Below, piece by piece: positions 1 through 64,000 of a stretch of DNA of 64,000 bases (position 1 is the stretch's first letter; each line of letters opens with the position of its first letter). Location: positions 1 to 64,000 of the forward strand of contig VGXU01000006.1 of the NCBI GenBank assembly GCA_016873215.1, read 5' to 3'. Below the pieces are notes generated by a model. That model worked only from the letters and a program-made list of their open reading frames with translations. It was not told where the DNA came from and ran no database searches. The translations under genes and the position numbers were made by a program. This DNA is from Planctomycetota bacterium (GTDB lineage Bacteria > Planctomycetota > Phycisphaerae > Sedimentisphaerales > Anaerohalosphaeraceae).

Positions 1-37
1 CCTTGAAGGTCGCTCCAAACTGTCTGCGTTGTGTCAT
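1..37 (-). CDS. Transposase OrfA N-terminus (IS3-like), partial
   Basis: Only the first 12 codons are present: MTQRRQFGATFK. This matches the start usual for IS3-family OrfA proteins, where a short basic stretch followed by a Phe-Lys motif leads into the helix-turn-helix of the transposase DNA-binding domain. An AAGAAAGGA ribosome-binding-like stretch precedes the ATG by about a dozen bases. The family call rests on a very short piece, so it is likely but not proven. Confidence 0.55.
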   Translation of the reverse strand, partial: MTQRRQFGATFK

Positions 38-128
38 AATTCATACATCCTTTCTTCTTTGATTGCCGACTGAATTATACCACAACCACTATCTTATACC
101 CTGGTACTAAATTCGGGGAGTATTATAG
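1..128 (-). mobile_element. Left end of an IS3-like insertion sequence, cut by the window edge
   Basis: The minus strand starts a transposase-like reading frame at 37 that runs off the window. Positions 38-128 look like the leader and outer end of the element, in AT-rich sequence unlike the neighbouring gene. The outer boundary is placed near 124-128 because the truncated PEP-CTERM frame to the right opens only after the TAG at 126-128. Terminal inverted repeats and target duplication cannot be checked because the other end lies outside the window. Confidence 0.5.
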
Positions 129-146
129 GCTCTTACCATCGCTGAA

Positions 147-830
147 ATGGCTATGCTGCCTGAAGGCGGCCATGCTACCAGCGATCCGGTCGTGCTTCTT
201 TCGTCAACCGATCTGGTCCCCGACCCGGGTTTTAAGAGTTTTCAGATTCGCGATCTGACCCGTGCGATGACCATCTACGGCACCAACGCCGAGATTGACG
301 CCGCCCTGACCGGCTTTGGCGTCGGCGATATTATCGATATCTCCGGCTACACCGCTCATGTCGGCGGGGCGCTGGTACTTACCACCGGCGGCACCGTTGG
401 CGGCTTTGCCGTCAGCGGCCGTACTTCCACCGCCCCTATGCCATTTAATGCCGTGTACGTTTCTCCTTCCGGCATTGCCCAGTCCTTTGAAAGCAATCTC
501 GTCTGCCTGCAAAACGTCACCTTTGATGGCACCGGCGTTTTCGCCGCCGGGTTTGACTATGCTCTGTCCGGCGGGTCCGCTATGGTACGAATTGCCACAG
601 ACGAGCTTGGCCTGTCTGGTCTGGCTATTCCTACAGGCCCGTTGAATATCACCGGCATCGTCATCCCAAGTTTTTCCGGCGAAGGCTATTGCCTCGCCCC
701 TCGCGGAATCGATGACATCGTCTTAGTTCCCGAACCGGCAACGATGCTGCTTCTGGGACTTGGCGGGATGTTCATAAGAACGGCAAGAGTAAAAGTTAAA
801 AGTGCAAATTTTGAAAGGAGAGAAAAATGA
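147..830 (+). CDS. PEP-CTERM protein, 5'-truncated by the IS element
   Basis: The 227 readable residues end in a PEP-CTERM sorting tail: VPEPATMLLLGLGG, a hydrophobic stretch, then basic residues. The PEP-CTERM/exosortase system is known to target such proteins to the cell surface. No signal peptide is present at the N-terminus, and the frame stays open upstream (ALTIAE before the first Met) back to a TAG at 126-128, next to the IS end. I infer that the original secretion signal was lost by the insertion, so this is probably a dead gene fragment. The middle is beta-rich with no recognised domain. The tail reads through the ribosome-binding site of the next gene and overlaps it by ATGA. Confidence 0.7.
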   Translation: MAMLPEGGHATSDPVVLLSSTDLVPDPGFKSFQIRDLTRAMTIYGTNAEIDAALTGFGVGDIIDISGYTAHVGGALVLTTGGTVGGFAVSGRTSTAPMPFNAVYVSPSGIAQSFESNLVCLQNVTFDGTGVFAAGFDYALSGGSAMVRIATDELGLSGLAIPTGPLNITGIVIPSFSGEGYCLAPRGIDDIVLVPEPATMLLLGLGGMFIRTARVKVKSANFERREK

Positions 831-850
831 AGAATGTAATTTGTGTAATT
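727..850 (+). repeat. PEP-CTERM junction cassette, copy 1
   Basis: This segment encodes the PEP-CTERM tail of one gene, its GAAAGGAGAGAAAA ribosome-binding stretch and the first codons of the next signal peptide (MKNVIC). Close copies lie at 1452-1575 and 2309-2432. Copy 2 is nearly identical through the GGGATGTTCATAAGAACGGC core. Confidence 0.75.
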
Positions 851-1555
851 GCAATGGCGTTGTCGATACTTTCTAATTGGGCAATGGCGGCGACTGCCAT
901 AGTTGACTCATTCGATTACGGTTCGACTGTTGCATGGGTATCGAATGACGTTCAGTATGGCAGCACTTACGATCCTTTGATCAACAGCTCGCTTCCCGGT
1001 TCGGACCACACCCGTTATTGGTTGATCTATACAAAGGGTGAGGGTAATGCCGGTTCCTTCAATACCGGAATTACGCCCGGTTCGATTGTGATGACGAAAA
1101 CGCATTATGGACGCATCACTCTTGGTTATCAGTTTTCACCCCCGACGGACTTAAGCGGTTTTAGCGCGGTCAATATACTGGGCAGCGGCATGAGCAGCGA
1201 TGAAGGTTCTCGCCTCGTTCACGGCAGTTTTGATCTCTTTGTGACGGATAGTGATGGGTCCACTTTCAGCACCTTCGTTTCCTTGACGGGCGCGGTGGGC
1301 GACATCACGATGAATTTTTCGGACTTGATGCTTGCGGAAGCCGGATCGGATTCTATTTTGAACTTGGCGCAAGTCACTGCTCTCGAAGTCTCCGCTTGGG
1401 TTCCTTATTCAACGAGTTCCTTTACCTACACCCTTTCGGAAATCAACTTGATTCCCGAACCGGCGACGATGCTGCTTCTGGGACTTGGCGGGATGTTCAT
1501 AAGAACGGCAAAAATAAAAGTTAAAAGTCCAAACTTTGAAAGGAAAGAAAAATGA
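827..1555 (+). CDS. PEP-CTERM secreted protein
   Basis: 242 residues. The N-terminus is a Sec signal peptide (MKNVICVIAMALSILSNWAMA, cleaved after AMA). The body is beta-rich, with Asp- and Ser-rich segments and no family that I recognise. The end is a PEP-CTERM tail (IPEPATMLLLGLGG, hydrophobic segment, basic end). The final residues, FERKEK, are encoded by the ribosome-binding site of the following gene, so the two genes overlap by ATGA at both ends of this frame. It probably shares one transcript with the other array members and is exported to the cell surface or biofilm matrix by an exosortase encoded elsewhere. Confidence 0.8.
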   Translation: MKNVICVIAMALSILSNWAMAATAIVDSFDYGSTVAWVSNDVQYGSTYDPLINSSLPGSDHTRYWLIYTKGEGNAGSFNTGITPGSIVMTKTHYGRITLGYQFSPPTDLSGFSAVNILGSGMSSDEGSRLVHGSFDLFVTDSDGSTFSTFVSLTGAVGDITMNFSDLMLAEAGSDSILNLAQVTALEVSAWVPYSTSSFTYTLSEINLIPEPATMLLLGLGGMFIRTAKIKVKSPNFERKEK

Positions 1556-1575
1556 AGAATGTAATTTATCTAATA
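1452..1575 (+). repeat. PEP-CTERM junction cassette, copy 2
   Basis: Second copy of the tail, ribosome-binding site and signal-peptide-start unit, offset 725 bp from copy 1. It differs by a few substitutions, and the downstream signal peptide begins MKNVIY. Confidence 0.75.
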
Positions 1576-2382
1576 GCGTTAGTCCTGTTGCTTGGTGGAA
1601 CAGGACAGGCGGCTGTAGTAATTGAAACCGTCTCAGTAGGTGATGCAGGAAATACGGCTGATACCACCGGCTACGGCGCGGTAGCCTATAACTACAGCAT
1701 CGGCAAGTATGACGTTACTGTTGATCAATATGTTGAGTTCATGAATTTCAAGGAAATCGACAAATCCTCACCGCTGCTAATGTCTCCTGAAGCAATGTTG
1801 GCCAACGATATTAAGTTGGACTATGCTCGTATTTACAGGTCCGATGGCGGAAATGGTAGTAGTCCTGTGATTGGTGTTACTTTCTGGAATGCCTGCCGCT
1901 TTGTGAACTGGCTCAACAACGGACAGGGAAACTCTGATATGGAGACTGGCGCATATACATTGAGTGGTTATAATGGTAGTGATGGTGGCAACATATCCCG
2001 AAATTCCGGTGCCGGGTGGTTTGTTCCCTCTATTGATGAATATTACAAAGCGGCATTCTATAACGGCAGCAGTTATCTCACCGCCGCTGCGGCAAGCGCT
2101 TATGGCATGCTTGATCTGACAGGGCCTCAGTGGACGGACAGCGTTTCTTCTTCGGTGGGTTCCGTCACCCCGCGAATTATTACCATTTCGGTTCCAGCCG
2201 ATTTCAAGGGATCTTCTCTTGGCGACCCCTCCAAAGCAGGCGGCCCCATTCCTCCGGGAAGTCCTGAGCCCATCGATCACGGCGGATTTGAATTCCGTCT
2301 GGTATTCATTCCCGAACCGGCAACGATGCTGCTGCTGGGTTTGGGCGGGATGTTTATAAGAACGGCTAAGAATAAAAGTTAA
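1552..2382 (+). CDS. SUMF1-fold (formylglycine-generating-enzyme-like) PEP-CTERM protein
   Basis: 276 residues with a signal peptide ending in GQA. The body follows the FGE-sulfatase/SUMF1 pattern: YSIGKYDVTVDQYVEF early, VTFWNACRFVNWL in the middle, WFVPSIDEYYKAAFYNG after it, YGMLDLTGPQWTDS where the family usually has GNVWEW, and GGFEFRLV just before a PEP-CTERM tail. The GNVWEW motif is altered and I see no copper-binding cysteine pair, so catalytic formylglycine formation is unlikely. A structural or ligand-binding surface role is more probable. The next gene is a paralogue with a nearly identical second half. Confidence 0.8.
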   Translation: MKNVIYLIALVLLLGGTGQAAVVIETVSVGDAGNTADTTGYGAVAYNYSIGKYDVTVDQYVEFMNFKEIDKSSPLLMSPEAMLANDIKLDYARIYRSDGGNGSSPVIGVTFWNACRFVNWLNNGQGNSDMETGAYTLSGYNGSDGGNISRNSGAGWFVPSIDEYYKAAFYNGSSYLTAAAASAYGMLDLTGPQWTDSVSSSVGSVTPRIITISVPADFKGSSLGDPSKAGGPIPPGSPEPIDHGGFEFRLVFIPEPATMLLLGLGGMFIRTAKNKS

Positions 2383-2432
2383 CAGTTCATATTTTGAAAG
2401 GAGAGAAAAATGAAGACTGTAATTTGTGTAAT
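2309..2432 (+). repeat. PEP-CTERM junction cassette, copy 3
   Basis: Third copy of the tail, ribosome-binding site and signal-start unit. Here the upstream protein stops at TAA (2380-2382) before the ribosome-binding site, unlike copies 1 and 2 where it reads through. The following gene begins MKTVICVIAM. Confidence 0.7.
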
Positions 2433-3249
2433 CGCAATGACTCTGTTGTTTGTCGGGGCATCACAGGCGACGGTTGTGATCGAGACAGTTCCGGTCGGCG
2501 ACATCGGGAACGCGGCTGACAGTACCGGCTACGGTGCAGTGAACCACAGCTACAACATCGGCAAGTATAACGTTACCGTCGGTCAGTATGCTGAGTTCCT
2601 AAATGTCATCCGCAAGAGGCCGGGGCGATCCAGGTACGGTAATCTAATGGCACCTCAGATCGCTCAAGTCGATACCGGCGATGCTGCCGACCCGTACATT
2701 TACAATGTCGTATCGGGATGCGAAAGCAAGCCGATAGTCGGTGTGAGTTTCTGGAATGCCTGCGCGTTTGCAAATTGGTTCACCAACGGTCAGGGCGATG
2801 GAGATACCGAGACAGGAGCCTATAGTTTAAATGGTTACGACGGCAGCGGCGGCGGCAACATATCTCGAAATTCAGGCACCGGGTGGTTTATTCCCACGAT
2901 TGATGAATATTACAAAGCGGCTTTCTATAACGGCAGCAGTTATCTCACCGTCGCTGCGCCAAGCGCTTACGGCATGCTTGATCTGACAGGGCCTCAGTGG
3001 ACGGACAGCGTTTCTGATTTGGTGGGTACTGTCGCCCCGCGCATTATTACCCATTCTGTTCCGATCGATTTCAAGGGAACTTCTCTTGGCGACCCTTCCA
3101 AAGCAGGCGGTCCTATTCCTCCGGGAAGTCCTGAACCCATCGATTACGGTGGATTTGAATTCCGTCTGGTATTCATTCCCGAACCGGCGACGCTAATGCT
3201 GCTGGGCTTGGGCGGGGTTTTGATTCGGAAACAAAAAGTTATAGGTTAA
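2410..3249 (+). CDS. SUMF1-fold PEP-CTERM protein, tandem paralogue
   Basis: 279 residues. It has a signal peptide (cleaved near SQA), the SUMF1-like order YNIGKYNVTVGQYAEF, VSFWNACAFANWF, WFIPTIDEYYKAAFYNG, YGMLDLTGPQWTDS and GGFEFRLV, then the tail IPEPATLMLLGLGG. The second half is nearly identical to that of the preceding gene, while the segment around residues 55-100 diverges, as expected after tandem duplication with local divergence or gene conversion. The altered GNVWEW motif argues against enzymatic activity. An AAAGGAGAGAAAA ribosome-binding stretch precedes the ATG. Confidence 0.8.
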   Translation: MKTVICVIAMTLLFVGASQATVVIETVPVGDIGNAADSTGYGAVNHSYNIGKYNVTVGQYAEFLNVIRKRPGRSRYGNLMAPQIAQVDTGDAADPYIYNVVSGCESKPIVGVSFWNACAFANWFTNGQGDGDTETGAYSLNGYDGSGGGNISRNSGTGWFIPTIDEYYKAAFYNGSSYLTVAAPSAYGMLDLTGPQWTDSVSDLVGTVAPRIITHSVPIDFKGTSLGDPSKAGGPIPPGSPEPIDYGGFEFRLVFIPEPATLMLLGLGGVLIRKQKVIG

Positions 3250-3274
3250 AAAATATTGCAGGAAGGAAGAGAAA

Positions 3275-3910
3275 ATGAAAACTCAAACTAAAATTGTATT
3301 AATTCTGGTTCTTATGACATTCGTTGGTAATGTATCAGCTGATTTCGTGGTGCAGACAAGCGACTTGCTTTTGGGAGAGGCTGGCTATATTACTAATACC
3401 CCCGGCAGCAGCGTGTCTTTCGGCACATCTGGGATAACGCTGAACAGCTTGATTCTCGACAAACCATCGGCACAGGTTGCTCCTCCGAGCGACGGGTCAA
3501 CAATCACTTCGTTCTTTGATCTCTGGACCGAAGTAAGCTTGACAGGGGCGATAAATGGTACTTGCGGTCATCACCACCACAGCCATATCTCTTGGTCGCC
3601 AACTTCGGGAGCAAACATTCAACCCAGGCTATTCAACTCTGAAATACTCGCTCTTGATATCAGCGGTCCCGGCTTCTTACTTCGTGAGAGTCCGACATTT
3701 GCCTCTACTGGCAGACATACTATTGCCAACATTGGTGGCGGCTTCTTCGCCATCGAGAGTTATTTTGATATATTCCTCGAAATCAGCACTGATGGCGGGG
3801 CGAACTGGAGTCCATCATCGACTTCGTTGCCGATTACTTCTGTCACCCCCGAACCCGCTTCGCTTTTGCTTTTAGGCCTAGGCAGTTTGCTGATTAAGAA
3901 ACGAAAATAG
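3275..3910 (+). CDS. PEP-CTERM secreted protein with a His cluster
   Basis: 211 residues: signal peptide (about MKTQTKIVLILVLMTFVGNVSA), a beta-rich body and a PEP-CTERM tail (TPEPASLLLLGLGSLLIKKRK). The sequence CGHHHHSHISW near residue 100 could bind metal, but this is inference from composition. I do not recognise the body as a known domain. A GGAAGGAAGAG ribosome-binding stretch lies just upstream. The tail differs from those of the first four genes and matches the next gene, so the array contains at least two tail types. Confidence 0.78.
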   Translation: MKTQTKIVLILVLMTFVGNVSADFVVQTSDLLLGEAGYITNTPGSSVSFGTSGITLNSLILDKPSAQVAPPSDGSTITSFFDLWTEVSLTGAINGTCGHHHHSHISWSPTSGANIQPRLFNSEILALDISGPGFLLRESPTFASTGRHTIANIGGGFFAIESYFDIFLEISTDGGANWSPSSTSLPITSVTPEPASLLLLGLGSLLIKKRK

Positions 3911-3965
3911 AATTTTGCTGTTGGTATATGACTCATAGCTAAAATCTAAAAGATGAATTGGAGAG
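3903..3965 (+). repeat. 63-bp intergenic direct repeat, copy 1
   Basis: The last codon region of the preceding gene plus the spacer up to the ribosome-binding site of the next is repeated at 4864-4926, offset 961 bp, with one visible mismatch (ttgctg versus ttgctt). The copied spacer indicates a duplicated cassette, not only coding similarity. Confidence 0.85.
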
Positions 3966-3974
3966 TATGGAAAA

Positions 3975-4871
3975 ATGAGAAACTTAATTTGTTTGGCGGC
4001 GGCGGTGGTGATGTTAGCAGTACCGGTAGTGGCGGATACCTTTGGTACAGGGGCAAATCAGTTCATGATTGATTTTGTGAACATTTCCAAAGCTACCAAC
4101 CCCGCCAGCGGGATTCCAACAGGGAACAATTTCACCTTTACCGGAGTCACCAGGGACTACCGTATGGGCACTTATGAAATCACCAATGCCCAGTTTGCCA
4201 AGTTTGCTTCCAATGGCAATGTCCTTTGGACAGGAGCTGACGTTCCAAGCAATAGGGTAAGCTGGTTTGAGGCCGCTCAGTTTGTTAACTATCTCAACAC
4301 CAGCACTGGGAACACGGCAGCGTATAAGTTTAACGGCAGTACTTTTGCTGTGTGGGATGTGACCGATACCGGCTACAATGTAAGCAATCCCTTCCGCAAC
4401 AGCAAAGCCAAATACTTTTTGCCGACGGAGAATGAATGGGTCAAGGCCGCCTACTGGAACGGTTCGGCTATTCAAAAGTATGCGACCAAAGCAGGTGAAA
4501 GTTTGTATCAGGGCAATGGTTCCAACGGCGGCTGGAACTACTACGACAACGGATGGGCCACCAACCCTTATGGCCCCTGGAATGTCGGCAGCGGCAGTCA
4601 GGAACTTAACGGTACGTTCGATATGATGGGCAATGTGTGGGAGTGGATGGAGAGTCCGTATTATGCTGGAGATTATACATCCGGTTCCTATCGCGGCGTC
4701 CGCGGTGGCTCCTGCTACGACGGCGACTACGACCTCAGGTCGTCCTACCGGGACTACGACATCCCGCGCGACGAGTACGGCATTTTAGGGTTTCGTGTTG
4801 CCTCCATCCCCGAACCCGCTTCGCTTTTGCTTTTAGGCTTGGGCGGCTTGCTGATTCGAAAACGAAAATAG
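3975..4871 (+). CDS. SUMF1-fold PEP-CTERM protein, full domain
   Basis: 298 residues. After a signal peptide (MRNLICLAAAVVMLAVPVVA) comes a complete FGE-sulfatase-like domain: YRMGTYEITNAQFAKF, VSWFEAAQFVNYL, YFLPTENEWVKAAYW, FDMMGNVWEWMES, then RGVRGGSCYDGDYDLRSSYR and GFRV, followed by the tail IPEPASLLLLGLGGLLIRKRK. GNVWEW and RGGS are intact here, unlike in the two upstream paralogues. The RGGS-to-GFRV segment is rich in NAC and NNC codons (Tyr, Asp). That is where diversity-generating retroelements vary their targets in this fold, but no template repeat or reverse transcriptase is visible in the window. Confidence 0.85.
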   Translation: MRNLICLAAAVVMLAVPVVADTFGTGANQFMIDFVNISKATNPASGIPTGNNFTFTGVTRDYRMGTYEITNAQFAKFASNGNVLWTGADVPSNRVSWFEAAQFVNYLNTSTGNTAAYKFNGSTFAVWDVTDTGYNVSNPFRNSKAKYFLPTENEWVKAAYWNGSAIQKYATKAGESLYQGNGSNGGWNYYDNGWATNPYGPWNVGSGSQELNGTFDMMGNVWEWMESPYYAGDYTSGSYRGVRGGSCYDGDYDLRSSYRDYDIPRDEYGILGFRVASIPEPASLLLLGLGGLLIRKRK

Positions 4872-4926
4872 AATTTTGCTTTTGGTATATGACTCATAGC
4901 TAAAATCTAAAAGATGAATTGGAGAG
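4864..4926 (+). repeat. 63-bp intergenic direct repeat, copy 2
   Basis: Second copy of the spacer repeat. It ends in the GGAGAGGAAAG ribosome-binding stretch of the gene at 4936. Confidence 0.85.
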
Positions 4927-4935
4927 GAAAGAAAA

Positions 4936-5865
4936 ATGAAGAAGGCAATGATTTTTGCGGCGGTGGTGGTTTGCATCGGCGGCACTGTTTTTGCGGCGTG
5001 TCCAACGGCGGATTTAACAGGCAACTGTTTCGTTGACTTGGAGGATTTCGCCATAATGGCCAGCCAATGGCTGGCGGATTACGATTCCGACGATCTTGCC
5101 GCGATGGCCTTGCAATGGTTGACGGAAGGAACATCCCAGCCGGATATGACATGGGTCTCCATCAATGACCCCGGCGTTTCCGGCCATGAAGGCTTTAGTG
5201 GCGAGATGAGCAAATACGAGACGACCAATGCGCAGTATTGCCAGTTCCTTAATGTCGCAGTTGCTTCCGGCGATATAACCGTCGGCAGTGATAACAAAAT
5301 CTATGGTGCAAACGGCTCAAACAGCGGAGCGGATTTTGTGGGTCAGGTGTATTATAACCTTGCGGGTCCTGGCTCTACTCAAAATGGCGCAACCAACGGC
5401 GGGGCGGCAAGGATAAATTATACCGGCAGTGAGTTCACCGTGGATAGCGGTTTTGAAAACCATCCCGTGACCTATGTGAGCTGGTATGGCGCGACTGCGT
5501 TTGCCAGTTATTACGGCTGGCGTCTGCCGACGGAGTGGGAGTGGCAGGCGGTTGCGGACTATGACGGAAGCTACCTCTATGGCTGCGGTACGACTATGAA
5601 TAATAGTATTGCCAACTATTATGATTCAGTTCATCCGGATGGCACGACCCCTGTTGGCGCTTTCGGGACGTATGGCTATGGGATGTGCGACATGGCAGGC
5701 AGTGTTATAGAGTGGACAAACACCGTTTATGGCGGCAGTGGCAGCTTTCGCGTTATCCGCGACGGCAGTTGGGGCGACCTCGCCTACTTCTGTTCTTTTG
5801 CATATTGGAGCATCAGCTTCCCGTACGACACAAGCTTCGGCTTTGGTTTTCGCGTGTGTCGCTGA
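4936..5865 (+). CDS. Secreted protein: dockerin-like repeats plus SUMF1-fold domain
   Basis: 309 residues. A signal peptide ends at about VFA. Residues 22-66 are a dockerin-like EF-hand region (ADLTGNCFVDLEDFAIMASQWL, followed by a second shorter DSDDLAAMALQWL), a type common in Phycisphaerae secreted proteins. The rest is an FGE-sulfatase-like domain: MSKYETTNAQYCQFL, VTYVSWYGATAFASYYGWRLPTEWEW, YGMCDMAGSVIEWTN, VIRDGSWGD and GFGFRVCR at the end. The usual RxxxR pair after RGGSW is replaced by Ser and Trp, and the RDGS-to-GFRV segment differs from the upstream paralogue at most positions while keeping its length. The stop falls before any PEP-CTERM tail; a broken tail lies downstream. Confidence 0.83.
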   Translation: MKKAMIFAAVVVCIGGTVFAACPTADLTGNCFVDLEDFAIMASQWLADYDSDDLAAMALQWLTEGTSQPDMTWVSINDPGVSGHEGFSGEMSKYETTNAQYCQFLNVAVASGDITVGSDNKIYGANGSNSGADFVGQVYYNLAGPGSTQNGATNGGAARINYTGSEFTVDSGFENHPVTYVSWYGATAFASYYGWRLPTEWEWQAVADYDGSYLYGCGTTMNNSIANYYDSVHPDGTTPVGAFGTYGYGMCDMAGSVIEWTNTVYGGSGSFRVIRDGSWGDLAYFCSFAYWSISFPYDTSFGFGFRVCR

Positions 5866-5882
5866 GTGTTTCGCTTTCTGAA

Positions 5883-5947
5883 TTTTCTGAACCCGCGTCG
5901 TTTTGCTTTTAGCCCTCGGTGGGGTTTCGGCTATTCGAAAAAGATAA
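5883..5947 (+). pseudogene. Decayed PEP-CTERM tail downstream of the SUMF1 gene
   Basis: A GAACCCGCGTCG stretch is followed by sequence matching the tail of the gene at 3975 but missing one base (TCG-TT-TTG where the paralogue has TCGCTTTTG). Read across the lost base it gives EPAS, then LLLALGGVSAIRKR and a TAA at 5945-5947. It is out of frame with the upstream gene, so at least two frame changes separate it from the body. The parent protein has therefore lost its surface-sorting tail. Confidence 0.65.
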
Positions 5948-6227
5948 TGCCGTTGATGCCCATCTCAAGCGCGCGGTCACATCGTATTATATCACGGGCC
6001 GCCAAACTTCGGCATACACCTGCAAAGTCCCGATTTTGAAGAAAATTTACCGAAAAAGCCGTCGTTTTGCAATAATCTTGCGAAAAAACCATATTTTTCT
6101 TTACAAAACCTTGATTTTTCAATAACTCTATAGTACAAAAGAAACCCTTCGGGACTGAAAGTGATGAATTTCGGCCCGGCAGAATTGGTCTGAAAAGTGG
6201 AATCTGATAAAGAAGAGGATAACAACT
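5948..6227. other. AT-rich intergenic region before the corrinoid protein gene
   Basis: No gene is supported here. The short frames on both strands are low-complexity and have no ribosome-binding site. The last 30 bp contain AAAGAAGAGGA, the ribosome-binding site of the next gene. I see no clear terminator or riboswitch; no B12-box consensus was recognised by eye. Confidence 0.5.
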
Positions 6228-6854
6228 ATGGCAGATTTAAAGGTACTAAGCGAAGCAGTCATCAAAGGCGACCAGAAAACCGCAGTGGAAATCACCCGAC
6301 AGGCCATAGGCGAAGGCATGGCTCCGGCGATGATTCTCAACGACGGCCTGATTGCAGGGATGAACGTCATCGGCGTACGGTTCAAAGCCAATCAGGTGTA
6401 TATCCCTGAAGTGCTGATTGCGGCCCGCGCGATGAAAATGGCGATGGAAGTCCTTGAGCCTAAACTGGTGGAAGCGGGCGTCAAGCCGCTGGGCAAAGCC
6501 TTAATCGGAACCGTACAGGGCGACCTGCACGATATCGGGAAAAACCTTGTGGCGATGATGCTCAAAGGGGCCGGCTTTGAAGTCTTAGACATCGGTGTGG
6601 ATGTATCGCCCGAAAAATTCGTCGCTAAGGTCAAAGAATGCCATCCACAGCTTGTCGGTCTCAGCGCTCTGTTGACAACCACAATGTCGGCCATGGAGAA
6701 AGTCATTCACGCATTGAAGGACGCGGGCGTTCCTGTCAAAATTATGATTGGCGGCGCTCCCGTCACCCAGGCCTACGCCGACAAAATCGGCGCCAGCGGC
6801 TACGCCGCCGACGCCGCCAGCGCGGTGGACCTGGCCAAAAGCCTGCTGAATTAA
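6228..6854 (+). CDS. Methyltransferase cognate corrinoid protein (B12-binding)
   Basis: 208 residues, the normal length for MtaC/MttC/MtbC-type corrinoid proteins. The N-terminal helical cap (residues 1-88) precedes a Rossmann-like B12 domain with GDLHDIGK: D99, H101 and G104 form the DxHxxG motif, and His101 would be the lower cobalt ligand. SALLTTT and GGAPVT follow as in the family. Such proteins carry a methyl group between a substrate-specific methyltransferase and a second methyltransferase in the cytoplasm. No partner methyltransferase or reductive activase is adjacent, so the substrate cannot be named. The start is supported by AAGAAGAGGA. A terminator follows, so it looks like a single-gene unit. 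Confidence 0.9.
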   Translation: MADLKVLSEAVIKGDQKTAVEITRQAIGEGMAPAMILNDGLIAGMNVIGVRFKANQVYIPEVLIAARAMKMAMEVLEPKLVEAGVKPLGKALIGTVQGDLHDIGKNLVAMMLKGAGFEVLDIGVDVSPEKFVAKVKECHPQLVGLSALLTTTMSAMEKVIHALKDAGVPVKIMIGGAPVTQAYADKIGASGYAADAASAVDLAKSLLN

Positions 6855-6879
6855 ATATCTCAAAATTGCATGATCTCCG

Positions 6880-6909
6880 CGGCTCGTGAAAATCTCACGG
6901 GCCGTTTTT
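6880..6909 (+). terminator. Rho-independent terminator of the corrinoid gene
   Basis: The stem CGGCTCGTGA / TCACGGGCCG (one G-T pair) has a four-base loop and is followed by TTTTTA. It lies 25 bp after the stop codon. Confidence 0.85.
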
Positions 6910-6961
6910 ATATAATAACCAGGATTGATTTTCTCCGGTTTCATTAGCATAATTGGTTGTT

Positions 6962-8596
6962 ATGAAAATTCAGGTATCGAATCCTTATCTGCGGGAATTT
7001 TTCGGCCAGCTCGAATTTGCCTCCAAAGAGCAGGAGCAAAAGACCCTCCAGTCCGCGGAGAAGCTGATAGGGCTGATTGAGCCGACGAAAGAATATCCCC
7101 TCGATTTTGTGGTCTTTCGACTTACCGGCACGCGGTTTCGTTCCGAGACGTTCAGCCATACTATTCCCGGCCGGCAGTTGGCCGACGACCTGCGGGTCTG
7201 GCTGAATCATCAGACTTCACGGTCGGCGGTGCCGATTGGGCATGCGACGGAGAAAATTCTTACCGTTTCGGATTTAAGCCGGCTTTTTTCCGTCTCGTCC
7301 CGAACGGTGCGACGCTGGCAGAAACGCGGCTTGGTCGGACAAATCTTTTTGTTTCCCAACGGCCGAAAACGGCTCGGATTCCCGGAATCGGCCGTGGAGC
7401 AATTTCGCGCCGCTCACCTGAAACTGCTGGAAGACGCGAAACAATTCCGACTGCTGGCGGGCGCGGAAAAGAAGGGGATTGTCGATGCGTTTGAAGAACT
7501 GGCGAGGCAAGAGCCGTCACTGAGCCGCAATCAAATCATCGGCCGACTGATGTGGCAGACCGGCCGGGCCAGAGAAACAATCCGTTATGTTTTGGCGGAT
7601 TATGAACAGAATCATCTCGATAAGCCGCTGCGCATCGGCCGCAAACAGCGGCTGACAGCCAGGGAGGCCAACCAGATTTTCAGGCTGTACCGGCAGGGAA
7701 CGCGTGTGTGTGAACTAATGAAACGGTTCAGCCGAACCCGGCCGGCTATCCACCACATCGTTATCCAGTGCTGGACCAAAGAACTGCAGAATAAAAAAAT
7801 CGGATATATTCCCAGCCTTGAATTTGAGCTGCCCAATGCCGGAGATCGCATTCTGGATAAGTCGGAAGCACCCCCGGCCGAGCCGGTTGGGAAAAAACCG
7901 CTGACCCGTGAACAGGAGCAGCAGATTTTCCGCCGGTATAATTATCTGAAATATGTCGCCGACCAGTTGCGCAAGGAGCTGCCCCTGCGTAAGAACGGCA
8001 TAAAATTCCTTCGGAAGATGGAAGACACATTTCAGGCCGCCGAATGTCTCAAGCAGCTGCTGATTGAATCCAATATGCCGCTGGCGGCGGGCATTGCCGG
8101 CAAACATTTGAGTACGGGCGTTTCGCTTTCCGAATTAATCGGCGAAGGCGTAGTTTCCCTGATGCGGGCGGTGGAAAAATTCGATTACACGCGCGGCTAT
8201 CGCTTCAGCACCTACGCAGGGCTGGTCATCGCTAAGGATTTCGCCCGCAAAATTCCCGCCGAGACGGCCCGTCCGGACCGTTTTGCCGGGTCCGATGTTG
8301 AAAACATCGCCGACGACGTTCGCTCCGAACTGCTGGCCGACGCCGGCGCGATGGAAAAAGCCCGACAGGACCTGCGGCAGGTCATCGAAACCAATCTCGA
8401 CGAGCGGGAACGGTATGTGGTCTTAAATCACTTTGCGCTGGATACCGGCGTCATCAAGAAAAAACCCAAAACCCTCAAACAGATTGGCGACGACATGGGA
8501 CTCAGCAAAGAACGTGTCCGCCAGATTGAATTACAGGCCCTTCAGAAACTCCGTCACAACCTCAGCCCCGAACAATTTGAGTTGCTTACGGGTTAA
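6962..8596 (+). CDS. Sigma-70 family factor with extra N-terminal helix-turn-helix
   Basis: 544 residues from the ATG at 6962, chosen over an in-frame TTG at 6953. Residues about 98-125 form a MerR/excisionase-like helix-turn-helix ([21 protein letters not shown]). A long helical middle follows. The C-terminal third is sigma-70: region 2 around residues 400-430 ([18 protein letters not shown], the core-binding and -10 recognition part) and region 4 near 475-535 ([19 protein letters not shown]), the -35 recognition helix. Region 1.1 is absent. It probably directs RNA polymerase to a special promoter class, perhaps with a second DNA contact through the extra HTH. The 3' end overlaps the convergent GH95 gene by 11 bp. 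Confidence 0.85.
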
Positions 8597-10922
8597 CCCA
8601 TTCAAATGTTTTGCCTTTGGCAAGCGTTAACGCTTTTGTTTTATCGCCGTATCGCAGAACGCAGGGATTGCCCAGTTTTGAGTCAATCACCGCTTTAGAT
8701 AGTTTGCCGTTTTTCCATTCGATATCCACGACAAATCCGCCGCGGGCGCAAAGCCCTTTGACCGAGCCATTGGGCCATGCTTTCGGCAGGGCGGGCAGCA
8801 GGTGGATTTGGCCGGTATGGCTTTGCAGCAGCATTTCGGTTATGCCGGAAGTCGCCCCAAAATTACCGTCAATCTGAAATGGGGGACAAGTATCGAACAG
8901 ATTGGGCAGCGTTTTTTCCGGTGTCAGTTGATTCGTCAGCATCCTGTAAGCATGATCGCCGTCGAGCAGACGCGCCCAAAAATTGATTTTCCAGCCTATA
9001 GACCAGCCTGTGCCGCCGTCGCCGCGAAATTCAAGCGATTTGCGGGCCGCCTTCCACAATTCAGGCGTATCGAAGGGGTTAATTTCATTGCCGGGATGAA
9101 GGCCCCAGAGATGCGATACGTGGCGATGGGTGTTTTTTGGGTCATCTTTATCTTCGAGCCATTCCTGAAGCTGGCCGTATTTGCCGATCTGGTTGGGGGC
9201 AATATGCAAACGCAGTGAAATCAGCTTGTTCCTGAATTCACTATCCGTATTGAGAATTTCACTTGCTTTAATGCAGTGTAAAAACAGGCTTCGGATGATT
9301 TGATGATCCATGGTCGGCCCCATAACCAGGCCACCCTGCTCGGGGGAATTGGACGGGCCGCTGATAAGCCATTTTTTGTCGTTACGCGGATCTTCGACCA
9401 GGTATGCGGCAAAGAATTCCGCCGCTTTTTTCATGATGGGGTAGGCGCGGTTTTTAAGAAATTCCTTATCGTTTGTGTACTCATAATGCTGCCAGAGATT
9501 CTCACAAAGCCACGCGCCGCCGGAGGGCCAGATGCCGTGATTGGAAGCGTTAATCGCGGCAGAACCTCGCCAGATATCGGTATTGTGATGAAGAACCCAG
9601 CCGGGGCAGTTATAAAAAGTTTTGGCGGTTAACGACCCGGTTTGCGTAATATCTTCCAGCATCCCAAACAATGGCTCGGCGCATTCCGACAGGTTGGTCG
9701 GCTCGGCCGGCCAGTAGTTCATTTCGGTGTTGATATTGACCGTATATTTGCTGCCCCATGCCGGACGCATACTCTCATTCCAAAGCCCCTGCAGATTTGC
9801 CGGCTGAGAACCGGGACGACTGGAGGCAATCAGCAGGTAGCGGCCATACTGGAAATACAGGGCGGCCAGCGAGGGGTCATCACCTGTTTTAAAATCACGG
9901 ATTCTCTGATCGGTTGGCTTCTTCGCAGCGGGAGTATAGCCCATATCGATAGCCACCCGATGAAACAGAGCCTGGTAGTCGTCCAAATGAGACTGTTTTA
10001 TTTTTTTCCATGAGACGTCAGCTTTATCGAGAAATGCTTTGCAGCGCGCAGACGGATTGGCGGACAAGTCTTTGTAGTTGACGTAGCTGGACGCTGCCGT
10101 CAAAAGCAGCAGCACGGAATCTGCGTTTTGAATATCGATATTTGAGTCTGAAACAGTACAGGTTCCGCCCTGAGGAATTACTTTGACGCGAGTTTCAAAG
10201 GTGATTTTGCTGGGTTGGTCATTTTCGCCGGTGTTGGTGACGCGGCCCGACAAAGCGAAGGTGGTTTCATCTATTCGCAGAGTCTTAGACTCCGTATGAG
10301 GACTTTTAAGTTCAGCCCGCAGGGTCAATCCCCCGCGTTTGTCACAGGCAAGACGAATGGCAATCAGATGTGCCGGGTAGCTGGCCAGAATTTCGCGGGT
10401 ATAGCGGGTATCACCTGCTTTGTACTCAACGCGGGCAATCGCAGTATCGATATCCAGTTGACGCATGTAATCCGTAACATTGTCATGGCCGGGAAAATTG
10501 AGAATCAGGTCGGCAGTCGGCTGGTAGAAAGCCTGTCTGAGCGGATTACTCATAAACCGCTTTGCGGAGAGGTCTTCGGCCTCTTTTTGTTTACCTTCAA
10601 AGAGCAATTTGCGCAGTTCGGGCAGAACTTCGGCGGCGCCGGGATTCTGGTAATCACAGGGCTGTCCGGTCCAGACCGTATCTTCGTTGATCTGGAGACG
10701 TTCCCGGGCAACATTGCCGAAAATCATGGCGCCGATAGAGCCGTTGCCTACCGGCAGAGCCTGGTCCCATTTCTGGGCAGGCTTGTCATACCACAGAGAC
10801 AGGGAATCACCGGTTTTTATCACGGATGTGTTTAATACAGGTACGGTGGTACAGGAATTGAGCAGAATAATGCCGCCAAAACACAGCGGCACGATTTTCA
10901 GGACTGTCTTTACAAGGCCCAT
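8586..10922 (-). CDS. Glycoside hydrolase family 95 lipoprotein (alpha-L-fucosidase type)
   Basis: 778 residues. GH95 enzymes hydrolyse alpha-1,2-L-fucosides or alpha-L-galactosides by inversion. The family landmarks are present: [15 protein letters not shown] and INEDTVWTG near the N-terminus, [16 protein letters not shown] (the two catalytic Asn residues), GPSNSPEQG (general acid Glu) and [16 protein letters not shown] (Asp). The N-terminus is a lipoprotein signal with lipobox LLNSC, so the enzyme is anchored in a membrane, probably facing the periplasm. I chose the ATG at 10922 because GGGAGA lies five bases upstream; an in-frame TTG at 10952 lacks this support. It stands alone between a convergent gene and unrelated genes. 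Confidence 0.92.
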
Positions 10923-11018
10923 TCGATTCTCCCGAAAAAATAAAGTGTTCAAAAAATCTGTCTGCGATGGGAGAATCTTAAGCTATTTGTTCAGTTGCGT
11001 CAATAGTTCACCCTGATT

Positions 11019-11351
11019 CTATTGGGTTTGTCCCTCACGTTTTTCTATGGCTTCCAGAATCCGTAACTCGGTTTGCTTGAGTTCTTCCATGATAGCAATC
11101 AAATTGAATTTATTGTGATACCACAATTTCATTAATACAGTGGATTCAAAGCCGACGATGGCCATAAATAAAGCAATTAATTTGTATTTGTCGGCATTGC
11201 CTTCTATACCTGCCACTCCACCCAGTGTAATCAGAACAGAAATTCCAAAATAAATATAGAAATAATTCTTTATCTTTTTTTTCTCCTCAAAGATGCTTAC
11301 AGTTTCGGTTTTCTTTTTTTCTGCGGTAAATTCTTCAAGCTGTTTCTTCAT
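11019..11351 (-). CDS. Small membrane protein, unknown function
   Basis: 110 residues. A charged, helical N-terminus (KKQLEEFTAEKKKTE) is followed by two hydrophobic segments, about residues 30-50 (YFYIYFGISVLITLGGVAGI) and 57-77 (KLIALFMAIVGFESTVLM), and a charged helical C-terminus (IMEELKQTELRILEAIEKRE). I recognise no family. It lies 46 bp downstream of the DUF2959 lipoprotein gene on the same strand and is probably co-transcribed with it. Confidence 0.6.
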   Translation of the reverse strand: MKKQLEEFTAEKKKTETVSIFEEKKKIKNYFYIYFGISVLITLGGVAGIEGNADKYKLIALFMAIVGFESTVLMKLWYHNKFNLIAIMEELKQTELRILEAIEKREGQTQ

Positions 11352-11397
11352 TCCCAGCAGTTCGCTTTTTGACTGATATTTGTCCCTTGTGAGGTCT

Positions 11398-12066
11398 CTA
11401 CGATTCCTGCTGCGTCATTTGCTGGATAAAGGCGTCCGCTTCTTCAATGGATTTTTCCATCTCACGAATCAGTACCCCGGTCTCGTTTTCTATGCTTGTC
11501 AATTCACCCTGCAGCGAAGCGACGGCCTTGGCATTGAGATTATGCTTCAAAAACAGCACCTGGTCGCCGAAGGCATCCAATACCGGCGTAATTTTGGACT
11601 CGGCCTTCTCCATCGCGGCAATCAGCCTGTTGTAACACTGCTGTGTCTGCTGAAGTTTTGCCTGGCTTGACCTGCGAAGGTTATCGCTTTTATACTTATC
11701 CAGTTCCTTTTCCCATTCGGCAAACAGGTCCTTGGCAACGCGTTTGACATCCGCAATACGCCCTTTAACCGCATCCGCCTTGCTCTTGCTGCGTTCATAT
11801 TCGGCGTTGAGTGCCTTATATTTTTTCTCCAGTTCGCCGCCCTGAACATTCACCACCGAGCTGAATTGCTCCAGCGCCGAGGCAAACTGTACCTTGGCGG
11901 CGTCCTGGGCGTCGCGGGCTTTTTGGACATCACTTACTAAAATGTCACGCTTGTGCACACCGAAGGTCTCCATTGTTTTGTAATAAGTGCTCTGGCACCC
12001 GGCCGTGGTCAGCAGCATCCCGCCGAGTACAAAAAAAACGGAAAATCGCTTCATTGTCTGTTTCAT
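11398..12066 (-). CDS. DUF2959-type lipoprotein
   Basis: 222 residues from the ATG at 12066, which has AAGAGGA upstream. The signal peptide ends in a lipobox (TTAGC), then CQSTYYKTMETFGVHKRDILVSDV, the start typical of DUF2959 proteins. The remainder is almost entirely alpha-helical with heptad-like spacing, suggesting an extended coiled coil in the periplasm. The function of the family is not known to me. It sits in a short minus-strand operon between a sugar kinase and a small membrane protein. Confidence 0.8.
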   Translation of the reverse strand: MKQTMKRFSVFFVLGGMLLTTAGCQSTYYKTMETFGVHKRDILVSDVQKARDAQDAAKVQFASALEQFSSVVNVQGGELEKKYKALNAEYERSKSKADAVKGRIADVKRVAKDLFAEWEKELDKYKSDNLRRSSQAKLQQTQQCYNRLIAAMEKAESKITPVLDAFGDQVLFLKHNLNAKAVASLQGELTSIENETGVLIREMEKSIEEADAFIQQMTQQES

Positions 12067-12113
12067 GGCAATCCTCTTTTCTGACGTTCCCACGTCCACA
12101 CGTTCTAAATGGT

Positions 12114-13193
12114 TTATCGTTTCACGCGGGCGTTGCCTTGCCAGATACTCCACACCTGCTCTTCATCAGCAGGCTGCGCATAATCGGTCAGCAGCGTCGT
12201 TGCCAGCGCCCCGGTCGCCCAGCCGAACTGGGCCCATTTTTCCGGCTCCCAGCCCTTGAGGATGGCGTAGAGCATCCCGCCGACAAACCCGTCGCCGCCG
12301 CCGATGCGGTCCAGCACCGTAATCTCGCGCGGTTCAATGACATGCCAGTTCTTGCCCTCGGCTATGATGGCGCCCCAGAGATGACAATTGGAACTGACAA
12401 CCTGCCGCAGCGTCGTGCCAAACACACTGGCGTTCGGGAACGCTTTTTTCACGCAGTTGATCATCCCTTTGAAGCTTTCAATCTTGGCCGTGATATCCTT
12501 GCCGCCGGCTTCAGGACCTTCGATGCCCAGACATAACTGAAAATCTTCTTCATTGCCGACTAAGATGTCGGAGGCCGACGCGATTTCCTTGAAAATCGCG
12601 GCCAGTTCCGCCTCCCGGCCTTTCCAGAATGACGCCCGGTAATTGAGGTCGAATGAAATGCGCGTGCCGTGTTTTTTAGCCGCCCGTGCCAGTTCGAGAC
12701 AGAATTTGCTTGTTTCAGGAGACAGCGCCCCAATCAGCCCGGAGAGGTGGACGATCTGAACGCCTTCTTTACCGAACAGGCGATTCAGGTCAAAATCTTT
12801 TACATTCAACGTCCGGCCGACTTCCCCGGCACGGTCATTATGCACCCGCGGCCCTCGGCTGCCGAAACCGCTGTCGGCAAGGTTAAACTGATGGCGATAA
12901 CCCCACGGGCCGCCCTGGGCTATTTCCTTGCCTTCATAATCGATATGCCGGCTGGCCAGGTCATCTTTGATGAATTGTGCAATCGGGCTGTCTTTGACAA
13001 ACGTTGTCAGTACCTTGACCGGCAGTCCGAGATACGATGAAACGCTGGCTACATTGCTCTCGGCGCTGGTCGCCTGCATGATAAGATTCCGGGCGCAGTG
13101 CATCGGCTGGCCGTTAGCCGGCGTCAAACGCACCCCCATGCTGGTCGGAACAACAAGACTATATTTGTATTCTTTTTTAAGCTCAATACTCAT
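12114..13193 (-). CDS. PfkB-family sugar kinase, 2-keto-3-deoxygluconate kinase-like
   Basis: 359 residues. PfkB kinases phosphorylate sugars with ATP in the cytoplasm. Visible landmarks are ISFDLNYRASFWKG in the middle, ILVGNEEDF, and the signature DRIGGGDGFVGGMLYAIL near the C-terminus, where the Asp of GGGD is the catalytic base. The overall pattern is closest to KdgK, which makes 2-keto-3-deoxy-6-phosphogluconate for the Entner-Doudoroff aldolase. No aldolase or uronate genes are adjacent, so substrate choice is inferred. AAAGGA precedes the ATG, and the two downstream genes follow at 47 and 46 bp. Confidence 0.82.
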   Translation of the reverse strand: MSIELKKEYKYSLVVPTSMGVRLTPANGQPMHCARNLIMQATSAESNVASVSSYLGLPVKVLTTFVKDSPIAQFIKDDLASRHIDYEGKEIAQGGPWGYRHQFNLADSGFGSRGPRVHNDRAGEVGRTLNVKDFDLNRLFGKEGVQIVHLSGLIGALSPETSKFCLELARAAKKHGTRISFDLNYRASFWKGREAELAAIFKEIASASDILVGNEEDFQLCLGIEGPEAGGKDITAKIESFKGMINCVKKAFPNASVFGTTLRQVVSSNCHLWGAIIAEGKNWHVIEPREITVLDRIGGGDGFVGGMLYAILKGWEPEKWAQFGWATGALATTLLTDYAQPADEEQVWSIWQGNARVKR

Positions 13194-13443
13194 GGCAATA
13201 TTCCTTTCAGTCCTTTTGATAACTTATTATGCCTTTGTTCCACTGCAATAGTTGTACAAAACCCACCCCCAACTATCAAGATTTTTTTACACGAGGGGTA
13301 CGCCTTCGGCGGCCAAGGGGATCACCCTGCATTTTCACAGTCTGGGGCGGCTGTGCGTCAATGCTCTCAAAAATTAGTTTACCGGCGGGGGGTTTTCTTA
13401 TATCATCATATCCGACTTTTTGCCTATTTTTACAGGAGATAAA

Positions 13444-14253
13444 ATGGAGACAATCGGAATTATCGGCGGCGGCAATATGGCCGAGGCGATTATCAAGGGT
13501 ATTCTGTCTTCCGGCATGTATAAGCCCAAAGATATTATGGCCTCCGACGTTCGCCCCGAACGGCTGGACTATATCGCCAAAACATACAAGGTCAAAACCA
13601 CCCCGAATAACGAAGAGCTTGTCAACTATGCAAAGGTCGTACTGATTTGCGTCAAACCCCAAAGCGTCAAACAAATGCTTGACGGGATTGAGCATAAAAT
13701 CCGTGACAACACTTTAGTTATTTCCATCGCAGCGGGTATTAACGCCGCATATCTGGCAAAACGTCTGAGTCGCTGCCGGATTATCCGGGCAATGCCTAAT
13801 ACTCCGGCTATGGTGGGCGAGGGCGCAACGGCTTTATTTTCGGCCAATGCCGACAAAGCCGGCATCGAATATGCCGCCAAACTTTTCTCGGCTGTCGGCA
13901 GGGCGGTAGTGGTTGGGACTGAAGACCTGATGAATGTGGTCACGGCCGTCAGCGGCTCCGGCCCGGCCTACTTTTTCCTGCTGATGGAGGAAATGGTCAA
14001 GGCCGGCGTTAAAATGGGCCTCCCGGCCGATATCGCCGCCGATTTGGTCTGCCAGACGGCCAAAGGAGCGGGCATGCTGGCCAATCAGGCTCATGCCTGC
14101 GGCGAAAGCCCCGCTGAACTACGCAAGAAAGTTACTTCTCCGGGAGGAACCACCGAGGCTGCGCTGGAAATTTTCACAGAGTATCACTTTGACGTACTTA
14201 TACAAAAAGCCGTGACTGCAGCTTGCGACCGCAGTGGGCAATTAAGCAGTTGA
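13444..14253 (+). CDS. proC: Pyrroline-5-carboxylate reductase
   Basis: 269 residues, the standard ProC length. It reduces pyrroline-5-carboxylate to proline with NAD(P)H. The Rossmann motif IGIIGGGNMAEAI opens the protein, AMPNTPAMVGEGATAL follows, and the C-terminal dimerisation domain carries SGSGPAYFFLLMEEM and KVTSPGGTTEAAL, the substrate-binding signature. The ATG at 13444 is chosen because CAGGAGAT lies just upstream. It stands alone, convergent with the ferredoxin gene. Confidence 0.95.
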   Translation: METIGIIGGGNMAEAIIKGILSSGMYKPKDIMASDVRPERLDYIAKTYKVKTTPNNEELVNYAKVVLICVKPQSVKQMLDGIEHKIRDNTLVISIAAGINAAYLAKRLSRCRIIRAMPNTPAMVGEGATALFSANADKAGIEYAAKLFSAVGRAVVVGTEDLMNVVTAVSGSGPAYFFLLMEEMVKAGVKMGLPADIAADLVCQTAKGAGMLANQAHACGESPAELRKKVTSPGGTTEAALEIFTEYHFDVLIQKAVTAACDRSGQLSS

Positions 14254-14275
14254 AAATACGAAATTCCTTGGTATA

Positions 14276-14458
14276 TCACTCAACAAGAATTGCCTCGACG
14301 GGACATTCGTCGGCGGCCTGCTGAACGGTTTCTTCCAGTTCGGCGGGCACAGCTTCGACGATGACTTCCGCTTTGCTGTCGCCCATAGTGAATACTTCCG
14401 GACAGGTATCCACACACAATCCGCAAGCTGTGCAATTGTCGTCTATTCGTACCTTCAT
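14276..14458 (-). CDS. Single-cluster [4Fe-4S] ferredoxin
   Basis: 60 residues from the ATG at 14458, with AAAGGAG upstream. CTACGLCVDTCP provides the first cysteines and ECPVEAI near the end the remaining one, as in Thermotoga- and Clostridium-type small ferredoxins with one 4Fe-4S cluster. The acidic composition fits a soluble electron carrier. No obvious redox partner is adjacent. Confidence 0.92.
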   Translation of the reverse strand: MKVRIDDNCTACGLCVDTCPEVFTMGDSKAEVIVEAVPAELEETVQQAADECPVEAILVE

Positions 14459-14633
14459 TTTTTTCTCCTTTATAGACGTCCGAATAGATACCTCAACCAT
14501 ATACGGGGGCGATTATACCCAAAAAATCACCGCCGCAAAACGCTTTTTTCTGGAAATTTTGTTTCCGTGGGTTATACTCTGTCGGCTCTGTGCGTTTTCT
14601 TCAAACGAAGGAACGCGGCAAATCAGGCTTTTT

Positions 14634-14733
14634 GTGGTCGGGTCCCATGCAAGCACCGCGCGCCAACCGGGTCAGGCGGGGAACCGAGCAGCCCTACGCG
14701 GCCGGCGGACTGTGCCGTGGCAAACCCGACCAC
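14634..14733 (+). ncRNA. ffs: Signal recognition particle RNA (small bacterial type)
   Basis: The core GTCAGGCGGGGAACCGAGCA (14671-14690) followed by GCCC matches the conserved SRP-RNA apical hairpin (GTCAGG, a GGAA-type tetraloop region, AGCAGCC). The ends GTGGTCGGGT and ACCCGACCAC pair perfectly, giving the expected long hairpin of about 100 nt, and TTTTTAT follows as a terminator. The RNA binds Ffh to target nascent membrane and secreted proteins. Its position immediately upstream of dnaX is a common bacterial arrangement. Confidence 0.9.
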
Positions 14734-14770
14734 TTTTTATAAATAAATAATAAATGAGGTTTGCAAATCG

Positions 14771-16477
14771 ATGTCATATACTGTATTGGCACGGCGTTAT
14801 CGTTCACAGACCTTCGACGATGTAGTCGGTCAGGATGTCATTGCGCAGACGCTCAAAAATGCAATCCAGGGCGGCAAAGTGGCACACGCCTACCTGTTTT
14901 GCGGCACGCGGGGCGTCGGCAAAACCACGATGGCCCGCATCCTCGCCAAATCGCTCAATTGCCTGGCCGCCAAAGATGCCACAACCAGCCCGTGCCTCAA
15001 ATGCGATAGCTGTATCGCCATCAACGCCGGCGAAGATATCGATGTCGTTGAAATCGACGGCGCCAGCAACCGCGGCATCGACAATATCCGCGAGCTTCGC
15101 CAGAATGCCATTTATCGGCCCGCCCGCGCCCGCTACAAAATTTACATCGTCGATGAAGTCCACATGCTCACCACCGAGGCCTTTAACGCATTGCTGAAAA
15201 TCCTCGAAGAGCCGCCGGCACACGTAAAATTTATCTTTGCCACGACGGAACCCAATAAGGTTCTGCCGACGATACAGTCTCGCTGCCAGCGATTTGATTT
15301 CGCCTCCATCGGCCCGCAGGTCATCGCCAAACAGCTCGACGCCATCCTGAAAATAGAAAAAATCACCTTTGAGCCGGATTTTCTTCCTCAACTGGCCCGC
15401 CTGGCCAATGGCTCGATGCGCGACGCTCTAAGCCTGCTGGACCAGCTCATCAGCACAGGTCAGCAGCCTCTGACGGCGGCAATGCTTGAACAACTGCTCG
15501 GCAGGCCCGACGCGGAAAATCTCAACCTGCTGATTCAGCACATCGCCGCAGCTGACCCGGCACAAACACTCAAATCCATCGAAATCCTTCTCAATCAGGG
15601 ACAGAGCGCATCGCAAATCGCCGAAAGTCTCGTTGAAATGTTCCGCGACATGATGGTGCTTAAAACCGCCGGCGACGGCACCGACATCCTGCTGCTGTCG
15701 TGCAGTTCGGCAACGACACTGAACCAACTGTCGCAGACCTTCGACATCCCCTGGCTGGTCTTTGCAATTACAACCCTCGAACGATTGCGTTGGACGCTTC
15801 GCAACAGCGAAACCGCCCGTGCGCTGCTGGAGGCGACATTGCTTCGACTGGCGATGAGCGAACATTTCATCAGTCTCGACGCCCTGACCGAACAGCTTCG
15901 CGGCGCCGGCGGCTCCATCCCCGCATCTGCAGACATAAAAAAAAAGACCATAATATCTTCCGGTAACCCACCCCTGTTTCAGGCCGCCGCGGCAAAAACT
16001 CCGGCTGTGCAGCAGCCGATACCATCCGGTCAAACAGAACCCGGCTCGATTGGGGATATCTGGCGGCAGCTCGTCGAAAAAATGCAGGCCCAGAACAGCC
16101 AGACCGGCGGGTTTTTATCGCAGGCCCGTCCGGGCCAATTGCGGAATAATACGTTGACCCTCAGATTTTCAAGCCCGCTGGCTCTCGATATGATCAAGAA
16201 AAAAGATGACCAGCTCTGCTCGATTCTCAAAGATATTCTGGGCCGCGAAATCACAGTACAATACGAATCGGCAAAGCCGGAGGATACGGCAGCGGCAACA
16301 CAGCCTTCCGCGCCCGCCCCGGCGGGAGCCAGAATCAACCGCCAGCAGCAGGAGCAGGCTCTGTCCGACCCGGCCGTGCAAATGATTATCCGGGGGTTGT
16401 CCGCAAACCCCGTCCAGATTGACCGCATCGAAGAATTGGAACCACCGCGTCATGAAACGGAGGAAACGGACGTATGA
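14771..16477 (+). CDS. dnaX: DNA polymerase III tau/gamma subunit
   Basis: 568 residues. It is the ATPase motor of the clamp loader. MSYTVLARRYRSQTFDDVVGQ is the typical start. Walker A is GTRGVGKT (residues 45-52), a zinc-binding Cys cluster follows (SPCLKCDSC), then IYIVDEVHMLT (Walker B) and the arginine finger in QSRCQRF. Domain III ends near residue 370. The tail beyond is Pro/Ala-rich and tau-like. A run of nine A at codons 389-392 can slip to give a gamma-like short form (see separate entry). It overlaps recR by 4 bp; no ybaB lies between them. Confidence 0.96.
   Translation: MSYTVLARRYRSQTFDDVVGQDVIAQTLKNAIQGGKVAHAYLFCGTRGVGKTTMARILAKSLNCLAAKDATTSPCLKCDSCIAINAGEDIDVVEIDGASNRGIDNIRELRQNAIYRPARARYKIYIVDEVHMLTTEAFNALLKILEEPPAHVKFIFATTEPNKVLPTIQSRCQRFDFASIGPQVIAKQLDAILKIEKITFEPDFLPQLARLANGSMRDALSLLDQLISTGQQPLTAAMLEQLLGRPDAENLNLLIQHIAAADPAQTLKSIEILLNQGQSASQIAESLVEMFRDMMVLKTAGDGTDILLLSCSSATTLNQLSQTFDIPWLVFAITTLERLRWTLRNSETARALLEATLLRLAMSEHFISLDALTEQLRGAGGSIPASADIKKKTIISSGNPPLFQAAAAKTPAVQQPIPSGQTEPGSIGDIWRQLVEKMQAQNSQTGGFLSQARPGQLRNNTLTLRFSSPLALDMIKKKDDQLCSILKDILGREITVQYESAKPEDTAAATQPSAPAPAGARINRQQQEQALSDPAVQMIIRGLSANPVQIDRIEELEPPRHETEETDV
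15937..15945 (+). promoter_or_regulatory. A9 slippage run in dnaX (possible gamma-subunit recoding site)
   Basis: Nine A followed by G, read as ATA AAA AAA AAG, include the heptamer A AAA AAG in the zero frame. A -1 shift ends at TAA 15964-15966 after six further codons, giving about 398 residues. A +1 shift ends at TAA 15951-15953. Either outcome cuts just after domain III, where gamma normally ends. No Shine-Dalgarno-like enhancer or clear downstream stem was seen, which favours transcriptional slippage over programmed translational frameshifting. Confidence 0.55.
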
Positions 16478-17076
16478 ACCCGGCCTATACAAAAAGCCTC
16501 AACAATCTTATTGAGCAGTTCGCCAAACTCCCCGGCATAGGCCCAAAGACCGCCGAACGCCTCGTGTTCCATATTCTCAAATCCGACGCCCCCGAAGCGC
16601 TGGCGCTGGCCGAGGCGATTTCGGATGTGAAAAAAAATATCCGTCAGTGCAAAATCTGCTATAACCTGGCCGAGTCGGATACCTGCCCCATTTGCGCCGA
16701 TCCCAAACGCGATAAATCCATCATCTGTGTCGTGGAACAGCCCAAAGACGTCATCGGTCTGGAAAAGACGGGCCTGTGCAAATGGGTTTATCACGTCCTT
16801 AACGGCCATATCGCGCCGCTCGAAGGCGTCGAACCAGCGGATTTGACCATCGATGCGCTGACAAAACGCGTCCGCGCCGGCGGGGTACAGGAAGTCGTTA
16901 TGGCAACCAACCCCAACCTCGAAGGCGACGGCACGGCTTTGTATATTCATTCGCTCCTGTCGGGTCTGAATGTCAAAATAACCCGTCTGGCCAGAGGCCT
17001 GCCCGCCGGCTCGACCATCGAATATGCAAGCGGCAATATCCTCGCAGACGCTATTCTCGGCAGAAGCCCCCTGTAA
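16474..17076 (+). CDS. recR: Recombination mediator RecR
   Basis: 200 residues, standard length. RecR works with RecO and RecF to load RecA on gaps. The N-terminal helix-hairpin-helix contains KLPGIGPKTAERL; the zinc finger is CKICYNLAESDTCPIC; the Toprim domain follows with CVVEQPKDVIGLEKTG and ATNPNLEGDGTALY. The start overlaps the dnaX stop by ATGA, indicating translational coupling. Confidence 0.96.
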   Translation: MNPAYTKSLNNLIEQFAKLPGIGPKTAERLVFHILKSDAPEALALAEAISDVKKNIRQCKICYNLAESDTCPICADPKRDKSIICVVEQPKDVIGLEKTGLCKWVYHVLNGHIAPLEGVEPADLTIDALTKRVRAGGVQEVVMATNPNLEGDGTALYIHSLLSGLNVKITRLARGLPAGSTIEYASGNILADAILGRSPL

Positions 17077-17193
17077 TACACCTGAGTTTTTCCAGAAAAA
17101 AAGCGATTTTTTTCCGCCTTTCGGGTATAATAGGAACAAACGTCCCAAACAGGACTAAAACTGTGGATGTAAATCTCCGAAATTAATTCAGAT

Positions 17194-18657
17194 ATGAAAC
17201 TGTCGTTCAACAACCAGATGCGAATGGAACAGCGGATGAAGCTGGCTCCTCGAATGATTCAGTCGATGGAGGTGCTTCAACTGCCGCTGCTGGCGCTGCA
17301 GGAAAAAATCGAGGCCGAGCTCAACAGCAATCCCGTACTGGAACTGGCGGATGAACCCCCCACATCGCCCGAAGACGTCCCGACCAAACCCGAAGAAAAT
17401 CCGGACGACCGCGAATTGGTCGTCCGTGAGGATTCCGACCGCGTGGAGGACTTTCAGCGGCTGGAAAATGTCGCCGATGAGTTTGAGGATTACTTTGAAG
17501 GGTATTCTTATCGGGCCGCGCGCAATGACGGCGAGCCGGACAAAAAAATGGAGGCGATGCAGAATACCGCCGCCGGTGAAATATCACTGCACGATTCACT
17601 CCGCGAACAGTGGCGCCTCGTCGAGACGTCGGATTTGGTCAAGGCCGCCGGCGATTTGATTATCGACTACATCGACGAAAAAGGTTATCTGTCCGTCCGC
17701 CTCGAACAGCTTCACAATAAAGACAAATATCCCTTCGGCCTCGACGAATTAAACACCGCCCTTCGCCTGATTCAAAAACTCGAACCCGCCGGCGTCGGCG
17801 CTCGCGACCTCCGCGAATGTCTCCTGCTCCAGATGGAGCAGTTCCCGGAAGATATGTCGTTCGAGATGGAATTGGTCGGCCGGCACTGGAATGACCTGCT
17901 CGAAAATCATCTGCCGCAGATCGCCAAAAAAATGAATACCACCGTCGAGCGTATCGCCAAAGCCATCGAGCGGATGAGCAAATTTGACTCCTCTCCCGGC
18001 CTCGTCGTCGGCCGCAGCGAAAATCATCCCATTACCGCCGATGTCATCATCGAGCCGGACGGGCAGGGCGGCTATCAGGTCTATCTGGCCGAGACTCGGA
18101 TGCCCAGCCTGCGCGTCAACCAGTTTTACCGCAAGATGGTCAAAGACCGCGGCGTTGACGAAAACACCCGACAGTTCCTGCAGAAAAACATCCTCTCCGC
18201 CCAGTGGTTTATGGACGCTATCGAGCAGCGAAAGCAAACGCTGCTGCGCGTCGCCCGGGCTGTCGTGGATTATCAGAAGGAGTTTTTCGACAAGGGCAAA
18301 CTGTTCCTGAAACCCCTGCCGATGGCGACGATTGCCGCCCAGGTTGGCGTGCATATCGCCACCATCTCCCGCGCCGTATCGGGCAAATATGTGCAGTCGC
18401 CGCAGGGCATTTTGCCGCTGCGCAGTTTCTTCAGCGGCGGCACCGAGGATGACCAGGGCCGTGAAATGAGCTATGACGCCGTCAAGGCGAAACTGGAAGA
18501 GATTGTCGCCGCCGAGGACAAGGCCAACCCGTTGAGCGACGATGACCTCCGCAAAAAGCTGACCGAAGCCGGGATGGGCCACATCGCCCGCCGAACCGTC
18601 GCCAAATACCGTTCCATTCTCAACATCCCCACCGCCCGCTTCCGCAAGAAGTATTAG
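17194..18657 (+). CDS. rpoN: RNA polymerase sigma-54 factor
   Basis: 487 residues. Region I is Gln/Leu-rich (MRMEQRMKLAPRMIQSMEVLQL, ALQEKIEAELNSNPVLE) and is the target of activator ATPases. An acidic linker covers about residues 50-110. The core-binding part includes LEPAGVGARDLRECLLLQ. The C-terminus has LPLRSFFSGG and the RpoN box ARRTVAKYR, which contacts the -24 promoter element. No activator or PTS-like gene is adjacent, so its regulon is not indicated locally. Confidence 0.96.
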   Translation: MKLSFNNQMRMEQRMKLAPRMIQSMEVLQLPLLALQEKIEAELNSNPVLELADEPPTSPEDVPTKPEENPDDRELVVREDSDRVEDFQRLENVADEFEDYFEGYSYRAARNDGEPDKKMEAMQNTAAGEISLHDSLREQWRLVETSDLVKAAGDLIIDYIDEKGYLSVRLEQLHNKDKYPFGLDELNTALRLIQKLEPAGVGARDLRECLLLQMEQFPEDMSFEMELVGRHWNDLLENHLPQIAKKMNTTVERIAKAIERMSKFDSSPGLVVGRSENHPITADVIIEPDGQGGYQVYLAETRMPSLRVNQFYRKMVKDRGVDENTRQFLQKNILSAQWFMDAIEQRKQTLLRVARAVVDYQKEFFDKGKLFLKPLPMATIAAQVGVHIATISRAVSGKYVQSPQGILPLRSFFSGGTEDDQGREMSYDAVKAKLEEIVAAEDKANPLSDDDLRKKLTEAGMGHIARRTVAKYRSILNIPTARFRKKY

Positions 18658-19282
18658 TCGAATTATTAAGGTCCTGTTAAGATTGGGTTCGTTTCGTTTT
18701 TTTGGCTAACTTCTTGGCCTCCTTTCTGGGTTTTTGATATTGATAACGCACATTTGGTCGTGAGAAAATTGGGTTCGTTTTGCCAAAATTGTCGCAAGTC
18801 AATTTTGAAAGGCAAAAGTGAAAAGGCGAAAGTGTGGAGTTGACGAGGCCGACGGCTAAAATAAGCAGACCGCTGGCCTTATAAAGGAGATTTGGGGTGA
18901 CGGTTTTCTTGTTTTGCCATGTTTTTTAAAAACATAATGTCTATACTCCTTTCTGGGTCTTAAAAACAGCCCTCTATTTTTATTAGCCACTTGCGTGTTG
19001 GTGTCGAAAATTGGCGATTCCTGGATGGCGAAAAAGCTGTAACTCTTTATTTGGTCAAGGGTTAAGCATTTATCGAATTTTAGAAGATAGCAGAATAGTG
19101 CTATCGCAATAAGTTTTATCTGGATAAAACGTGTTGCGAATTGACGATTGACGATTTGGGGGATTGAGAATGCAGAAATTGTAGATTGTAAAGGGTAGGT
19201 GAGGAGAGTATGATATGGGCGAAAGGTGATTCGGTCTTAGCGTTCAGTAAAGGGCGAAGATTTTTTACATCATTGATGATAT
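18658..19282. other. Noncoding, repeat-bearing region after rpoN
   Basis: No gene is supported on either strand in these 625 bp. The minus strand of 18680-18785 can be read as a low-complexity string containing KTNPI and KTKRTQ-like phrases, which looks like a recurring noncoding repeat family and not a protein. Other features are two copies of a TCCTTTCTGGGT motif (18722 and 18951 regions) and AT-rich stretches near 19140-19200. This appears to be decayed DNA leading into the dinD remnant. Confidence 0.5.
18682..18780 (+). repeat. Pair of 13-bp direct repeats
   Basis: ATTGGGTTCGTTT occurs at 18682-18694 and again at 18768-18780, 86 bp apart. The second copy continues TTGCC while the first continues CGTTTT. 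Confidence 0.7.
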
Positions 19283-19579
19283 ATGAAAGACAGCAATATG
19301 GGTGAAAATCAAAAACAACAAGAACCATTTGGCGTCTTGTGGAAACATGGCTTCCTCATAGTGATTTTGTGCCTCCTGACATGGAATATCTTCTTATTGA
19401 TCAGGATGCTGAAATCAGGTTACAGCGGTGAAAAATATGGCAATATGGTTGTGGTGCTTATGCTGCTCTTTAATCATGCGGCGTTCTATTACACCTCTTC
19501 CGGGCGATGGAGCAAGATCATGAAAACAATTGCCTGTGTATGGACAGTGGTTGGTTGTATTTACATATTTACCAGATGA
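19283..19579 (+). CDS. Hypothetical small membrane protein
   Basis: 98 residues with three hydrophobic segments, about residues 24-41 (FLIVILCLLTWNIFLLI), 53-70 (MVVVLMLLFNHAAFYY) and 80-96 (IMKTIACVWTVVGCIYIF). There is no clear ribosome-binding site and no family that I recognise. It lies between decayed DNA and a broken dinD, so expression is uncertain. A later in-frame Met (19298) is an alternative start. Confidence 0.45.
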   Translation: MKDSNMGENQKQQEPFGVLWKHGFLIVILCLLTWNIFLLIRMLKSGYSGEKYGNMVVVLMLLFNHAAFYYTSSGRWSKIMKTIACVWTVVGCIYIFTR

Positions 19580-19617
19580 AGAGGAAAATGGGCGAAAGTT
19601 AAAATTGGAAATAGTGA

Positions 19618-20202
19618 ATATCCGACCATTTTGTTGATACCAACAAAATGGTCGAACTTGGTTCGGGTAGCCAGCGGCAGGTTGACGATATTATGCTAAC
19701 TCGTTACGCCTGTTATCTAATTGCTCAAAACGGCGACCCGTCCAAAGACCCGCTTAATTTCGCACAGACTTATTTTGCCGTTCTGACCCGAAAACAGGAA
19801 ATTATTGAAAAGCGAATCGCCGAAATTGAACGCCTCAACGCACGTCGAAAGCCAAGCCTGTCCGAAAAAGAATTGTCGGGAATCATCTACGAAAGATTGT
19901 CCGATGAAAAATCCTTTGCACGTATTCGCAGCAAAGGAGATATGGCATTATTCGGCGGGAAAACGACCGAATAGATGAAACAAAAACTCAACGTTCCCCA
20001 GTCGAGAGCGTTGGCGGATTTTCTGCCGACTATTACCATCAAGGCCAAAGACTTCGCTCATGAGATAACCAATTCCAATATCAATCGCTGCGATATGCGG
20101 ACGGAAGCGGGCATCACGCGGGAACATGTACAAAATAATCAGGAAGTCGGGAAACTTCTCGTCAAACGAAATATTCAGCCGGAGAAACTGCCGGCGGCGT
20201 AA
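19618..20202 (+). pseudogene. dinD: Broken dinD (DNA-damage-inducible protein D)
   Basis: The translation HFVDTNKMVELGSGSQRQ, LTRYACYLIAQNGDPSKDP, FAQTYFAVLTRKQE, then KSFARIRSKGDMALFGGKTTE matches the DinD/RhuM-like family. The first ~60 residues are missing: the frame opens only at 19618 after a TGA. An in-frame TAG at 19972-19974 splits the gene (KTTE, stop, MKQKLN). A TAA at 20200-20202 falls where the family continues PPEEDLKKL; the following codons read DLKKIGG, so GAA-to-TAA is the likely change. Lesions at the start and at two internal codons make it a pseudogene. Family function in DNA-damage response is poorly defined. Confidence 0.85.
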
Positions 20203-20265
20203 GATTTAAAAAAGATTGGGGGGTGATGCTATCGTGTCGCTTGCGCTCCACGCTTCTGTTTTTGA

Positions 20266-21234
20266 TTATTTGTTTTGGAGGAACTGGATGAGGCGGTAAA
20301 GGGTGGTGTTGCAGGGGGTGGGGATATGATGGATCTCGGCGAGTTTGAGGATTTGGCCGGTGAGGGCTTCGATTTCGGTTTTCTTGCCGGCCTTGAGGTC
20401 CTGCAGTGTCGATGAATGATGGGCCGCGGTGGGTGGCACGAGCTTATTATAAAACACGTCTTCATATTGCTTCGCGGTTTGCCAATGGGTACTGAATCCA
20501 GCGGCAGTCATCACAGTATAAATTTCCTCGATGATGGTATTCATAATTTCGCGTGTATCGGGCGAGGCGGCCAATGTGCCGTAGGGTACGCCGAGGATGG
20601 CGCCAAGCGGATTGAGGGCGCAATTGTAAAGCATCTTGGCCCAGAGGTCTTTTTCGATATCGGCAGTAGTGATACAGGGGATGCCGCCGGAGTTGATTCC
20701 CGCCGCCAGCGGTTCAACGGCGGCCAGAGGATTGTCGAACAGGGAACCGATGTGGATGGCGTCGGCGTGGACGGTGATTTCGACAGCGTGCGGGGCGGTG
20801 CGTGTGAAGCCGGTGATGACGCGGGCGCTGTAGATTTTCTGTTTGGGAAAGCGGGCGGTGAAGATTTCGGCGTTGCCCCAGCCGTTCTGAAACAGGACGA
20901 TGACGCCGGCAGGGGTGAGGATATGGCGGTAATCGTGCAATTCTTTAGCGGCGGCGGCTGTACCGTGGGATTTGGTGCAGACGAGGATGAGGTCATACGT
21001 TCGGTCGTTGAAGTCGTCGAGCGAGGCGGAGGCGGTAAAGCGTGACGGGTCTGCGGTGTACTGTCCGAACAGCCCCGTGCGGATGAGGCCGTGCCGGCGC
21101 AGGCTGTCGGCGGTATCGGGGCGGGCGAGGATGTCAAGTTTAGCGCCGGCCTTGAGCAGGCAGGATGCGATGCCGAGGCCGACAGCTCCGGCACCATAGA
21201 TAAGAATGTTCGTGTCTATGATTTCGGTTTTCAT
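20266..21234 (-). CDS. 2-dehydropantoate 2-reductase (ketopantoate reductase) family
   Basis: 322 residues. The N-terminal Rossmann domain begins ILIYGAGAVGLGIASCLLKAG, and LILVCTKSHGTAAAAKEL follows as in PanE/ApbA proteins. The C-terminal helical domain contains DLWAKMLYNCALNPLGAILGVPYG, matching the family segment with the catalytic Lys and conserved Asn. PanE reduces ketopantoate with NADPH for pantothenate and CoA synthesis. No other pantothenate genes are nearby, and paralogues of this family act on other 2-oxo acids, so no symbol is given. Confidence 0.82.
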   Translation of the reverse strand: MKTEIIDTNILIYGAGAVGLGIASCLLKAGAKLDILARPDTADSLRRHGLIRTGLFGQYTADPSRFTASASLDDFNDRTYDLILVCTKSHGTAAAAKELHDYRHILTPAGVIVLFQNGWGNAEIFTARFPKQKIYSARVITGFTRTAPHAVEITVHADAIHIGSLFDNPLAAVEPLAAGINSGGIPCITTADIEKDLWAKMLYNCALNPLGAILGVPYGTLAASPDTREIMNTIIEEIYTVMTAAGFSTHWQTAKQYEDVFYNKLVPPTAAHHSSTLQDLKAGKKTEIEALTGQILKLAEIHHIPTPCNTTLYRLIQFLQNK

Positions 21235-21372
21235 AGTATGTGTTATTCAAACATAAAATCAGTGTTTGTGCAAATGTCTGTTATGGAAAATAAGGGCTGG
21301 TCAACTGTTGTAAAAGCGGGTATGATATGTTTCAAATTTAAAAGACAAAATTCAAAAGGTAAAATTAAGGAT

Positions 21373-21415
21373 CCGCCTTCGTTAACACTACGGCGGGGCA
21401 AGCGGCCCGATGGGC
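21373..21415 (+). repeat. Two adjacent palindromes in an intergenic region
   Basis: CCGCCTTCGT-TAAC-ACTACGGCGG (21373-21396; 8 of 10 arm positions pair) is followed by GGCCC-GAT-GGGCC (21403-21415). The region 21235-21478 carries no supported gene. There is no T-run, so these look more like repeat palindromes than a terminator. Confidence 0.4.
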
Positions 21416-21478
21416 CGGGCTAATGGCGACAAAAAGAGAGAAGGCAGAAGTCGGCGGGTGAGAAACGGATTTATCGGC

Positions 21479-22348
21479 ATGAATGATACAAAGACGATAT
21501 ATGTAGTCAGCGACCTGCACATGGGCGACGGCGGGCCGAGGGACAATTTCGCGTTTGACAACAAGGCGCAACAGTTTTCGCTGTTTCTGGATATGGTGGA
21601 GGAGCAAGGCGGTGAGTTGTTTGTGCTGGGCGATTTGTTTGAGTTCTGGCAGGCGAATATCGGGCGGGCGATGAAGGAGCGGATGCCGTTTCTTGACCGG
21701 CTGGCGCGAATGCAGACGCGATACGTCATTGGCAACCACGATGCGGATTTTGAGGAGCTTGCCGGAACGGGGTTGCTGAATCATCCGTTTTTTGAGCGGA
21801 TGAGCGGGCCGTTTAGCCGGAGGATCGGCGGCAGGGAATTTCAATTCATGCACGGGCACGAGTTGGACCCATTCAACCGCGATGGGACGCCAGGGTGGGG
21901 ACGGATACTGGCGATTTTCGCAGGGATTATCGAAGACCGCAAGGGTTCGCCGCTGCTGTCGGCGGGCGGTTTTACGGAGAAGTCGCTGCTGCGGCTGGGA
22001 CGCGGATTTATGTGGCTGTGGAATTTGTCTGTCAACCGTTTAGAGAAAAGCCAGACGCGGCAGAATCCGCCTGATTTTGAGCAGTCTTTGACGCCGGCGC
22101 AGTCCCCGGAGAAAGTCAAAGGGATATTGGCGCTGTATCAAAAAGATCGGCTGCAAAAGGGATATGACGTGCTGGTGGCGGGTCATACACATCAGGCGGG
22201 CGGTCAGGGCGGGTGGTATTATAACAGCGGGTGCTGGGTGGGGCTTCGAAATCATTTTCTACGGATTGAGTCGGACGCGAGCGTTTTTGTGTGTGAATGG
22301 AAGAACGGCCAGGGCCAGGTGATCGACGGCCCGGAAGAAAATCAATAG
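21479..22348 (+). CDS. Metallophosphoesterase, UDP-2,3-diacylglucosamine hydrolase-like
   Basis: 289 residues from the ATG at 21479; an upstream in-frame ATG at 21410 would add a basic, unconserved leader. The calcineurin-like metal-binding motifs appear in order: VSDLHMGD, LGDLFEFW, VIGNHDAD, MHGHELDP and VAGHTHQAG. LFEFW and the HGHE spacing resemble LpxH-type enzymes that hydrolyse UDP-2,3-diacylglucosamine in lipid A synthesis, but other phosphoesterases share them. It opens a four-gene plus-strand run with corA, a UPF0316 protein and a DHH phosphoesterase (gaps 24-40 bp). Confidence 0.82.
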   Translation: MNDTKTIYVVSDLHMGDGGPRDNFAFDNKAQQFSLFLDMVEEQGGELFVLGDLFEFWQANIGRAMKERMPFLDRLARMQTRYVIGNHDADFEELAGTGLLNHPFFERMSGPFSRRIGGREFQFMHGHELDPFNRDGTPGWGRILAIFAGIIEDRKGSPLLSAGGFTEKSLLRLGRGFMWLWNLSVNRLEKSQTRQNPPDFEQSLTPAQSPEKVKGILALYQKDRLQKGYDVLVAGHTHQAGGQGGWYYNSGCWVGLRNHFLRIESDASVFVCEWKNGQGQVIDGPEENQ

Positions 22349-22372
22349 GACAGGTCTGAAAGGAATCGGGCA

Positions 22373-23473
22373 ATGCTGAAAAAGAAAGTCAAGCAGGTGA
22401 TTCGTCCGCTGCGGCTGATTCGGGGCAATCTTCAAAAAGCCGGTCTGGCGCCGGGGACGGTGGTTTATGCCGGAGAGAAAGCTCCGCAGCCGGTGAAAAT
22501 CTCGCTGATGGATTATGACGCCAACACGTTCAAGGAACATACGCCTTCCACGATCGAAGAGGTGTTTGATTACAAAACAACTCTGACGACAACGTGGATT
22601 AATATTGACGGCCTTAGTGATGTCAGCGTAGTGGAAAAAATCGGCAAACATTTCGACCTTCATCCCCTGGTACTGGAGGATATTGCCGTGCCGAGCCAGC
22701 GTTCGAAGGTGGAGGATTATGACGACTATTTGTTTATCGTTTTGCGGATGCTGCGGTTTGACCACACGAAGAATGAAATAATAAACGAGCAGGTGTCGAT
22801 GATATTGCGGGACCGCTGCCTGATTACATTTCAGGAAATGGTCGGCGACGTGTTTGATCAAATTCGCGACCGGCTGCGAAATAACAAGGGGCGGGCGCGA
22901 AAGATGTCGGTGGATTACCTGGCTTATTGCCTGATTGACGCCATCGTGGACTATTATTTTGTGATCCTGGATACATACGGCGAACGGATTGAGAAACTTG
23001 AAGATGATCTGCTCGATAATCCCGGTCAGCAGATTATTGGCCCGATTCACGAATTTAAGCGGGAATTGACGATGCTGCGAAAATGTGTCTGGCCGATGCG
23101 GGAACTGGCCAGTGCGATACAGCGCTCGGAAAACGAGTTGATTGCTGATTCCACGCGGGTTTATTTTCGAGACGTGTACGACCACACTATCCAGATTATC
23201 GATACGATTGAAAGTCTTCGTGACGTGGTGGCCAGCCTGCTCGAAATTTATTTGTCGAGCATGAGCAATCGGATGAATGCCCAGATGAAGATGCTGACGC
23301 TGATTGCGACGATATTTATGCCGTTGAGCTTTTTGACCGGCGTCTATGGGATGAATTTTGAGCATTTCCCGGAACTGCGCAGTTCGTGGACCTATCCGTA
23401 CGGTTTCTGGACTCTGATTGTGCTTGTGGCGACTACCATGGTGATCGTGTTTAAGCGGCAGAAATGGTTATAA
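22373..23473 (+). CDS. corA: CorA-type magnesium/cobalt transporter
   Basis: 366 residues. The large N-terminal cytoplasmic domain is followed by a long helix (residues about 225-300) and two membrane segments at the C-terminus (LTLIATIFMPLSFLTGVYGMNF and YGFWTLIVLVATTMVIVF). The YGMNF loop is the signature ion-selectivity motif, and the protein ends in basic residues (KRQKWL) as CorA proteins do. GAAAGGAAT precedes the ATG. It imports divalent cations as a pentamer. Confidence 0.94.
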   Translation: MLKKKVKQVIRPLRLIRGNLQKAGLAPGTVVYAGEKAPQPVKISLMDYDANTFKEHTPSTIEEVFDYKTTLTTTWINIDGLSDVSVVEKIGKHFDLHPLVLEDIAVPSQRSKVEDYDDYLFIVLRMLRFDHTKNEIINEQVSMILRDRCLITFQEMVGDVFDQIRDRLRNNKGRARKMSVDYLAYCLIDAIVDYYFVILDTYGERIEKLEDDLLDNPGQQIIGPIHEFKRELTMLRKCVWPMRELASAIQRSENELIADSTRVYFRDVYDHTIQIIDTIESLRDVVASLLEIYLSSMSNRMNAQMKMLTLIATIFMPLSFLTGVYGMNFEHFPELRSSWTYPYGFWTLIVLVATTMVIVFKRQKWL

Positions 23474-23513
23474 CGGTGACACCGGCCGGGATATAGAAAC
23501 AGGAAAAAGCATA

Positions 23514-24125
23514 ATGATGGAAATGGTGCCATTTATACCGCTTGCGGACAGTACGTGGTTTTCGTGGGGCGTGCTGCCGCTGCTGATTTTTATGGCCCGC
23601 ATCTGCGACGTGACCATCGGGACGGCCCGGGTGATATTTGTCACCCGCGGCTATAAATATCTGGCGGCGGTTGCGGGATTTTTTGAGGTTTTAATCTGGA
23701 TTGTCGTCATCGGACAGATTATGCAGAATTTATCCAATCCTGTTTGTTATATTGCCTACGCCGCCGGGTTTGCCACGGGTAATTACGTCGGCATCCGCCT
23801 GGCGGAAAAGATGTCGCTGGGGTTTGTTGTGGTACGCGTTATGTTTAATCAGGATATTGACAAGCTGATGGCGTCAATTCGAGAGGCGGGCTACGGCGTG
23901 ACGTGTTTTGACGGGCAGGGGGCATACGGGCCGGTCAAGGAAATTTTTACCGTGGTTTCGCGCCGGCAGGTGAGGGATTTTCTGGGTATCATCAAGACTT
24001 TTCAACCCAACGCCTTTTACCTGATTGAAGAAATCGGCACGGTCAGCAAAGATTACCCGGTGTCTAAAAAGGATTTATTTGACGGCCTATTGACCGGGTT
24101 TCGTCCGTTTCGAAAAGGGAAATAA
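23514..24125 (+). CDS. UPF0316/DUF2179-type membrane protein
   Basis: 203 residues. Three hydrophobic segments cover about residues 18-105, including ICDVTIGTARVIFVTRGYKYLAA and AYAAGFATGNYVGIRLAE, which match the UPF0316 pattern. The soluble C-terminal part (residues 110-190) is the DUF2179-like domain (GYGVTCFDGQGAYGPVKEIFTVVSRRQ). Its biochemical role is not established. Its place between corA and a DHH phosphoesterase is suggestive but does not define a function. Confidence 0.85.
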   Translation: MMEMVPFIPLADSTWFSWGVLPLLIFMARICDVTIGTARVIFVTRGYKYLAAVAGFFEVLIWIVVIGQIMQNLSNPVCYIAYAAGFATGNYVGIRLAEKMSLGFVVVRVMFNQDIDKLMASIREAGYGVTCFDGQGAYGPVKEIFTVVSRRQVRDFLGIIKTFQPNAFYLIEEIGTVSKDYPVSKKDLFDGLLTGFRPFRKGK

Positions 24126-24152
24126 TGCGGGGGTTGTGAACAGCGGGACAAG

Positions 24153-25184
24153 ATGGAAAAGATAGCAAAAAAAATCAGTCAGCTTAAAGAGGTGATCGAA
24201 CACAGCACTACAACGCTGATTGTCTTGCAGGACAATCCTGACCCGGATGCGCTGGCTTCGGCGGCAGCACTGCGAAAATTAGTCAATACGATGGGCGACA
24301 TACAGTGTTCCTTTACTTCCGGCGGAGCGGTGGGACGGGCGGAAAACCGTGCGCTCGTGAAATATCTTGGCTTAAATTTGAGACCGGCGGAACAGGTGGA
24401 ATTCGGTTCGTTTGACCTGATTGCGATGCTGGATACGCAGCCGGGGACAGGAAACAATTGTCTGTCCGCGGATATGGAGCCGGATATTGTGATTGATCAT
24501 CATCCGTGCCGAAAAGATACGCGGCATTGCCGGTTCACCGATATTCGCAGCCAATATGGGGCGACGTCCACAATTTTGACGGAATATCTTTTTGCCGCGA
24601 AAATTGAGCCGGAGCCGCAGGTCGCCACTGCGCTGCTGTATGGCATTCGTTCCGATACGCAGGACCTCGGACGCGATACTACCTCCGCGGATGTGGATGC
24701 GCTGATGAGATTGTATCCCCTGGCCAATAAACGCATGCTAAGCCAGATTCAGAGGGGGTTGGTACGTCGGGAATATTACCGTTTCCTGTCGGTGGCGTTA
24801 AGAGATGCACGGATTTTCGGCAGCACGGTGATTTCGAATCTGGGCGAGGTGGACAATCCAGATATGGTCAGCGAGATGGCGGATTTGCTGCTGCGGGACG
24901 AGCAGATTGAATGGAGTATGTGTTACGGACTTTGCCATGATAAGATTCATTTGTCGATTCGCACGGATGCAGAGATGCCGCCGGCGTCGAAAGTAATTCG
25001 GCACATTGTCGCCCGGCGGGGCGTGGGCGGCGGGCACGAAAGTTATGCCGGCGGCCAGGTTCCCGTCGAGGGACTTAGTAAAAACCAACTGGCTCGGCTT
25101 ACATCTTCGCTGGAAAGGGCGTTTTTAAGGCAAGTCGAGCCGTCCCATGTTCACTCCTCCGGGAAAAAACTGACCGCTTCTTGA
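24153..25184 (+). CDS. DHH-family phosphoesterase (NrnA-like)
   Basis: 343 residues. The DHH domain shows QDNPDPDALASAAAL (metal ligands), IAMLDTQPG and VIDHHPC, the signature motif. The C-terminal DHHA1 domain has HIVARRGVGGGHESYAGGQVP with the GGGH nucleotide-binding motif. Members cleave short RNAs, pAp or cyclic dinucleotides in the cytoplasm, and the exact substrate cannot be read from sequence. It is the last gene of the operon starting at 21479. A T-rich stretch after the stop (25189-25210) may contribute to termination. Confidence 0.88.
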   Translation: MEKIAKKISQLKEVIEHSTTTLIVLQDNPDPDALASAAALRKLVNTMGDIQCSFTSGGAVGRAENRALVKYLGLNLRPAEQVEFGSFDLIAMLDTQPGTGNNCLSADMEPDIVIDHHPCRKDTRHCRFTDIRSQYGATSTILTEYLFAAKIEPEPQVATALLYGIRSDTQDLGRDTTSADVDALMRLYPLANKRMLSQIQRGLVRREYYRFLSVALRDARIFGSTVISNLGEVDNPDMVSEMADLLLRDEQIEWSMCYGLCHDKIHLSIRTDAEMPPASKVIRHIVARRGVGGGHESYAGGQVPVEGLSKNQLARLTSSLERAFLRQVEPSHVHSSGKKLTAS

Positions 25185-25309
25185 TCCGCCTTTTTTTTAT
25201 CTTTTTTTCGATTCTCGGCGAATTTCAGACTTCACGCAGCTTGTTTTTTCGGATAATTTCATGATTTATCGGAGGTTTTGCCCATTCTCGAAAAAAGTCT
25301 GAATTTTGC

Positions 25310-25337
25310 TTGCAAGTCATGCCGAAGGAAGTAAAAT
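25310..25337 (+). promoter_or_regulatory. Putative sigma-70 promoter for rpsU
   Basis: TTGCAA (25310-25315) and TAAAAT (25332-25337) are separated by 16 bp, 75 bp upstream of the rpsU start. An imperfect inverted repeat (AATTTCAGACTT / AAGTCTGAATTT) lies just upstream. Confidence 0.45.
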
Positions 25338-25412
25338 CATAAGTCCTTGTTATATTGAGGACAATTAAAGTATTGTTTTTGAGAAAATTGAAAGGGAAGG
25401 TCGATAAGGCGT

Positions 25413-25607
25413 ATGATTAAGGTGAAGTCCCGTACCGGTGAATCCGTGCAGCAAATGATTAAGCGATTTAAGAAGATGTGCGAAAAAGAAGGCCTGATTC
25501 GCGATATTAAGCGTAACGGCTACTTTGAGAAGCCGTCAGAGAAAGGCCGTCGCAAACGGAGAAAATCGGAACGGATGGCCCGGATTTTCAGTTCGAATCC
25601 CGCCTAA
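25413..25607 (+). CDS. rpsU: 30S ribosomal protein bS21
   Basis: 64 residues, very basic. MIKVKSRTGESVQQMIKRFKK is the classic bS21 start, and the C-terminal KGRRKRRKSERMARI is the RNA-binding helix. It binds near the anti-Shine-Dalgarno region of the small subunit and helps initiation. It is a single-gene unit with its own promoter-like sequence and terminator. Confidence 0.95.
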   Translation: MIKVKSRTGESVQQMIKRFKKMCEKEGLIRDIKRNGYFEKPSEKGRRKRRKSERMARIFSSNPA

Positions 25608-25633
25608 GTCCTTTTTCTTGAATGATATATCAG

Positions 25634-25668
25634 CCGGATGGGAGACTGGAGTCTGTCGTCCGGTTTTT
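25634..25668 (+). terminator. Rho-independent terminator after rpsU
   Basis: CCGGA (25634-25638) pairs with TCCGG (25659-25663), with an inner stem AGACT / AGTCT (25643-25647 and 25650-25654) and a TTTTT run. This excludes the ATG at 25638 as the start of the next gene. Confidence 0.8.
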
Positions 25669-25697
25669 ATATGCGCAGAAATACGGGCAATGTAAAA

Positions 25698-27011
25698 ATG
25701 GGTAAGACTTGGCCTAAGATACTGATTGTCAATCCGCCGATTTATGATTTCTCGGCATACGATTTCTGGCTTCGTCCGCTGGGGGCGCTGGCCGTGGCGG
25801 GAATGCTGCGGGGGCAGGCGCAATTGACATTTTATGATTTTTTAGACCGTCGGCATCCGGCGGCGGTGAATAAAAATACCGAAAAAGACGCTTTCGGGCG
25901 GGGCCGGTTTATTGAACAGCAGGTTGAAAAGCCGGCGGCGTTTAAGATGATACCGCGATATTACAAGCGATTTGGTCTGCCAGGGGAACATTTTGAACAA
26001 TTTCTGCAAGCCGGCAGCGGTTTTGATTTTGTGCTGGTCCAGTCGGTGATGACGTACTGGTATCCGGGGATAAAAGAAGTCATCGCGGCGGTGCGACAGA
26101 ATTGTCCGCAGGCTAAAATTGTCCTTGGCGGATTTTACGCGACGGCGTGTCATTCGCACGCACAAACGCTTGGGGCGGATTTGGTTATTTGCGGCAGCGA
26201 CCTGAAGCCGATGTGGGAGATGATAGGTCTGACAGAGCCGAAGGCATATTGTCCGCCGGGTTGGGAATTGTATCCGAATTTGGGGACAGGGGTTATCACA
26301 TTGACGCGGGGCTGCCCGTTTAAGTGTTCCTATTGTTATGCGCCTGTGCGGGGCGAACGTTTTGCGGCACGGCCGATGGAAGACGTGGCCGCGGATTTTG
26401 AGATGATGAAAAAACGGGGCGTGCGAAACATCGCATTCTATGATGATGCGCTGCTGTATCAGCCGGAAAAGATATTGTTTCCATTTTTAGATTATATGCA
26501 GGAGCACGGGGCGGGGGTGAATCTGCATACGCCTAATGCGATGCACGCAAGGCTGTTGACGCTGGATGTGGCCCGACGGGTGGTGCAGGCGGGGATGAAG
26601 ACATTTTACTTGGGTTATGAAAGCGCCAGCGCGGAGTTTCAAAAACAAACGGGTGCCAAGCTGGTATCGAATGAGTTGGCCTCGGCGGTCGATGCGCTGA
26701 AATCGGCGGGCGCAGCCGGGACGAATATCACGGCGTATGAGATGCTGGGGCACCCGCTGGCGGATGTGCAGGCGATTGAGGAGTCGATGCGATTTGCACA
26801 CGCATTGGGTATTCGCATTATGTTCAGCGAGTTTTCTCCGATACCGGGGACACCTGACGGCGAGCTGTGCCGCAAATATGTGGATATTGATGAGCCGCTG
26901 AATCACAATAAGTCGGCATTTCCTGTCGTGTTTATGGGCTGGCAGAAGATAAAATATTACAAAACCCTGTGCCGGACCTTGAACGAAACGACATTTGGCA
27001 AGAGCAATTAA
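25698..27011 (+). CDS. B12-binding-domain radical SAM protein
   Basis: 437 residues from the ATG at 25698; ATG 25671 is an alternative, and both lack a clear ribosome-binding site. The N-terminal part (KILIVNPPIYDFSAYDFWLRPLG) resembles B12-binding-type domains of this superfamily. TRGCPFKCSYCYAP holds the CxxxCxxC cluster that binds the SAM [4Fe-4S] cluster. A TIM-barrel with FYLGYESAS and EMLGHPLADVQAIEESM follows. Members modify RNA, lipids or natural products, and the substrate is not evident. The gene stands alone after the rpsU terminator. Confidence 0.85.
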   Translation: MGKTWPKILIVNPPIYDFSAYDFWLRPLGALAVAGMLRGQAQLTFYDFLDRRHPAAVNKNTEKDAFGRGRFIEQQVEKPAAFKMIPRYYKRFGLPGEHFEQFLQAGSGFDFVLVQSVMTYWYPGIKEVIAAVRQNCPQAKIVLGGFYATACHSHAQTLGADLVICGSDLKPMWEMIGLTEPKAYCPPGWELYPNLGTGVITLTRGCPFKCSYCYAPVRGERFAARPMEDVAADFEMMKKRGVRNIAFYDDALLYQPEKILFPFLDYMQEHGAGVNLHTPNAMHARLLTLDVARRVVQAGMKTFYLGYESASAEFQKQTGAKLVSNELASAVDALKSAGAAGTNITAYEMLGHPLADVQAIEESMRFAHALGIRIMFSEFSPIPGTPDGELCRKYVDIDEPLNHNKSAFPVVFMGWQKIKYYKTLCRTLNETTFGKSN

Positions 27012-27116
27012 TCGACCAAAAAACGGGTTTTTCTCCCTCGTTTATTAGGAATTTATGAAAAAAAGACGCATTTTCTTAAAAAAATACGGTATTTTTCAAA
27101 TTCCGATAATAATTGT

Positions 27117-27146
27117 TTGACAATAGACGATAAAAAAGAGTAGAGT
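27117..27146 (+). promoter_or_regulatory. Putative promoter of the cold-shock gene
   Basis: TTGACA (27117-27122) is followed after 18 bp by TAGAGT (27141-27146), predicting a leader of about 95 nt before the GTG start. Confidence 0.5.
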
Positions 27147-27161
27147 ATCTAACTGAACAAT

Positions 27162-27189
27162 GCCGTGTCAAGGTCCCTCGGGGCACGGC
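27162..27189 (+). promoter_or_regulatory. Structured 5' leader of the cold-shock gene
   Basis: GCCGTG (27162-27167) pairs with CACGGC (27184-27189) around a 16-nt loop. Long structured leaders are typical of cold-shock mRNAs, where refolding at low temperature controls translation. A thermosensor role is inferred, not shown. Confidence 0.4.
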
Positions 27190-27248
27190 CGAATTGAAAC
27201 AGCGAGGGGATAAGCAATGTGGCTTCAGAGTGAGCCAAGGAGATTCAT

Positions 27249-27452
27249 GTGAGTCGTGGTACAGTAAAATGGTTTAACGAGAAAAAAGGTTTTGGTTTCA
27301 TTACTCCGGACGATGGCGGTGAGGACCTGTTTGTCCATTACAGCAATCTGGCCACTGAAGGGTTCCGTACCCTCAGTGACGGCCAAAAGGTCGAGTATGA
27401 AGCCGCGAAGGGTCGCAAGGGCATGGAGGCGACAAAAGTAAAACCCTGCTAA
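27249..27452 (+). CDS. Cold-shock-domain protein
   Basis: 67 residues. The GTG start is chosen because AAGGAGA sits directly upstream and the overlapping ATG runs into TGA. The single OB-fold carries RNP1 KGFGFI and RNP2 LFVHYS, the single-stranded nucleic-acid-binding surface of CspA-type RNA chaperones. A strong terminator follows. It is a single-gene unit with a long leader. Confidence 0.95.
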
Positions 27453-27482
27453 TTCGGTATTTGCTGCAATGCAACAAATCCA

Positions 27483-27518
27483 ACGGGCCTGTGAGACAAC
27501 AGGTCCGTTTCTTTTTCT
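27483..27518 (+). terminator. Rho-independent terminator of the cold-shock gene
   Basis: The ten-base-pair stem ACGGGCCTGT / ACAGGTCCGT has a six-base loop and is followed by TTCTTTTTC. One G-T pair is included. Confidence 0.85.
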
Positions 27519-27572
27519 TCCGTGGTTTTTCACATTACCGCACAGTTTTCAACGGCGACGGTCAGGGAAAGT

Positions 27573-28685
27573 CTATAAAATCAGCATTGCGTCGCCATAG
27601 GAATAAAAACGATATTTGTTTTCTATGGCGTGACGATAAGCGTTGAGAATCATATCCAAGCCCGCAAAGGCGGCAACCAATGCCAGCAGCGTTGACCGCG
27701 GCAGATGGAAATTGGTGACCATCGCATCGGTCAACTGAAACCGAAAGCCGGGAGTGATAAATAAATTTGTGCTGCCGGATGCGAAGCAGGCAAACCCGTC
27801 TTTGGCAACGGTTTCCAGTGTGCGGACGGAAGTGGTGCCAATGGCGATGATGCGGCCACCGGCGTGTCTTATGCGATTGATTGTGTCCGCGGCATCGGCG
27901 GGCATCTCGTAAAATTCTGAATGGATGGGATGTTCTTCAAGCGTTTCGGTCTGGACGGGCTTGAATGTTCCGGTACCGACGTGCAGCGTGCAGCGGGCGG
28001 TGGGGATACCCATCGCTTCGATTTTTTGTAATAGGTCTTTATCAAAATGCAGCCCGGCTGTCGGTGCGGCAATGGCCCCGGCTTTTTCGGCATACACGGT
28101 CTGGTAGCGGGCGAGGTCATTTTCAGCAGTATCTTTTCCTGCCCACGCAAGCGTGGGCAGGACACCCGCATCCAGAGGTTGTCTTTTGATGTACGGGGGC
28201 AGAGGGGCAAAGCCGATTTTCTGCAAAATTGTCTCCACGGAATCTTTTTGTTCGAGGTGAAAAATCCAGTTGCCATTTTCGGTTCGCTGGATGGCTTTGC
28301 ATTGACCGGCGGGCTGATTATCCCGGTCGAGCAATGTCAGTGTTTCATCCGGTTTAATCCGCTTTGCGTTTTTGACCATAACTAGCCATACGCCGGGGTA
28401 TTTTTCGTACAAAAATAAAGCTTCCATTTGTGTGGCGGCGGAACGCAGAAAATAAAACCGAGCGGGCAGGACTTTGGTATTGTTCAGCACGAGGCAGTCG
28501 CCTGATTTAAGATAATCAGTCAGGTCGGCGAAATGGCGGTCTTCGAGCCGGCCGGTGTTTCGATGCAGCACCAGCAGTCTTGATTCGCTTCGCCTGTCGG
28601 CAGGCGATTGGGCGATCACTTCCGGCGGCAGCGTATAATCCAGCAGTTCAGTTCGCATAAGCGGCGATGGATGAATATTTTCCAT
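27573..28685 (-). CDS. queA: S-adenosylmethionine:tRNA ribosyltransferase-isomerase
   Basis: 370 residues. QueA transfers the ribosyl part of SAM to 7-aminomethyl-7-deazaguanine in tRNA, making epoxyqueuosine. Landmarks are LDYTLPPEVIAQ at the start, CLVLNNTKVLPARFY, APTAGLHF, LHVGTGTFKPV, HSEFYEMP and FHLPRSTLLALVAAFAG. Compared with typical QueA, there is extra sequence between PPYIKR and DLARYQTVYAEK (about residues 175-190). It is encoded by a perfect DNA palindrome at 28138-28161 and reads VLPTLAWAG. It is divergent from argG. Confidence 0.95.
   Translation of the reverse strand: MENIHPSPLMRTELLDYTLPPEVIAQSPADRRSESRLLVLHRNTGRLEDRHFADLTDYLKSGDCLVLNNTKVLPARFYFLRSAATQMEALFLYEKYPGVWLVMVKNAKRIKPDETLTLLDRDNQPAGQCKAIQRTENGNWIFHLEQKDSVETILQKIGFAPLPPYIKRQPLDAGVLPTLAWAGKDTAENDLARYQTVYAEKAGAIAAPTAGLHFDKDLLQKIEAMGIPTARCTLHVGTGTFKPVQTETLEEHPIHSEFYEMPADAADTINRIRHAGGRIIAIGTTSVRTLETVAKDGFACFASGSTNLFITPGFRFQLTDAMVTNFHLPRSTLLALVAAFAGLDMILNAYRHAIENKYRFYSYGDAMLIL
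28138..28161 (-). repeat. Perfect 11-bp palindrome inside queA
   Basis: CCTGCCCACGC and GCGTGGGCAGG flank two bases (AA). The frame is preserved and the encoded residues fall in a variable loop, suggesting an in-frame inserted palindromic element. Confidence 0.75.
28591..28606 (-). repeat. CCTGTCGGCAGG palindrome in queA
   Basis: CGCCTG-TCGG-CAGGCG lies in the codons for PADRRSES, near the N-terminus of QueA. The same 12-bp core recurs at 36917-36928. Confidence 0.65.
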
Positions 28686-28764
28686 TTACATTATTCTATT
28701 TCTTTTCTATAATAAACTACTTATGGAATTGCAAGAAAACTCTCTTTAAGAAAGGCGATTTGGG

Positions 28765-30009
28765 ATGATTGCAAAGAAAAAAGCCGATAAGGTGGTTTTG
28801 GCCTACAGCGGCGGGTTGGATACGAGCGTTATCCTGCCGTGGCTGAAGGAAACCTACGGCTATCAAGTGATTGCCTTTGCCGCGGAACTGGGGCAGGGTG
28901 ACGAACTGCAGGGTATCAAGAAAAAGGCGATGGCGACCGGCGCCGTCAAGTGCGTGGTTAAAGACCTGCGGCAGGAGTTTGTGGAAGATTATATCTGGCC
29001 GATGCTTAAAAGCGGCGCAGTGTATGAAAACGGCTATCTGCTGGGAACCAGCATTGCCCGTCCGCTGATCGCCAAGTACCAGGTGGACGTTGCCAAACAG
29101 TTCGGCGCGACTGCGGTTTCGCATGGCGCGACCGGCAAGGGCAACGACCAGGTGCGGTTTGAGTTGACGTATATGGCGCTGGCGCCGGAGTTGAAAATCA
29201 TCGCGCCGTGGAAAGACCCGAATTTTAAGCTGACCAGCCGGGAAGCGGCGGTGGATTATGCGAAAAAGCATCATATTCCGATTGAACAGAGCAAAAAGAA
29301 GATTTACTCGCGGGATCGGAACCTATGGCATATCAGTCATGAGGGTGCGGATTTGGAAAATCCGGCCAATGAGCCGAAAGATGAGATGCTGGTGCTGTCG
29401 CGGCCGATATCCAAGACACCGAATAAGGCGGAATATGTGGAGATAGGTTTTGAGCAGGGAACGCCGGTCAAACTGAACGGCAAGAAGATTGACGGCGTGA
29501 AACTGATTGAGACGCTCAATGCTATCGGCGGCGTTCACGGTGTGGGTGTCGCGGACCTGGTCGAAAACCGGCTGGTGGGAATGAAATCGCGGGGCGTGTA
29601 TGAAACGCCCGGCGGAACCATCCTGACGACGGCGCATAAGGCGCTGGAAATGCTGTGCCTGGACCGGGAAACTTCGCATTATAAACAGCAAGTGGCGCTG
29701 AAATACGCGGAGCTGGTTTATTACGGGCAGTGGTTCTGTACTTTGCGGGAGTCGCTGGATGTGTTTATTAACGCAACGCAAAAAAATGTCAGCGGCAGTG
29801 TGCGGCTGAAGCTTTTCAAAGGCCGGGCGACACTGGCCGGGGTGACGAGTCCCAAGAGCCTGTATAATCCTCATCTGGCCAGCTTTACAATGGGTGCGGA
29901 ATATAACTCAACCGATGCAACAGGATTTATCCGGCTGTTTGGTCTGCCGATGAAGGTCGCCGGTATTGTGAATCGGCAAACGACGTCCATGAAACGAGGC
30001 AAAAAATAA
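28765..30009 (+). CDS. argG: Argininosuccinate synthase
   Basis: 414 residues. It condenses citrulline and aspartate with ATP in arginine synthesis. The ATP pyrophosphatase motif [15 protein letters not shown] is near the N-terminus, followed by [36 protein letters not shown] and [18 protein letters not shown], all diagnostic. No other arg gene is adjacent. AAGAAAGGCGAT is a weak ribosome-binding stretch before the ATG. Confidence 0.97.
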
Positions 30010-30029
30010 TTTAAGATAAGGGAATCGAC

Positions 30030-31178
30030 GTGCAGCCTGAATGGATTTGGATGGCGTTTATTTTTGCCTTTGGGGCCTGTGTGGGAAGTTTTCTCAACGT
30101 GGTGATTTACCGTCTCCCGCTGGGGAAATCCATTGTAACGCCGCCATCGTCCTGTCCTGCGTGCGGAACACAAATTCGTCCTTATGATAATATTCCGCTG
30201 CTGTCGTGGCTGATACTGCGTGCCAAATGCCGGACCTGCAAGGCGTTCATTTCCATTCGCTATTTTCTGGTGGAACTGCTGACGGCGTGCCTGTTTCTGG
30301 GCACCTATTTATGGTACTTTTATTTTCGGTATCGTTCGCTGGGTTTTGCGGATGAATCGGCGATGCGTCAGTTTTTCGCCGGCGGCTGGCTGGTATATCT
30401 GAATGCGATGGTTTTAATCGCCGCTTTTGTGGCGGCATCGGCCATCGACCTCGAACGGTGGGTTATTCCGCTGGAAATCTGCTGGTTCGTGACGGCTGTG
30501 GGCATATTGACTTCCGCTCTGGCCGGATTTGTGATTGAGCCGTCGCAAATAGAGACATATAGCCTGTTTCCGATGATTTACAAAAAAGGAATAGCGATTA
30601 CCGCGGGAGCGGCGGCAGGCCTGGTTTTTTCCTTGGCGGGACTTTGGGGCGGATGGATTAAACCCAGTTATCCTGAGCCGGAGGGTGAAAATCAGCCTGA
30701 GCCGGTTTATAACGACCGGGCGGAAATTCTCAAAGAAGTGGTTTTTCTGCTTCCGGTTGTCGCCGGCGCGGTGATTGGATACCTTGTTTTTAGGATAGAC
30801 GCAGTACAGTCTTTTTTGCAGTATTTATCGCAAGTGTATATTTTAAAAGGCTTTATGGGCGCCCTGGCAGGGTATTTGGCCGGCTGCGCCACAGTCTGGG
30901 CGACACGGATTTTTGGTACACTTTTGTTCGGCAGAGAGGCGATGGGGCTTGGCGACGTCCATTTAATGGGAGCGGCCGGGGTGGTTATTGGACCCTGGAT
31001 GGCGGTATTGGCTTTTTTTGTCGCACCATTTTTGGGCCTTTCCTGGGCATTATATCAATGGATTTTCAAAAAAAGACGACAAATTCCTTATGGTCCCTTC
31101 TTGTCAAGCGCTGTGTTTTGCGTTATGATTTTCCATAATTGGATTCGAACGCTGTTTATAAACGTATATGGTTTTTGA
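30030..31178 (+). CDS. Type IV prepilin peptidase (A24 family), long form
   Basis: 382 residues from a GTG with GGGAA upstream; usual members have about 250-290. The N-terminal methylase part has GACVGSFLNVVIYRLP and the zinc-type Cys pairs CPACG and CRTCK. The aspartyl protease motifs are AIDLERWVIP and GLGDVHLMGAAG, giving the two catalytic Asp. About 100 extra residues lie between them, including a polar Pro/Glu-rich loop (PEPEGENQPEPVY) and additional membrane segments. It cleaves and N-methylates pilin-like leaders for type II secretion or type IV pili. No pilin genes are adjacent. It lies 20 bp after argG. Confidence 0.88.
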   Translation: MQPEWIWMAFIFAFGACVGSFLNVVIYRLPLGKSIVTPPSSCPACGTQIRPYDNIPLLSWLILRAKCRTCKAFISIRYFLVELLTACLFLGTYLWYFYFRYRSLGFADESAMRQFFAGGWLVYLNAMVLIAAFVAASAIDLERWVIPLEICWFVTAVGILTSALAGFVIEPSQIETYSLFPMIYKKGIAITAGAAAGLVFSLAGLWGGWIKPSYPEPEGENQPEPVYNDRAEILKEVVFLLPVVAGAVIGYLVFRIDAVQSFLQYLSQVYILKGFMGALAGYLAGCATVWATRIFGTLLFGREAMGLGDVHLMGAAGVVIGPWMAVLAFFVAPFLGLSWALYQWIFKKRRQIPYGPFLSSAVFCVMIFHNWIRTLFINVYGF

Positions 31179-31206
31179 CCGAAATATGACGAAAGGAAGG
31201 TCATTT

Positions 31207-31881
31207 ATGAAAACCGCAGGAAGAGTAGCATGGGTGTTGATTGGATTGGCTGTTGTTTCGACGTTGTCAGGCTGCACAAACTGGGAAAAGAAGTACAAAT
31301 CGCTGGATGTCGAATACCAGAACCTCAAGGGACTGTATGAAAACTGTCAGGCAACACTCGACAGCTCCACGGCGGAAAAGTCGCGGATGAGTCAGGAACT
31401 GGCTAACAGCAGGAAGCAGTTGGAAGATATGCAGAAACAGATTCAGGAGAAGAAGGTTTCTCCGGGCAAGGCCACCGGCTTTGAAGGGATGGACGTAGCG
31501 GTCGATGCCGCGGCGGGAACGATCACCGTAACCCTTAGCGATTCGATACTGTTTGATGCCGGCCAGGCGACGCTGAAGAGAAGCTCTATTTCGGAACTGG
31601 ATAAAATCAACAGCGTGATCCGCGAACGCTACAGCAGCCGGAAGATTGACGTTGTCGGCCATACCGATAGTCAGCCGATTAAGAAGTCCAAGTGGAAAGA
31701 CAACTGGGAACTGTCCGCTCAGCGTGCCTTAACGGTGGTGCGATATCTGGTTGACAAGGGCATATCTGATGAACGGATTTGCGCCGTGGGCTGTGGCGAG
31801 GCCCGGCCGGTCGCGTCCAATTCCAGTTCCGCGGGGATGTCCAAGAACCGCAGGGTGGAAGTGGTTGTTCATATGAAATAG
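31207..31881 (+). CDS. OmpA-family peptidoglycan-binding lipoprotein
   Basis: 224 residues from the ATG at 31207, preceded by AAAGGAAGG. The lipobox is LSGC. Residues about 25-85 are a charged coiled coil (KKYKSLDVEYQNLKGLYENC onward). The C-terminal OmpA domain shows ILFDAGQATLK, VVGHTDSQPI, NWELSAQRALTVVRYLVDKG and GCGEARPV, the usual peptidoglycan (meso-DAP) binding site. It probably tethers an outer membrane to the wall. Confidence 0.9.
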   Translation: MKTAGRVAWVLIGLAVVSTLSGCTNWEKKYKSLDVEYQNLKGLYENCQATLDSSTAEKSRMSQELANSRKQLEDMQKQIQEKKVSPGKATGFEGMDVAVDAAAGTITVTLSDSILFDAGQATLKRSSISELDKINSVIRERYSSRKIDVVGHTDSQPIKKSKWKDNWELSAQRALTVVRYLVDKGISDERICAVGCGEARPVASNSSSAGMSKNRRVEVVVHMK

Positions 31882-31899
31882 AAAAACAATAACGATACG

Positions 31900-34461
31900 T
31901 TATTTGCGATTTACAAAGCCGGCGGCGCGGATTGTGCCGTCGGCTTTTATTTTGACCTCCACGGCACCGTCACGGCCGGTGTAAAATGCTTCTGTATTTT
32001 GAGCGGGTTTATAAGCGCCGGGCAAACGGCTCTCGGCACAACTGGCGATGATAATACCAGCTGCAAAACGGCGGATAAATTCTTCGGAGAGATTGGTTGT
32101 TGAGCCGTGATGGGGAAGAATCAGGATGTCCGCTTTTAACTCCGGATATCGCTCGATGATTTTCTGCTGTGCGTATGTTTCAATATCTCCGCAAAGCAGA
32201 ATTTTTTTGCCGGCATACGCAATCAGGAATACTTCCGACCGGTCGTTTTCAGGCAGGGCCTGCGCGGGTTCATCGGCTGCGGGCCATAGAGTGCGAATAA
32301 ATACCGGCCCTCGGGACGGCGGGAAATTGTCTATCGGTTTTACAGAAACATTATATTTTTTTTGCAGGGTATCAGTTAGTAATTTTACAGCGCCGCCGGT
32401 TTTGGCACGGTCCAAAAGGCCGGCGTTGGCATAAACCGTTTTTAAAAATCCAGCGGCTGCGATCTCCGGCAGGGCGTTGTAATGGTCGAGGTCGCCATGG
32501 CTGATAAATGCTGCGTCGAGCGAATTGATACCGCGGTATTTTAGATACGGAATAATCGCCCTTGTTCCGGGATCTTTGTTGGTGATGGAGCCGGCGTCGA
32601 AGAGATATGTTTTTTTGTCGGGCGTGGACAGCACAATTGCCTGGCCGTGGCCGACGGAAAGACACGTCAGCGAAAGATGTCCTTTCTGCCGGGACTGGTG
32701 TGCAAACAAGCCGGCGATAATTACTGTGGACAGAAAAATTGTTCCGATTTTTACCCACGCAGGGCGAATCCGCATTCGGCAAAACCACAAAAAAATAAGC
32801 AGGTAATATATAACTGGAATCCAACCCGGCACGGTTCCCAGGCGAATGGAGGTGAAGTCGATATGTGCGAAGAACCGTACCAGCCAAGCAAAGATGTCCG
32901 AGCACCAGATTATCACCCATCCCAGCAGGGCGGAGAAGGTCGGGAAAAGCCCGGCCAGCAGAATCTTGAAGAACCCCAGATACAGAATTACCGGCACAAT
33001 GGGTGAAATAATCGCTGTCCAGAGGGGGCAAGCTGGTACGATAGAGCCGAAATGCCAGAGGAGAATACCGGCGCCGCCGGCCCATGCGGCAAATCCGGCA
33101 GCGAAGATATCAACGAGTATCCGTACGGTCTGATATAAGGCCTCGGCCCATCGATTGTCCACCGGAAGACCGGCCAGCGGTTCGACTGTAAAATGTCCAA
33201 TGGACTGTTTAATGGGTTTATAAAACAGGAGGATGCCGAATAAGGTGCCATAGGACAACTGCCAGTCCGGATAGAATAAATCAGCAGGACGATAAAAAAG
33301 CAATGTGATGGCGGCCACTGCCAGGGTATTGATGGGGTGAGGTGAGCGGCGAAACCATATCGCGGCACAAAAGAACCAGAAGATGACAACCGCCCGTAAT
33401 GTCGGCGCCCGCGGTGGGACTATCATCGCGTATAAAGTGATAACAATAAAGGTTAGTATCGCGCGTTTGCGTTTTTCCAGGCCGGTCAGGCGGGCCATCG
33501 CCCAGACCATGGCGACGATAATGGCCATGTGCATTCCCGACAGGCTGATGATATGCGAGAGGCCTGTTTTAATAAACGCCTCATTGGTCGGCGGGTCGAT
33601 GGTTTTTTGATAGCCCAGCAGCAGGGCCGTCGCCATCGCCGTCCGCTGGTCTGTTTCGTCGGGCATTTCATCCAGCAGGGCATTCCACGCGAAATTTTTA
33701 AGCCACAGTTTTGCCCTGCGAAAGCTCCATCCGCTCTGCCGGTGAAGCACGGCGATGCCGTCGGCGGTTTCGACGGATGCGCCGACAAATACGCCTCGAT
33801 TGTGCATATATTCCTGAAATTTAAATTGTCCGGGGTTGGCCGAACCTTCAAAACCGTTCAGGATGCAATACATCTGGACACGGTCGGCGGTCTGAATATG
33901 GAAGGCAGGCTCGTTAATCTGGACGCGAATCATTCCTTTGGCTTTTTGCCAATTACCGGCTCTGGCCTGGTATTCCTCAAGCGACAGATAGAAACTTCGC
34001 CTGGGTGCGGTGAACTGGTATCCGCCGAAGGCCCAACCCTTTCGGTTTTCTTTGAAGATATCGCCGACAATCGTGCCGCGAATGGCAGCCGGGTACGGCT
34101 GGGGATGCAGAAGAAACCGGGCATCGTTTGTATAGGGCGTGTAAAAATATTCCAGCCGAAGCATTCCCAGCCAAGTAAACATTAAAAACAGAACAATTAC
34201 CGCAATGTACGCCCGTCGAAAGATGGATTGAATGCGAAGACAAATAAGGCCTGCCGGAAAAGTCAGCAAAGCTCCCGCGAGCGGCCAATGCCACGATATC
34301 GGGCAGTTTTGCCGGAAAGAAATGCCGAGAATGAATCCAACAGCAGGGATGACGGCCGGACACGCGGTCAGGATAATTTGTATCAGGGGTCGCGTTGGCT
34401 GAAGCTGTTCGTCAAGCCTTTTGAGTTGTTCGGCAATCGGGTCGATTCGTCTGGTTTGCAT
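31900..34461 (-). CDS. comEC: ComEC/Rec2-type DNA uptake channel
   Basis: 853 residues. The N-terminal part has two or three membrane segments and a DUF4131-like soluble region (residues about 100-260). The Competence domain with many helices follows (ALLLGYQKTIDPPTNEAFIKTGLSHIISLSGMHMAI is the family signature). The C-terminal metallo-beta-lactamase-like domain has SVGHGQAIVLSTPD, FISHGDLDHYNALPEI and LPHHGSTTNLS. ComEC imports single-stranded DNA during transformation. It is 89 bp after serS on the same strand and may be its own unit. Confidence 0.92.
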   Translation of the reverse strand: MQTRRIDPIAEQLKRLDEQLQPTRPLIQIILTACPAVIPAVGFILGISFRQNCPISWHWPLAGALLTFPAGLICLRIQSIFRRAYIAVIVLFLMFTWLGMLRLEYFYTPYTNDARFLLHPQPYPAAIRGTIVGDIFKENRKGWAFGGYQFTAPRRSFYLSLEEYQARAGNWQKAKGMIRVQINEPAFHIQTADRVQMYCILNGFEGSANPGQFKFQEYMHNRGVFVGASVETADGIAVLHRQSGWSFRRAKLWLKNFAWNALLDEMPDETDQRTAMATALLLGYQKTIDPPTNEAFIKTGLSHIISLSGMHMAIIVAMVWAMARLTGLEKRKRAILTFIVITLYAMIVPPRAPTLRAVVIFWFFCAAIWFRRSPHPINTLAVAAITLLFYRPADLFYPDWQLSYGTLFGILLFYKPIKQSIGHFTVEPLAGLPVDNRWAEALYQTVRILVDIFAAGFAAWAGGAGILLWHFGSIVPACPLWTAIISPIVPVILYLGFFKILLAGLFPTFSALLGWVIIWCSDIFAWLVRFFAHIDFTSIRLGTVPGWIPVIYYLLIFLWFCRMRIRPAWVKIGTIFLSTVIIAGLFAHQSRQKGHLSLTCLSVGHGQAIVLSTPDKKTYLFDAGSITNKDPGTRAIIPYLKYRGINSLDAAFISHGDLDHYNALPEIAAAGFLKTVYANAGLLDRAKTGGAVKLLTDTLQKKYNVSVKPIDNFPPSRGPVFIRTLWPAADEPAQALPENDRSEVFLIAYAGKKILLCGDIETYAQQKIIERYPELKADILILPHHGSTTNLSEEFIRRFAAGIIIASCAESRLPGAYKPAQNTEAFYTGRDGAVEVKIKADGTIRAAGFVNRK

Positions 34462-34550
34462 ACCAGCCGCTCCTTCTGAAAGCCCTTTTTTAATTCACAA
34501 AAACCATTCGCCCCTTTTATGGAAGGCCACCGTCTTTTACATTGTCGCCT

Positions 34551-35825
34551 TTATACTTTTGGTTCGATACGTTCGCGATTGCCCATATACGGCCGCAAGA
34601 CTTTGGGAATCGTGATTGAACCGTCGGCGTTCTGATACAGTTCCATAATCGGAATCAGCACCCGCGGTGAGGCAATCACCGTATTATTCAGCGTATGGCA
34701 GAACAGATTTTTCTTTTGTTCCGTCTTGTATCGCAGATTGAGCCGGCGGGCCTGAAACTCATAGAACCGGCTTGCGGAATGCGTCTCGCCGTAGCTTTTG
34801 CGTGACGGCATCCACGTTTCGATGTCGAATTTCTGCACCTGCCCGCGGCCCAGGTCGCCCGTACAGACATTCACCACACGATAGGGCAGTTCCATCGCCT
34901 GCAGAACCGCCTCGGAATTGGACAGAATTTCCTGGTGGTACTGCCGGCTTTTTTCTTCGTCATTTTCGCCGATGATGACCTGCTCGACTTTGTCGAACTG
35001 GTGTATTCGGTACAGGCCGTAGGTGTCTTTGCCCGCGGCGCCGGCCTCGCGTCGAAAACACGAACTCATCGCTACGATTTTAATCGGCAGTTGTTTTTCC
35101 GAGAGAAGCTCGCCCATGTGATAGGCCGTCAGCGGCACTTCGGCAGTGCCGACCAGGTTTAATTCATCCCGTTCCATCTGGTAGGTTTGTTCTTCGGAGC
35201 CGGGGAAATAGCCTGTGCCTCGCATCGCTTCATTACGCATCAGCAGCGGCACCATCATCGGCGTATAGCCGCGGCTGATCATAAAATCCATCGCGAAATT
35301 CATCACGGCCCGGTGCAGAATCGCACCGTCGCCCGTGAGAAAGTAATTTCTCGCCCCGGCCAGTTTGACGCCGCGTTCGACATCAATCATACCCAGAGAC
35401 AAACCCAGTTGAATATGGTCTTTCGGTTCAAAATCGAATTTGCGAACTTCGCCTTTTTTATACAATTCGACGTTCTGTGTATCATCCATACCCAGCGGCA
35501 CTTCCGGCGCCGGCGGATGAGGCACTTCCAGCATCAGGGCGTCAAATGCCGGCTGTATCGTCTTCAGCTCATCATTAAGCGCCGCCTCTTTTTCCTTGAG
35601 TTTGGCCATTTCGGCCAGGACTTTTTGCTTTTCGTCGCCCTGCATTTTCGGGATTTCTTTGCCGATGCGGTTTTTTTCGGTGGCGATGTCCTGCAGAATC
35701 TGCTTTGCGCCGAGGATTTTAGAATCGAGAGCTAAAAGCCGGTCAATATCCACATCGAACCGTTTAGCCTTGGCGCCGTCTTTGAACAGTTGCGGGTTTT
35801 CACGAACAAGCTTGATATCTATCAT
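34551..35825 (-). CDS. serS: Seryl-tRNA synthetase
   Basis: 424 residues. The N-terminal long antiparallel coiled coil (residues about 30-105) binds tRNA-Ser. The class II catalytic domain carries TAEVPLTAYH, SSCFRREAGAAGKDTYGLYRIHQF (motif 2) and NNTVIASPRVLIPIMELYQN with VLRPYMG (motif 3). It lies 48 bp downstream of the last ketosynthase gene and may be read from the same transcript. Confidence 0.97.
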   Translation of the reverse strand: MIDIKLVRENPQLFKDGAKAKRFDVDIDRLLALDSKILGAKQILQDIATEKNRIGKEIPKMQGDEKQKVLAEMAKLKEKEAALNDELKTIQPAFDALMLEVPHPPAPEVPLGMDDTQNVELYKKGEVRKFDFEPKDHIQLGLSLGMIDVERGVKLAGARNYFLTGDGAILHRAVMNFAMDFMISRGYTPMMVPLLMRNEAMRGTGYFPGSEEQTYQMERDELNLVGTAEVPLTAYHMGELLSEKQLPIKIVAMSSCFRREAGAAGKDTYGLYRIHQFDKVEQVIIGENDEEKSRQYHQEILSNSEAVLQAMELPYRVVNVCTGDLGRGQVQKFDIETWMPSRKSYGETHSASRFYEFQARRLNLRYKTEQKKNLFCHTLNNTVIASPRVLIPIMELYQNADGSITIPKVLRPYMGNRERIEPKV

Positions 35826-35873
35826 AATCCAACCTCACAATCGAAATTCATCCCGTCGTTTGCGTCGGGAGTT

Positions 35874-37181
35874 TTATTTTGTAAATCGCCGAATGATAAC
35901 CACATTATTTTGTCCGCCGAAGCCGAACGATTCGTTAATGGCCGTATCGACTTTCGCTTTTCTGGGTTTGTTGGGAACATAATCCAAATCCAGTTGGGGG
36001 TCGGGGTCATTGAGATTCATCGTCGGCGGCAGTGTATTTTCCAGAATGGCCATAATGCAGGTAATTAATTCCGCACATCCGGTAGCGCCGATGAGATGTC
36101 CGAACTGGCTTTTGGGACTGCTGCATGGGACTTGATGCGCTCGGGAGCCAAAGACGGTCTTGATTGCCTTCGTCTCGATGGAATCGTTCTCCGAGGTGCT
36201 GGTGCCATGTGTGCTGATGTAGTCGATGTCGTTGACGGTAAGCCCCGCGTCCCTGATGGCCGATTGCAGGGCCTGTATGGCACCGCGGGCGTCTTCGTGC
36301 ATATCCGTGACGCGAAAAGCATCACTGCTGGAGCCAAAGCCAATCACTTCAGCGAGAATTTTTACGCCGCGTTTTTTGGCGCTTTCGAGCGATTCGAGGA
36401 TGACAGCCGCTCCGCCTTCGCCCAGTACGAACCCATCGCGACTGGCGGAAAACGGACGTGAAGCCGTTTGCGGGCTGTCGTTACGCGTTGACAGGGCGGT
36501 CAGGCGATTAAATCCCGTGACACCCAGCGGATGAATCATCGAGTGAGCACCGCCGGCAATGATGACGTCGGCTTTGCCGTGACGAACCAGCATCATCGCC
36601 TCACCGACCGCCTGGGTACTGGCGGCACAGGCCGTCAGGCAGGTTCGACTGACGCCCCGGGCGCCGGTTAATACTGCGATATGGGCCGCAGGCATATTCG
36701 GCTCCTGCTCCAGTTCCTGTACGGCATTTATTTTACTTGACGCCGTTTTGGCCCAGCGGCTCCAGTCCATATTGTTTTTATCCGCCTGCCAGCCATCAAC
36801 CAAAGCCGAGAAGAAAGCATCGCTGTTGACTGCGCCTTCGCCGGCGCCGAGATAAATTCCCATTCGGCGTCGATCAATACCGTCGGCGGGGCTGGCTGTC
36901 TCGATTTCGATACTGGCCTGTCGGCAGGCCTGAGCCGCGGCACCGACAACAAATTGCGAACCGCGATTGCCTTTGCTGTGCAGTGCGACGTTTTTAATGA
37001 ATCGGCTCAGGTCATAATTTTTGACCTCCGCGTCAAACTGTGTCGGAAATGTCGATGCGTCAAAAATGGTCGTATAGTCCGTCCCGCTTTTGCCGGTCAT
37101 CAGGCCGTCCCACATCGTCGGCACATCATGGCCCAGCGGACAAACGATTCCCATTCCTGTAATGACGACGCGATGCTTCAT
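35874..37181 (-). CDS. 3-oxoacyl-ACP synthase (FabF-like, KS-alpha position)
   Basis: 435 residues, a thiolase-fold condensing enzyme with all catalytic residues: Cys185 (LTACAAS), His325 (STHGTST) and His362 (SQFGHLIGATG). The start MKHRVVITGMGIVCPLGHDV is typical. Six bp upstream lies a second ketosynthase-like gene without the Cys, an arrangement like KS-alpha/chain-length-factor pairs in type II polyketide and aryl-polyene systems. The presence of a separate full fabF at 40055 suggests that this enzyme makes a special acyl chain. A CCTGTCGGCAGG palindrome lies within the coding region (36915-36930). Confidence 0.9.
   Translation of the reverse strand: MKHRVVITGMGIVCPLGHDVPTMWDGLMTGKSGTDYTTIFDASTFPTQFDAEVKNYDLSRFIKNVALHSKGNRGSQFVVGAAAQACRQASIEIETASPADGIDRRRMGIYLGAGEGAVNSDAFFSALVDGWQADKNNMDWSRWAKTASSKINAVQELEQEPNMPAAHIAVLTGARGVSRTCLTACAASTQAVGEAMMLVRHGKADVIIAGGAHSMIHPLGVTGFNRLTALSTRNDSPQTASRPFSASRDGFVLGEGGAAVILESLESAKKRGVKILAEVIGFGSSSDAFRVTDMHEDARGAIQALQSAIRDAGLTVNDIDYISTHGTSTSENDSIETKAIKTVFGSRAHQVPCSSPKSQFGHLIGATGCAELITCIMAILENTLPPTMNLNDPDPQLDLDYVPNKPRKAKVDTAINESFGFGGQNNVVIIRRFTK
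36915..36930 (-). repeat. CCTGTCGGCAGG palindrome in the ketosynthase gene
   Basis: GGCCTG-TCGG-CAGGCC is encoded as the ACRQAS region near residue 86. It shares its 12-bp core with the palindrome in queA at 28593-28604. Confidence 0.65.
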
Positions 37182-37187
37182 TCTGTC

Positions 37188-38504
37188 TTAATCCTCAATC
37201 GCTTTGAGCAGTATCGCCGCAGTCTGACCGCCGAATGAATGACCACAGCACAGCACATAGCGGAATTTTTTCTGTAAGGACTGCCGTACAATCTGCAATC
37301 GGCATCCATCCACGGGCGTTTCAAAATTTATTGCCTTTCCGATGGTTCCGGATTCAATCGCTTTGGTCGCGGCGATCAATTCCATTGCTCCCGCGGCGGC
37401 ACCGCAATGGCCAAGCATACTTTTAATCGGCCAGACGGGGAGGTCAGAAACAGCCTTGCCGAGAGCATTCTGGATGCCGTTGGCTTCGGCGCGGTCGTCA
37501 GCCGCGATGCCGCTGCCGCAAGGGATAATCAAATCCAGTTTTTCCGGCCCAATGCCCGCCTGCTGCAAAGCTGATTCAATTGCGAATTGCACGGCCTTGC
37601 CGTCCGGTTCGAGGTGGAAATAATCTGTATTCAGACTATGACTGGAACCACTGCCGACAATCTCGGCTATAGGTTTTGCGCCGCGGTGTTTTGCCGATTG
37701 CATTTCTTCCAGCACCAGCACGCCCGCCGCCTCGGAAAAAATCGTCCCGGCGGCCCGTAAATCAAATGGTCTGCACGCCGCGGCGGGATTATCATTGGAC
37801 GTGCAATTGGCCCGTTTCATCAGGGATTGGCGTATAATACCGATGGGATTGACTTTGACGTCACCCCCGCCGGCCAGTGCAGTATCCACATCGCCGCGCT
37901 GAATCATTTCCACCGCCTCGGCCACAGCCAGATAGGACGCGGTTTCACCGCAGGTAATCGTATTGCTGGGGCCTTGAATATCGTGGATAATCGCGACATG
38001 ACAGGGCAGCATATTCGGCAGAAATTTCAGCAGCCACAGCGGCGTCAGGGTCTGCATCCCGACATTGCCCCATTTGTGAATATCAAATTTGCCGTCGGTA
38101 ATACAGTGGCAAACCGATTGAGCCATTTCAACCAGGTCACAGCAGATTAACCCGGCGCCGAAATTAATCGCCGTTCGCTGCGGAACCAGCGTCGGAGTTT
38201 TTCCTTCATTGGCCTTCGTGATAAAATCGCTGTTGGCGATAGCTTCGTGTGAAGCGATGACCGCCAGTTCAATATCCCGGCTCATCAGCTTGGTTGCTTT
38301 GCGGTGGCTTTTAGGGACGTAATCGCGGAGATTGTAATCGGGTACCTGGCCGGCGATTTTGCAGTCAAAGCCCGCCGTATCGAACGAATGAATCGGTCCA
38401 AGACCACATCGGCCTTCCACGAGAGCCTGCCACATTTGCCCGCTGGTAAGTCCCAGAGGGCTGACGGCTCCGGCGGCGGTGATGACAACCCGACGCGGCT
38501 GCAT
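37188..38504 (-). CDS. Degenerate ketosynthase (chain-length-factor/KS-beta-like)
   Basis: 438 residues with the full ketosynthase fold (MQPRRVVITAAGAVSPLGLT start; KSMLGHCGAAAGAMEL; GHSFGGQTAAILL end) but a changed active site. Counting from GPS, the catalytic Cys position is Glu187 (TCGETAS), the first His is Cys329 (IIPCGSGI), and only His366 remains. It cannot condense acyl chains by the usual mechanism. By analogy with CLF/KS-beta proteins it probably forms a heterodimer with the next gene product (7 bp away) and sets chain length or decarboxylates malonyl-ACP. The start overlaps the upstream dehydratase stop by one base, with GGGAGG upstream. Confidence 0.85.
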   Translation of the reverse strand: MQPRRVVITAAGAVSPLGLTSGQMWQALVEGRCGLGPIHSFDTAGFDCKIAGQVPDYNLRDYVPKSHRKATKLMSRDIELAVIASHEAIANSDFITKANEGKTPTLVPQRTAINFGAGLICCDLVEMAQSVCHCITDGKFDIHKWGNVGMQTLTPLWLLKFLPNMLPCHVAIIHDIQGPSNTITCGETASYLAVAEAVEMIQRGDVDTALAGGGDVKVNPIGIIRQSLMKRANCTSNDNPAAACRPFDLRAAGTIFSEAAGVLVLEEMQSAKHRGAKPIAEIVGSGSSHSLNTDYFHLEPDGKAVQFAIESALQQAGIGPEKLDLIIPCGSGIAADDRAEANGIQNALGKAVSDLPVWPIKSMLGHCGAAAGAMELIAATKAIESGTIGKAINFETPVDGCRLQIVRQSLQKKFRYVLCCGHSFGGQTAAILLKAIED

Positions 38505-38992
38505 CAGTTTTTACCTCCCGCATTCTTTTGGTCCACAAAACCGCTCAGCAGGGAATTAAACATATCGGTAAAGACGAAATTTTCTTCGGGAAAATGTTTG
38601 CCGGCCAGATTCTTGTCGACGTGGCTGAACATCATGCTGATTTGCGCAATCAGGGTGTCGCCGCGTTTAATCTGCCCTGTGGTACTGGCCGCTTCAGGGG
38701 CGATGGATTCTATCTCGGCGTGCAGCGTAATCGTATCCCCCGGCTGGACATAATGATAAAACACGGCATTTTTGATTTTGGCCAGGATGACTTTTTCCTT
38801 AAATTGTCTGGCCTCGCCGACCAAGATTCCGGCCGTTTGTGCCATCGCTTCAATCATCAGACACTCCGGCATAATCGGGAAACCGGGAAAATGGTCGTGC
38901 AGGTGCTCCTCGGCCAGCGTCACGTTCTTTAACGCAACAGCCCGTTTGCCGCTCTCAAATTCCAGAAACTTGTCGATCCATATCCAACGCAT
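38504..38992 (-). CDS. Hotdog-fold 3-hydroxyacyl-ACP dehydratase, FabZ-like
   Basis: 162 residues from the ATG at 38992. A GTG at 39031 is rejected because the sequence before 38992 is a palindromic repeat. LTLAEEHLHDHFPGFPIMPECLMIEAMAQTAG-like spacing is kept, with His in HDHFPG and Glu in IEAMAQ, the FabZ catalytic pair. It should dehydrate 3-hydroxyacyl-ACP. It lies between the second ACP gene and the degenerate ketosynthase, so it belongs to the accessory acyl-chain module. Confidence 0.87.
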   Translation of the reverse strand: MRWIWIDKFLEFESGKRAVALKNVTLAEEHLHDHFPGFPIMPECLMIEAMAQTAGILVGEARQFKEKVILAKIKNAVFYHYVQPGDTITLHAEIESIAPEAASTTGQIKRGDTLIAQISMMFSHVDKNLAGKHFPEENFVFTDMFNSLLSGFVDQKNAGGKN

Positions 38993-39012
38993 GACGTCTA
39001 TCTCATAAAGTC

Positions 39013-39049
39013 TATCGGCAGGGGCGCTCACCGAGCGGACCTGCCGATA
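39013..39049 (-). repeat. 37-bp palindromic hairpin between ACP and dehydratase genes
   Basis: TATCGGCAGG and CCTGCCGATA form perfect outer arms; CGCTC and GAGCG form an inner stem around ACC. The TCGGCAGG core is shared with the palindromes at 28593 and 36917. It could stabilise or process the operon mRNA. Confidence 0.7.
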
Positions 39050-39081
39050 CTATCGTTTGTACTGAATCTGCCGTAATGGGC

Positions 39082-39471
39082 TTACTTCAGTTTGCCTTCA
39101 ATAAAATTCACGATTGCCCCGACGGTGAAAAGGTCGGCAATTTTATTGACGTCCGGGTTTTTCTCGAATTCCGAGAAATTCGTATGGGGCATCCGGCTTT
39201 TCAGTTCGGCAAGTCCTTTGGCCGTGACTTTGCCGCCGCTGACATATTCGGGGTTGTTCATCACCGCCTCGGCGGGGAACAGCTCTTCCCGCGGGACCTT
39301 GATATTAAACGCCTTTTCCAGACGGAACACAATATCCAGAAAGTCGATGCTTTCCGCGCCCAAATCGCCCATCAGCGTGGCATCTTCGGTCACATCGCCG
39401 TCGTCCAGTCCCAGCGCGTCAACCAATACCTCCCTGACCTGATTGAAAATGTCATCCCGGCTCATTGCCAT
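39082..39471 (-). CDS. Second acyl carrier protein, long variant
   Basis: 129 residues, against about 78 for AcpP. The phosphopantetheine site is Ser41 in LGAESIDFLDIVFRLE, with ESI where typical ACPs have DSL. A helix-rich insertion of about 40 residues (roughly 68-110) precedes the last helix (TVGAIVNFIEGKL). GGAGG lies nine bases before the ATG. It probably serves the accessory ketosynthase pair and not general lipid synthesis. Confidence 0.88.
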   Translation of the reverse strand: MAMSRDDIFNQVREVLVDALGLDDGDVTEDATLMGDLGAESIDFLDIVFRLEKAFNIKVPREELFPAEAVMNNPEYVSGGKVTAKGLAELKSRMPHTNFSEFEKNPDVNKIADLFTVGAIVNFIEGKLK

Positions 39472-39521
39472 AGTTTATAACCTCCGCTATTTTTCTTTCT
39501 TTTGTCGCCGCAAACGATGGC

Positions 39522-39995
39522 TTATTGTTCCTGCCACAGGAGTTTCCAGCGTTTTTTCATACTTTCAACAACCTGGCCGTCCGTCCTCGCCATTTTCGGG
39601 TTTTCATCCGCCAGGTTGAAATGCCGCAGCGTAAATTGTGCCGCAACAATTTCTTCATCGCCGCAGACCCCGATGCCGATAAAACTGCTGGCGTTATCTT
39701 CCATCGTCTTGACGCTGATGGTATATTGAATCTGCATTCCCGGAGCGGCAAAACTTTTGTACCGCACATTGCGGACGCTTTCGAGCAAAACCATGCTCTG
39801 GGCGAAATTATTTTTCTGCCGAACCAGCCACGAAGCCGATTCAATCAGTCCTTCCAGCAGCAATACCCCCGGCAGCACCGGAAATATCGGAAAATGGTCC
39901 GCCAGATATTCTTCGGCCAGCGATACGCTTTTGACCGCCGTCAATGTTTTGCCCGGCTCCATGGCCGTTATTTTGTCTATCAATATGAATTTCAT
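39522..39995 (-). CDS. Second hotdog-fold dehydratase-like protein
   Basis: 157 residues from the ATG at 39995; an earlier in-frame start would overlap fabF. It has the FabZ pattern with LADHFPIFPVLPGVLLLEGLIESASWL: the catalytic His and Glu positions are kept, but the usual HFPG glycine is Ile. The rest follows the hotdog fold (MVLLESVRNVRYKSFAAPGMQ). Together with the FabZ at 38504 it may form a FabA/FabZ-like or heterodimeric dehydratase. It lies between fabF and the second ACP. Confidence 0.8.
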   Translation of the reverse strand: MKFILIDKITAMEPGKTLTAVKSVSLAEEYLADHFPIFPVLPGVLLLEGLIESASWLVRQKNNFAQSMVLLESVRNVRYKSFAAPGMQIQYTISVKTMEDNASSFIGIGVCGDEEIVAAQFTLRHFNLADENPKMARTDGQVVESMKKRWKLLWQEQ

Positions 39996-40054
39996 TTTCC
40001 GGCGGCCGTACTTTCGTTTCTTATTTCGTCGGGGATTTTTCACCCCCGATGGTT

Positions 40055-41299
40055 TTATATCTTTCCGATAACCAGGGCACAGTTGTGTCCGCCGAAACCA
40101 AGCGAATTGCTCAGCGCGCACCGTACATTCGCCTGACGGGCCGAACCCGGCACATAATCCATTTGAGGGTCGCATTCGGGGGCCACAACTTCCAGATTGG
40201 CCGTCGGATGAATCACGCCTGTCTCAATGGTTTTGGCGCAAACAATCAATTCTATCGCGCCGCTGGCGCCGAGTGAATGCCCCAGACAGCTTTTTGTCGA
40301 GCTGATGGCCAATTTGTACGCATGTGCACCGAAGATGGACTTAACGGCGATGCTTTCGGCCGCGTCGTTCAATTGGGTGCTGGTACCGTGAGCATTGATA
40401 TAATCAATCCGGTCCGGGTTAAGTTTCGCCTGTTTCAAAGCAACTTGCATCGCTTCGGCACCACCTCCGCCGTCGGGCAGGGGGGCGGTAATATGATATC
40501 CGTCGCCCGTCGCACCATAGCCCAGCATCTCGGCATAAATTTTCGCGCCGCGTTTTTTGGCGTGCTCGTATTCTTCTAAAATCAAAATCCCCGCTCCTTC
40601 AGCCAGGACAAATCCATCCCTGTCTTTATCGAAAGGACGGCTGGCTCTTTGCGGGTCTTCGTTGCGGGTACTCAGCGATTTCAAGGCGCAAAACGACGCC
40701 AATCCAATCGGCGACAATGCCGCCTCGGAACCGCCGGTGATGATGATATCGCTGCGGTCGTTTAGGATATTGTAAAACGCCTCGCCGATGGCGTGACTGG
40801 CCGAGGCACACGCGGTCACGACACAAAAATTCGAGCCTCGCAGACCATATTGCATGGAAATGCATCCGCAGGCGGCATTGCCCATCAGCTTGGGAACGCA
40901 GAAGGGGGATACTTTTCGCGGGCCCTTGTCCAGCAGGCGGATATGCTGTTCTTCGATTTCCTTGATGCCGCCGATGCCGGTCCCCACAATCACGCCGGCA
41001 CGACGTTTATCCATTTTCTCGAAATCCAGCCCGCTGTCTTTGACCGCCACCGAGGCCGAGGCGCAGGCCATCTGTGTGAAGCGATCCATTCGTTTGGCTT
41101 CGTGCGGATCAATGTAATTGGCGGCGTCAAAGGACTTGATTTCGCCGCCGAATTTGACCGGGTACTGAGCCGTATCAAACGACGTAATAGTTGAAACCCC
41201 GCTTTGGACGCGGCATAAGGCGTCGAACAGAGCGTCCGCCGTCTCTCCCAGGGCTGTCACGCAGCCCAGGCCTGTAATTACAACTCGACGATTCGACAT
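40055..41299 (-). CDS. fabF: Beta-ketoacyl-ACP synthase II
   Basis: 414 residues, normal FabF length. The catalytic triad is complete: Cys164 (VVTACAS), His304 (NAHGTST) and His341 (CLGHSLGASGA). It elongates acyl-ACP with malonyl-ACP. It lies 12 bp after acpP in the canonical order fabH-fabD-fabG-acpP-fabF, so this is the housekeeping copy, as opposed to the KS pair at 35874-38504. Confidence 0.95.
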   Translation of the reverse strand: MSNRRVVITGLGCVTALGETADALFDALCRVQSGVSTITSFDTAQYPVKFGGEIKSFDAANYIDPHEAKRMDRFTQMACASASVAVKDSGLDFEKMDKRRAGVIVGTGIGGIKEIEEQHIRLLDKGPRKVSPFCVPKLMGNAACGCISMQYGLRGSNFCVVTACASASHAIGEAFYNILNDRSDIIITGGSEAALSPIGLASFCALKSLSTRNEDPQRASRPFDKDRDGFVLAEGAGILILEEYEHAKKRGAKIYAEMLGYGATGDGYHITAPLPDGGGGAEAMQVALKQAKLNPDRIDYINAHGTSTQLNDAAESIAVKSIFGAHAYKLAISSTKSCLGHSLGASGAIELIVCAKTIETGVIHPTANLEVVAPECDPQMDYVPGSARQANVRCALSNSLGFGGHNCALVIGKI

Positions 41300-41311
41300 T
41301 CGCGGATCAGC

Positions 41312-41581
41312 TTATTCGCTGCCTTTTTTCTTCATGATATCCATGATATAGTCGATCGCGGCGCCGACGGTCTGAATCTTCTCAGCCTCTTCGTCCGGGA
41401 TGCTCATGTCGAACTCATCTTCGAATTCCATCACCAGCTCGACGGTGTCCAGCGAATCGGCGTTAAGGTCATTGATAAACGACGTTTCGCGAGAGATTTC
41501 GGACTTATCCACGCCCATCTGCTCGCTGACGATTTCGATTACTTTGGCCTCTACAGCCTTGATATCCATTGTTTCACTCAC
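41312..41581 (-). CDS. acpP: Acyl carrier protein
   Basis: 89 residues from a GTG at 41581, with AAAGGAGA eight bases upstream; an ATG four codons later (41569) would give 85. The phosphopantetheine Ser43 is in [19 protein letters not shown], the classic AcpP motif. It carries growing acyl chains for the neighbouring enzymes. Confidence 0.95.
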
Positions 41582-41698
41582 GTGCCATTCTCCTTTATTA
41601 CTGAAAGGAACATTTTTCAATCCATTTTTCCGTGTCGGAACAATCGGCGGTAATATACCGACCACTCGTTGTGTTTTCAACGTTTTTTTTCAAATTTC

Positions 41699-42436
41699 TT
41701 ACATTGCCATACCGCCGTCCACGCACAAGACCTGGCCGGTGATATAGCCGGTGTCATCATGGGTGAGAAAAGCCACCGCGCGGGCCACATCTTCGGGGGT
41801 GCCGAACTTCTTGACCGGAATAACCTGTAATGCGGCTTCTTTGACCATATCGGGCAGTCCCGCCGTCATGTCCGTCATAATAAAGCCCGGCGCGATACAA
41901 TTGGACGTAATGTTCTTTTTTCCGATTTCACGGGCGATGGACTTGCTCATACCGATCAGCCCGGCTTTACTGGCGGCGTAATTGGCCGAGCCGGCCTGGC
42001 CCATCACTCCGGCGACGGAACTGATATGCACCATGCGTCCAAATTTGTTGCGAACCATCGAACGGGCGACTACACGCGTGGCGACAAATGCCGCCCGCAG
42101 ATTCACGTTCAGCACCCGGTCATAGTCGTCATCATCCATCTGAATCATCAGTTTGTCGCGGGTAATACCGGCGTTATTGACCAGAATACCAATACCGCCA
42201 TTTTGTTCGGCCAGTTCTTCCAGAACCACCGTCAGTTTGTCGGTCTGCGTGATATCCACGCAGCGGGTGATGACTTCGTACCCGGCTTCCTTACAGACTT
42301 TCTGCAATTCTTCCAGTTGCTGTGCGTTCAGGTCCAGCCCCGCGACTTTGCGTCCCTGTTTGAGAAGTTCCAGGACAATTGCCCGACCAATTCCACGGGC
42401 AGCTCCCGTCACTACCGCTAACCGTTTTTCCGCCAT
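41699..42436 (-). CDS. fabG: 3-oxoacyl-ACP reductase
   Basis: 245 residues, short-chain dehydrogenase fold. VTGAARGIGRA binds NADPH, NNAGITRD is the family Asn motif, and the catalytic Ser-Tyr-Lys lie in HISSVAGVMG and ANYAASKAG. It performs the first reduction of each elongation cycle. It is in canonical position between fabD and acpP. Confidence 0.95.
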   Translation of the reverse strand: MAEKRLAVVTGAARGIGRAIVLELLKQGRKVAGLDLNAQQLEELQKVCKEAGYEVITRCVDITQTDKLTVVLEELAEQNGGIGILVNNAGITRDKLMIQMDDDDYDRVLNVNLRAAFVATRVVARSMVRNKFGRMVHISSVAGVMGQAGSANYAASKAGLIGMSKSIAREIGKKNITSNCIAPGFIMTDMTAGLPDMVKEAALQVIPVKKFGTPEDVARAVAFLTHDDTGYITGQVLCVDGGMAM

Positions 42437-42474
42437 ATGTGAATCTCCGTATCTTTACAATAAAAACTATATCT

Positions 42475-43407
42475 TTATGCCTTGAGGGCCTGGAGCGTTT
42501 CAAGTGTGCTGACATTGACAATGTCCGCTTTGCGATAAATTCGTTTCATCAGGCCCGTCAGAACACGATTAGGCCCGACTTCATAAAACTTTGTCACCCC
42601 ATCGGCAATCAGCCGTTTCATACATTTTTGCCACAGAATCGGCTCGACAAGCTGTCGAACCAGCCCCTGACGAATCTGCCCGGCATTTGTGTAATAGTCC
42701 GCACTGACATTGGCAACGACCTGAATCTCCACCGGGTCTTTCAGGGGACATCCCGCCAGCGCCTGTTCGAGATTTTTCGCAGCCGGGGTCATCATTTCCG
42801 TATGAAATGCTCCCGCTACCGCTAAAGGAATCGCTTTCATCGCGCCATATTTGGGCGCCAGTTCCGCCGCTCGCTGACAGGCTTCAATCGCTCCGCTGAC
42901 AACAATCTGTCCCGGACAATTGAAATTGACGGCGACAATCAATTGCCCCTGCGAGGCTTCGGCACATAATTCCCTGACCTTCGGCTCATCCAGACCGAGA
43001 ATGCTGACCATCGAGCCTTGGCTTGCGGCAGCCGCGGCCTGCATCGCCTGGCCCCGCTTCAATACCAGTTTAAGGGCATCTTCAAAGGACATCAGCCCTG
43101 CGGCATACATTGCCGTATATTCGCCCATCGAAAGCCCGGCCGTAACGTGCGGCTTTAAAGAAGGATCCATTTCCTTCAGCGTTTCCAGCAGGGCGGCGGA
43201 AACCGTGAAAATCGCCGGCTGGGATATCTCGGTGCCGTTCAGTTTGTCTTCCGGGCCGTTAAAGCAAATCGCCTGCAAATCAAAGCCGACAATCGCTTTG
43301 GCTCTGCCAAATAATTGTGCCGCTTTGGGAAAAGCCCGGACAATATCAGCGCCCATCCCAACGAGCTGGGCACCTTGTCCCGGAAATAGAAACGCTGTTT
43401 TGCTCAT
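42475..43407 (-). CDS. fabD: Malonyl-CoA:ACP transacylase
   Basis: 310 residues. FLFPGQGAQLVGMG opens the protein, the nucleophile Ser is in GLSMGEYTAM, and AGAFHTEMM carries the catalytic His. It loads malonyl groups onto ACP. It stands between fabH and fabG in the usual order. Confidence 0.95.
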   Translation of the reverse strand: MSKTAFLFPGQGAQLVGMGADIVRAFPKAAQLFGRAKAIVGFDLQAICFNGPEDKLNGTEISQPAIFTVSAALLETLKEMDPSLKPHVTAGLSMGEYTAMYAAGLMSFEDALKLVLKRGQAMQAAAAASQGSMVSILGLDEPKVRELCAEASQGQLIVAVNFNCPGQIVVSGAIEACQRAAELAPKYGAMKAIPLAVAGAFHTEMMTPAAKNLEQALAGCPLKDPVEIQVVANVSADYYTNAGQIRQGLVRQLVEPILWQKCMKRLIADGVTKFYEVGPNRVLTGLMKRIYRKADIVNVSTLETLQALKA

Positions 43408-43446
43408 TCCTGTATCTCTCTTAGTCCATCCTGGTTCGGATCGGAA

Positions 43447-44466
43447 TTATAATTGAATGACGTTGGCGCCCCAGGTCAGGCCGCCGCCGAATGCGACCAG
43501 CAGAACGATATCGCCTTTTTTAACTCTGCCGGTTCTGCGGGCTTCATCCAGCGCTATCGGAATCGAAGCTGCCGAGGTGTTGCCGTATTTATGGATGTTA
43601 ATGAATATCTGGTCGTCCGTGAAATGCAGACGTTTACCGACGGATTCGATAATGCGGGCGTTCATTTGATGTGGAATAAACAGGGCGATGTCTTCCACCC
43701 GGAGGTCGCATTTTTCGAGGCATTCGTTGACTAATTCGACAATTCGCCGAACCGCCACATGATAGACTTCCTTGCCGTTAATGTTCATGTAAACCATTTT
43801 CGGGTCAGCCAGCGGTTTGCTGACGGGATTGCGGGAACCGTAGGCTTTGCAATTGAGTGACGTCCATCCGGTGCCGTCCGAAAAGGCGGTACTGTACATC
43901 ACGCCCATCGAAGCGCCGGCATCGTCAGCCTTGAGAATTGCCGCTCCGGCGCCGTCGCCAAAAAGAATACAGCTGGCCCGGTCCGTGTAATCGGTAATGC
44001 GGGTCAGCGTCTCTGCGCCGATGACTAAAGCCGAGCGGTATCGGCCGGAACCGATATACTGCTGAGCGATGGCCAGGCCATAAACAAACCCGCTGCACGC
44101 CGCACACAAATCAAAAGCCCAGGCGTTGGTCGCCCCGATGGCGGCCTGGACGAAACAGGCTGTAGAAGGAAACACCATCTCCGGCGTGATGGTCGCCACG
44201 ATGATGATGTTCAACTCTTCGGGGTTCATCTTCGCGTCAGTCAGCGCCCGCCTTGCCGCCTCAGCGGCCAGCGTAGCCGTGGTTTCGCCCTCGGAGACGA
44301 CGTGACGCTCTTTAATCCCCGTTCGGGTGGAAATCCACTCGTCGGATGTCTCAATAATTTTCGTAAAATCCTCGTTGGTCAGGACTTTTTCAGGGACACA
44401 AGAACCCGTTCCCGCAATTACGGCACATGTCGGCACCGCGGACTGTACTGTTGGATTAGTCACCAT
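43447..44466 (-). CDS. fabH: Beta-ketoacyl-ACP synthase III
   Basis: 339 residues. The active-site Cys124 lies in AFDLCAACSGFVYG, His in FIPHQMNARI and Asn in HKYGNTSAASIP, the FabH triad. It starts fatty acid synthesis from acyl-CoA and malonyl-ACP. The start overlaps the plsX 3' end by 11 bp, indicating coupling. Confidence 0.95.
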   Translation of the reverse strand: MVTNPTVQSAVPTCAVIAGTGSCVPEKVLTNEDFTKIIETSDEWISTRTGIKERHVVSEGETTATLAAEAARRALTDAKMNPEELNIIIVATITPEMVFPSTACFVQAAIGATNAWAFDLCAACSGFVYGLAIAQQYIGSGRYRSALVIGAETLTRITDYTDRASCILFGDGAGAAILKADDAGASMGVMYSTAFSDGTGWTSLNCKAYGSRNPVSKPLADPKMVYMNINGKEVYHVAVRRIVELVNECLEKCDLRVEDIALFIPHQMNARIIESVGKRLHFTDDQIFINIHKYGNTSAASIPIALDEARRTGRVKKGDIVLLVAFGGGLTWGANVIQL

Positions 44467-45469
44467 TGGTATTTACCGTCGATTTAGCCAGGGCCTGAAC
44501 AATATGTTCGTTGATTTTTTTTTCCGAAAATGTCTTGCAGGCCAGAATGGCGTTTTTGATTGTGCGGGCTTTGCTGGAGCCATGACAAATCACGGACGTG
44601 CCGTCCACGCCCAGCAGCAGCGCTCCGCCGTATTCATGATAATCATACTTTTTGTAAATTTTCTTCACGACTGATTTGAACCAGAAAGCCAAAAGTTTAT
44701 TACGCTGCATCAATTCTTCGCGAATAACCTGAAACAGCATTCCCACCGCGCCTTCAGTCAGTTTCAGCACGACGTTGCCCACAAATCCTTCACAAATGAC
44801 GACGTCCGCTTTGCCCTGAAAGATGTCCCGTCCTTCGATGTTACCGACGAAATTCACATTCGGGTCGGATTTAATCATAGCACGGGTCTTTTTAATCAGG
44901 TCGGTGCCTTTGGCTTCTTCTTCGCCGATGTTCATAATGCCGACGCGCGGATTGGCGATACCCAGCATCAGGTTGGAATACGCTCCGGCCATCACGGCAT
45001 ACTGATACAAATGGATGGGCTTGCAGGCGATATTGGCGCCCACGTCGCACATCGTCACCGGGCCGTGATAGGTGGGCAAAACCACCGCAATGCCGGGACG
45101 AACCACGCCTTCAAGAGTACGCATTCGCAACTGAGAGCCGGCCACGCAGGCCCCCGTATTGCCCGCCGACAATACGGCGTCAACCTGTTTGTGGGAGGCC
45201 AGCCGGGTCATAATGGCAATGGAACTTTTGGGTTTCTTCCGCAGCGCATCGACGGGCGACTCATCCATGCCGATAACCTCAGGGGCGTGGATAATACGAA
45301 AGGTGTCAGGGCCGGCTTTGAGAGCCTGCAGATGAGAGCGTATCGTCGCTTCATTGCCTACCATCACCAGTTCGTCCTGCGAACCAAGCAAATCCTTTGC
45401 TTCCAGCGCACCGGCGATAATTTCGCCGGGGGCGTAATCTCCACCCATCGCGTCGATGGCAATCCGCAT
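44456..45469 (-). CDS. plsX: Phosphate acyltransferase PlsX
   Basis: 337 residues, standard length. IAIDAMGGDYAP opens the protein, and SAGNTGACVAGS, VGANIACKPIHLYQYAVM and GFVGNVVLKLTEG are family signatures. It makes acyl-phosphate from acyl-ACP for phospholipid synthesis. It follows rpmF by 3 bp. Confidence 0.95.
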   Translation of the reverse strand: MRIAIDAMGGDYAPGEIIAGALEAKDLLGSQDELVMVGNEATIRSHLQALKAGPDTFRIIHAPEVIGMDESPVDALRKKPKSSIAIMTRLASHKQVDAVLSAGNTGACVAGSQLRMRTLEGVVRPGIAVVLPTYHGPVTMCDVGANIACKPIHLYQYAVMAGAYSNLMLGIANPRVGIMNIGEEEAKGTDLIKKTRAMIKSDPNVNFVGNIEGRDIFQGKADVVICEGFVGNVVLKLTEGAVGMLFQVIREELMQRNKLLAFWFKSVVKKIYKKYDYHEYGGALLLGVDGTSVICHGSSKARTIKNAILACKTFSEKKINEHIVQALAKSTVNTNGD

Positions 45470-45472
45470 AAC

Positions 45473-45661
45473 TTACTCTTCGGCCTCCTTACCGAGTTTA
45501 AGCGTCATGTCCTTGTTGACATATCCGCATTCCGCGCAGGCGGCATGGGGCAGCTTGGCCGCCCCGCATTTCTTGCATAGCGAGTAATTCACCGGCTTGA
45601 GCGCCTTGTGAGCCTGACGCGAACGCTGCGTCGATTTACTTTTCTTCTTTGTTGGCAGCAT
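45473..45661 (-). CDS. rpmF: 50S ribosomal protein bL32
   Basis: 62 residues. MLPTKKKSKSTQRSRQAHKAL is basic, followed by a zinc ribbon CKKC and CAEC. rpmF-plsX-fab order is widespread and links ribosome and lipid synthesis. It is the first gene of the long minus-strand operon; no DUF177 gene lies upstream. Confidence 0.95.
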   Translation of the reverse strand: MLPTKKKSKSTQRSRQAHKALKPVNYSLCKKCGAAKLPHAACAECGYVNKDMTLKLGKEAEE

Positions 45662-45717
45662 ATAACTTCCTTAAACAACGATTTTTCTAAAGTACTTATT
45701 TTCAATGGGAGACCAGA

Positions 45718-45744
45718 CTTATATGAAATTCCATCGCTCGCCAA
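45718..45744 (-). promoter_or_regulatory. Possible promoter of the rpmF-fab operon
   Basis: Read on the minus strand, TTGGCG (45744-45739) and TATAAG (45723-45718) are 15 bp apart. The spacing is short and the call tentative. The 336 bp between rpmF and the next plus-strand gene carry no other supported gene. Confidence 0.3.
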
Positions 45745-45886
45745 AGGAATTCCGCAAATTTCTATACCAGACCGCCGGTGCGGAGTAAAGAAAAATATTA
45801 AAAGGCCTTTAGTTATCCGCAATAGGCCGAAATGTCAAGACACAATTTGAGAATGAAAAAAACTTGCCTTTGTAAAGGTTTTGCGG

Positions 45887-45915
45887 TTGAAATCAGCGGC
45901 TAAATAAGGTATGGT
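45887..45915 (+). promoter_or_regulatory. Putative promoter for the gene at 46010
   Basis: TTGAAA (45887-45892) and TATGGT (45910-45915) are 17 bp apart. A small hairpin GAGCC-CAAAA-GGCTC follows at 45929-45943 in the predicted leader. Confidence 0.5.
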
Positions 45916-46009
45916 ACTGTTTTTAATAGAGCCCAAAAGGCTCATAAAGCGATATAAGGCCGTAAAAAGGGATTTTATTTAGCCATAACAGGGATTAGTG
46001 GTCCGCGAA

Positions 46010-46912
46010 ATGAATCGGATTTCATTATACGAAGCGCTTCGGCGAAAAAACGATGCTGAAGGTCTCAATATGGCACCGCAGGGTCAGCCTGTGCCTAAGC
46101 AGGCCCCGCGAACAGAGCCGAAAATTCAGTTAAAGCAGCCGCCTAAGCAGGCCGCACAGGTGGTGCCGGAAAAAAAGACGTTGAAGTCTCCGATAAAGCT
46201 TATGTTGACGAAAAAAACGGCTCTTTTCCGTCAGCAAACGGCGTATCAGCAGGCTTGGGACTGGCTTAAAAAGGTTGTGCAAAGTAATCCCAGGCTGGCG
46301 GGCAAAATCGGGATTACCACGGGTATTATTATAGTGGTAATTTTGTTGGTTTTCTGGCTGAGAGGATTTGGCCAAAAAGAACAGGTGCAGCCGGTTGGGC
46401 GGACGACGGTAAAAAATGTCGAAAATCGAGCGGCTGAGAATAAACTGATAGTTCGGCAGATGCCGCCGGCGCCTGCCGCAACGCAGCAGAAAGAAAAACC
46501 GACGGCACAGCAGCAGTCGGGCGACTCTGCGAAGAGTCAGTTGCCTCCGGTTATTCAGAGCCGGCTTGAACAAAAACCGCCTGCGGAAACCAAGCCGCAG
46601 GAGCAGGCCAAACCGTCGAAACCGGTCGGCGACCATATTATTGTGATTGTCGCTTATACGAAACAGGAAGATTTGACGCCGGTTATGGCGTATTTTAAGA
46701 AAAATGGAGTCGAGACCGAGGTAGTCAAACAGGGCAGTTATTATCTGCTCGTGACTAAAGACCGATTTGAAAGCCCGGAACGAAGCGGGACCGACGGCTA
46801 CAAGATGAAACAGACGATTAAACGTCTTGGCGCCAATTATAAAGCGCCCGATGGATACGAAAGATTCAGCAGCACGCCGTTTCAGGATGTGTACGGAAAG
46901 AAAGTAAAATAG
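46010..46912 (+). CDS. Single-pass membrane protein with SPOR-like C-terminal region
   Basis: 300 residues from the ATG at 46010; a GTG at 45998 is also possible and has a weak GGGA upstream. A Gln/Pro/Lys-rich cytoplasmic part (residues 1-95) is followed by one membrane helix (IGITTGIIIVVILLVFWL, about 101-118), a Pro/Gln-rich linker, then a small alpha/beta region HIIVIVAYTKQEDLTPVMAYFKKNG and YYLLVTKDRFE resembling a SPOR fold. SPOR domains bind denuded glycan at the division site, but the match is by pattern only. It is followed after 22 bp by the small basic protein gene. Confidence 0.65.
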   Translation: MNRISLYEALRRKNDAEGLNMAPQGQPVPKQAPRTEPKIQLKQPPKQAAQVVPEKKTLKSPIKLMLTKKTALFRQQTAYQQAWDWLKKVVQSNPRLAGKIGITTGIIIVVILLVFWLRGFGQKEQVQPVGRTTVKNVENRAAENKLIVRQMPPAPAATQQKEKPTAQQQSGDSAKSQLPPVIQSRLEQKPPAETKPQEQAKPSKPVGDHIIVIVAYTKQEDLTPVMAYFKKNGVETEVVKQGSYYLLVTKDRFESPERSGTDGYKMKQTIKRLGANYKAPDGYERFSSTPFQDVYGKKVK

Positions 46913-46934
46913 AAAAAAGCAGGAGAAACACAGA

Positions 46935-47225
46935 ATGTCGATTGATCGTTCTTTGAAAGTAAAAGGCGCCTTGTCGAGGCATCGTAATGTGTTAAGCCGC
47001 GGCGAACGCATTGAAACCCTGAAACTGGAAGAACGCTTTACGGACGGCGATACCGTTATGGGACTTCCCAAGGTGGCGCACCGCAAGGCCGCCACAGGCA
47101 AGAAGGAAGCCAAGGTCAAGGTCGCCGCAACTCCGGAAGCTGAAGCTGCAGCCGCAGCGGGAACTCCCGCCGCGCCGCCAACCGCTCAGCCGCCGCAGCA
47201 AAAGAAGGCCGCGGCGAAAAAATAA
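46935..47225 (+). CDS. Small basic protein of the TIGR04137 (PVC) family
   Basis: 96 residues. The conserved core MSIDRSLKVKGALSRHRNVL, SRGERIETLKLEERFTDGD and VMGLPKVAHRK is the pattern of small basic proteins found in Planctomycetes, Verrucomicrobia and Chlamydiae. The tail is Ala/Lys/Pro-rich. The high basic content suggests RNA or ribosome association, but no function is established. It is a useful lineage marker. AGCAGGAGAAAC precedes the ATG, and a strong terminator follows. Confidence 0.88.
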   Translation: MSIDRSLKVKGALSRHRNVLSRGERIETLKLEERFTDGDTVMGLPKVAHRKAATGKKEAKVKVAATPEAEAAAAAGTPAAPPTAQPPQQKKAAAKK

Positions 47226-47254
47226 TCGCCGGATAACCTGCTATGGCAACTCAA

Positions 47255-47300
47255 AACCGCCCAGAGAATCGATATGCAAACGTCCTGTGGGCGGTTTTTT
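47255..47300 (+). terminator. Rho-independent terminator
   Basis: AACCGCCCA (47255-47263) pairs with TGGGCGGTT (47288-47296), followed by a T-run. It ends the two-gene unit starting at 46010. Confidence 0.85.
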
Positions 47301-47337
47301 CTGTGACCATTTATTGTGGATGGCAGGAGAACTCTGA

Positions 47338-48456
47338 ATGAGAGCATACCTTGCGGAACGAACGAAGTTAATTGACGCCAGCGGCATTCGGAAAGTATTC
47401 GCCCTGGCGGCTCAGTTGAAAGACCCGGTGAATTTTTCCATTGGTCAGCCGGACTTCGACGTGCCTGAAAAAGTGAAAGCCGCGGCAATCAAGGCGATTG
47501 AAAATGGGTTTAACCGTTATTCTCAAACCGCCGGCGAGCAGAAACTTTTAGACAAAATCCGCGGCAAAATATCAACTGATTACGGCTGGAAAAATCCTTC
47601 ACTGATAGTCACCAGCGGCGTCAGCGGGGGGCTGCTGCTGGCATTTTTGGCTACCGTCAATCCGGGTGATGAAATAATTGTCCCCGACCCTTACTTCGTG
47701 ATGTACAAGCACCTGGTCCGAATGCTGGGCGGCAAGTGTGTGTTTATCGATACCTATCCGGATTTCAAGCTGCCGGTCGAAAAAATTGAACGCGCTATTA
47801 CCGACAAAACAAAGCTGCTGGTTCTCAACTCCCCGGCCAACCCAACGGGAGCGGTTTATTCAAAGCAGGAAGTACAGTCTGTCGCGAAACTGGCCCAAAA
47901 ACACGGCATACTGGTTATCAGCGACGAAATCTACGAAGATTTTTGTTATGACGCCCCCTGTGAAAGTATCGGCCGGTATTACGACGGCTCATTGATTTTG
48001 AAGGGCTACAGCAAGAGTTATGCGATGACCGGCTGGCGGATGGGTTATGCCGCCGCGGCCGAGCCGCTCAAATCGCTGCTGGATAAGATGACTCAAATCC
48101 AGCAATACACGTTTGTCTGCGCGCCGACGCCGTTTCAGGTGGCCGCTGTTGAGGCCATGGATTTAGATATGAGCGGATATGTGGATATCTATCACAAAAA
48201 ACGCGATCGGATGGTCGAGGGTCTGAAAGGGTCTTTCAATTTAACCAAGCCCGGCGGGGCATTCTATATGTTTGCCAAAGCACCATCGTCATATCCCAAT
48301 GCCACGGTATTTGTGCAAAAGGCTATTGAAAATAACGTCCTGATTATTCCGGGCAATGTATTCAGCGAACAGGATACGCATTTTCGCATCAGTTACGCAA
48401 CTACGGATGAAAAAATCGAGCAGGGCATCAAGATATTGAACCGCCTGGCAAAGTAA
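47338..48456 (+). CDS. Class I/II aminotransferase (aspartate aminotransferase-like)
   Basis: 372 residues. A fold type I PLP enzyme: NFSIGQPDFDVPEKV near the start, LNSPANPTGAVYS, ISDEIYEDFCYD and the PLP lysine in LKGYSKSYAMTGWRMGYAAA; the carboxylate-binding Arg is in HFRISYATT. It resembles subgroup I-gamma aspartate aminotransferases, but substrate specificity cannot be read reliably. CAGGAGAACTCTG precedes the ATG. The 81 bp downstream hold the Pho-box-like site of the response regulator. Confidence 0.9.
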   Translation: MRAYLAERTKLIDASGIRKVFALAAQLKDPVNFSIGQPDFDVPEKVKAAAIKAIENGFNRYSQTAGEQKLLDKIRGKISTDYGWKNPSLIVTSGVSGGLLLAFLATVNPGDEIIVPDPYFVMYKHLVRMLGGKCVFIDTYPDFKLPVEKIERAITDKTKLLVLNSPANPTGAVYSKQEVQSVAKLAQKHGILVISDEIYEDFCYDAPCESIGRYYDGSLILKGYSKSYAMTGWRMGYAAAAEPLKSLLDKMTQIQQYTFVCAPTPFQVAAVEAMDLDMSGYVDIYHKKRDRMVEGLKGSFNLTKPGGAFYMFAKAPSSYPNATVFVQKAIENNVLIIPGNVFSEQDTHFRISYATTDEKIEQGIKILNRLAK

Positions 48457-48465
48457 AATAAAAGG

Positions 48466-48498
48466 CTAACACTTTCCTAATCAAATCGTAACAAAACA
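48466..48498 (+). promoter_or_regulatory. Pho box (three 11-bp repeats) before phoB
   Basis: CTAACACTTTC, CTAATCAAATC and GTAACAAAACA are in exact 11-bp register and are followed by GATAAT (48503-48508) as a -10 candidate. The same layout lies before pstS (52476) and, more weakly, before the porin (51065). PhoB/PhoP-family regulators are known to bind 11-bp direct repeats. Confidence 0.7.
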
Positions 48499-48537
48499 CC
48501 CTGATAATAGGGGCATTGTTGAAAGCAGGGAGATTGT

Positions 48538-49230
48538 ATGGCCGAAGAAAAAATTTTGATTGTTGAAGACGAAGACGATGTTCTGGAGCTGATTCGATAT
48601 AACCTCCAAAAGAACGGCTACCGAACGGACGCCGCCACGACCGGCCCGATTGCTTTAAGCATGGCCGAGGCAGTTAAACCGGATTTGATTCTGCTGGACC
48701 TTATGCTGCCGGGCTTTGATGGGCTGGAAGTCTGCCGGAATCTCAAAAAAGATCCCAAGACCAGCACCATTCCCATTATTATGGTCACTGCCAAAGGCAC
48801 GGAGGCTGATATTGTCGCCGGGCTGGAAATGGGTGCGGCGGATTATATTGCCAAGCCTTTCAGCCCGCGGGTGCTGCTGGCGCGAATTGGCGCGGTATTG
48901 CGTCGGAATCGAGCCGCCGAAGCGATAGACACATCCATGTTGCGAATTCACGATATCGAAATCGACAGCGGGCGACATCGCGTCACCGTCAAAAATAAAC
49001 CGGTGGATCTGACCAGCACGGAATTCGGCCTGTTGCGGTTTTTGGCTGCGCGTCCCGGATGGGTTTTTACACGATATCAGATTGTTGACGCCATTCACGG
49101 TTCCGATTATCCTGTGACGGACCGATCCATTGATGTGCAGATTGTCGGCCTGCGTAAGAAGCTTGGCTCGGCGGGTAAATATATTGAAACGGTTCGCGGC
49201 GTGGGATACCGGATGCAGGAAGATGATTAA
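48538..49230 (+). CDS. phoB: PhoB/PhoP-type response regulator
   Basis: 230 residues. The receiver domain has the acidic pocket VEDEDD, the phospho-acceptor Asp in LILLDLMLPG (near residue 54) and Lys in YIAKPFSPRVLL. The C-terminal winged helix is OmpR-type (LTSTEFGLLRFLAARPGWVFTR, DRSIDVQIVGLRKKLG, ETVRGVGYRM). It is followed by a histidine kinase and phosphate-uptake genes and has a Pho-box-like repeat before it, implying autoregulation under phosphate limitation. Confidence 0.93.
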   Translation: MAEEKILIVEDEDDVLELIRYNLQKNGYRTDAATTGPIALSMAEAVKPDLILLDLMLPGFDGLEVCRNLKKDPKTSTIPIIMVTAKGTEADIVAGLEMGAADYIAKPFSPRVLLARIGAVLRRNRAAEAIDTSMLRIHDIEIDSGRHRVTVKNKPVDLTSTEFGLLRFLAARPGWVFTRYQIVDAIHGSDYPVTDRSIDVQIVGLRKKLGSAGKYIETVRGVGYRMQEDD

Positions 49231-49257
49231 ATTCTCATCCGCGATGGAATCCGAAAT

Positions 49258-51036
49258 ATGAAAAAGCGTCTGTTATGGCAAATTTTTCCTTCATATCTGG
49301 TCATCACGCTTTTAGCGCTGATCGCTTTTGCAATTAATGTCTCTTTTTTAATAGACAGCCTCTTTATCAGCCAAACTCGCCAGACGCTGGAAGTTCGCGC
49401 CCAATTAGCCCGCGAAGTCATGGAAACATCCATTGATGCGATGAATCTGGCTCACATTGACGCAGCCTGTAAGAAACTCGGACAGGAAACCAAAACCCGC
49501 ATCACGGTGATTGAATCTTCCGGCCGGGTGCTGGGCGAATCGGACCGCGACCCTCAGACGATGGAAAGCCACTTGATGCGCCCGGAAGTGCAGCAGGCTC
49601 TGAAGGAGCAGGTCGGCTTCAATGTCCGTCCCAGCGCCACTCTGGAACAACGGATGATGTATGTCGCTGTTCCTGTTTTGCGCAATAATCAGGTCGTTGC
49701 TGTGGTGCGAACCTCAATTCCTCTGATTGAAATTCAACATACCCTGAGTGCATTGACCCATTCCGTGGTTCGTTACGGCATTATCATCGTACTGGTTCTG
49801 GCTGTAGTCAGTTTGTGGTATTCATGGGAATTATCCCGTCCATTGGTTTTATTGCAAAAAGGTGCGCAAGAATTTGCAAAAGGTCGATTGACACATAAAC
49901 TCGACGCCTCCGGCAAAGGCGAAATTGCCGAGCTTGCCAAGACCATGAATATGATGGCCGAAGAGCTTGACCGCAGGATTCAATCGACGGTACGCCAGCA
50001 GAACCAGCAGCAGGCCATGTTCACCGCAATGCTCGAAGGCGTCATTGCCTTTGATATATCCGGCAAATGCCTGACGCTCAATAAGGCCGCCGCAAAGATG
50101 CTGGGGCTTGATGCGTCCAAATCCGTCGGGCGGACGGCCGGGGAGCTGATTCGCAACAGTGAATTGCAGTTGTTTATTCAGAATGCACTTCAGTCCATAC
50201 AACCAACAGAGCAATTTATATTAATGTCCGAACCCGGCGGACAGGAATCGAATATACAAGCCAGCGCATCACCACTGCTGGATAATTTAAGCGATAACAT
50301 GGGTTCCTTGATTGTACTTAATGATATGACCCGTATTTATCGTCTGGAACAGGTTCGGCGGGACTTTGTTGCCAATGTTTCCCACGAGTTGAAAACGCCG
50401 ATTACGTCCATTCACGGGTTTATCGAGACCCTGCTGGATGGCGCCGTCGATAACCCTGAAAACGTAAAACGGTTTTTAAACATCGTTGCCCGGCAGACCG
50501 ACCGGCTTAATTCGATTATCGAAGATTTGCTGCTGCTGTGCGAATTGGAACAGCAGGATGAAACGGTTCGTGTCCCGCGCCAGGTGTGTATCATTCGTGA
50601 TATTCTGAACAGCGCCGTCGAACTTTGCCGGCACAAAGCCGACGAACGGACTATCCAGCTTGATGTCGAATGCCCGCCCGATTTAAAATCGAACGTCAAT
50701 GCGTCGCTGCTGGAACAGGCCGTATTGAACCTGGCCGACAATGCCGTCAAATACAGCAACCCCGGCGGGAAAGTGATTATCTCAGCCGGTACTGAACAGA
50801 ATAATTTAGTCATTCGCGTGCAGGATTTCGGCTGCGGCATCGCATCCGAACACCAAAGCCGCATTTTTGAACGTTTCTACCGCGTGGATAAGGCCCGCAG
50901 CAGGCAAATGGGCGGTACGGGGCTGGGGCTGGCGATAGTCAAACATATTGCCCAATATCATCAGGGCACGATTCGTGTCGAAAGTGCCATCGGCAAAGGC
51001 AGCACGTTTATTCTGAGCCTGCCGATGAGCCTGTAG
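49258..51036 (+). CDS. phoR: PhoR-type sensor histidine kinase
   Basis: 592 residues. Membrane segment 1 is near residues 10-35, an extracytoplasmic sensor part follows to about 160, and segment 2 is YGIIIVLVLAVVSLWYSW. HAMP (about 190-245) and PAS-like (about 250-360) regions lead to the HisKA dimer with the phospho-acceptor His in VSHELKTPITSI near residue 375. The HATPase has NLADNAVKYSNPGG and GTGLGLAIVKHIA. In phosphate sensing, PhoR activity is restrained by PstSCAB and PhoU, both encoded downstream. It lies 27 bp after phoB. Confidence 0.93.
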   Translation: MKKRLLWQIFPSYLVITLLALIAFAINVSFLIDSLFISQTRQTLEVRAQLAREVMETSIDAMNLAHIDAACKKLGQETKTRITVIESSGRVLGESDRDPQTMESHLMRPEVQQALKEQVGFNVRPSATLEQRMMYVAVPVLRNNQVVAVVRTSIPLIEIQHTLSALTHSVVRYGIIIVLVLAVVSLWYSWELSRPLVLLQKGAQEFAKGRLTHKLDASGKGEIAELAKTMNMMAEELDRRIQSTVRQQNQQQAMFTAMLEGVIAFDISGKCLTLNKAAAKMLGLDASKSVGRTAGELIRNSELQLFIQNALQSIQPTEQFILMSEPGGQESNIQASASPLLDNLSDNMGSLIVLNDMTRIYRLEQVRRDFVANVSHELKTPITSIHGFIETLLDGAVDNPENVKRFLNIVARQTDRLNSIIEDLLLLCELEQQDETVRVPRQVCIIRDILNSAVELCRHKADERTIQLDVECPPDLKSNVNASLLEQAVLNLADNAVKYSNPGGKVIISAGTEQNNLVIRVQDFGCGIASEHQSRIFERFYRVDKARSRQMGGTGLGLAIVKHIAQYHQGTIRVESAIGKGSTFILSLPMSL

Positions 51037-51064
51037 GTTGAAAACCCCGAAGTGGGTTTGTCTT

Positions 51065-51097
51065 TTAACCCATTTCTAATTTTATCCACACACATTT
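51065..51097 (+). promoter_or_regulatory. Weak Pho box before the porin gene
   Basis: TTAACCCATTT, CTAATTTTATC and CACACACATTT keep the 11-bp register of the sites at 48466 and 52476, although the third repeat is degenerate. It lies 95 bp before the porin start. Confidence 0.5.
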
Positions 51098-51191
51098 CAA
51101 ATACACCCCTCGTAGTCTGACCTCCAAAGAGAAAACCCGCGCGAAATCGGTTCGTGCAGGGACAGAGAAAATTCTTTTATGGAGGTATGCA

Positions 51192-52460
51192 ATGATCACA
51201 AACAAAGTACTAAGGATGGTAGTGATTGCCTGTCTGACGGCAATGGCTGGTTCGGCCTGGGCCGATGATACCACGGAGCTTCGCCAGCAGCTTCAGGAGC
51301 AGTACAAGGCCATCACGGAAATGCAGGCCAAGCTCATAAAGCTGGAGCAGGCCCAGACGGCCCAAAATGAAAAAATCGCGGCCATCAAGCCGGGCGAAAT
51401 GACCATCCCGGAAACCCTCAAATGGGTCGAGAAGCTCAAATTTTATGGCGATTTCCGCTATCGGTATGAGAATATCTCTTCCGAAAACAGCGGAACGGAG
51501 TCCGATGCCGTCAACCGCAATCGCATTCGCGTTCGTCTGGGCCTGACAGCACAGGTCAACGATGAAACGACTTTCGATATGCGGATTGCCACAGGTAAAA
51601 GCGACGACCCGGTATCGACCAATCAGAATATGGGCGATAGCTGGACGTATAAAGGCATCTGGCTTGACCGTGCGTATATGACATGGAAACCCGGTTCGGT
51701 GGAGGGCCTTTCCGTTTTGCTGGGCAAACTGGGCAATCCGTTTGTGACAGTTGGCAAAAATCAGCTTATATGGGACAGCGATTTGAGTATGGAAGGTATC
51801 GCGGCACAATATAATTTGAAGCTGTCGGATGCGACAAGCCTCTTTGCCAACGCCGGCGGATTTTATGTCCGGCTGGATGACAGTGATACTGATTCCATTT
51901 CCATGTTTGGCGCCCAGGGCGGCGTGACTCATCAATTTGATAAAGATAACAAACTAACTGCCGGTCTTGGTTATTTTGACTATGGCAATCTGGTCGGGGA
52001 AACCTATTTGCTTGGAACCAGCTCTAAAGGAAATAGTTATAGCGGCGGCTATCTTTATGATTATAATCTGTTTGAAGGCTTCGCCGAGTATAACACCAAA
52101 ATCGCGGGACTTCCGGTCGGCATTTACGGCGATTATGTCGTAAATACCGCCTCCAGCGTACAGGAAGACACCGGTTGGCTCATTGGTACGACGCTCAACA
52201 AATGCAAAGACCCCGGAAGCTGGGAATTCAGCTATGACTACCGCGACCTCGAAAAAGATGCCGTGATCGGCACATTCAGTGATTCGGACTTCATCGGCGG
52301 CGGAACGAATGGTAAAGGACATCGGTTCGGAGTTACCTATCAGTTGGCTAAAAACACCCAGGCCGGCGTCAGCTATTTTATGAACGACAAATACAACACA
52401 ACGACAAAAAATTACGACAATTACAATCGACTTCAGTTGGACGTGATGGTTAAGTTCTGA
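51192..52460 (+). CDS. Outer-membrane porin
   Basis: 422 residues. The signal peptide ends at SAWA. A short coiled coil (residues 26-62, ELRQQLQEQYKAITEMQAKLIKLEQ) precedes a region of alternating beta-strands with aromatic ends (FYGDFRYRYENIS onward) and a terminal Phe (LQLDVMVKF), the pattern of 16-strand putative porins. GGAGGT lies five bases before the ATG. Its place in the Pho locus and the weak Pho box suggest phosphate or phosphoester uptake across the outer membrane, like OprP/OprO, but the sequence does not prove selectivity. Confidence 0.85.
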   Translation: MITNKVLRMVVIACLTAMAGSAWADDTTELRQQLQEQYKAITEMQAKLIKLEQAQTAQNEKIAAIKPGEMTIPETLKWVEKLKFYGDFRYRYENISSENSGTESDAVNRNRIRVRLGLTAQVNDETTFDMRIATGKSDDPVSTNQNMGDSWTYKGIWLDRAYMTWKPGSVEGLSVLLGKLGNPFVTVGKNQLIWDSDLSMEGIAAQYNLKLSDATSLFANAGGFYVRLDDSDTDSISMFGAQGGVTHQFDKDNKLTAGLGYFDYGNLVGETYLLGTSSKGNSYSGGYLYDYNLFEGFAEYNTKIAGLPVGIYGDYVVNTASSVQEDTGWLIGTTLNKCKDPGSWEFSYDYRDLEKDAVIGTFSDSDFIGGGTNGKGHRFGVTYQLAKNTQAGVSYFMNDKYNTTTKNYDNYNRLQLDVMVKF

Positions 52461-52475
52461 AAAAATAGCAAATTG

Positions 52476-52508
52476 CTAACACTATCCTAACAATACGCTA
52501 ACAATTTC
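52476..52508 (+). promoter_or_regulatory. Pho box (three 11-bp repeats) before pstS
   Basis: CTAACACTATC, CTAACAATACG and CTAACAATTTC are three consecutive 11-bp repeats sharing CTAACA. A TAGAAA (52513-52518) follows as a possible -10. This is the clearest of the three sites. Confidence 0.75.
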
Positions 52509-52542
52509 AGAGTAGAAATTAAAGAAAGGAAAGGATAACACT

Positions 52543-53385
52543 ATGAAAACAGTTAAAAATCATTTTGGAGTTTTTGCCGCGGTGGTACTGGCGGTCATGA
52601 TGTTTGTCTCAATCGCGACGGCGGAGGAAAAGTCGGCAGTCGGTCTGGATGGCTCCACTACCGTCGGCCCCATCGGTGACGCCTTTGCTGAAGTGTTTAT
52701 GAAGTCGCACAACTGCTCAATCACCGTCAAGAAAACCGGTTCCGGCGACGGCGTTGCGGCTCTCATAGACGGCCGTTGCGATATTGCGATGTCCAGCCGT
52801 TTTCTCAAGCCCGAAGAATTCAAAAAAGCGGTGGAAAAAGGGATTTATCCAGTCGCTCATACTGTTGCGATGGACGGGGTTTGCATCATCGTTCACCCCT
52901 CCAATCCCGTTAAAGAATTAACCGGCCAACAGGTTTGCGATATTTATATGGGCAAAATCACCAACTGGAAAGACCTCGGCGGTCCGGATATGCCGATTGT
53001 TGCCATCAGCCGGGATACCTCCAGCGGGACGTATGAAGTCTTTCATGAAAAGGTTCTGAAAAAGCAGAATATGGCTGCCGGGGTCGAATATGTCAACGCC
53101 AATCCCCAGGCATATGCCCGTGTCAAAACCACACCCGGCGCGATTGGTTATGTCGGTCTTGGTTTTCTTGACGACAATGTCAAATCGTTGAAAATCGACG
53201 GCATAATGCCGACCAAACAAACGATTGCCGATGGGACTTATTTAGTCAGCCGGCCGTTGTTTTTGTTCACCAACGGCTACCCGAAGCTTGGTTCTGTGAT
53301 TCACGCATTTTGCATCTTCTATCTGACGGAAGAAGGCCAGTCTATCATTGAGGCCAAGGGATTTGTTCCGATGACAAATTATTAA
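52543..53385 (+). CDS. pstS: Phosphate-binding protein PstS (first system)
   Basis: 280 residues with a Sec signal ending ATA. The periplasmic binding fold shows LDGSTTVGPIGDAF (phosphate-binding loop), RCDIAMSSRFL, ITNWKDLGGPDMPIVAISRDTSSGTYEVF and TPGAIGYVGLGF, the pattern of PstS. It delivers phosphate to PstCA. AAAGAAAGGAAAGG precedes the ATG. It is the first gene of the pstSCAB-phoU operon under the Pho box at 52476. Confidence 0.94.
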   Translation: MKTVKNHFGVFAAVVLAVMMFVSIATAEEKSAVGLDGSTTVGPIGDAFAEVFMKSHNCSITVKKTGSGDGVAALIDGRCDIAMSSRFLKPEEFKKAVEKGIYPVAHTVAMDGVCIIVHPSNPVKELTGQQVCDIYMGKITNWKDLGGPDMPIVAISRDTSSGTYEVFHEKVLKKQNMAAGVEYVNANPQAYARVKTTPGAIGYVGLGFLDDNVKSLKIDGIMPTKQTIADGTYLVSRPLFLFTNGYPKLGSVIHAFCIFYLTEEGQSIIEAKGFVPMTNY

Positions 53386-54428
53386 TGAAACTTCAGGAGG
53401 CAGTTGCCCCGGGAATAAGAATGGCGAAATATTCTGCACAAATCGCCGGAAAATCAAAGAAAGCAGCGGCGGGGTTTACCCGACCGCTGCTTCTCACTCC
53501 ATCGGAGGACATGCTGGGGTTTTTATCCGGCCATCTCGGGAGGGCGGCATTGTTTCTGATTACCGCCACGTCGGTAGTCGCCGTCTTTTTGATTTTTTAT
53601 TTTGTGATTCGCGAGTCCGCCCCATTCTTTTTCAACAAAAGCTTCCCGGCTGCGATGGCACGCATCAAAGAATTTTTTACCGACTCCGGCTGGTACCCCG
53701 CCGCGACGGAACCCCGTTACGGCGGCCTGGCTTTGATCGTCGGGTCACTGTATGTTACTCTCGGCTCCCTGATTTTAGCGGTGCCTTTGGGGCTGTTTGC
53801 AGCTATATTTCTCAGCGACATCGCTCCCTTTAATCTGCGGCAAATCTGCAAGCCCGTCATTGAGATTCTGGCGGCGATTCCTTCCGTGGCCTATGGGTTT
53901 TTCGCGGTGATGGTGTTTGCCCCGTGGCTTCAGAAAAGTCTCGGATTTTCCACCGGAACCAACGCCCTGAACGCCTCCGTGATTCTGGCGATTATGGCGT
54001 TGCCGACGATTATCAGCGTTTCGGAAGATGCGATGTCCGCCATTGGACGTGAAACCCGCGAGGCCTCTTATGCCCTTGGCGCCACGCGAGCCGAAACGAT
54101 GGTCAAGGTGGTTATTCCCGCCGCGCACAGCGGGATTCTGGCTGCGGTGATTCTGGGGATGATGCGGGCTATGGGTGAAACGATGGTCGTCTGGATGGCT
54201 TCCGGCAACGCCGGCCGGATTCCTTCGCCGTGGTGGGATTTATCGCAGTCTATCCGCACGATGACGGCCACCATCGCCGGCGACATGGGAGAAACACCGA
54301 AAAATTCCGAACACTATTATGCGTTATTCACTGTCGGCCTGACATTGCTACTGTTTACGTTCAGTCTCAATCTGGTCAGCGAATATCTGCTGGGCAAAGT
54401 GATGAAAACCAGTCGAGGCGGAAAATGA
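53385..54428 (+). CDS. pstC: Phosphate ABC permease PstC (first system)
   Basis: 347 residues from an ATG that overlaps the pstS stop (TAATG); ATG 53421 is an alternative with GGGAA upstream. Six membrane segments are visible. The permease EAA-type motif lies in ETREASYALGATRAETMVKVVIPAAHSGILAA, and MRAMGETMVVWMASG is typical of PstC. It pairs with PstA to form the channel. Its last bases overlap pstA by ATGA. Confidence 0.93.
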   Translation: MKLQEAVAPGIRMAKYSAQIAGKSKKAAAGFTRPLLLTPSEDMLGFLSGHLGRAALFLITATSVVAVFLIFYFVIRESAPFFFNKSFPAAMARIKEFFTDSGWYPAATEPRYGGLALIVGSLYVTLGSLILAVPLGLFAAIFLSDIAPFNLRQICKPVIEILAAIPSVAYGFFAVMVFAPWLQKSLGFSTGTNALNASVILAIMALPTIISVSEDAMSAIGRETREASYALGATRAETMVKVVIPAAHSGILAAVILGMMRAMGETMVVWMASGNAGRIPSPWWDLSQSIRTMTATIAGDMGETPKNSEHYYALFTVGLTLLLFTFSLNLVSEYLLGKVMKTSRGGK

Positions 54429-56086
54429 GAACACAAATTCGACAGTCTCTCGATAAAATGTTCACGGCTTTCGCCGGCAGCGTGGTACTGCTGATTGCCG
54501 GCGTGCTGCTGGTTGTGCTTGTGCCGATGTTTCGCAAGGGACTGTCGGCGGTTTTCTTTACCGAAACCGTCGAATTTCGAAAACTGCAAATGGACCTGCA
54601 CGACCGCGGCGATGAACGGACACTGAAACAGGAACTGGAGCGGGTTGCCGCCGCACGAAAACCGATTTATGATATTCTCCTGGCGTTTAGCCGTGGTCTG
54701 GATATGGAACCACGGGTTAAAGAGGTTAAGAATATTTATCAGCAATACGGCGAATATCTGAATTATCGCAATACTCCCAAAGAACAATACACCGAATGCC
54801 GAAAACAGGCCAAAGAGATTCGTGACACGATCCTTGACGCTCTCGAAAGCATGGATAAACAGGTTGTCCTGGCCAATCTTGATAAGGCGTTGGCGCAAAA
54901 AGGGAATCCAACTTTCAAAGATACGCCGGTTCAGCATTTTTTTACCGTTGCCGAACAATATCGTAAAACCGCCCAGACCGTTGATTTGACAAAGCGGTCG
55001 GAATACCTGGCCGGGCTGCGAGATGTCACAGCGGCCATTCGTCAATTGTTCGGGCCTTTGCCGGGTGAAGATGAGCCGCCGTTGCCGATGGATCAATACG
55101 GGGCGACGCGAATGGATATGGCCCGCAAAGCTCTGCATACGCTGTTGTGGGACGAACAATGGATTGCGGATGGCCCCGGCAAACCGCTGGTAAAAAAAAT
55201 AATCGCTCGAAAAACGCAATTTACAGGAACCGAACTGGAACCGCTGTTTGATAGAGTGGAGAAAAATTTTAACGCATTGCTGCTTCCACGTCATCGTTTT
55301 TACTGGCAGTATTTCATCGACGACTGGGTTAACAGCCATTACTTCGGCGGCATCGGGCCGGAGATTCTTGGCACGCTGTTGCTGACTGTTCTTTCAATGC
55401 TTTTTGCCGTTCCGTTCGGAGTTGTTTCCGCCGCCTATCTGGTCGAGTACGCCTCGGACAACATCTGGATTAAAATCATTCGCATCTGCATCAATACGCT
55501 GGCCGGCGTTCCAAGCATCGTCTATGGTCTGTTCGGCCTGGCATTTTTTGTCATTACAATTTCCGCCATCGGCAAGCCCTGTATCCTGGCGGCGTCCCTG
55601 ACGCTGTCGATTCTGGTGCTGCCGGTGATTATCCGGGCCAGCGAGGAGGCCATTCGGGCCGTGCCGCAGACCTACCGCGAAGCGTCGCTGGCACTGGGTG
55701 CCGGGAAATTCCGTACGCTTGTGAAAGTAATTTTACCGGCGGCGGGACCTGGAATTCTGACCGGTATCATCCTGAGCCTGAGTCGTGCCGCCGGTGAAAC
55801 CGCTCCCATCCTCTTTACCGGCGTTGTCGCAATGGGGCCGATTCCCAATTTCGGTACTCCCGCCGAGTGGGTACGAAACCCGGCAAGTATTTTCGGCGGG
55901 CTTTTCCAGCCTACGCGCGCGTTGTCTTACGGCAGTTATGACATTGCCGTCGGCGACAGGATTTCAATGCTGGTTCCGCATCAGCAGTTCGGGATGGTGA
56001 TGACGCTGATTTTGCTGATACTGGTTCTAAACGTTACAGCAATTGTGATTCGTTCCCGTCTCAGTAAAAAATTGCGCGGCCATTAA
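54425..56086 (+). CDS. pstA: Phosphate ABC permease PstA with a large periplasmic insertion
   Basis: 553 residues, nearly twice the usual 280-300. Membrane segment 1 is [17 protein letters not shown] (about 20-36). Residues about 45-305 are an inserted hydrophilic, strongly helical, charged domain ([41 protein letters not shown]) predicted on the periplasmic side. The canonical PstA core then follows, with [53 protein letters not shown] and [15 protein letters not shown]. The insert has no recognised domain; a role in docking PstS, porin or wall is a guess. The second system's PstA (59621) has no such insert. Confidence 0.9.
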
Positions 56087-56142
56087 CAATGGCGAAAACA
56101 ATGGGTATAATGGAAATGACAGAACAGGAAGAAAGGAATTCA

Positions 56143-56997
56143 ATGGAACCGAAAAGTGCCGTTCCACTGAAAAAAACAGGTGCCGGAAATGCCGTTCGCC
56201 CGCAGGTTGCAGCCGACTCCGCCGCGTATGTCGATTCCGGCAAGCCGGCGGTTATATCAGCGGAGCGGTTCAGTTTCTTTTACGGTTCGAAGTGCGGCGT
56301 CAATAACGTCTCCATGGACATTCGCACCGGTTCCGTCACCGCCATCATCGGCCCCAGCGGTTGCGGTAAAAGTACGTTTCTTCGCAGCATTAACCGGATG
56401 AATGACCTGATTCCCAACACGCGTACCGAAGGTACGCTGGCCGTGAATGGATGCGATGTCTATGACAAACGCACCAATTTGATTAACCTACGGCAGCAGG
56501 TAGGAATGGTTTTTCAGAAGCCCAACCCGTTTGCAAAGACGATTTTTGAAAATATCGTTTACGGTCCGCGATTGCAGGGCGTCCGCAGCAAACGCCGGCT
56601 TTCCGAAATGGTCGAAAAATGTCTGCGGGATTCGGCGATGTGGGATGAGGTCAAAGACGACCTTCACAAATCCGCCCTGGCCCTGTCCGGCGGCCAGCAG
56701 CAGCGGCTGTGTATCGCGCGTACGCTGGCGACAAAACCCAATGTTCTGCTGATGGATGAACCCTGTTCGGCGCTCGACCCCATCGCCACGGCACGCATCG
56801 AAGACCTCATCGCGCAGTTGAAGGGCACTTATACAATTGTGATTGTCACCCATAATATGCAGCAGGCCGCCCGCGTCAGCGACTACACGGCGTTTTTCTG
56901 TCTGGGTGAACTGATTGAATACGACCGTACGGACAAACTCTTCACCAACCCGGCCAAAAAAGCGACCGAAGATTATATCACCGGGCGATTTGGATAA
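56143..56997 (+). CDS. pstB: Phosphate ABC ATPase PstB (first system, canonical)
   Basis: 284 residues from the ATG at 56143, chosen because AAAGGA lies five bases upstream; upstream in-frame ATGs (56089, 56101) lack this. All ATPase motifs are intact: Walker [11 protein letters not shown]-loop MVFQKPNP, signature LSGGQQQRL, Walker [12 protein letters not shown] and H-loop VTHNMQQA. It has a longer N-terminal extension than E. coli PstB. It is expected to work as a homodimer with PstC-PstA. Confidence 0.95.
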
Positions 56998-57017
56998 TAT
57001 TTATTGAGGACAATACA

Positions 57018-57683
57018 ATGACCGCACATATGGCCAATGAAATTCAGAAACTGAAAAGCAAACTGTTGTTTCTTTGTTCGCTGGTCGAGCAGAGCCTCTG
57101 GAAGTCCGTCAAATCGCTGCGCCAGCGCGACGGCCAACTGGCTAAAGAAGTTATCGACGAGGATGTCGTGATCGACCAGAACGAAGTTGATGTCGAAGAA
57201 GAATGTCTGAAAATTCTGGCACTGCATCAGCCGGTAGCCATTGATTTGCGGTTTATTGTAACCGCGCTGAAGATCAACGACGACCTTGAACGCATCGGCG
57301 ATTTGTCGGTCAACATCGCTGAACGCAGCGAATTCCTGGCGAGACATGACCCCGTGCCGACGCCTTTTGACTTTGATACGATGGCACGGATTACCCAGCA
57401 GATGCTGCGGGATAGCCTCGACGCACTGGTGAATACGAATTGCGCCCTGGCCGTAAAAGTCCTCAAAGACGACGACCATGTGGACGCCATTAACAAGGAA
57501 ATGTACGACCAGGTCAAGCAGGCCATCATTGACCATCCGCAATACATTGAAAGTCTGATTCATCTGCTCAGCGTATCGCGTCATCTTGAACGTATCGCCG
57601 ACCATGCCGTGAATATCGCTGAAAATGTGATTTATATGGTCGAAGGACGCATCATCCGCCACAAAACCGAAGAATATCAGTAA
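57018..57683 (+). CDS. phoU: Phosphate signalling protein PhoU (first copy)
   Basis: 221 residues, two three-helix bundles. The metal-binding repeats are DDLERIGDLSVNIAER and RHLERIADHAVNIAEN. PhoU links Pst transport to PhoR and represses the Pho response when phosphate is ample. It closes the first pst operon and is followed by a terminator. Confidence 0.94.
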   Translation: MTAHMANEIQKLKSKLLFLCSLVEQSLWKSVKSLRQRDGQLAKEVIDEDVVIDQNEVDVEEECLKILALHQPVAIDLRFIVTALKINDDLERIGDLSVNIAERSEFLARHDPVPTPFDFDTMARITQQMLRDSLDALVNTNCALAVKVLKDDDHVDAINKEMYDQVKQAIIDHPQYIESLIHLLSVSRHLERIADHAVNIAENVIYMVEGRIIRHKTEEYQ

Positions 57684-57701
57684 TTCTGTTGCATTAATTC
57701 T

Positions 57702-57733
57702 AAAGCGAAGAGCAATAATTCTTCGCTTTTTTC
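57702..57733 (+). terminator. Rho-independent terminator after the first phoU
   Basis: AAAGCGAAGA (57702-57711) pairs perfectly with TCTTCGCTTT (57720-57729), followed by a T-run. This separates the two pst operons. Confidence 0.85.
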
Positions 57734-57880
57734 GTTTTGGAGACATGCCGGTAAGTATTTTCGGATAAAATCAACGAAAAGCAGGAAAAAAATGTTGCTA
57801 AAATGTGAAACCTGCATTAAATTTCCGGGTGTAAATTCCTTCAAAATAAGTCAGACAGCAGCATTGTAAAAAGACGTCGT

Positions 57881-58774
57881 ATGAAAAGCAGAGTATATTG
57901 TTCTATCCTTGTCCTGGCGATGTTGGTCTCTCCCGGCGGTTGCAGGCGTTCTTCCGGCAATCGGCAGGATGAAGGCTTTTTGCAGATTAAAGGCTCGGAT
58001 ACCATCGTCAATGCCGGGCAGATGGTCAGCGAAGAGTTTATGAAGGTCAACCCCTATATCTTCGTCGGCGTCACCGGCGGCGGCAGCGGGGTGGGTATTG
58101 CCTCGCTGATTAACGGCACCTGCGATATCGCCATATCCTCACGCGAAATGAAGGCCAAGGAATATGAATTGGCCCGCAAACACGGCGTAGAGCCGAACGA
58201 AATCACGGTGGCTTATGATGGCGTGGCCGTGGTGGTCAACATGAATAATCCCGTGGAGCATCTGACGCTCGACCAGTTGCGCCGCATCTTTACCGGCGAA
58301 GTAAAAAACTGGAAAGAATTAGGCGGCAAAGATATGTCGATTGTCACTTTGTCCCGTGAGGTCAGCTCCGGCACGCACATGTACTTCAAAGAAGAAGTGA
58401 TTCGACAGGGAAAAAAAGACAGTGTCGCTGAATTTTCTTCCGAGACGCTGCTGCTGACTTCATCGCAGGCTATTGTTGAAGAAGTCGCCAATAACGAGTC
58501 CGCTATCGGATATCTGGGGATGGGTTATGTGTCCGATCGGACAAAAACTGTTAAACTGGGTAAAAAAGAAGGTGATTATTTCCCCGCCGACATCTCGCAT
58601 GTTCTTAATAAGAAGTATCCTCTGTCCCGACCGTTGTATTTTTATATCAATGGCCGGCCGCAGGGAATCATCAAACAATTTATTGATTTTACGCTGAGTC
58701 CTCGCGGACAACAGCAGTTCGCCGAAACCGGTTTTGTACCTCTGGAGGCAGGCTTTGTTCAGAAAAATAAATGA
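57881..58774 (+). CDS. pstS2: Phosphate-binding lipoprotein PstS (second system)
   Basis: 297 residues. The lipobox SPGGC marks a lipoprotein, unlike the soluble first PstS. The binding loops are IKGSDTIVNAGQMVSEEF, CDIAISSREM, VKNWKELGGKDMSIVTLSREVSSGTHMYF and ESAIGYLGMGYV. No clear ribosome-binding site or strong Pho box lies upstream. It overlaps pstC2 by 20 bp and opens the second operon. Confidence 0.92.
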   Translation: MKSRVYCSILVLAMLVSPGGCRRSSGNRQDEGFLQIKGSDTIVNAGQMVSEEFMKVNPYIFVGVTGGGSGVGIASLINGTCDIAISSREMKAKEYELARKHGVEPNEITVAYDGVAVVVNMNNPVEHLTLDQLRRIFTGEVKNWKELGGKDMSIVTLSREVSSGTHMYFKEEVIRQGKKDSVAEFSSETLLLTSSQAIVEEVANNESAIGYLGMGYVSDRTKTVKLGKKEGDYFPADISHVLNKKYPLSRPLYFYINGRPQGIIKQFIDFTLSPRGQQQFAETGFVPLEAGFVQKNK

Positions 58775-59624
58775 ACGCATTATTGAAACCGCCATTCGCG
58801 TCAGCGGCTTTGCCGTTATTGCGTTCGTTATTTTGATTTTCCTGTTCTTACTCAAGGACTCCCTGTCGCTGTTTCGGGTCTATCCCCTCAAGGCGTTCCT
58901 GACCAGCACACAATGGCTGCCGATTTCGGAACCGCCGACGTTTGGAATTATTCCGCTTTTAATGGGCTCGATTCTGGTCATGGTAGGGGCAATTGTTATT
59001 TGTGTACCGATCGGCGTCGCAACAGCTTTGTTCATTGCAGAAGTAGCGCCCGGCTATCTGAAAATGATTCTTAAATCGCTGGTGGAAATTCTTGCGTCGA
59101 TTCCCAGCGTGGTTCTGGGCTTTATCGGGATCGTCTGGCTGGGGCCGTTTCTTAAAACCACACTTCATTTGAATACTGGTATGTGCGGCCTGACAGGGGC
59201 GATTCTGCTGGCTTTTATGGCGCTGCCGACGATTATCAGCATTTCCGAAGACGCTATCATCGGGATTCCAAGGTCGTATAAAGAGGCCGCTTACGGCCTG
59301 GGCGCAACCCGCTGGCAGACGATGTGGCGGATTGTGCTGCCCGCCGCCTCGTCAGGGATTATTGCCGCGGTAATGCTGGGCATCGGCCGTGTTATCGGCG
59401 AGACGATGGTGGTGATGATGGTAACAGGAAATGCGCCGATTATCCCCCATTCGATTTTGCAGCCCCTGCGGACGCTGACGGCAACCATCGCCGGGGAAAT
59501 GGGCGAAACAGTAGGGGGGTCGGACCATTATTACGCCCTGTTCGCCGTCGGATTGGTCTTGTTTGTTATTACATTTATGCTGAATTTTGTCGCGGATATC
59601 TCTTTACGAAAGAGCAGAAAATGA
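58755..59624 (+). CDS. pstC2: Phosphate ABC permease PstC (second system)
   Basis: 289 residues from a TTG at 58755, with GGAGGC six bases upstream; an earlier TTG at 58734 lacks it. Six membrane segments, the permease motif in RSYKEAAYGLGATRWQTMWRIVLPAASSGIIAA, and IGRVIGETMVVMMVTGN identify PstC. It overlaps pstA2 by ATGA. Confidence 0.9.
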   Translation: MFRKINERIIETAIRVSGFAVIAFVILIFLFLLKDSLSLFRVYPLKAFLTSTQWLPISEPPTFGIIPLLMGSILVMVGAIVICVPIGVATALFIAEVAPGYLKMILKSLVEILASIPSVVLGFIGIVWLGPFLKTTLHLNTGMCGLTGAILLAFMALPTIISISEDAIIGIPRSYKEAAYGLGATRWQTMWRIVLPAASSGIIAAVMLGIGRVIGETMVVMMVTGNAPIIPHSILQPLRTLTATIAGEMGETVGGSDHYYALFAVGLVLFVITFMLNFVADISLRKSRK

Positions 59625-60469
59625 ACGCCGCCGGGATTCGACAAAAAATTGCCTTTACGATACTGGGCCTGATTACATTACTGGTCGTGGCGCCGATTGT
59701 ATTGATTATTTATTATGTCATCAGCCGCGGATGGAGCGCTATGTCATGGGAATTTCTGACCGCCGCTCCACGCAATGGAATGAAGGAAGGCGGTATCTTT
59801 CCGGCCATTGTGGGAACGGTGCTGCTGATTGTCGGTACAATGCTGTTTTCGCTGCCGGTGGGGATTCTGTCGGCGGTGTATCTGGTTGAATATGCCAAAG
59901 ATAACCTGTTTACACGGTTGATTAAATTATCGGTGGTCAATCTGTCCGGCATTCCTTCGATTGTATATGGCTTGTTCGGGTTTACACTTTTTGTCGTCTT
60001 TCTGGGGTTTGGAACGTCGATTCTGGCCGGGTCGCTGACACTGGCGATTATGAGTCTGCCGGTAATTATCACGGCCACCAAAGAAGCGCTGGAGGCGGTG
60101 CCGATGACGTATCGGGAAATCAGCCTGTCGCTGGGCGCAACCCGCTGGCAGACTGTACGATATTGCGTGCTGCCTTATGCAATTCCGGGGATTCTGACAG
60201 GTACGGTTCTAAGCCTGAGTCGAGCGGCGGGGGAGACGGCCCCGATTCTGTTCACTGTTGCGGCATTTTATCTGCCCCGGCTGCCGCGTTCAGTCTTTGA
60301 CCAGGTGATGGCCCTGCCGTATCACTTGTATGTCATCTCCACGCAGGTACCCAATATGCCGGCAAAGCTGAGTTTTGCCACGGGGCTTGTTTTAATCGGT
60401 CTGGTATGCCTGATGAACCTGGTCAGTATTGTTCTGCGTGCTCATTATCGAAAGAAAAAGCAATGGTAG
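59621..60469 (+). CDS. pstA2: Phosphate ABC permease PstA (second system)
   Basis: 282 residues, the usual length. Membrane segments include TILGLITLLVVAPIVLIIYYVI. The permease motif is in PMTYREISLSLGATRWQTVRYCVLPYAIPGILTG, followed by [18 protein letters not shown]. It overlaps the next ATPase gene by 7 bp. Contrast with the 553-residue PstA of the first system. Confidence 0.92.
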   Translation: MNAAGIRQKIAFTILGLITLLVVAPIVLIIYYVISRGWSAMSWEFLTAAPRNGMKEGGIFPAIVGTVLLIVGTMLFSLPVGILSAVYLVEYAKDNLFTRLIKLSVVNLSGIPSIVYGLFGFTLFVVFLGFGTSILAGSLTLAIMSLPVIITATKEALEAVPMTYREISLSLGATRWQTVRYCVLPYAIPGILTGTVLSLSRAAGETAPILFTVAAFYLPRLPRSVFDQVMALPYHLYVISTQVPNMPAKLSFATGLVLIGLVCLMNLVSIVLRAHYRKKKQW

Positions 60470-61221
60470 AACAAAACGTTATTATTAAAACAGTCAATCT
60501 GAATTGCTTTTACGGCGACCAGCAGGTTCTGCGGGACATAAATCTGGACGTTTATCGCAATGAGATTCTGGGCATCATTGGCCCGGCCAACAGCGGCAAA
60601 ACTACATTTTTGCGGGCGATGAATCGCCTCAATTCACGATATCTTCACTATCGCCAGACGGGTGAGATTATTTTCGAAAATCAGAATCAGCAGGACATTG
60701 CAGATACGTTATTACGCCAAAAAATAGGCATTATCTTCGCAATGCCGCAGGTGCTGCCCGTGACTATCTATGAAAATGTGGCGTATGGACCGATGGTTCA
60801 CGGCGTCCGGGACAAACACAGGATTGAACAACTGGTTGAGGAATCGCTCAAAAAGGCCTTTGTCTGGGAGGAACTCAAAGATCGTCTGCGCAGTCCCGCG
60901 GTCAAATTATCCGGCGGTCAGCAGCAGCGGCTTTGCATTGCTCGGACACTGGCGATAGAGCCGGACGTGATTTTGTATGATGAGCCGTGCTCAGGATTGG
61001 ACCCTATTTCAACGGCCAAGATGGAAGACACGATGGCCCTGTTGGCTCAGTCTTATACACAGATATTAGTCACCAATAACACCAAGCAGGCTTCGCGTGT
61101 CAGTCATCGATGTGCTTTTTTCCTGATGGGCGAAATGGTCGAAGTGAATCAAACTCAAAAGCTTTTTACCTATCCCGACGACCAGCGTACGGATGATTAC
61201 ATTACCGGTAAATTCGGATAA
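60463..61221 (+). CDS. PstB-like ATPase with degenerate Q- and H-loops (partner A)
   Basis: 252 residues. Walker A (GPANSGKTT, 40-48), signature LSGGQQQRL (149-157), Walker B VILYDEPCSGLD (169-180) are intact. The Q-loop Gln is Ala93 (IGIIFAMP, where PstB has MVFQKP) and the H-loop His is Asn205 (LVTNNTKQA for IVTHNMQQA). Alone as a homodimer it should hydrolyse ATP poorly. The next gene has the opposite defects, so the two are best read as an asymmetric heterodimer serving PstC2-PstA2. The C-terminus (DDYITGKFG) is typical of PstB, so the protein is complete and not decaying. Confidence 0.9.
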   Translation: MVEQNVIIKTVNLNCFYGDQQVLRDINLDVYRNEILGIIGPANSGKTTFLRAMNRLNSRYLHYRQTGEIIFENQNQQDIADTLLRQKIGIIFAMPQVLPVTIYENVAYGPMVHGVRDKHRIEQLVEESLKKAFVWEELKDRLRSPAVKLSGGQQQRLCIARTLAIEPDVILYDEPCSGLDPISTAKMEDTMALLAQSYTQILVTNNTKQASRVSHRCAFFLMGEMVEVNQTQKLFTYPDDQRTDDYITGKFG

Positions 61222-61226
61222 AAAAG

Positions 61227-61994
61227 ATGGCGGCCTTAAAAACAAGAATATCCATTGAAAACCTCAACATGTTCTATGGCGATTTTCATGCGTTGAAGGA
61301 CGTATGCCTGCAGGTGCCCCAAAACAATGTCACCGCCCTGATTGGTCCTTCCGGCTGCGGCAAATCGACTCTCCTCCGGTGCGTAAACCGGATGAATGAT
61401 TTAATTGACGGCGTCCGGACGGAAGGGCGGATTATTATCGATGACCAAAATATTTTCTCGCCTGAAACGGACGTGGTGCTTTTGCGTAAAAAAGTCGGTA
61501 TGGTCTTTCAGCGCCCCAATGTATTTGATCAGTCAATCCTGAATAATCTGAGATTCGGATTGCGAATACACCGGCAGATGCGTTCTAAAAGCGAAACGAT
61601 GGAGCTTATCCAGAAGAGCCTTGAAGATGTGGGTCTGTGGGATATCCTGAAAGACAAGCTTCATCACAATGCCCGCCAGTTATCGCTTGAGCAGCAGCAG
61701 CGGCTCTGCATAGCAAGAGTGCTGATTCTCCTGCCGGAAGTGATTTTACTGGATGAGCCTTGTTCATCGCTGGACCCAATCGCCACGATGCGGATTGAGG
61801 AATTGTTGCGTGTATTGAGAGAAAGATATACACTGGTTATCGTCACCCATAATATGCAGCAGGCGGCAAGAGCGTCGGATTATACAGGTTTTATGTATAT
61901 GGGCCAATTGATCGAATTCGGTCTTACACAGGGGATTTTCACGGCTCCCTGTAAAGAATTAACTGAAAATTACATTACCGGACATTTTGGTTAA
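61227..61994 (+). CDS. PstB-like ATPase with degenerate signature motif (partner B)
   Basis: 255 residues. Walker [10 protein letters not shown] (40-48), Q-loop Gln95 (MVFQRPN), Walker B VILLDEPCSSLD (172-183) and H-loop His208 (IVTHNMQQA) are all intact. The ABC signature is LSLEQQQRL (152-160) in place of LSGGQQQRL. In an ABC dimer each ATP site joins the Walker/Q/H of one subunit to the signature of the other, so this protein plus the LSGGQ of partner A gives one full site, while partner A's altered loops face LSLEQ. It is only 5 bp after partner A, supporting stoichiometric production. Confidence 0.9.
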   Translation: MAALKTRISIENLNMFYGDFHALKDVCLQVPQNNVTALIGPSGCGKSTLLRCVNRMNDLIDGVRTEGRIIIDDQNIFSPETDVVLLRKKVGMVFQRPNVFDQSILNNLRFGLRIHRQMRSKSETMELIQKSLEDVGLWDILKDKLHHNARQLSLEQQQRLCIARVLILLPEVILLDEPCSSLDPIATMRIEELLRVLRERYTLVIVTHNMQQAARASDYTGFMYMGQLIEFGLTQGIFTAPCKELTENYITGHFG

Positions 61995-62009
61995 ACTGAG
62001 GATATTTTT

Positions 62010-62675
62010 ATGAGGGAAAATTTTCGTAAGCGAATTAATGAACTGGAATCGCGGGTTATTGCGATGGGCAAGACTGTCGAGACGGCAATTGCATCCTCGG
62101 TTAAGGCGCTAAAAGATCGCAATCTGGAAGAAGCCGAAAAGATTATTCGCGACGACGAGATGATTAACCGCCAGCGATGGGAAATCGAAGAGAATTGCGT
62201 CAACCTGATTGCGATGCAGCAGCCGGTAGCATCCGATTTGCGCGAAATTATTGCGATTATGAACATTGTGACCGACCTTGAGCGGATGGGGGACCATGCC
62301 GAAGGTCTCGCCAAAATCGTGTTGCTGCTGGGCAAAGAAACCCCCGTCGAAGCGTTCACGCATATCCCTGTTATGGCGGATAAAGCGATGGAGATGCTGC
62401 GCAAAAGCATTGATGCGTTCATTCGTCGGGATGCCAAAGCAGCCGAAGCGATTTGTGCTCTGGACGACGAGGTGGACGAGTTGAATGACAAGGTCTATCA
62501 CAAAATGATTCAGAGTATGATCAGTCAGCCCCAGACCGTCACTCGCGCCACATACCAGATTTGGGCGGCGCGCAACCTGGAGCGGATTGCCGACCATGTA
62601 ACGAATATCTGTGAACGGATTGTGTATCTGGCAACCGGTTCAATGCATAAATTACCGAATATTTCGACGTATTAA
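62010..62675 (+). CDS. phoU2: Phosphate signalling protein PhoU (second copy)
   Basis: 221 residues with the paired metal-binding repeats TDLERMGDHAEGLAK and RNLERIADHVTNICER, the classic PhoU pattern (REIIAIMNIVTDLERMGDHAE). It differs clearly from the first PhoU, so the two are old paralogues. It is 15 bp after the second PstB and 70 bp before a Na/Pi cotransporter. Confidence 0.94.
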   Translation: MRENFRKRINELESRVIAMGKTVETAIASSVKALKDRNLEEAEKIIRDDEMINRQRWEIEENCVNLIAMQQPVASDLREIIAIMNIVTDLERMGDHAEGLAKIVLLLGKETPVEAFTHIPVMADKAMEMLRKSIDAFIRRDAKAAEAICALDDEVDELNDKVYHKMIQSMISQPQTVTRATYQIWAARNLERIADHVTNICERIVYLATGSMHKLPNISTY

Positions 62676-62745
62676 ATTATTGTCTGTATGGGGGGTATCC
62701 TCCGGCAAAGTGTGAAACATCTATCCAGCGGAAAAGGGAAAAACT

Positions 62746-64000
62746 ATGACGTACCAGCAATTTCTTGAGATGTTTTCTTTCGTGGTGGGGGGGCTGGGCA
62801 TATTTCTGTATGGAATGAAAAATATGTCCGAAGGTCTGCAGGCCGTAGCCGGCGACCGTATGCGAAGATTGATTGGCGCAATGACCAGCAATCGCCTGAT
62901 GGGCACGGCCGTCGGCACCTCCGTCACCGGTATCATTCAATCCAGTTCCGTAACGACGGTAATGGTCGTCAGCATGGTCAACGCAGGGCTGATGACCTTA
63001 AAACAGGCTATTCCGGTAATATTCGGCGCCAACATCGGAACAACGGTGACGGCCTGGATTATGGCCTACAGCCTGACACAATACGGCTTGCCGCTGATGG
63101 GTCTGGCGACTTTTTTCTATCTGTTCTCCAAAAATGAACGGGTACGTTTCACTGCAATGATTATTGTCGGTTTGGGGATGGTCTTTTTCGGTCTGGATTT
63201 GATGACAAAAGGATTGTCTCCCATCAGGGAGATGCCGGAATTTGTGGCCTGGTTTCACCGTTTCAGGGCAGACAGTTATCCCGGGGTTATCAAATGCATC
63301 TTAACCGGCGCATTAGTTACGGCCATTGTTCAGTCGTCGTCGGCCACCGTCGGCATCACGATGACATTGGCCAATGTGGGATTGATCAACTTTCCGACTG
63401 CCGCCGGCCTTGTCCTTGGAGAAAACATTGGGACAACTATTACGGCGTTTCTGGCGTCGCTGGGGACGACCACCAATGCCAAACGTTCCGCGTATGCCCA
63501 CATGATGTTCAATACGCTGGGGGTTTGCTGGATTACGCCGCTGTTTTTTATTTATATGCCGTTTATTATTTGGTTTGTAAAAACGTTTCTCGGATGCGAC
63601 TCGCCGGATACGCCGGTAATGGTCAATGGCATGGAAACATTTCCGCATGCGGAAAAAGCCATTGCGGCCACTCATTCGTGGTTCAACATTGTCAATGTTA
63701 TTGTGTTTCTTCCCTGGGTGGGACCGTATTCCCGCTTTTTAACGTGGCTGGTGCCGGAAAAGGCCACGCCGGAGGCGCCCAAGCTGACGTATCTGGATGT
63801 ACGAATATTCGATACACCGGCGATTGGCCTGGAGCAGTCGCGAAAAGAAATCCTTCGTATGGGTACTATCTGCCGCAAAACGACGGATATCCTGCGGGAA
63901 GCCCTGCAAAATGCCGGGATTGAACGAAAACGCTGCGAAGAGATTTTCCAGATGGAAAACGACCTGGATGTGATGCAGAAAGAAATCGTCGAGTTTATTG
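62746..64000 (+). CDS. Na/Pi cotransporter family protein, cut by the window end
   Basis: 418 codons are present and the frame is open at the edge. The two inverted repeats of the NptA/YjbB family carry SVTGIIQSSSVTTVMVV and LVTAIVQSSSATVGITM, with FGANIGTTVTAWI and LGENIGTTITAFL after each. About residue 360 onward begins a helical PhoU-like domain (SRKEILRMGTICRKTTDILREALQ), as in YjbB-type proteins. It transports phosphate, in or out, driven by sodium. AAAAGGGAAAAACT precedes the ATG. It completes the phosphate locus. Confidence 0.9.
   Translation, partial: MTYQQFLEMFSFVVGGLGIFLYGMKNMSEGLQAVAGDRMRRLIGAMTSNRLMGTAVGTSVTGIIQSSSVTTVMVVSMVNAGLMTLKQAIPVIFGANIGTTVTAWIMAYSLTQYGLPLMGLATFFYLFSKNERVRFTAMIIVGLGMVFFGLDLMTKGLSPIREMPEFVAWFHRFRADSYPGVIKCILTGALVTAIVQSSSATVGITMTLANVGLINFPTAAGLVLGENIGTTITAFLASLGTTTNAKRSAYAHMMFNTLGVCWITPLFFIYMPFIIWFVKTFLGCDSPDTPVMVNGMETFPHAEKAIAATHSWFNIVNVIVFLPWVGPYSRFLTWLVPEKATPEAPKLTYLDVRIFDTPAIGLEQSRKEILRMGTICRKTTDILREALQNAGIERKRCEEIFQMENDLDVMQKEIVEFI

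Follow-up and report, generated by a model that had tools for sequence, protein, structure and literature searches.

PstA1, a phosphate permease subunit encoded in a planctomycete of the order Sedimentisphaerales, carries a real, conserved and translated insert in the loop between its first two transmembrane helices (TM1 and TM2). The protein appears to be a normal Pst permease subunit with a folded periplasmic domain built into this loop, and we give about an even chance to the insert being an arm that docks the soluble binding protein PstS1, in the manner of the P2 domain of MalF. The analysis was performed on a stretch of 64,000 nucleotides (GenBank assembly GCA_016873215.1, contig VGXU01000006.1), referred to below as the window.

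The pstA1 gene and its insert

PstA1 is encoded within a pstSCAB-phoU gene run (Table 1), by a single open frame (54425-56083, with the stop codon extending to 56086) whose ATG overlaps the stop codon of pstC1 (ATGA). The genes are arranged in the order phoB, phoR, porin, pstS1, pstC1, pstA1, pstB1 and phoU1, and phoU1 is followed by a second run, composed of pstS2, pstC2, pstA2, two pstB genes and phoU2. A sequence-only reading of this DNA had described a 553-residue PstA with a normal permease core and an insert between TM1 and TM2 that is missing from PstA2. The frame translation and the profile search agreed with this description: PstA1 passed the curated cut-off of TIGR00974 for PstA (251 bits versus 193.45) over residues 290-547, hydropathy placed TM1 at residues 9-46 and the following hydrophobic segment at residues 308-341, and PstA2 is only 282 aa long (from the ATG at 59621). 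The presence of the insert therefore stands, but its length, given previously as about 260 residues, is corrected here to about 247 (residues 46-292). Within the permease core, Arg454, which is invariant in 30 aligned rows, corresponds to chain residue 220 in 9k3s_A; Arg220 of E. coli PstA is described as required for Pi transport (PMC5775613, partial text).

Table 1. Positions of pstA1, its parts and its neighbouring genes in the window
Feature	Position	Strand	Basis or remark
pstA1 (553 aa), ABC-type phosphate permease subunit carrying the periplasmic insert	54425..56086	+	ORF translation, TIGR00974
TM1, residues ~9-46; N-terminus cytoplasmic by topology	54449..54562	+	hydropathy, model; PstA1 residue 1 aligned with residue 19 of E. 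coli PstA
Insert base, first part, residues ~46-95	54560..54709	+	retained in compact relatives
Insert helical module, residues ~96-183	54710..54973	+	wholly or mostly missing from compact relatives
Insert base, second part, residues ~184-292; contains two strands and the conserved GPxP...YGATR stretch	54974..55300	+	
Permease core TM2-TM6; Arg454 aligned with E. coli PstA Arg220	55346..56083	+	
pstS1, binding protein of the same system; its signal peptide has no lipobox	52543..53385	+	
pstC1, partner permease, 347 aa, without large insert	53385..54428	+	
pstB1	56089..56997	+	
phoU1	57018..57683	+	

The possibility that the insert is a sequencing or assembly artefact is practically negligible. 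A match spanning the insert was detected, in frame, in 30 of the 59 related genomes searched (including the genome of the window), four of them single-contig, and the differences from two same-genus copies at codon positions 1, 2 and 3 numbered 68, 53 and 139, and 70, 53 and 137, respectively, of the 247 codons of the insert. Such a third-position bias is the pattern expected of translated sequence. On these two grounds we rejected both a frameshift and an assembly join, each of which the sequence-only reading had named as fatal to its proposal. Across 30 aligned proteins, the region corresponding to residues 52-292 measures 240-248 aa, and the mean pairwise identity is 40% over residues 46-292 versus 72% over the core. 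Among the remaining 29 genomes, one (G020) contained a fragment at a contig end and 28, some of them incomplete, gave no match. Since several nearly complete genomes (including G014 and G015, 99%) are without a match, the insert is not universal in the order, though it is widespread.

The second gene run contains two adjacent pstB genes, PstB2a (60406-61221) and PstB2b (61227-61994), with complementary motif defects. PstB2a has kept LSGGQ and has Asn in place of the H-loop His (VTNN), while PstB2b has kept the H-loop His and has LSLEQ in place of LSGGQ. The same pattern was observed in seven other genomes of the order (L238-L244): PstB2a has LSGGQ and Asn in 7/7, and PstB2b has (L/I)(S/T)LEQ and His in 6/6 complete copies (the copy in L241 is cut off). 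These motifs suggest that PstB2a and PstB2b pair as an ATPase heterodimer in which one site is consensus and the other degenerate. Adjacent PstB1 and PstB2 of E. faecalis are reported to have identical LSGGQ and H-loop motifs (PMC12096839, partial text); in B. subtilis, the fused importer ATPases RbsA and NupO have been reported to contain degenerate sites (PMC11466899, partial text).

Predicted fold and relatives of the insert

The topology of type I importers is established, and helix parity (with the EAA loop and the C-terminus inside) places the PstA1 insert outside the membrane, in the periplasm. This is at variance with a cytoplasmic location, the further objection foreseen in the earlier reading. 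Modelled alone with AlphaFold2, the insert gave a pLDDT of 90.7 and a pTM of 0.82. In the model of full-length PstA1 the pLDDT was 82-93 in blocks covering residues 41-290 and below 50 at the junction (301-309) and in parts of the core, so how the insert sits on the permease is uncertain. The modelled insert has strands at its start and in its last third, with long helices between them; it is predicted to consist of a small strand/helix base, whose strands presumably form one sheet, bearing a four-helix bundle module. The coiled-coil structure previously thought probable was not supported by this analysis, as the models contain a helical bundle on a strand/helix base and no extended coiled coil.

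The fold could not be assigned to a known domain, as had already been the case with sequence only. No Pfam model exceeded its cut-off over the insert, and none of the 25 of 35 NCBIfam rows listed fell within it. A PDB profile search of the insert returned eight matches up to E 1, all of them weak (best E 0.2), and a Foldseek search gave nothing under E 0.001 (best 0.15). With VIA-align, the middle helices (PstA residues ~88-189) matched many four-helix bundles, including those of McpS (Z 10.0 over 100 residues) and TorS (Z 9.6 over 105 residues), and designed and unrelated bundles scored alongside these two; below Z ~13, according to the tool, a helical-bundle match may mean a mere common arrangement. 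The VIA-align list scarcely covers the base of the insert. Literature searches revealed no published description of a PstA1-type insert.

Of 294 genomes of the phylum, 13 were matched by the profile of the insert. Six of them belong to the order of the window and have the full insert, and the other seven, spread over five further families, have a compact one. In the alignment of the seven compact inserts, six were without residues ~96-183 and the seventh had a short piece of this region; all retained the base, including the stretch LxGPxP...YGx(T/A)RWD, and hhalign gave 100% for full against compact inserts. Conservation is lowest in the middle module (mean pairwise identity 33% for residues 96-180) and higher in the base. 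Judging from these alignments, the insert is composed of a better-conserved base and a helical module that can be missing in relatives. The insert is not peculiar to this one protein, being widespread in the order, and its base is also found elsewhere.

Outside the Planctomycetota, the whole insert profile was matched in 2 of 198 genomes from the phylum of Desulfatibacillum alkenivorans (Desulfobacterota), with a PstA of 516 aa. No match was obtained in 200 genomes from the phylum of Halopseudomonas pertucinogena, an empty result that, according to the tool, shows nothing without a positive control. With exact peptide patterns, which reach close relatives only, a single genome per species was scanned for 84,980 species; 80 of 88 loci were kept, and nine of these gave matches spanning the insert, all with planctomycete titles. 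The PstC frames beside the compact pstA genes and those of the Desulfatibacillum phylum (L174, L176-L180, L236, L237) comprise 382-510 codons, untrimmed to the start, and apparently contain extra hydrophobic segments compared with PstC1.

The planctomycetes also contain another type of long PstA, designated here D-type (L134-L153, L206-L213, L215), whose insert occupies the same TM1-TM2 loop. It is very improbable that the PstA1 insert is a diverged form of this insert or of DUF3333 (PF11812). The former idea could draw on the shared loop and the latter on a match of DUF3333 to PstA1 (16.6 bits, E 0.0089), but this match is below the cut-off of 26.5 bits and confined to residues 2-60, mostly TM1, and DUF3333 identity was rejected for this reason. 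The same cut-off was passed in 0 of 246 genomes of the phylum, and one of five scanned D-type proteins had a DUF3333 row, again below the cut-off. Kinship with the D-type insert was likewise rejected: hhalign of the insert against 18 D-type segments (a few of them with ragged N-terminal ends) gave 0.9%, as opposed to the 100% obtained with compact relatives, the two types separate in a tree of PstA cores, and the PstC open frames of the D-type comprise 745-889 codons in eight loci (L206-L213), in contrast to the normal-sized PstC1. In three loci (L145, L146, L147) open frames of 1282-1508 codons extend over the long pstA; these are probably not giant PstA proteins, because their upstream part is unlike protein and overlaps the pstC region.

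The core tree was built from 104 PstA cores with the insert removed. The PstA proteins with full (28) or compact (7) inserts and those of the Desulfatibacillum phylum (2) formed one group (SH-aLRT 99), and nine D-type rows formed a separate one (SH-aLRT 100); the presence of an insert needs at least two changes on this tree. It is a quick tree without bootstraps, in which 25 rows were cut by a fallback rule and some short rows have long branches; 17 short rows from outside the phylum were included and seven outside-phylum rows lacking the cutting motif were excluded. Most simply, the TM1-TM2 loop of PstA would have gained a domain twice, the case of MalF aside.

Partner binding proteins and the possible role of the insert

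The window contains binding proteins of both kinds: PstS1, without a lipobox-like Cys, and PstS2, with one. We surveyed the PstS partners of 38 long-PstA loci (23 full, six compact, nine D-type) and 38 short-PstA loci, the D-type and short loci being hand-picked from locus listings, not random; two partial PstS, two identical ones, two without a downstream PstA and one that was not the nearest PstS were set aside. A clear lipoprotein PstS was found in 0/38 long-PstA loci (35 without a candidate Cys, three ambiguous) versus 28/38 short-PstA loci. Within the order of the window the figures were 0/17 and 15/18, and the three non-lipoprotein short-PstA loci (L200-L202) belong to genomes in which no match spanned the insert. 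Among the short loci scored as soluble, L197 has SCGG just past the limit set in the script after the hydrophobic stretch, and its PstS may be a lipoprotein. When a stricter PROSITE-like pattern was applied, lipoprotein PstS was called in 2/38 long and 19/38 short loci. The PstS proteins of the two carriers from the Desulfatibacillum phylum were called soluble and have a GSTTVGP start.

Outside the phylum, PstS of short-PstA loci was called soluble in 47/52 cases (two lipoproteins, three ambiguous), as scored on the plus-strand hits of L040-L110 irrespective of pstA adjacency, with four of 56 skipped. Thus, a soluble PstS needs no insert, and a general replacement of the PstS lipid anchor by the insert was rejected on the basis of this control. 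The association between insert and PstS lipobox rests on two origins, and with only two pairs an independent-pairs test cannot reach significance. Co-variation of distances in 22 loci, given core and PstC, was not significant between PstS and either the middle module (partial r 0.19, p 0.07) or the base of the insert (partial r -0.17, p 0.87).

Two further observations concern the binding proteins. In the fetched stretches of two single-contig genomes, G042 (L170, L226) and G046 (L172, L227), no pstS was found upstream of the long pstA, while other loci of the order reaching that far do have an upstream pstS. Furthermore, the mature domain of the PstS partners of full and compact long PstA starts, where shown, with GSTTVGP (once GSSTVGP), and PstS beside short PstA mostly have other starts (GSDT, GSSTV(F/Y)P and others), although GSSTVGP also occurs in L231, next to a short PstA.

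The model of full-length PstA1 aligned with E. coli PstA (9k3x_A; residues 1..551 with 19..296, Z 22.2). It also aligned with a chain of a MalFGK2 structure (9nxc_H; residues 7..546 with 58..511, Z 14.5), and this chain, judging by its residue numbers, is probably MalF. On the strength of these two alignments, for which first and last residues are given, the insert falls at the loop position of MalF P2. In MalF, P2 comprises residues 91-271, part of which directly contacts MalE (PMC3150292, partial text). Because the equivalent MalF loop domain contacts the maltose-binding protein, we infer that docking is the most likely role of the PstA1 insert. In such a MalF P2-like mode of action, the insert would project beside the periplasmic mouth, capture soluble PstS1 and keep or orient it on PstC1-PstA1 while transport proceeds; the base would be close to the permease, and the helical module would extend further outwards. 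The high pLDDT of the insert modelled alone is in line with this role, and the survey of PstS partners agrees with it partly: the long-PstA loci speak in its favour, whereas the control outside the phylum, the two origins and the non-significant co-variation speak against it. MalF was absent from the fold-search rows listed (Foldseek, VIA-align) and from the PDB profile matches of the insert, although an absence there is no test.

Two other roles have to be weighed against docking. The insert could be a sensor or signalling arm: by binding Pi, a different ligand or PhoR on its periplasmic side, the four-helix module would report periplasmic conditions to the Pst-PhoU-PhoR complex. We regard this as unlikely, even though the middle module aligns with the four-helix sensor domains of McpS and TorS, phoB and phoR lie upstream of pstS1 in the window, the PhoR of the window gave Cache matches just under the cut-offs in the stretch between its hydrophobic segments, and conformations of E. 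coli PstSCAB have been proposed to be sensed by PhoR and PhoU (PMC5775613, partial text). The Z scores are below the level set for helical bundles and lie alongside those of designed or unrelated ones, the presumed sensory module is the part of the insert that varies most and is wholly or mostly missing from compact relatives, and in some loci the fetched stretches showed no phoR next to the long pstA. A more specific version, with a removable four-helix sensor that sits on the conserved base, reads PstS or Pi and sets the Pho response via TM1 or the periplasmic part of PhoR, is more doubtful still. Docking is considered likelier than sensing because the insert lies at the MalF P2 site and because this loop also houses, in other planctomycetes, a second insert that is unrelated to it, suggesting that a periplasmic domain is of use at this position. 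As for PhoR itself (49258-51036), about 120 residues lie between the hydrophobic segments at 4-39 and 162-193. For E. coli PhoR, by contrast, a periplasmic sensory domain is described as lacking (PMC5775613).

The other role, that of a structural or attachment domain which stabilises PstA-PstC or ties the transporter to peptidoglycan, a porin or another envelope protein, appears to us about as improbable as a sensory one. The better-conserved base could pack on the permease, and a porin_5 gene is present in the same gene run in the window and in many relatives; however, Pfam recognised no peptidoglycan-binding or other known domain, and some of the fetched loci showed no porin next to the long pstA.

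Comparison with known transporters and sensors

The permease fold and the conserved Arg are common to PstA1 and E. coli PstA (PstSCAB; PDB 9k3s, 9k3x, 9k3y), but the latter has 296 residues and no such insert. The helical module resembles in its arrangement the four-helix sensor domains of McpS, TorS and PilJ, although the scores are in the range of common bundles, none of these proteins is among the PDB profile matches, and the insert lies inside a transporter loop. The D-type long PstA shares with PstA1 a large insert in the same loop, but this insert is non-homologous, the core belongs to a separate group of the tree and the PstC is also long.

Phosphate importers with insert-bearing permease subunits occur elsewhere. 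P. aeruginosa has long PstA/DUF3333 and PstC/DUF3708 proteins. The combination of a long PstA with DUF3333 and a long PstC with DUF3708 is described as prevalent in Alphaproteobacteria (PMC3597751, partial text). The system of the window differs in that PstA1 fails the DUF3333 cut-off and PstC1 is of normal length.

The insert touches on two partly open questions: how a type I importer keeps and recognises a soluble binding protein, and how Pst reports outside phosphate. Nine of the genomes examined, in which a long PstA is found together with a short PstA-like permease having a lipobox PstS (G000, G003, G011, G018, G025, G027, G036, G055, G056), offer a natural one-cell comparison of an anchored carrier and plain permease with a soluble carrier and armed permease. 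In PstA, two domains unrelated to each other are found at the loop position of MalF P2. Like the PstA1 insert, P2 is a folded periplasmic domain in the loop matching TM1-TM2 of PstA; it has about 181 residues, compared with about 247 in the PstA1 insert, which is mostly helical and includes a four-helix module.
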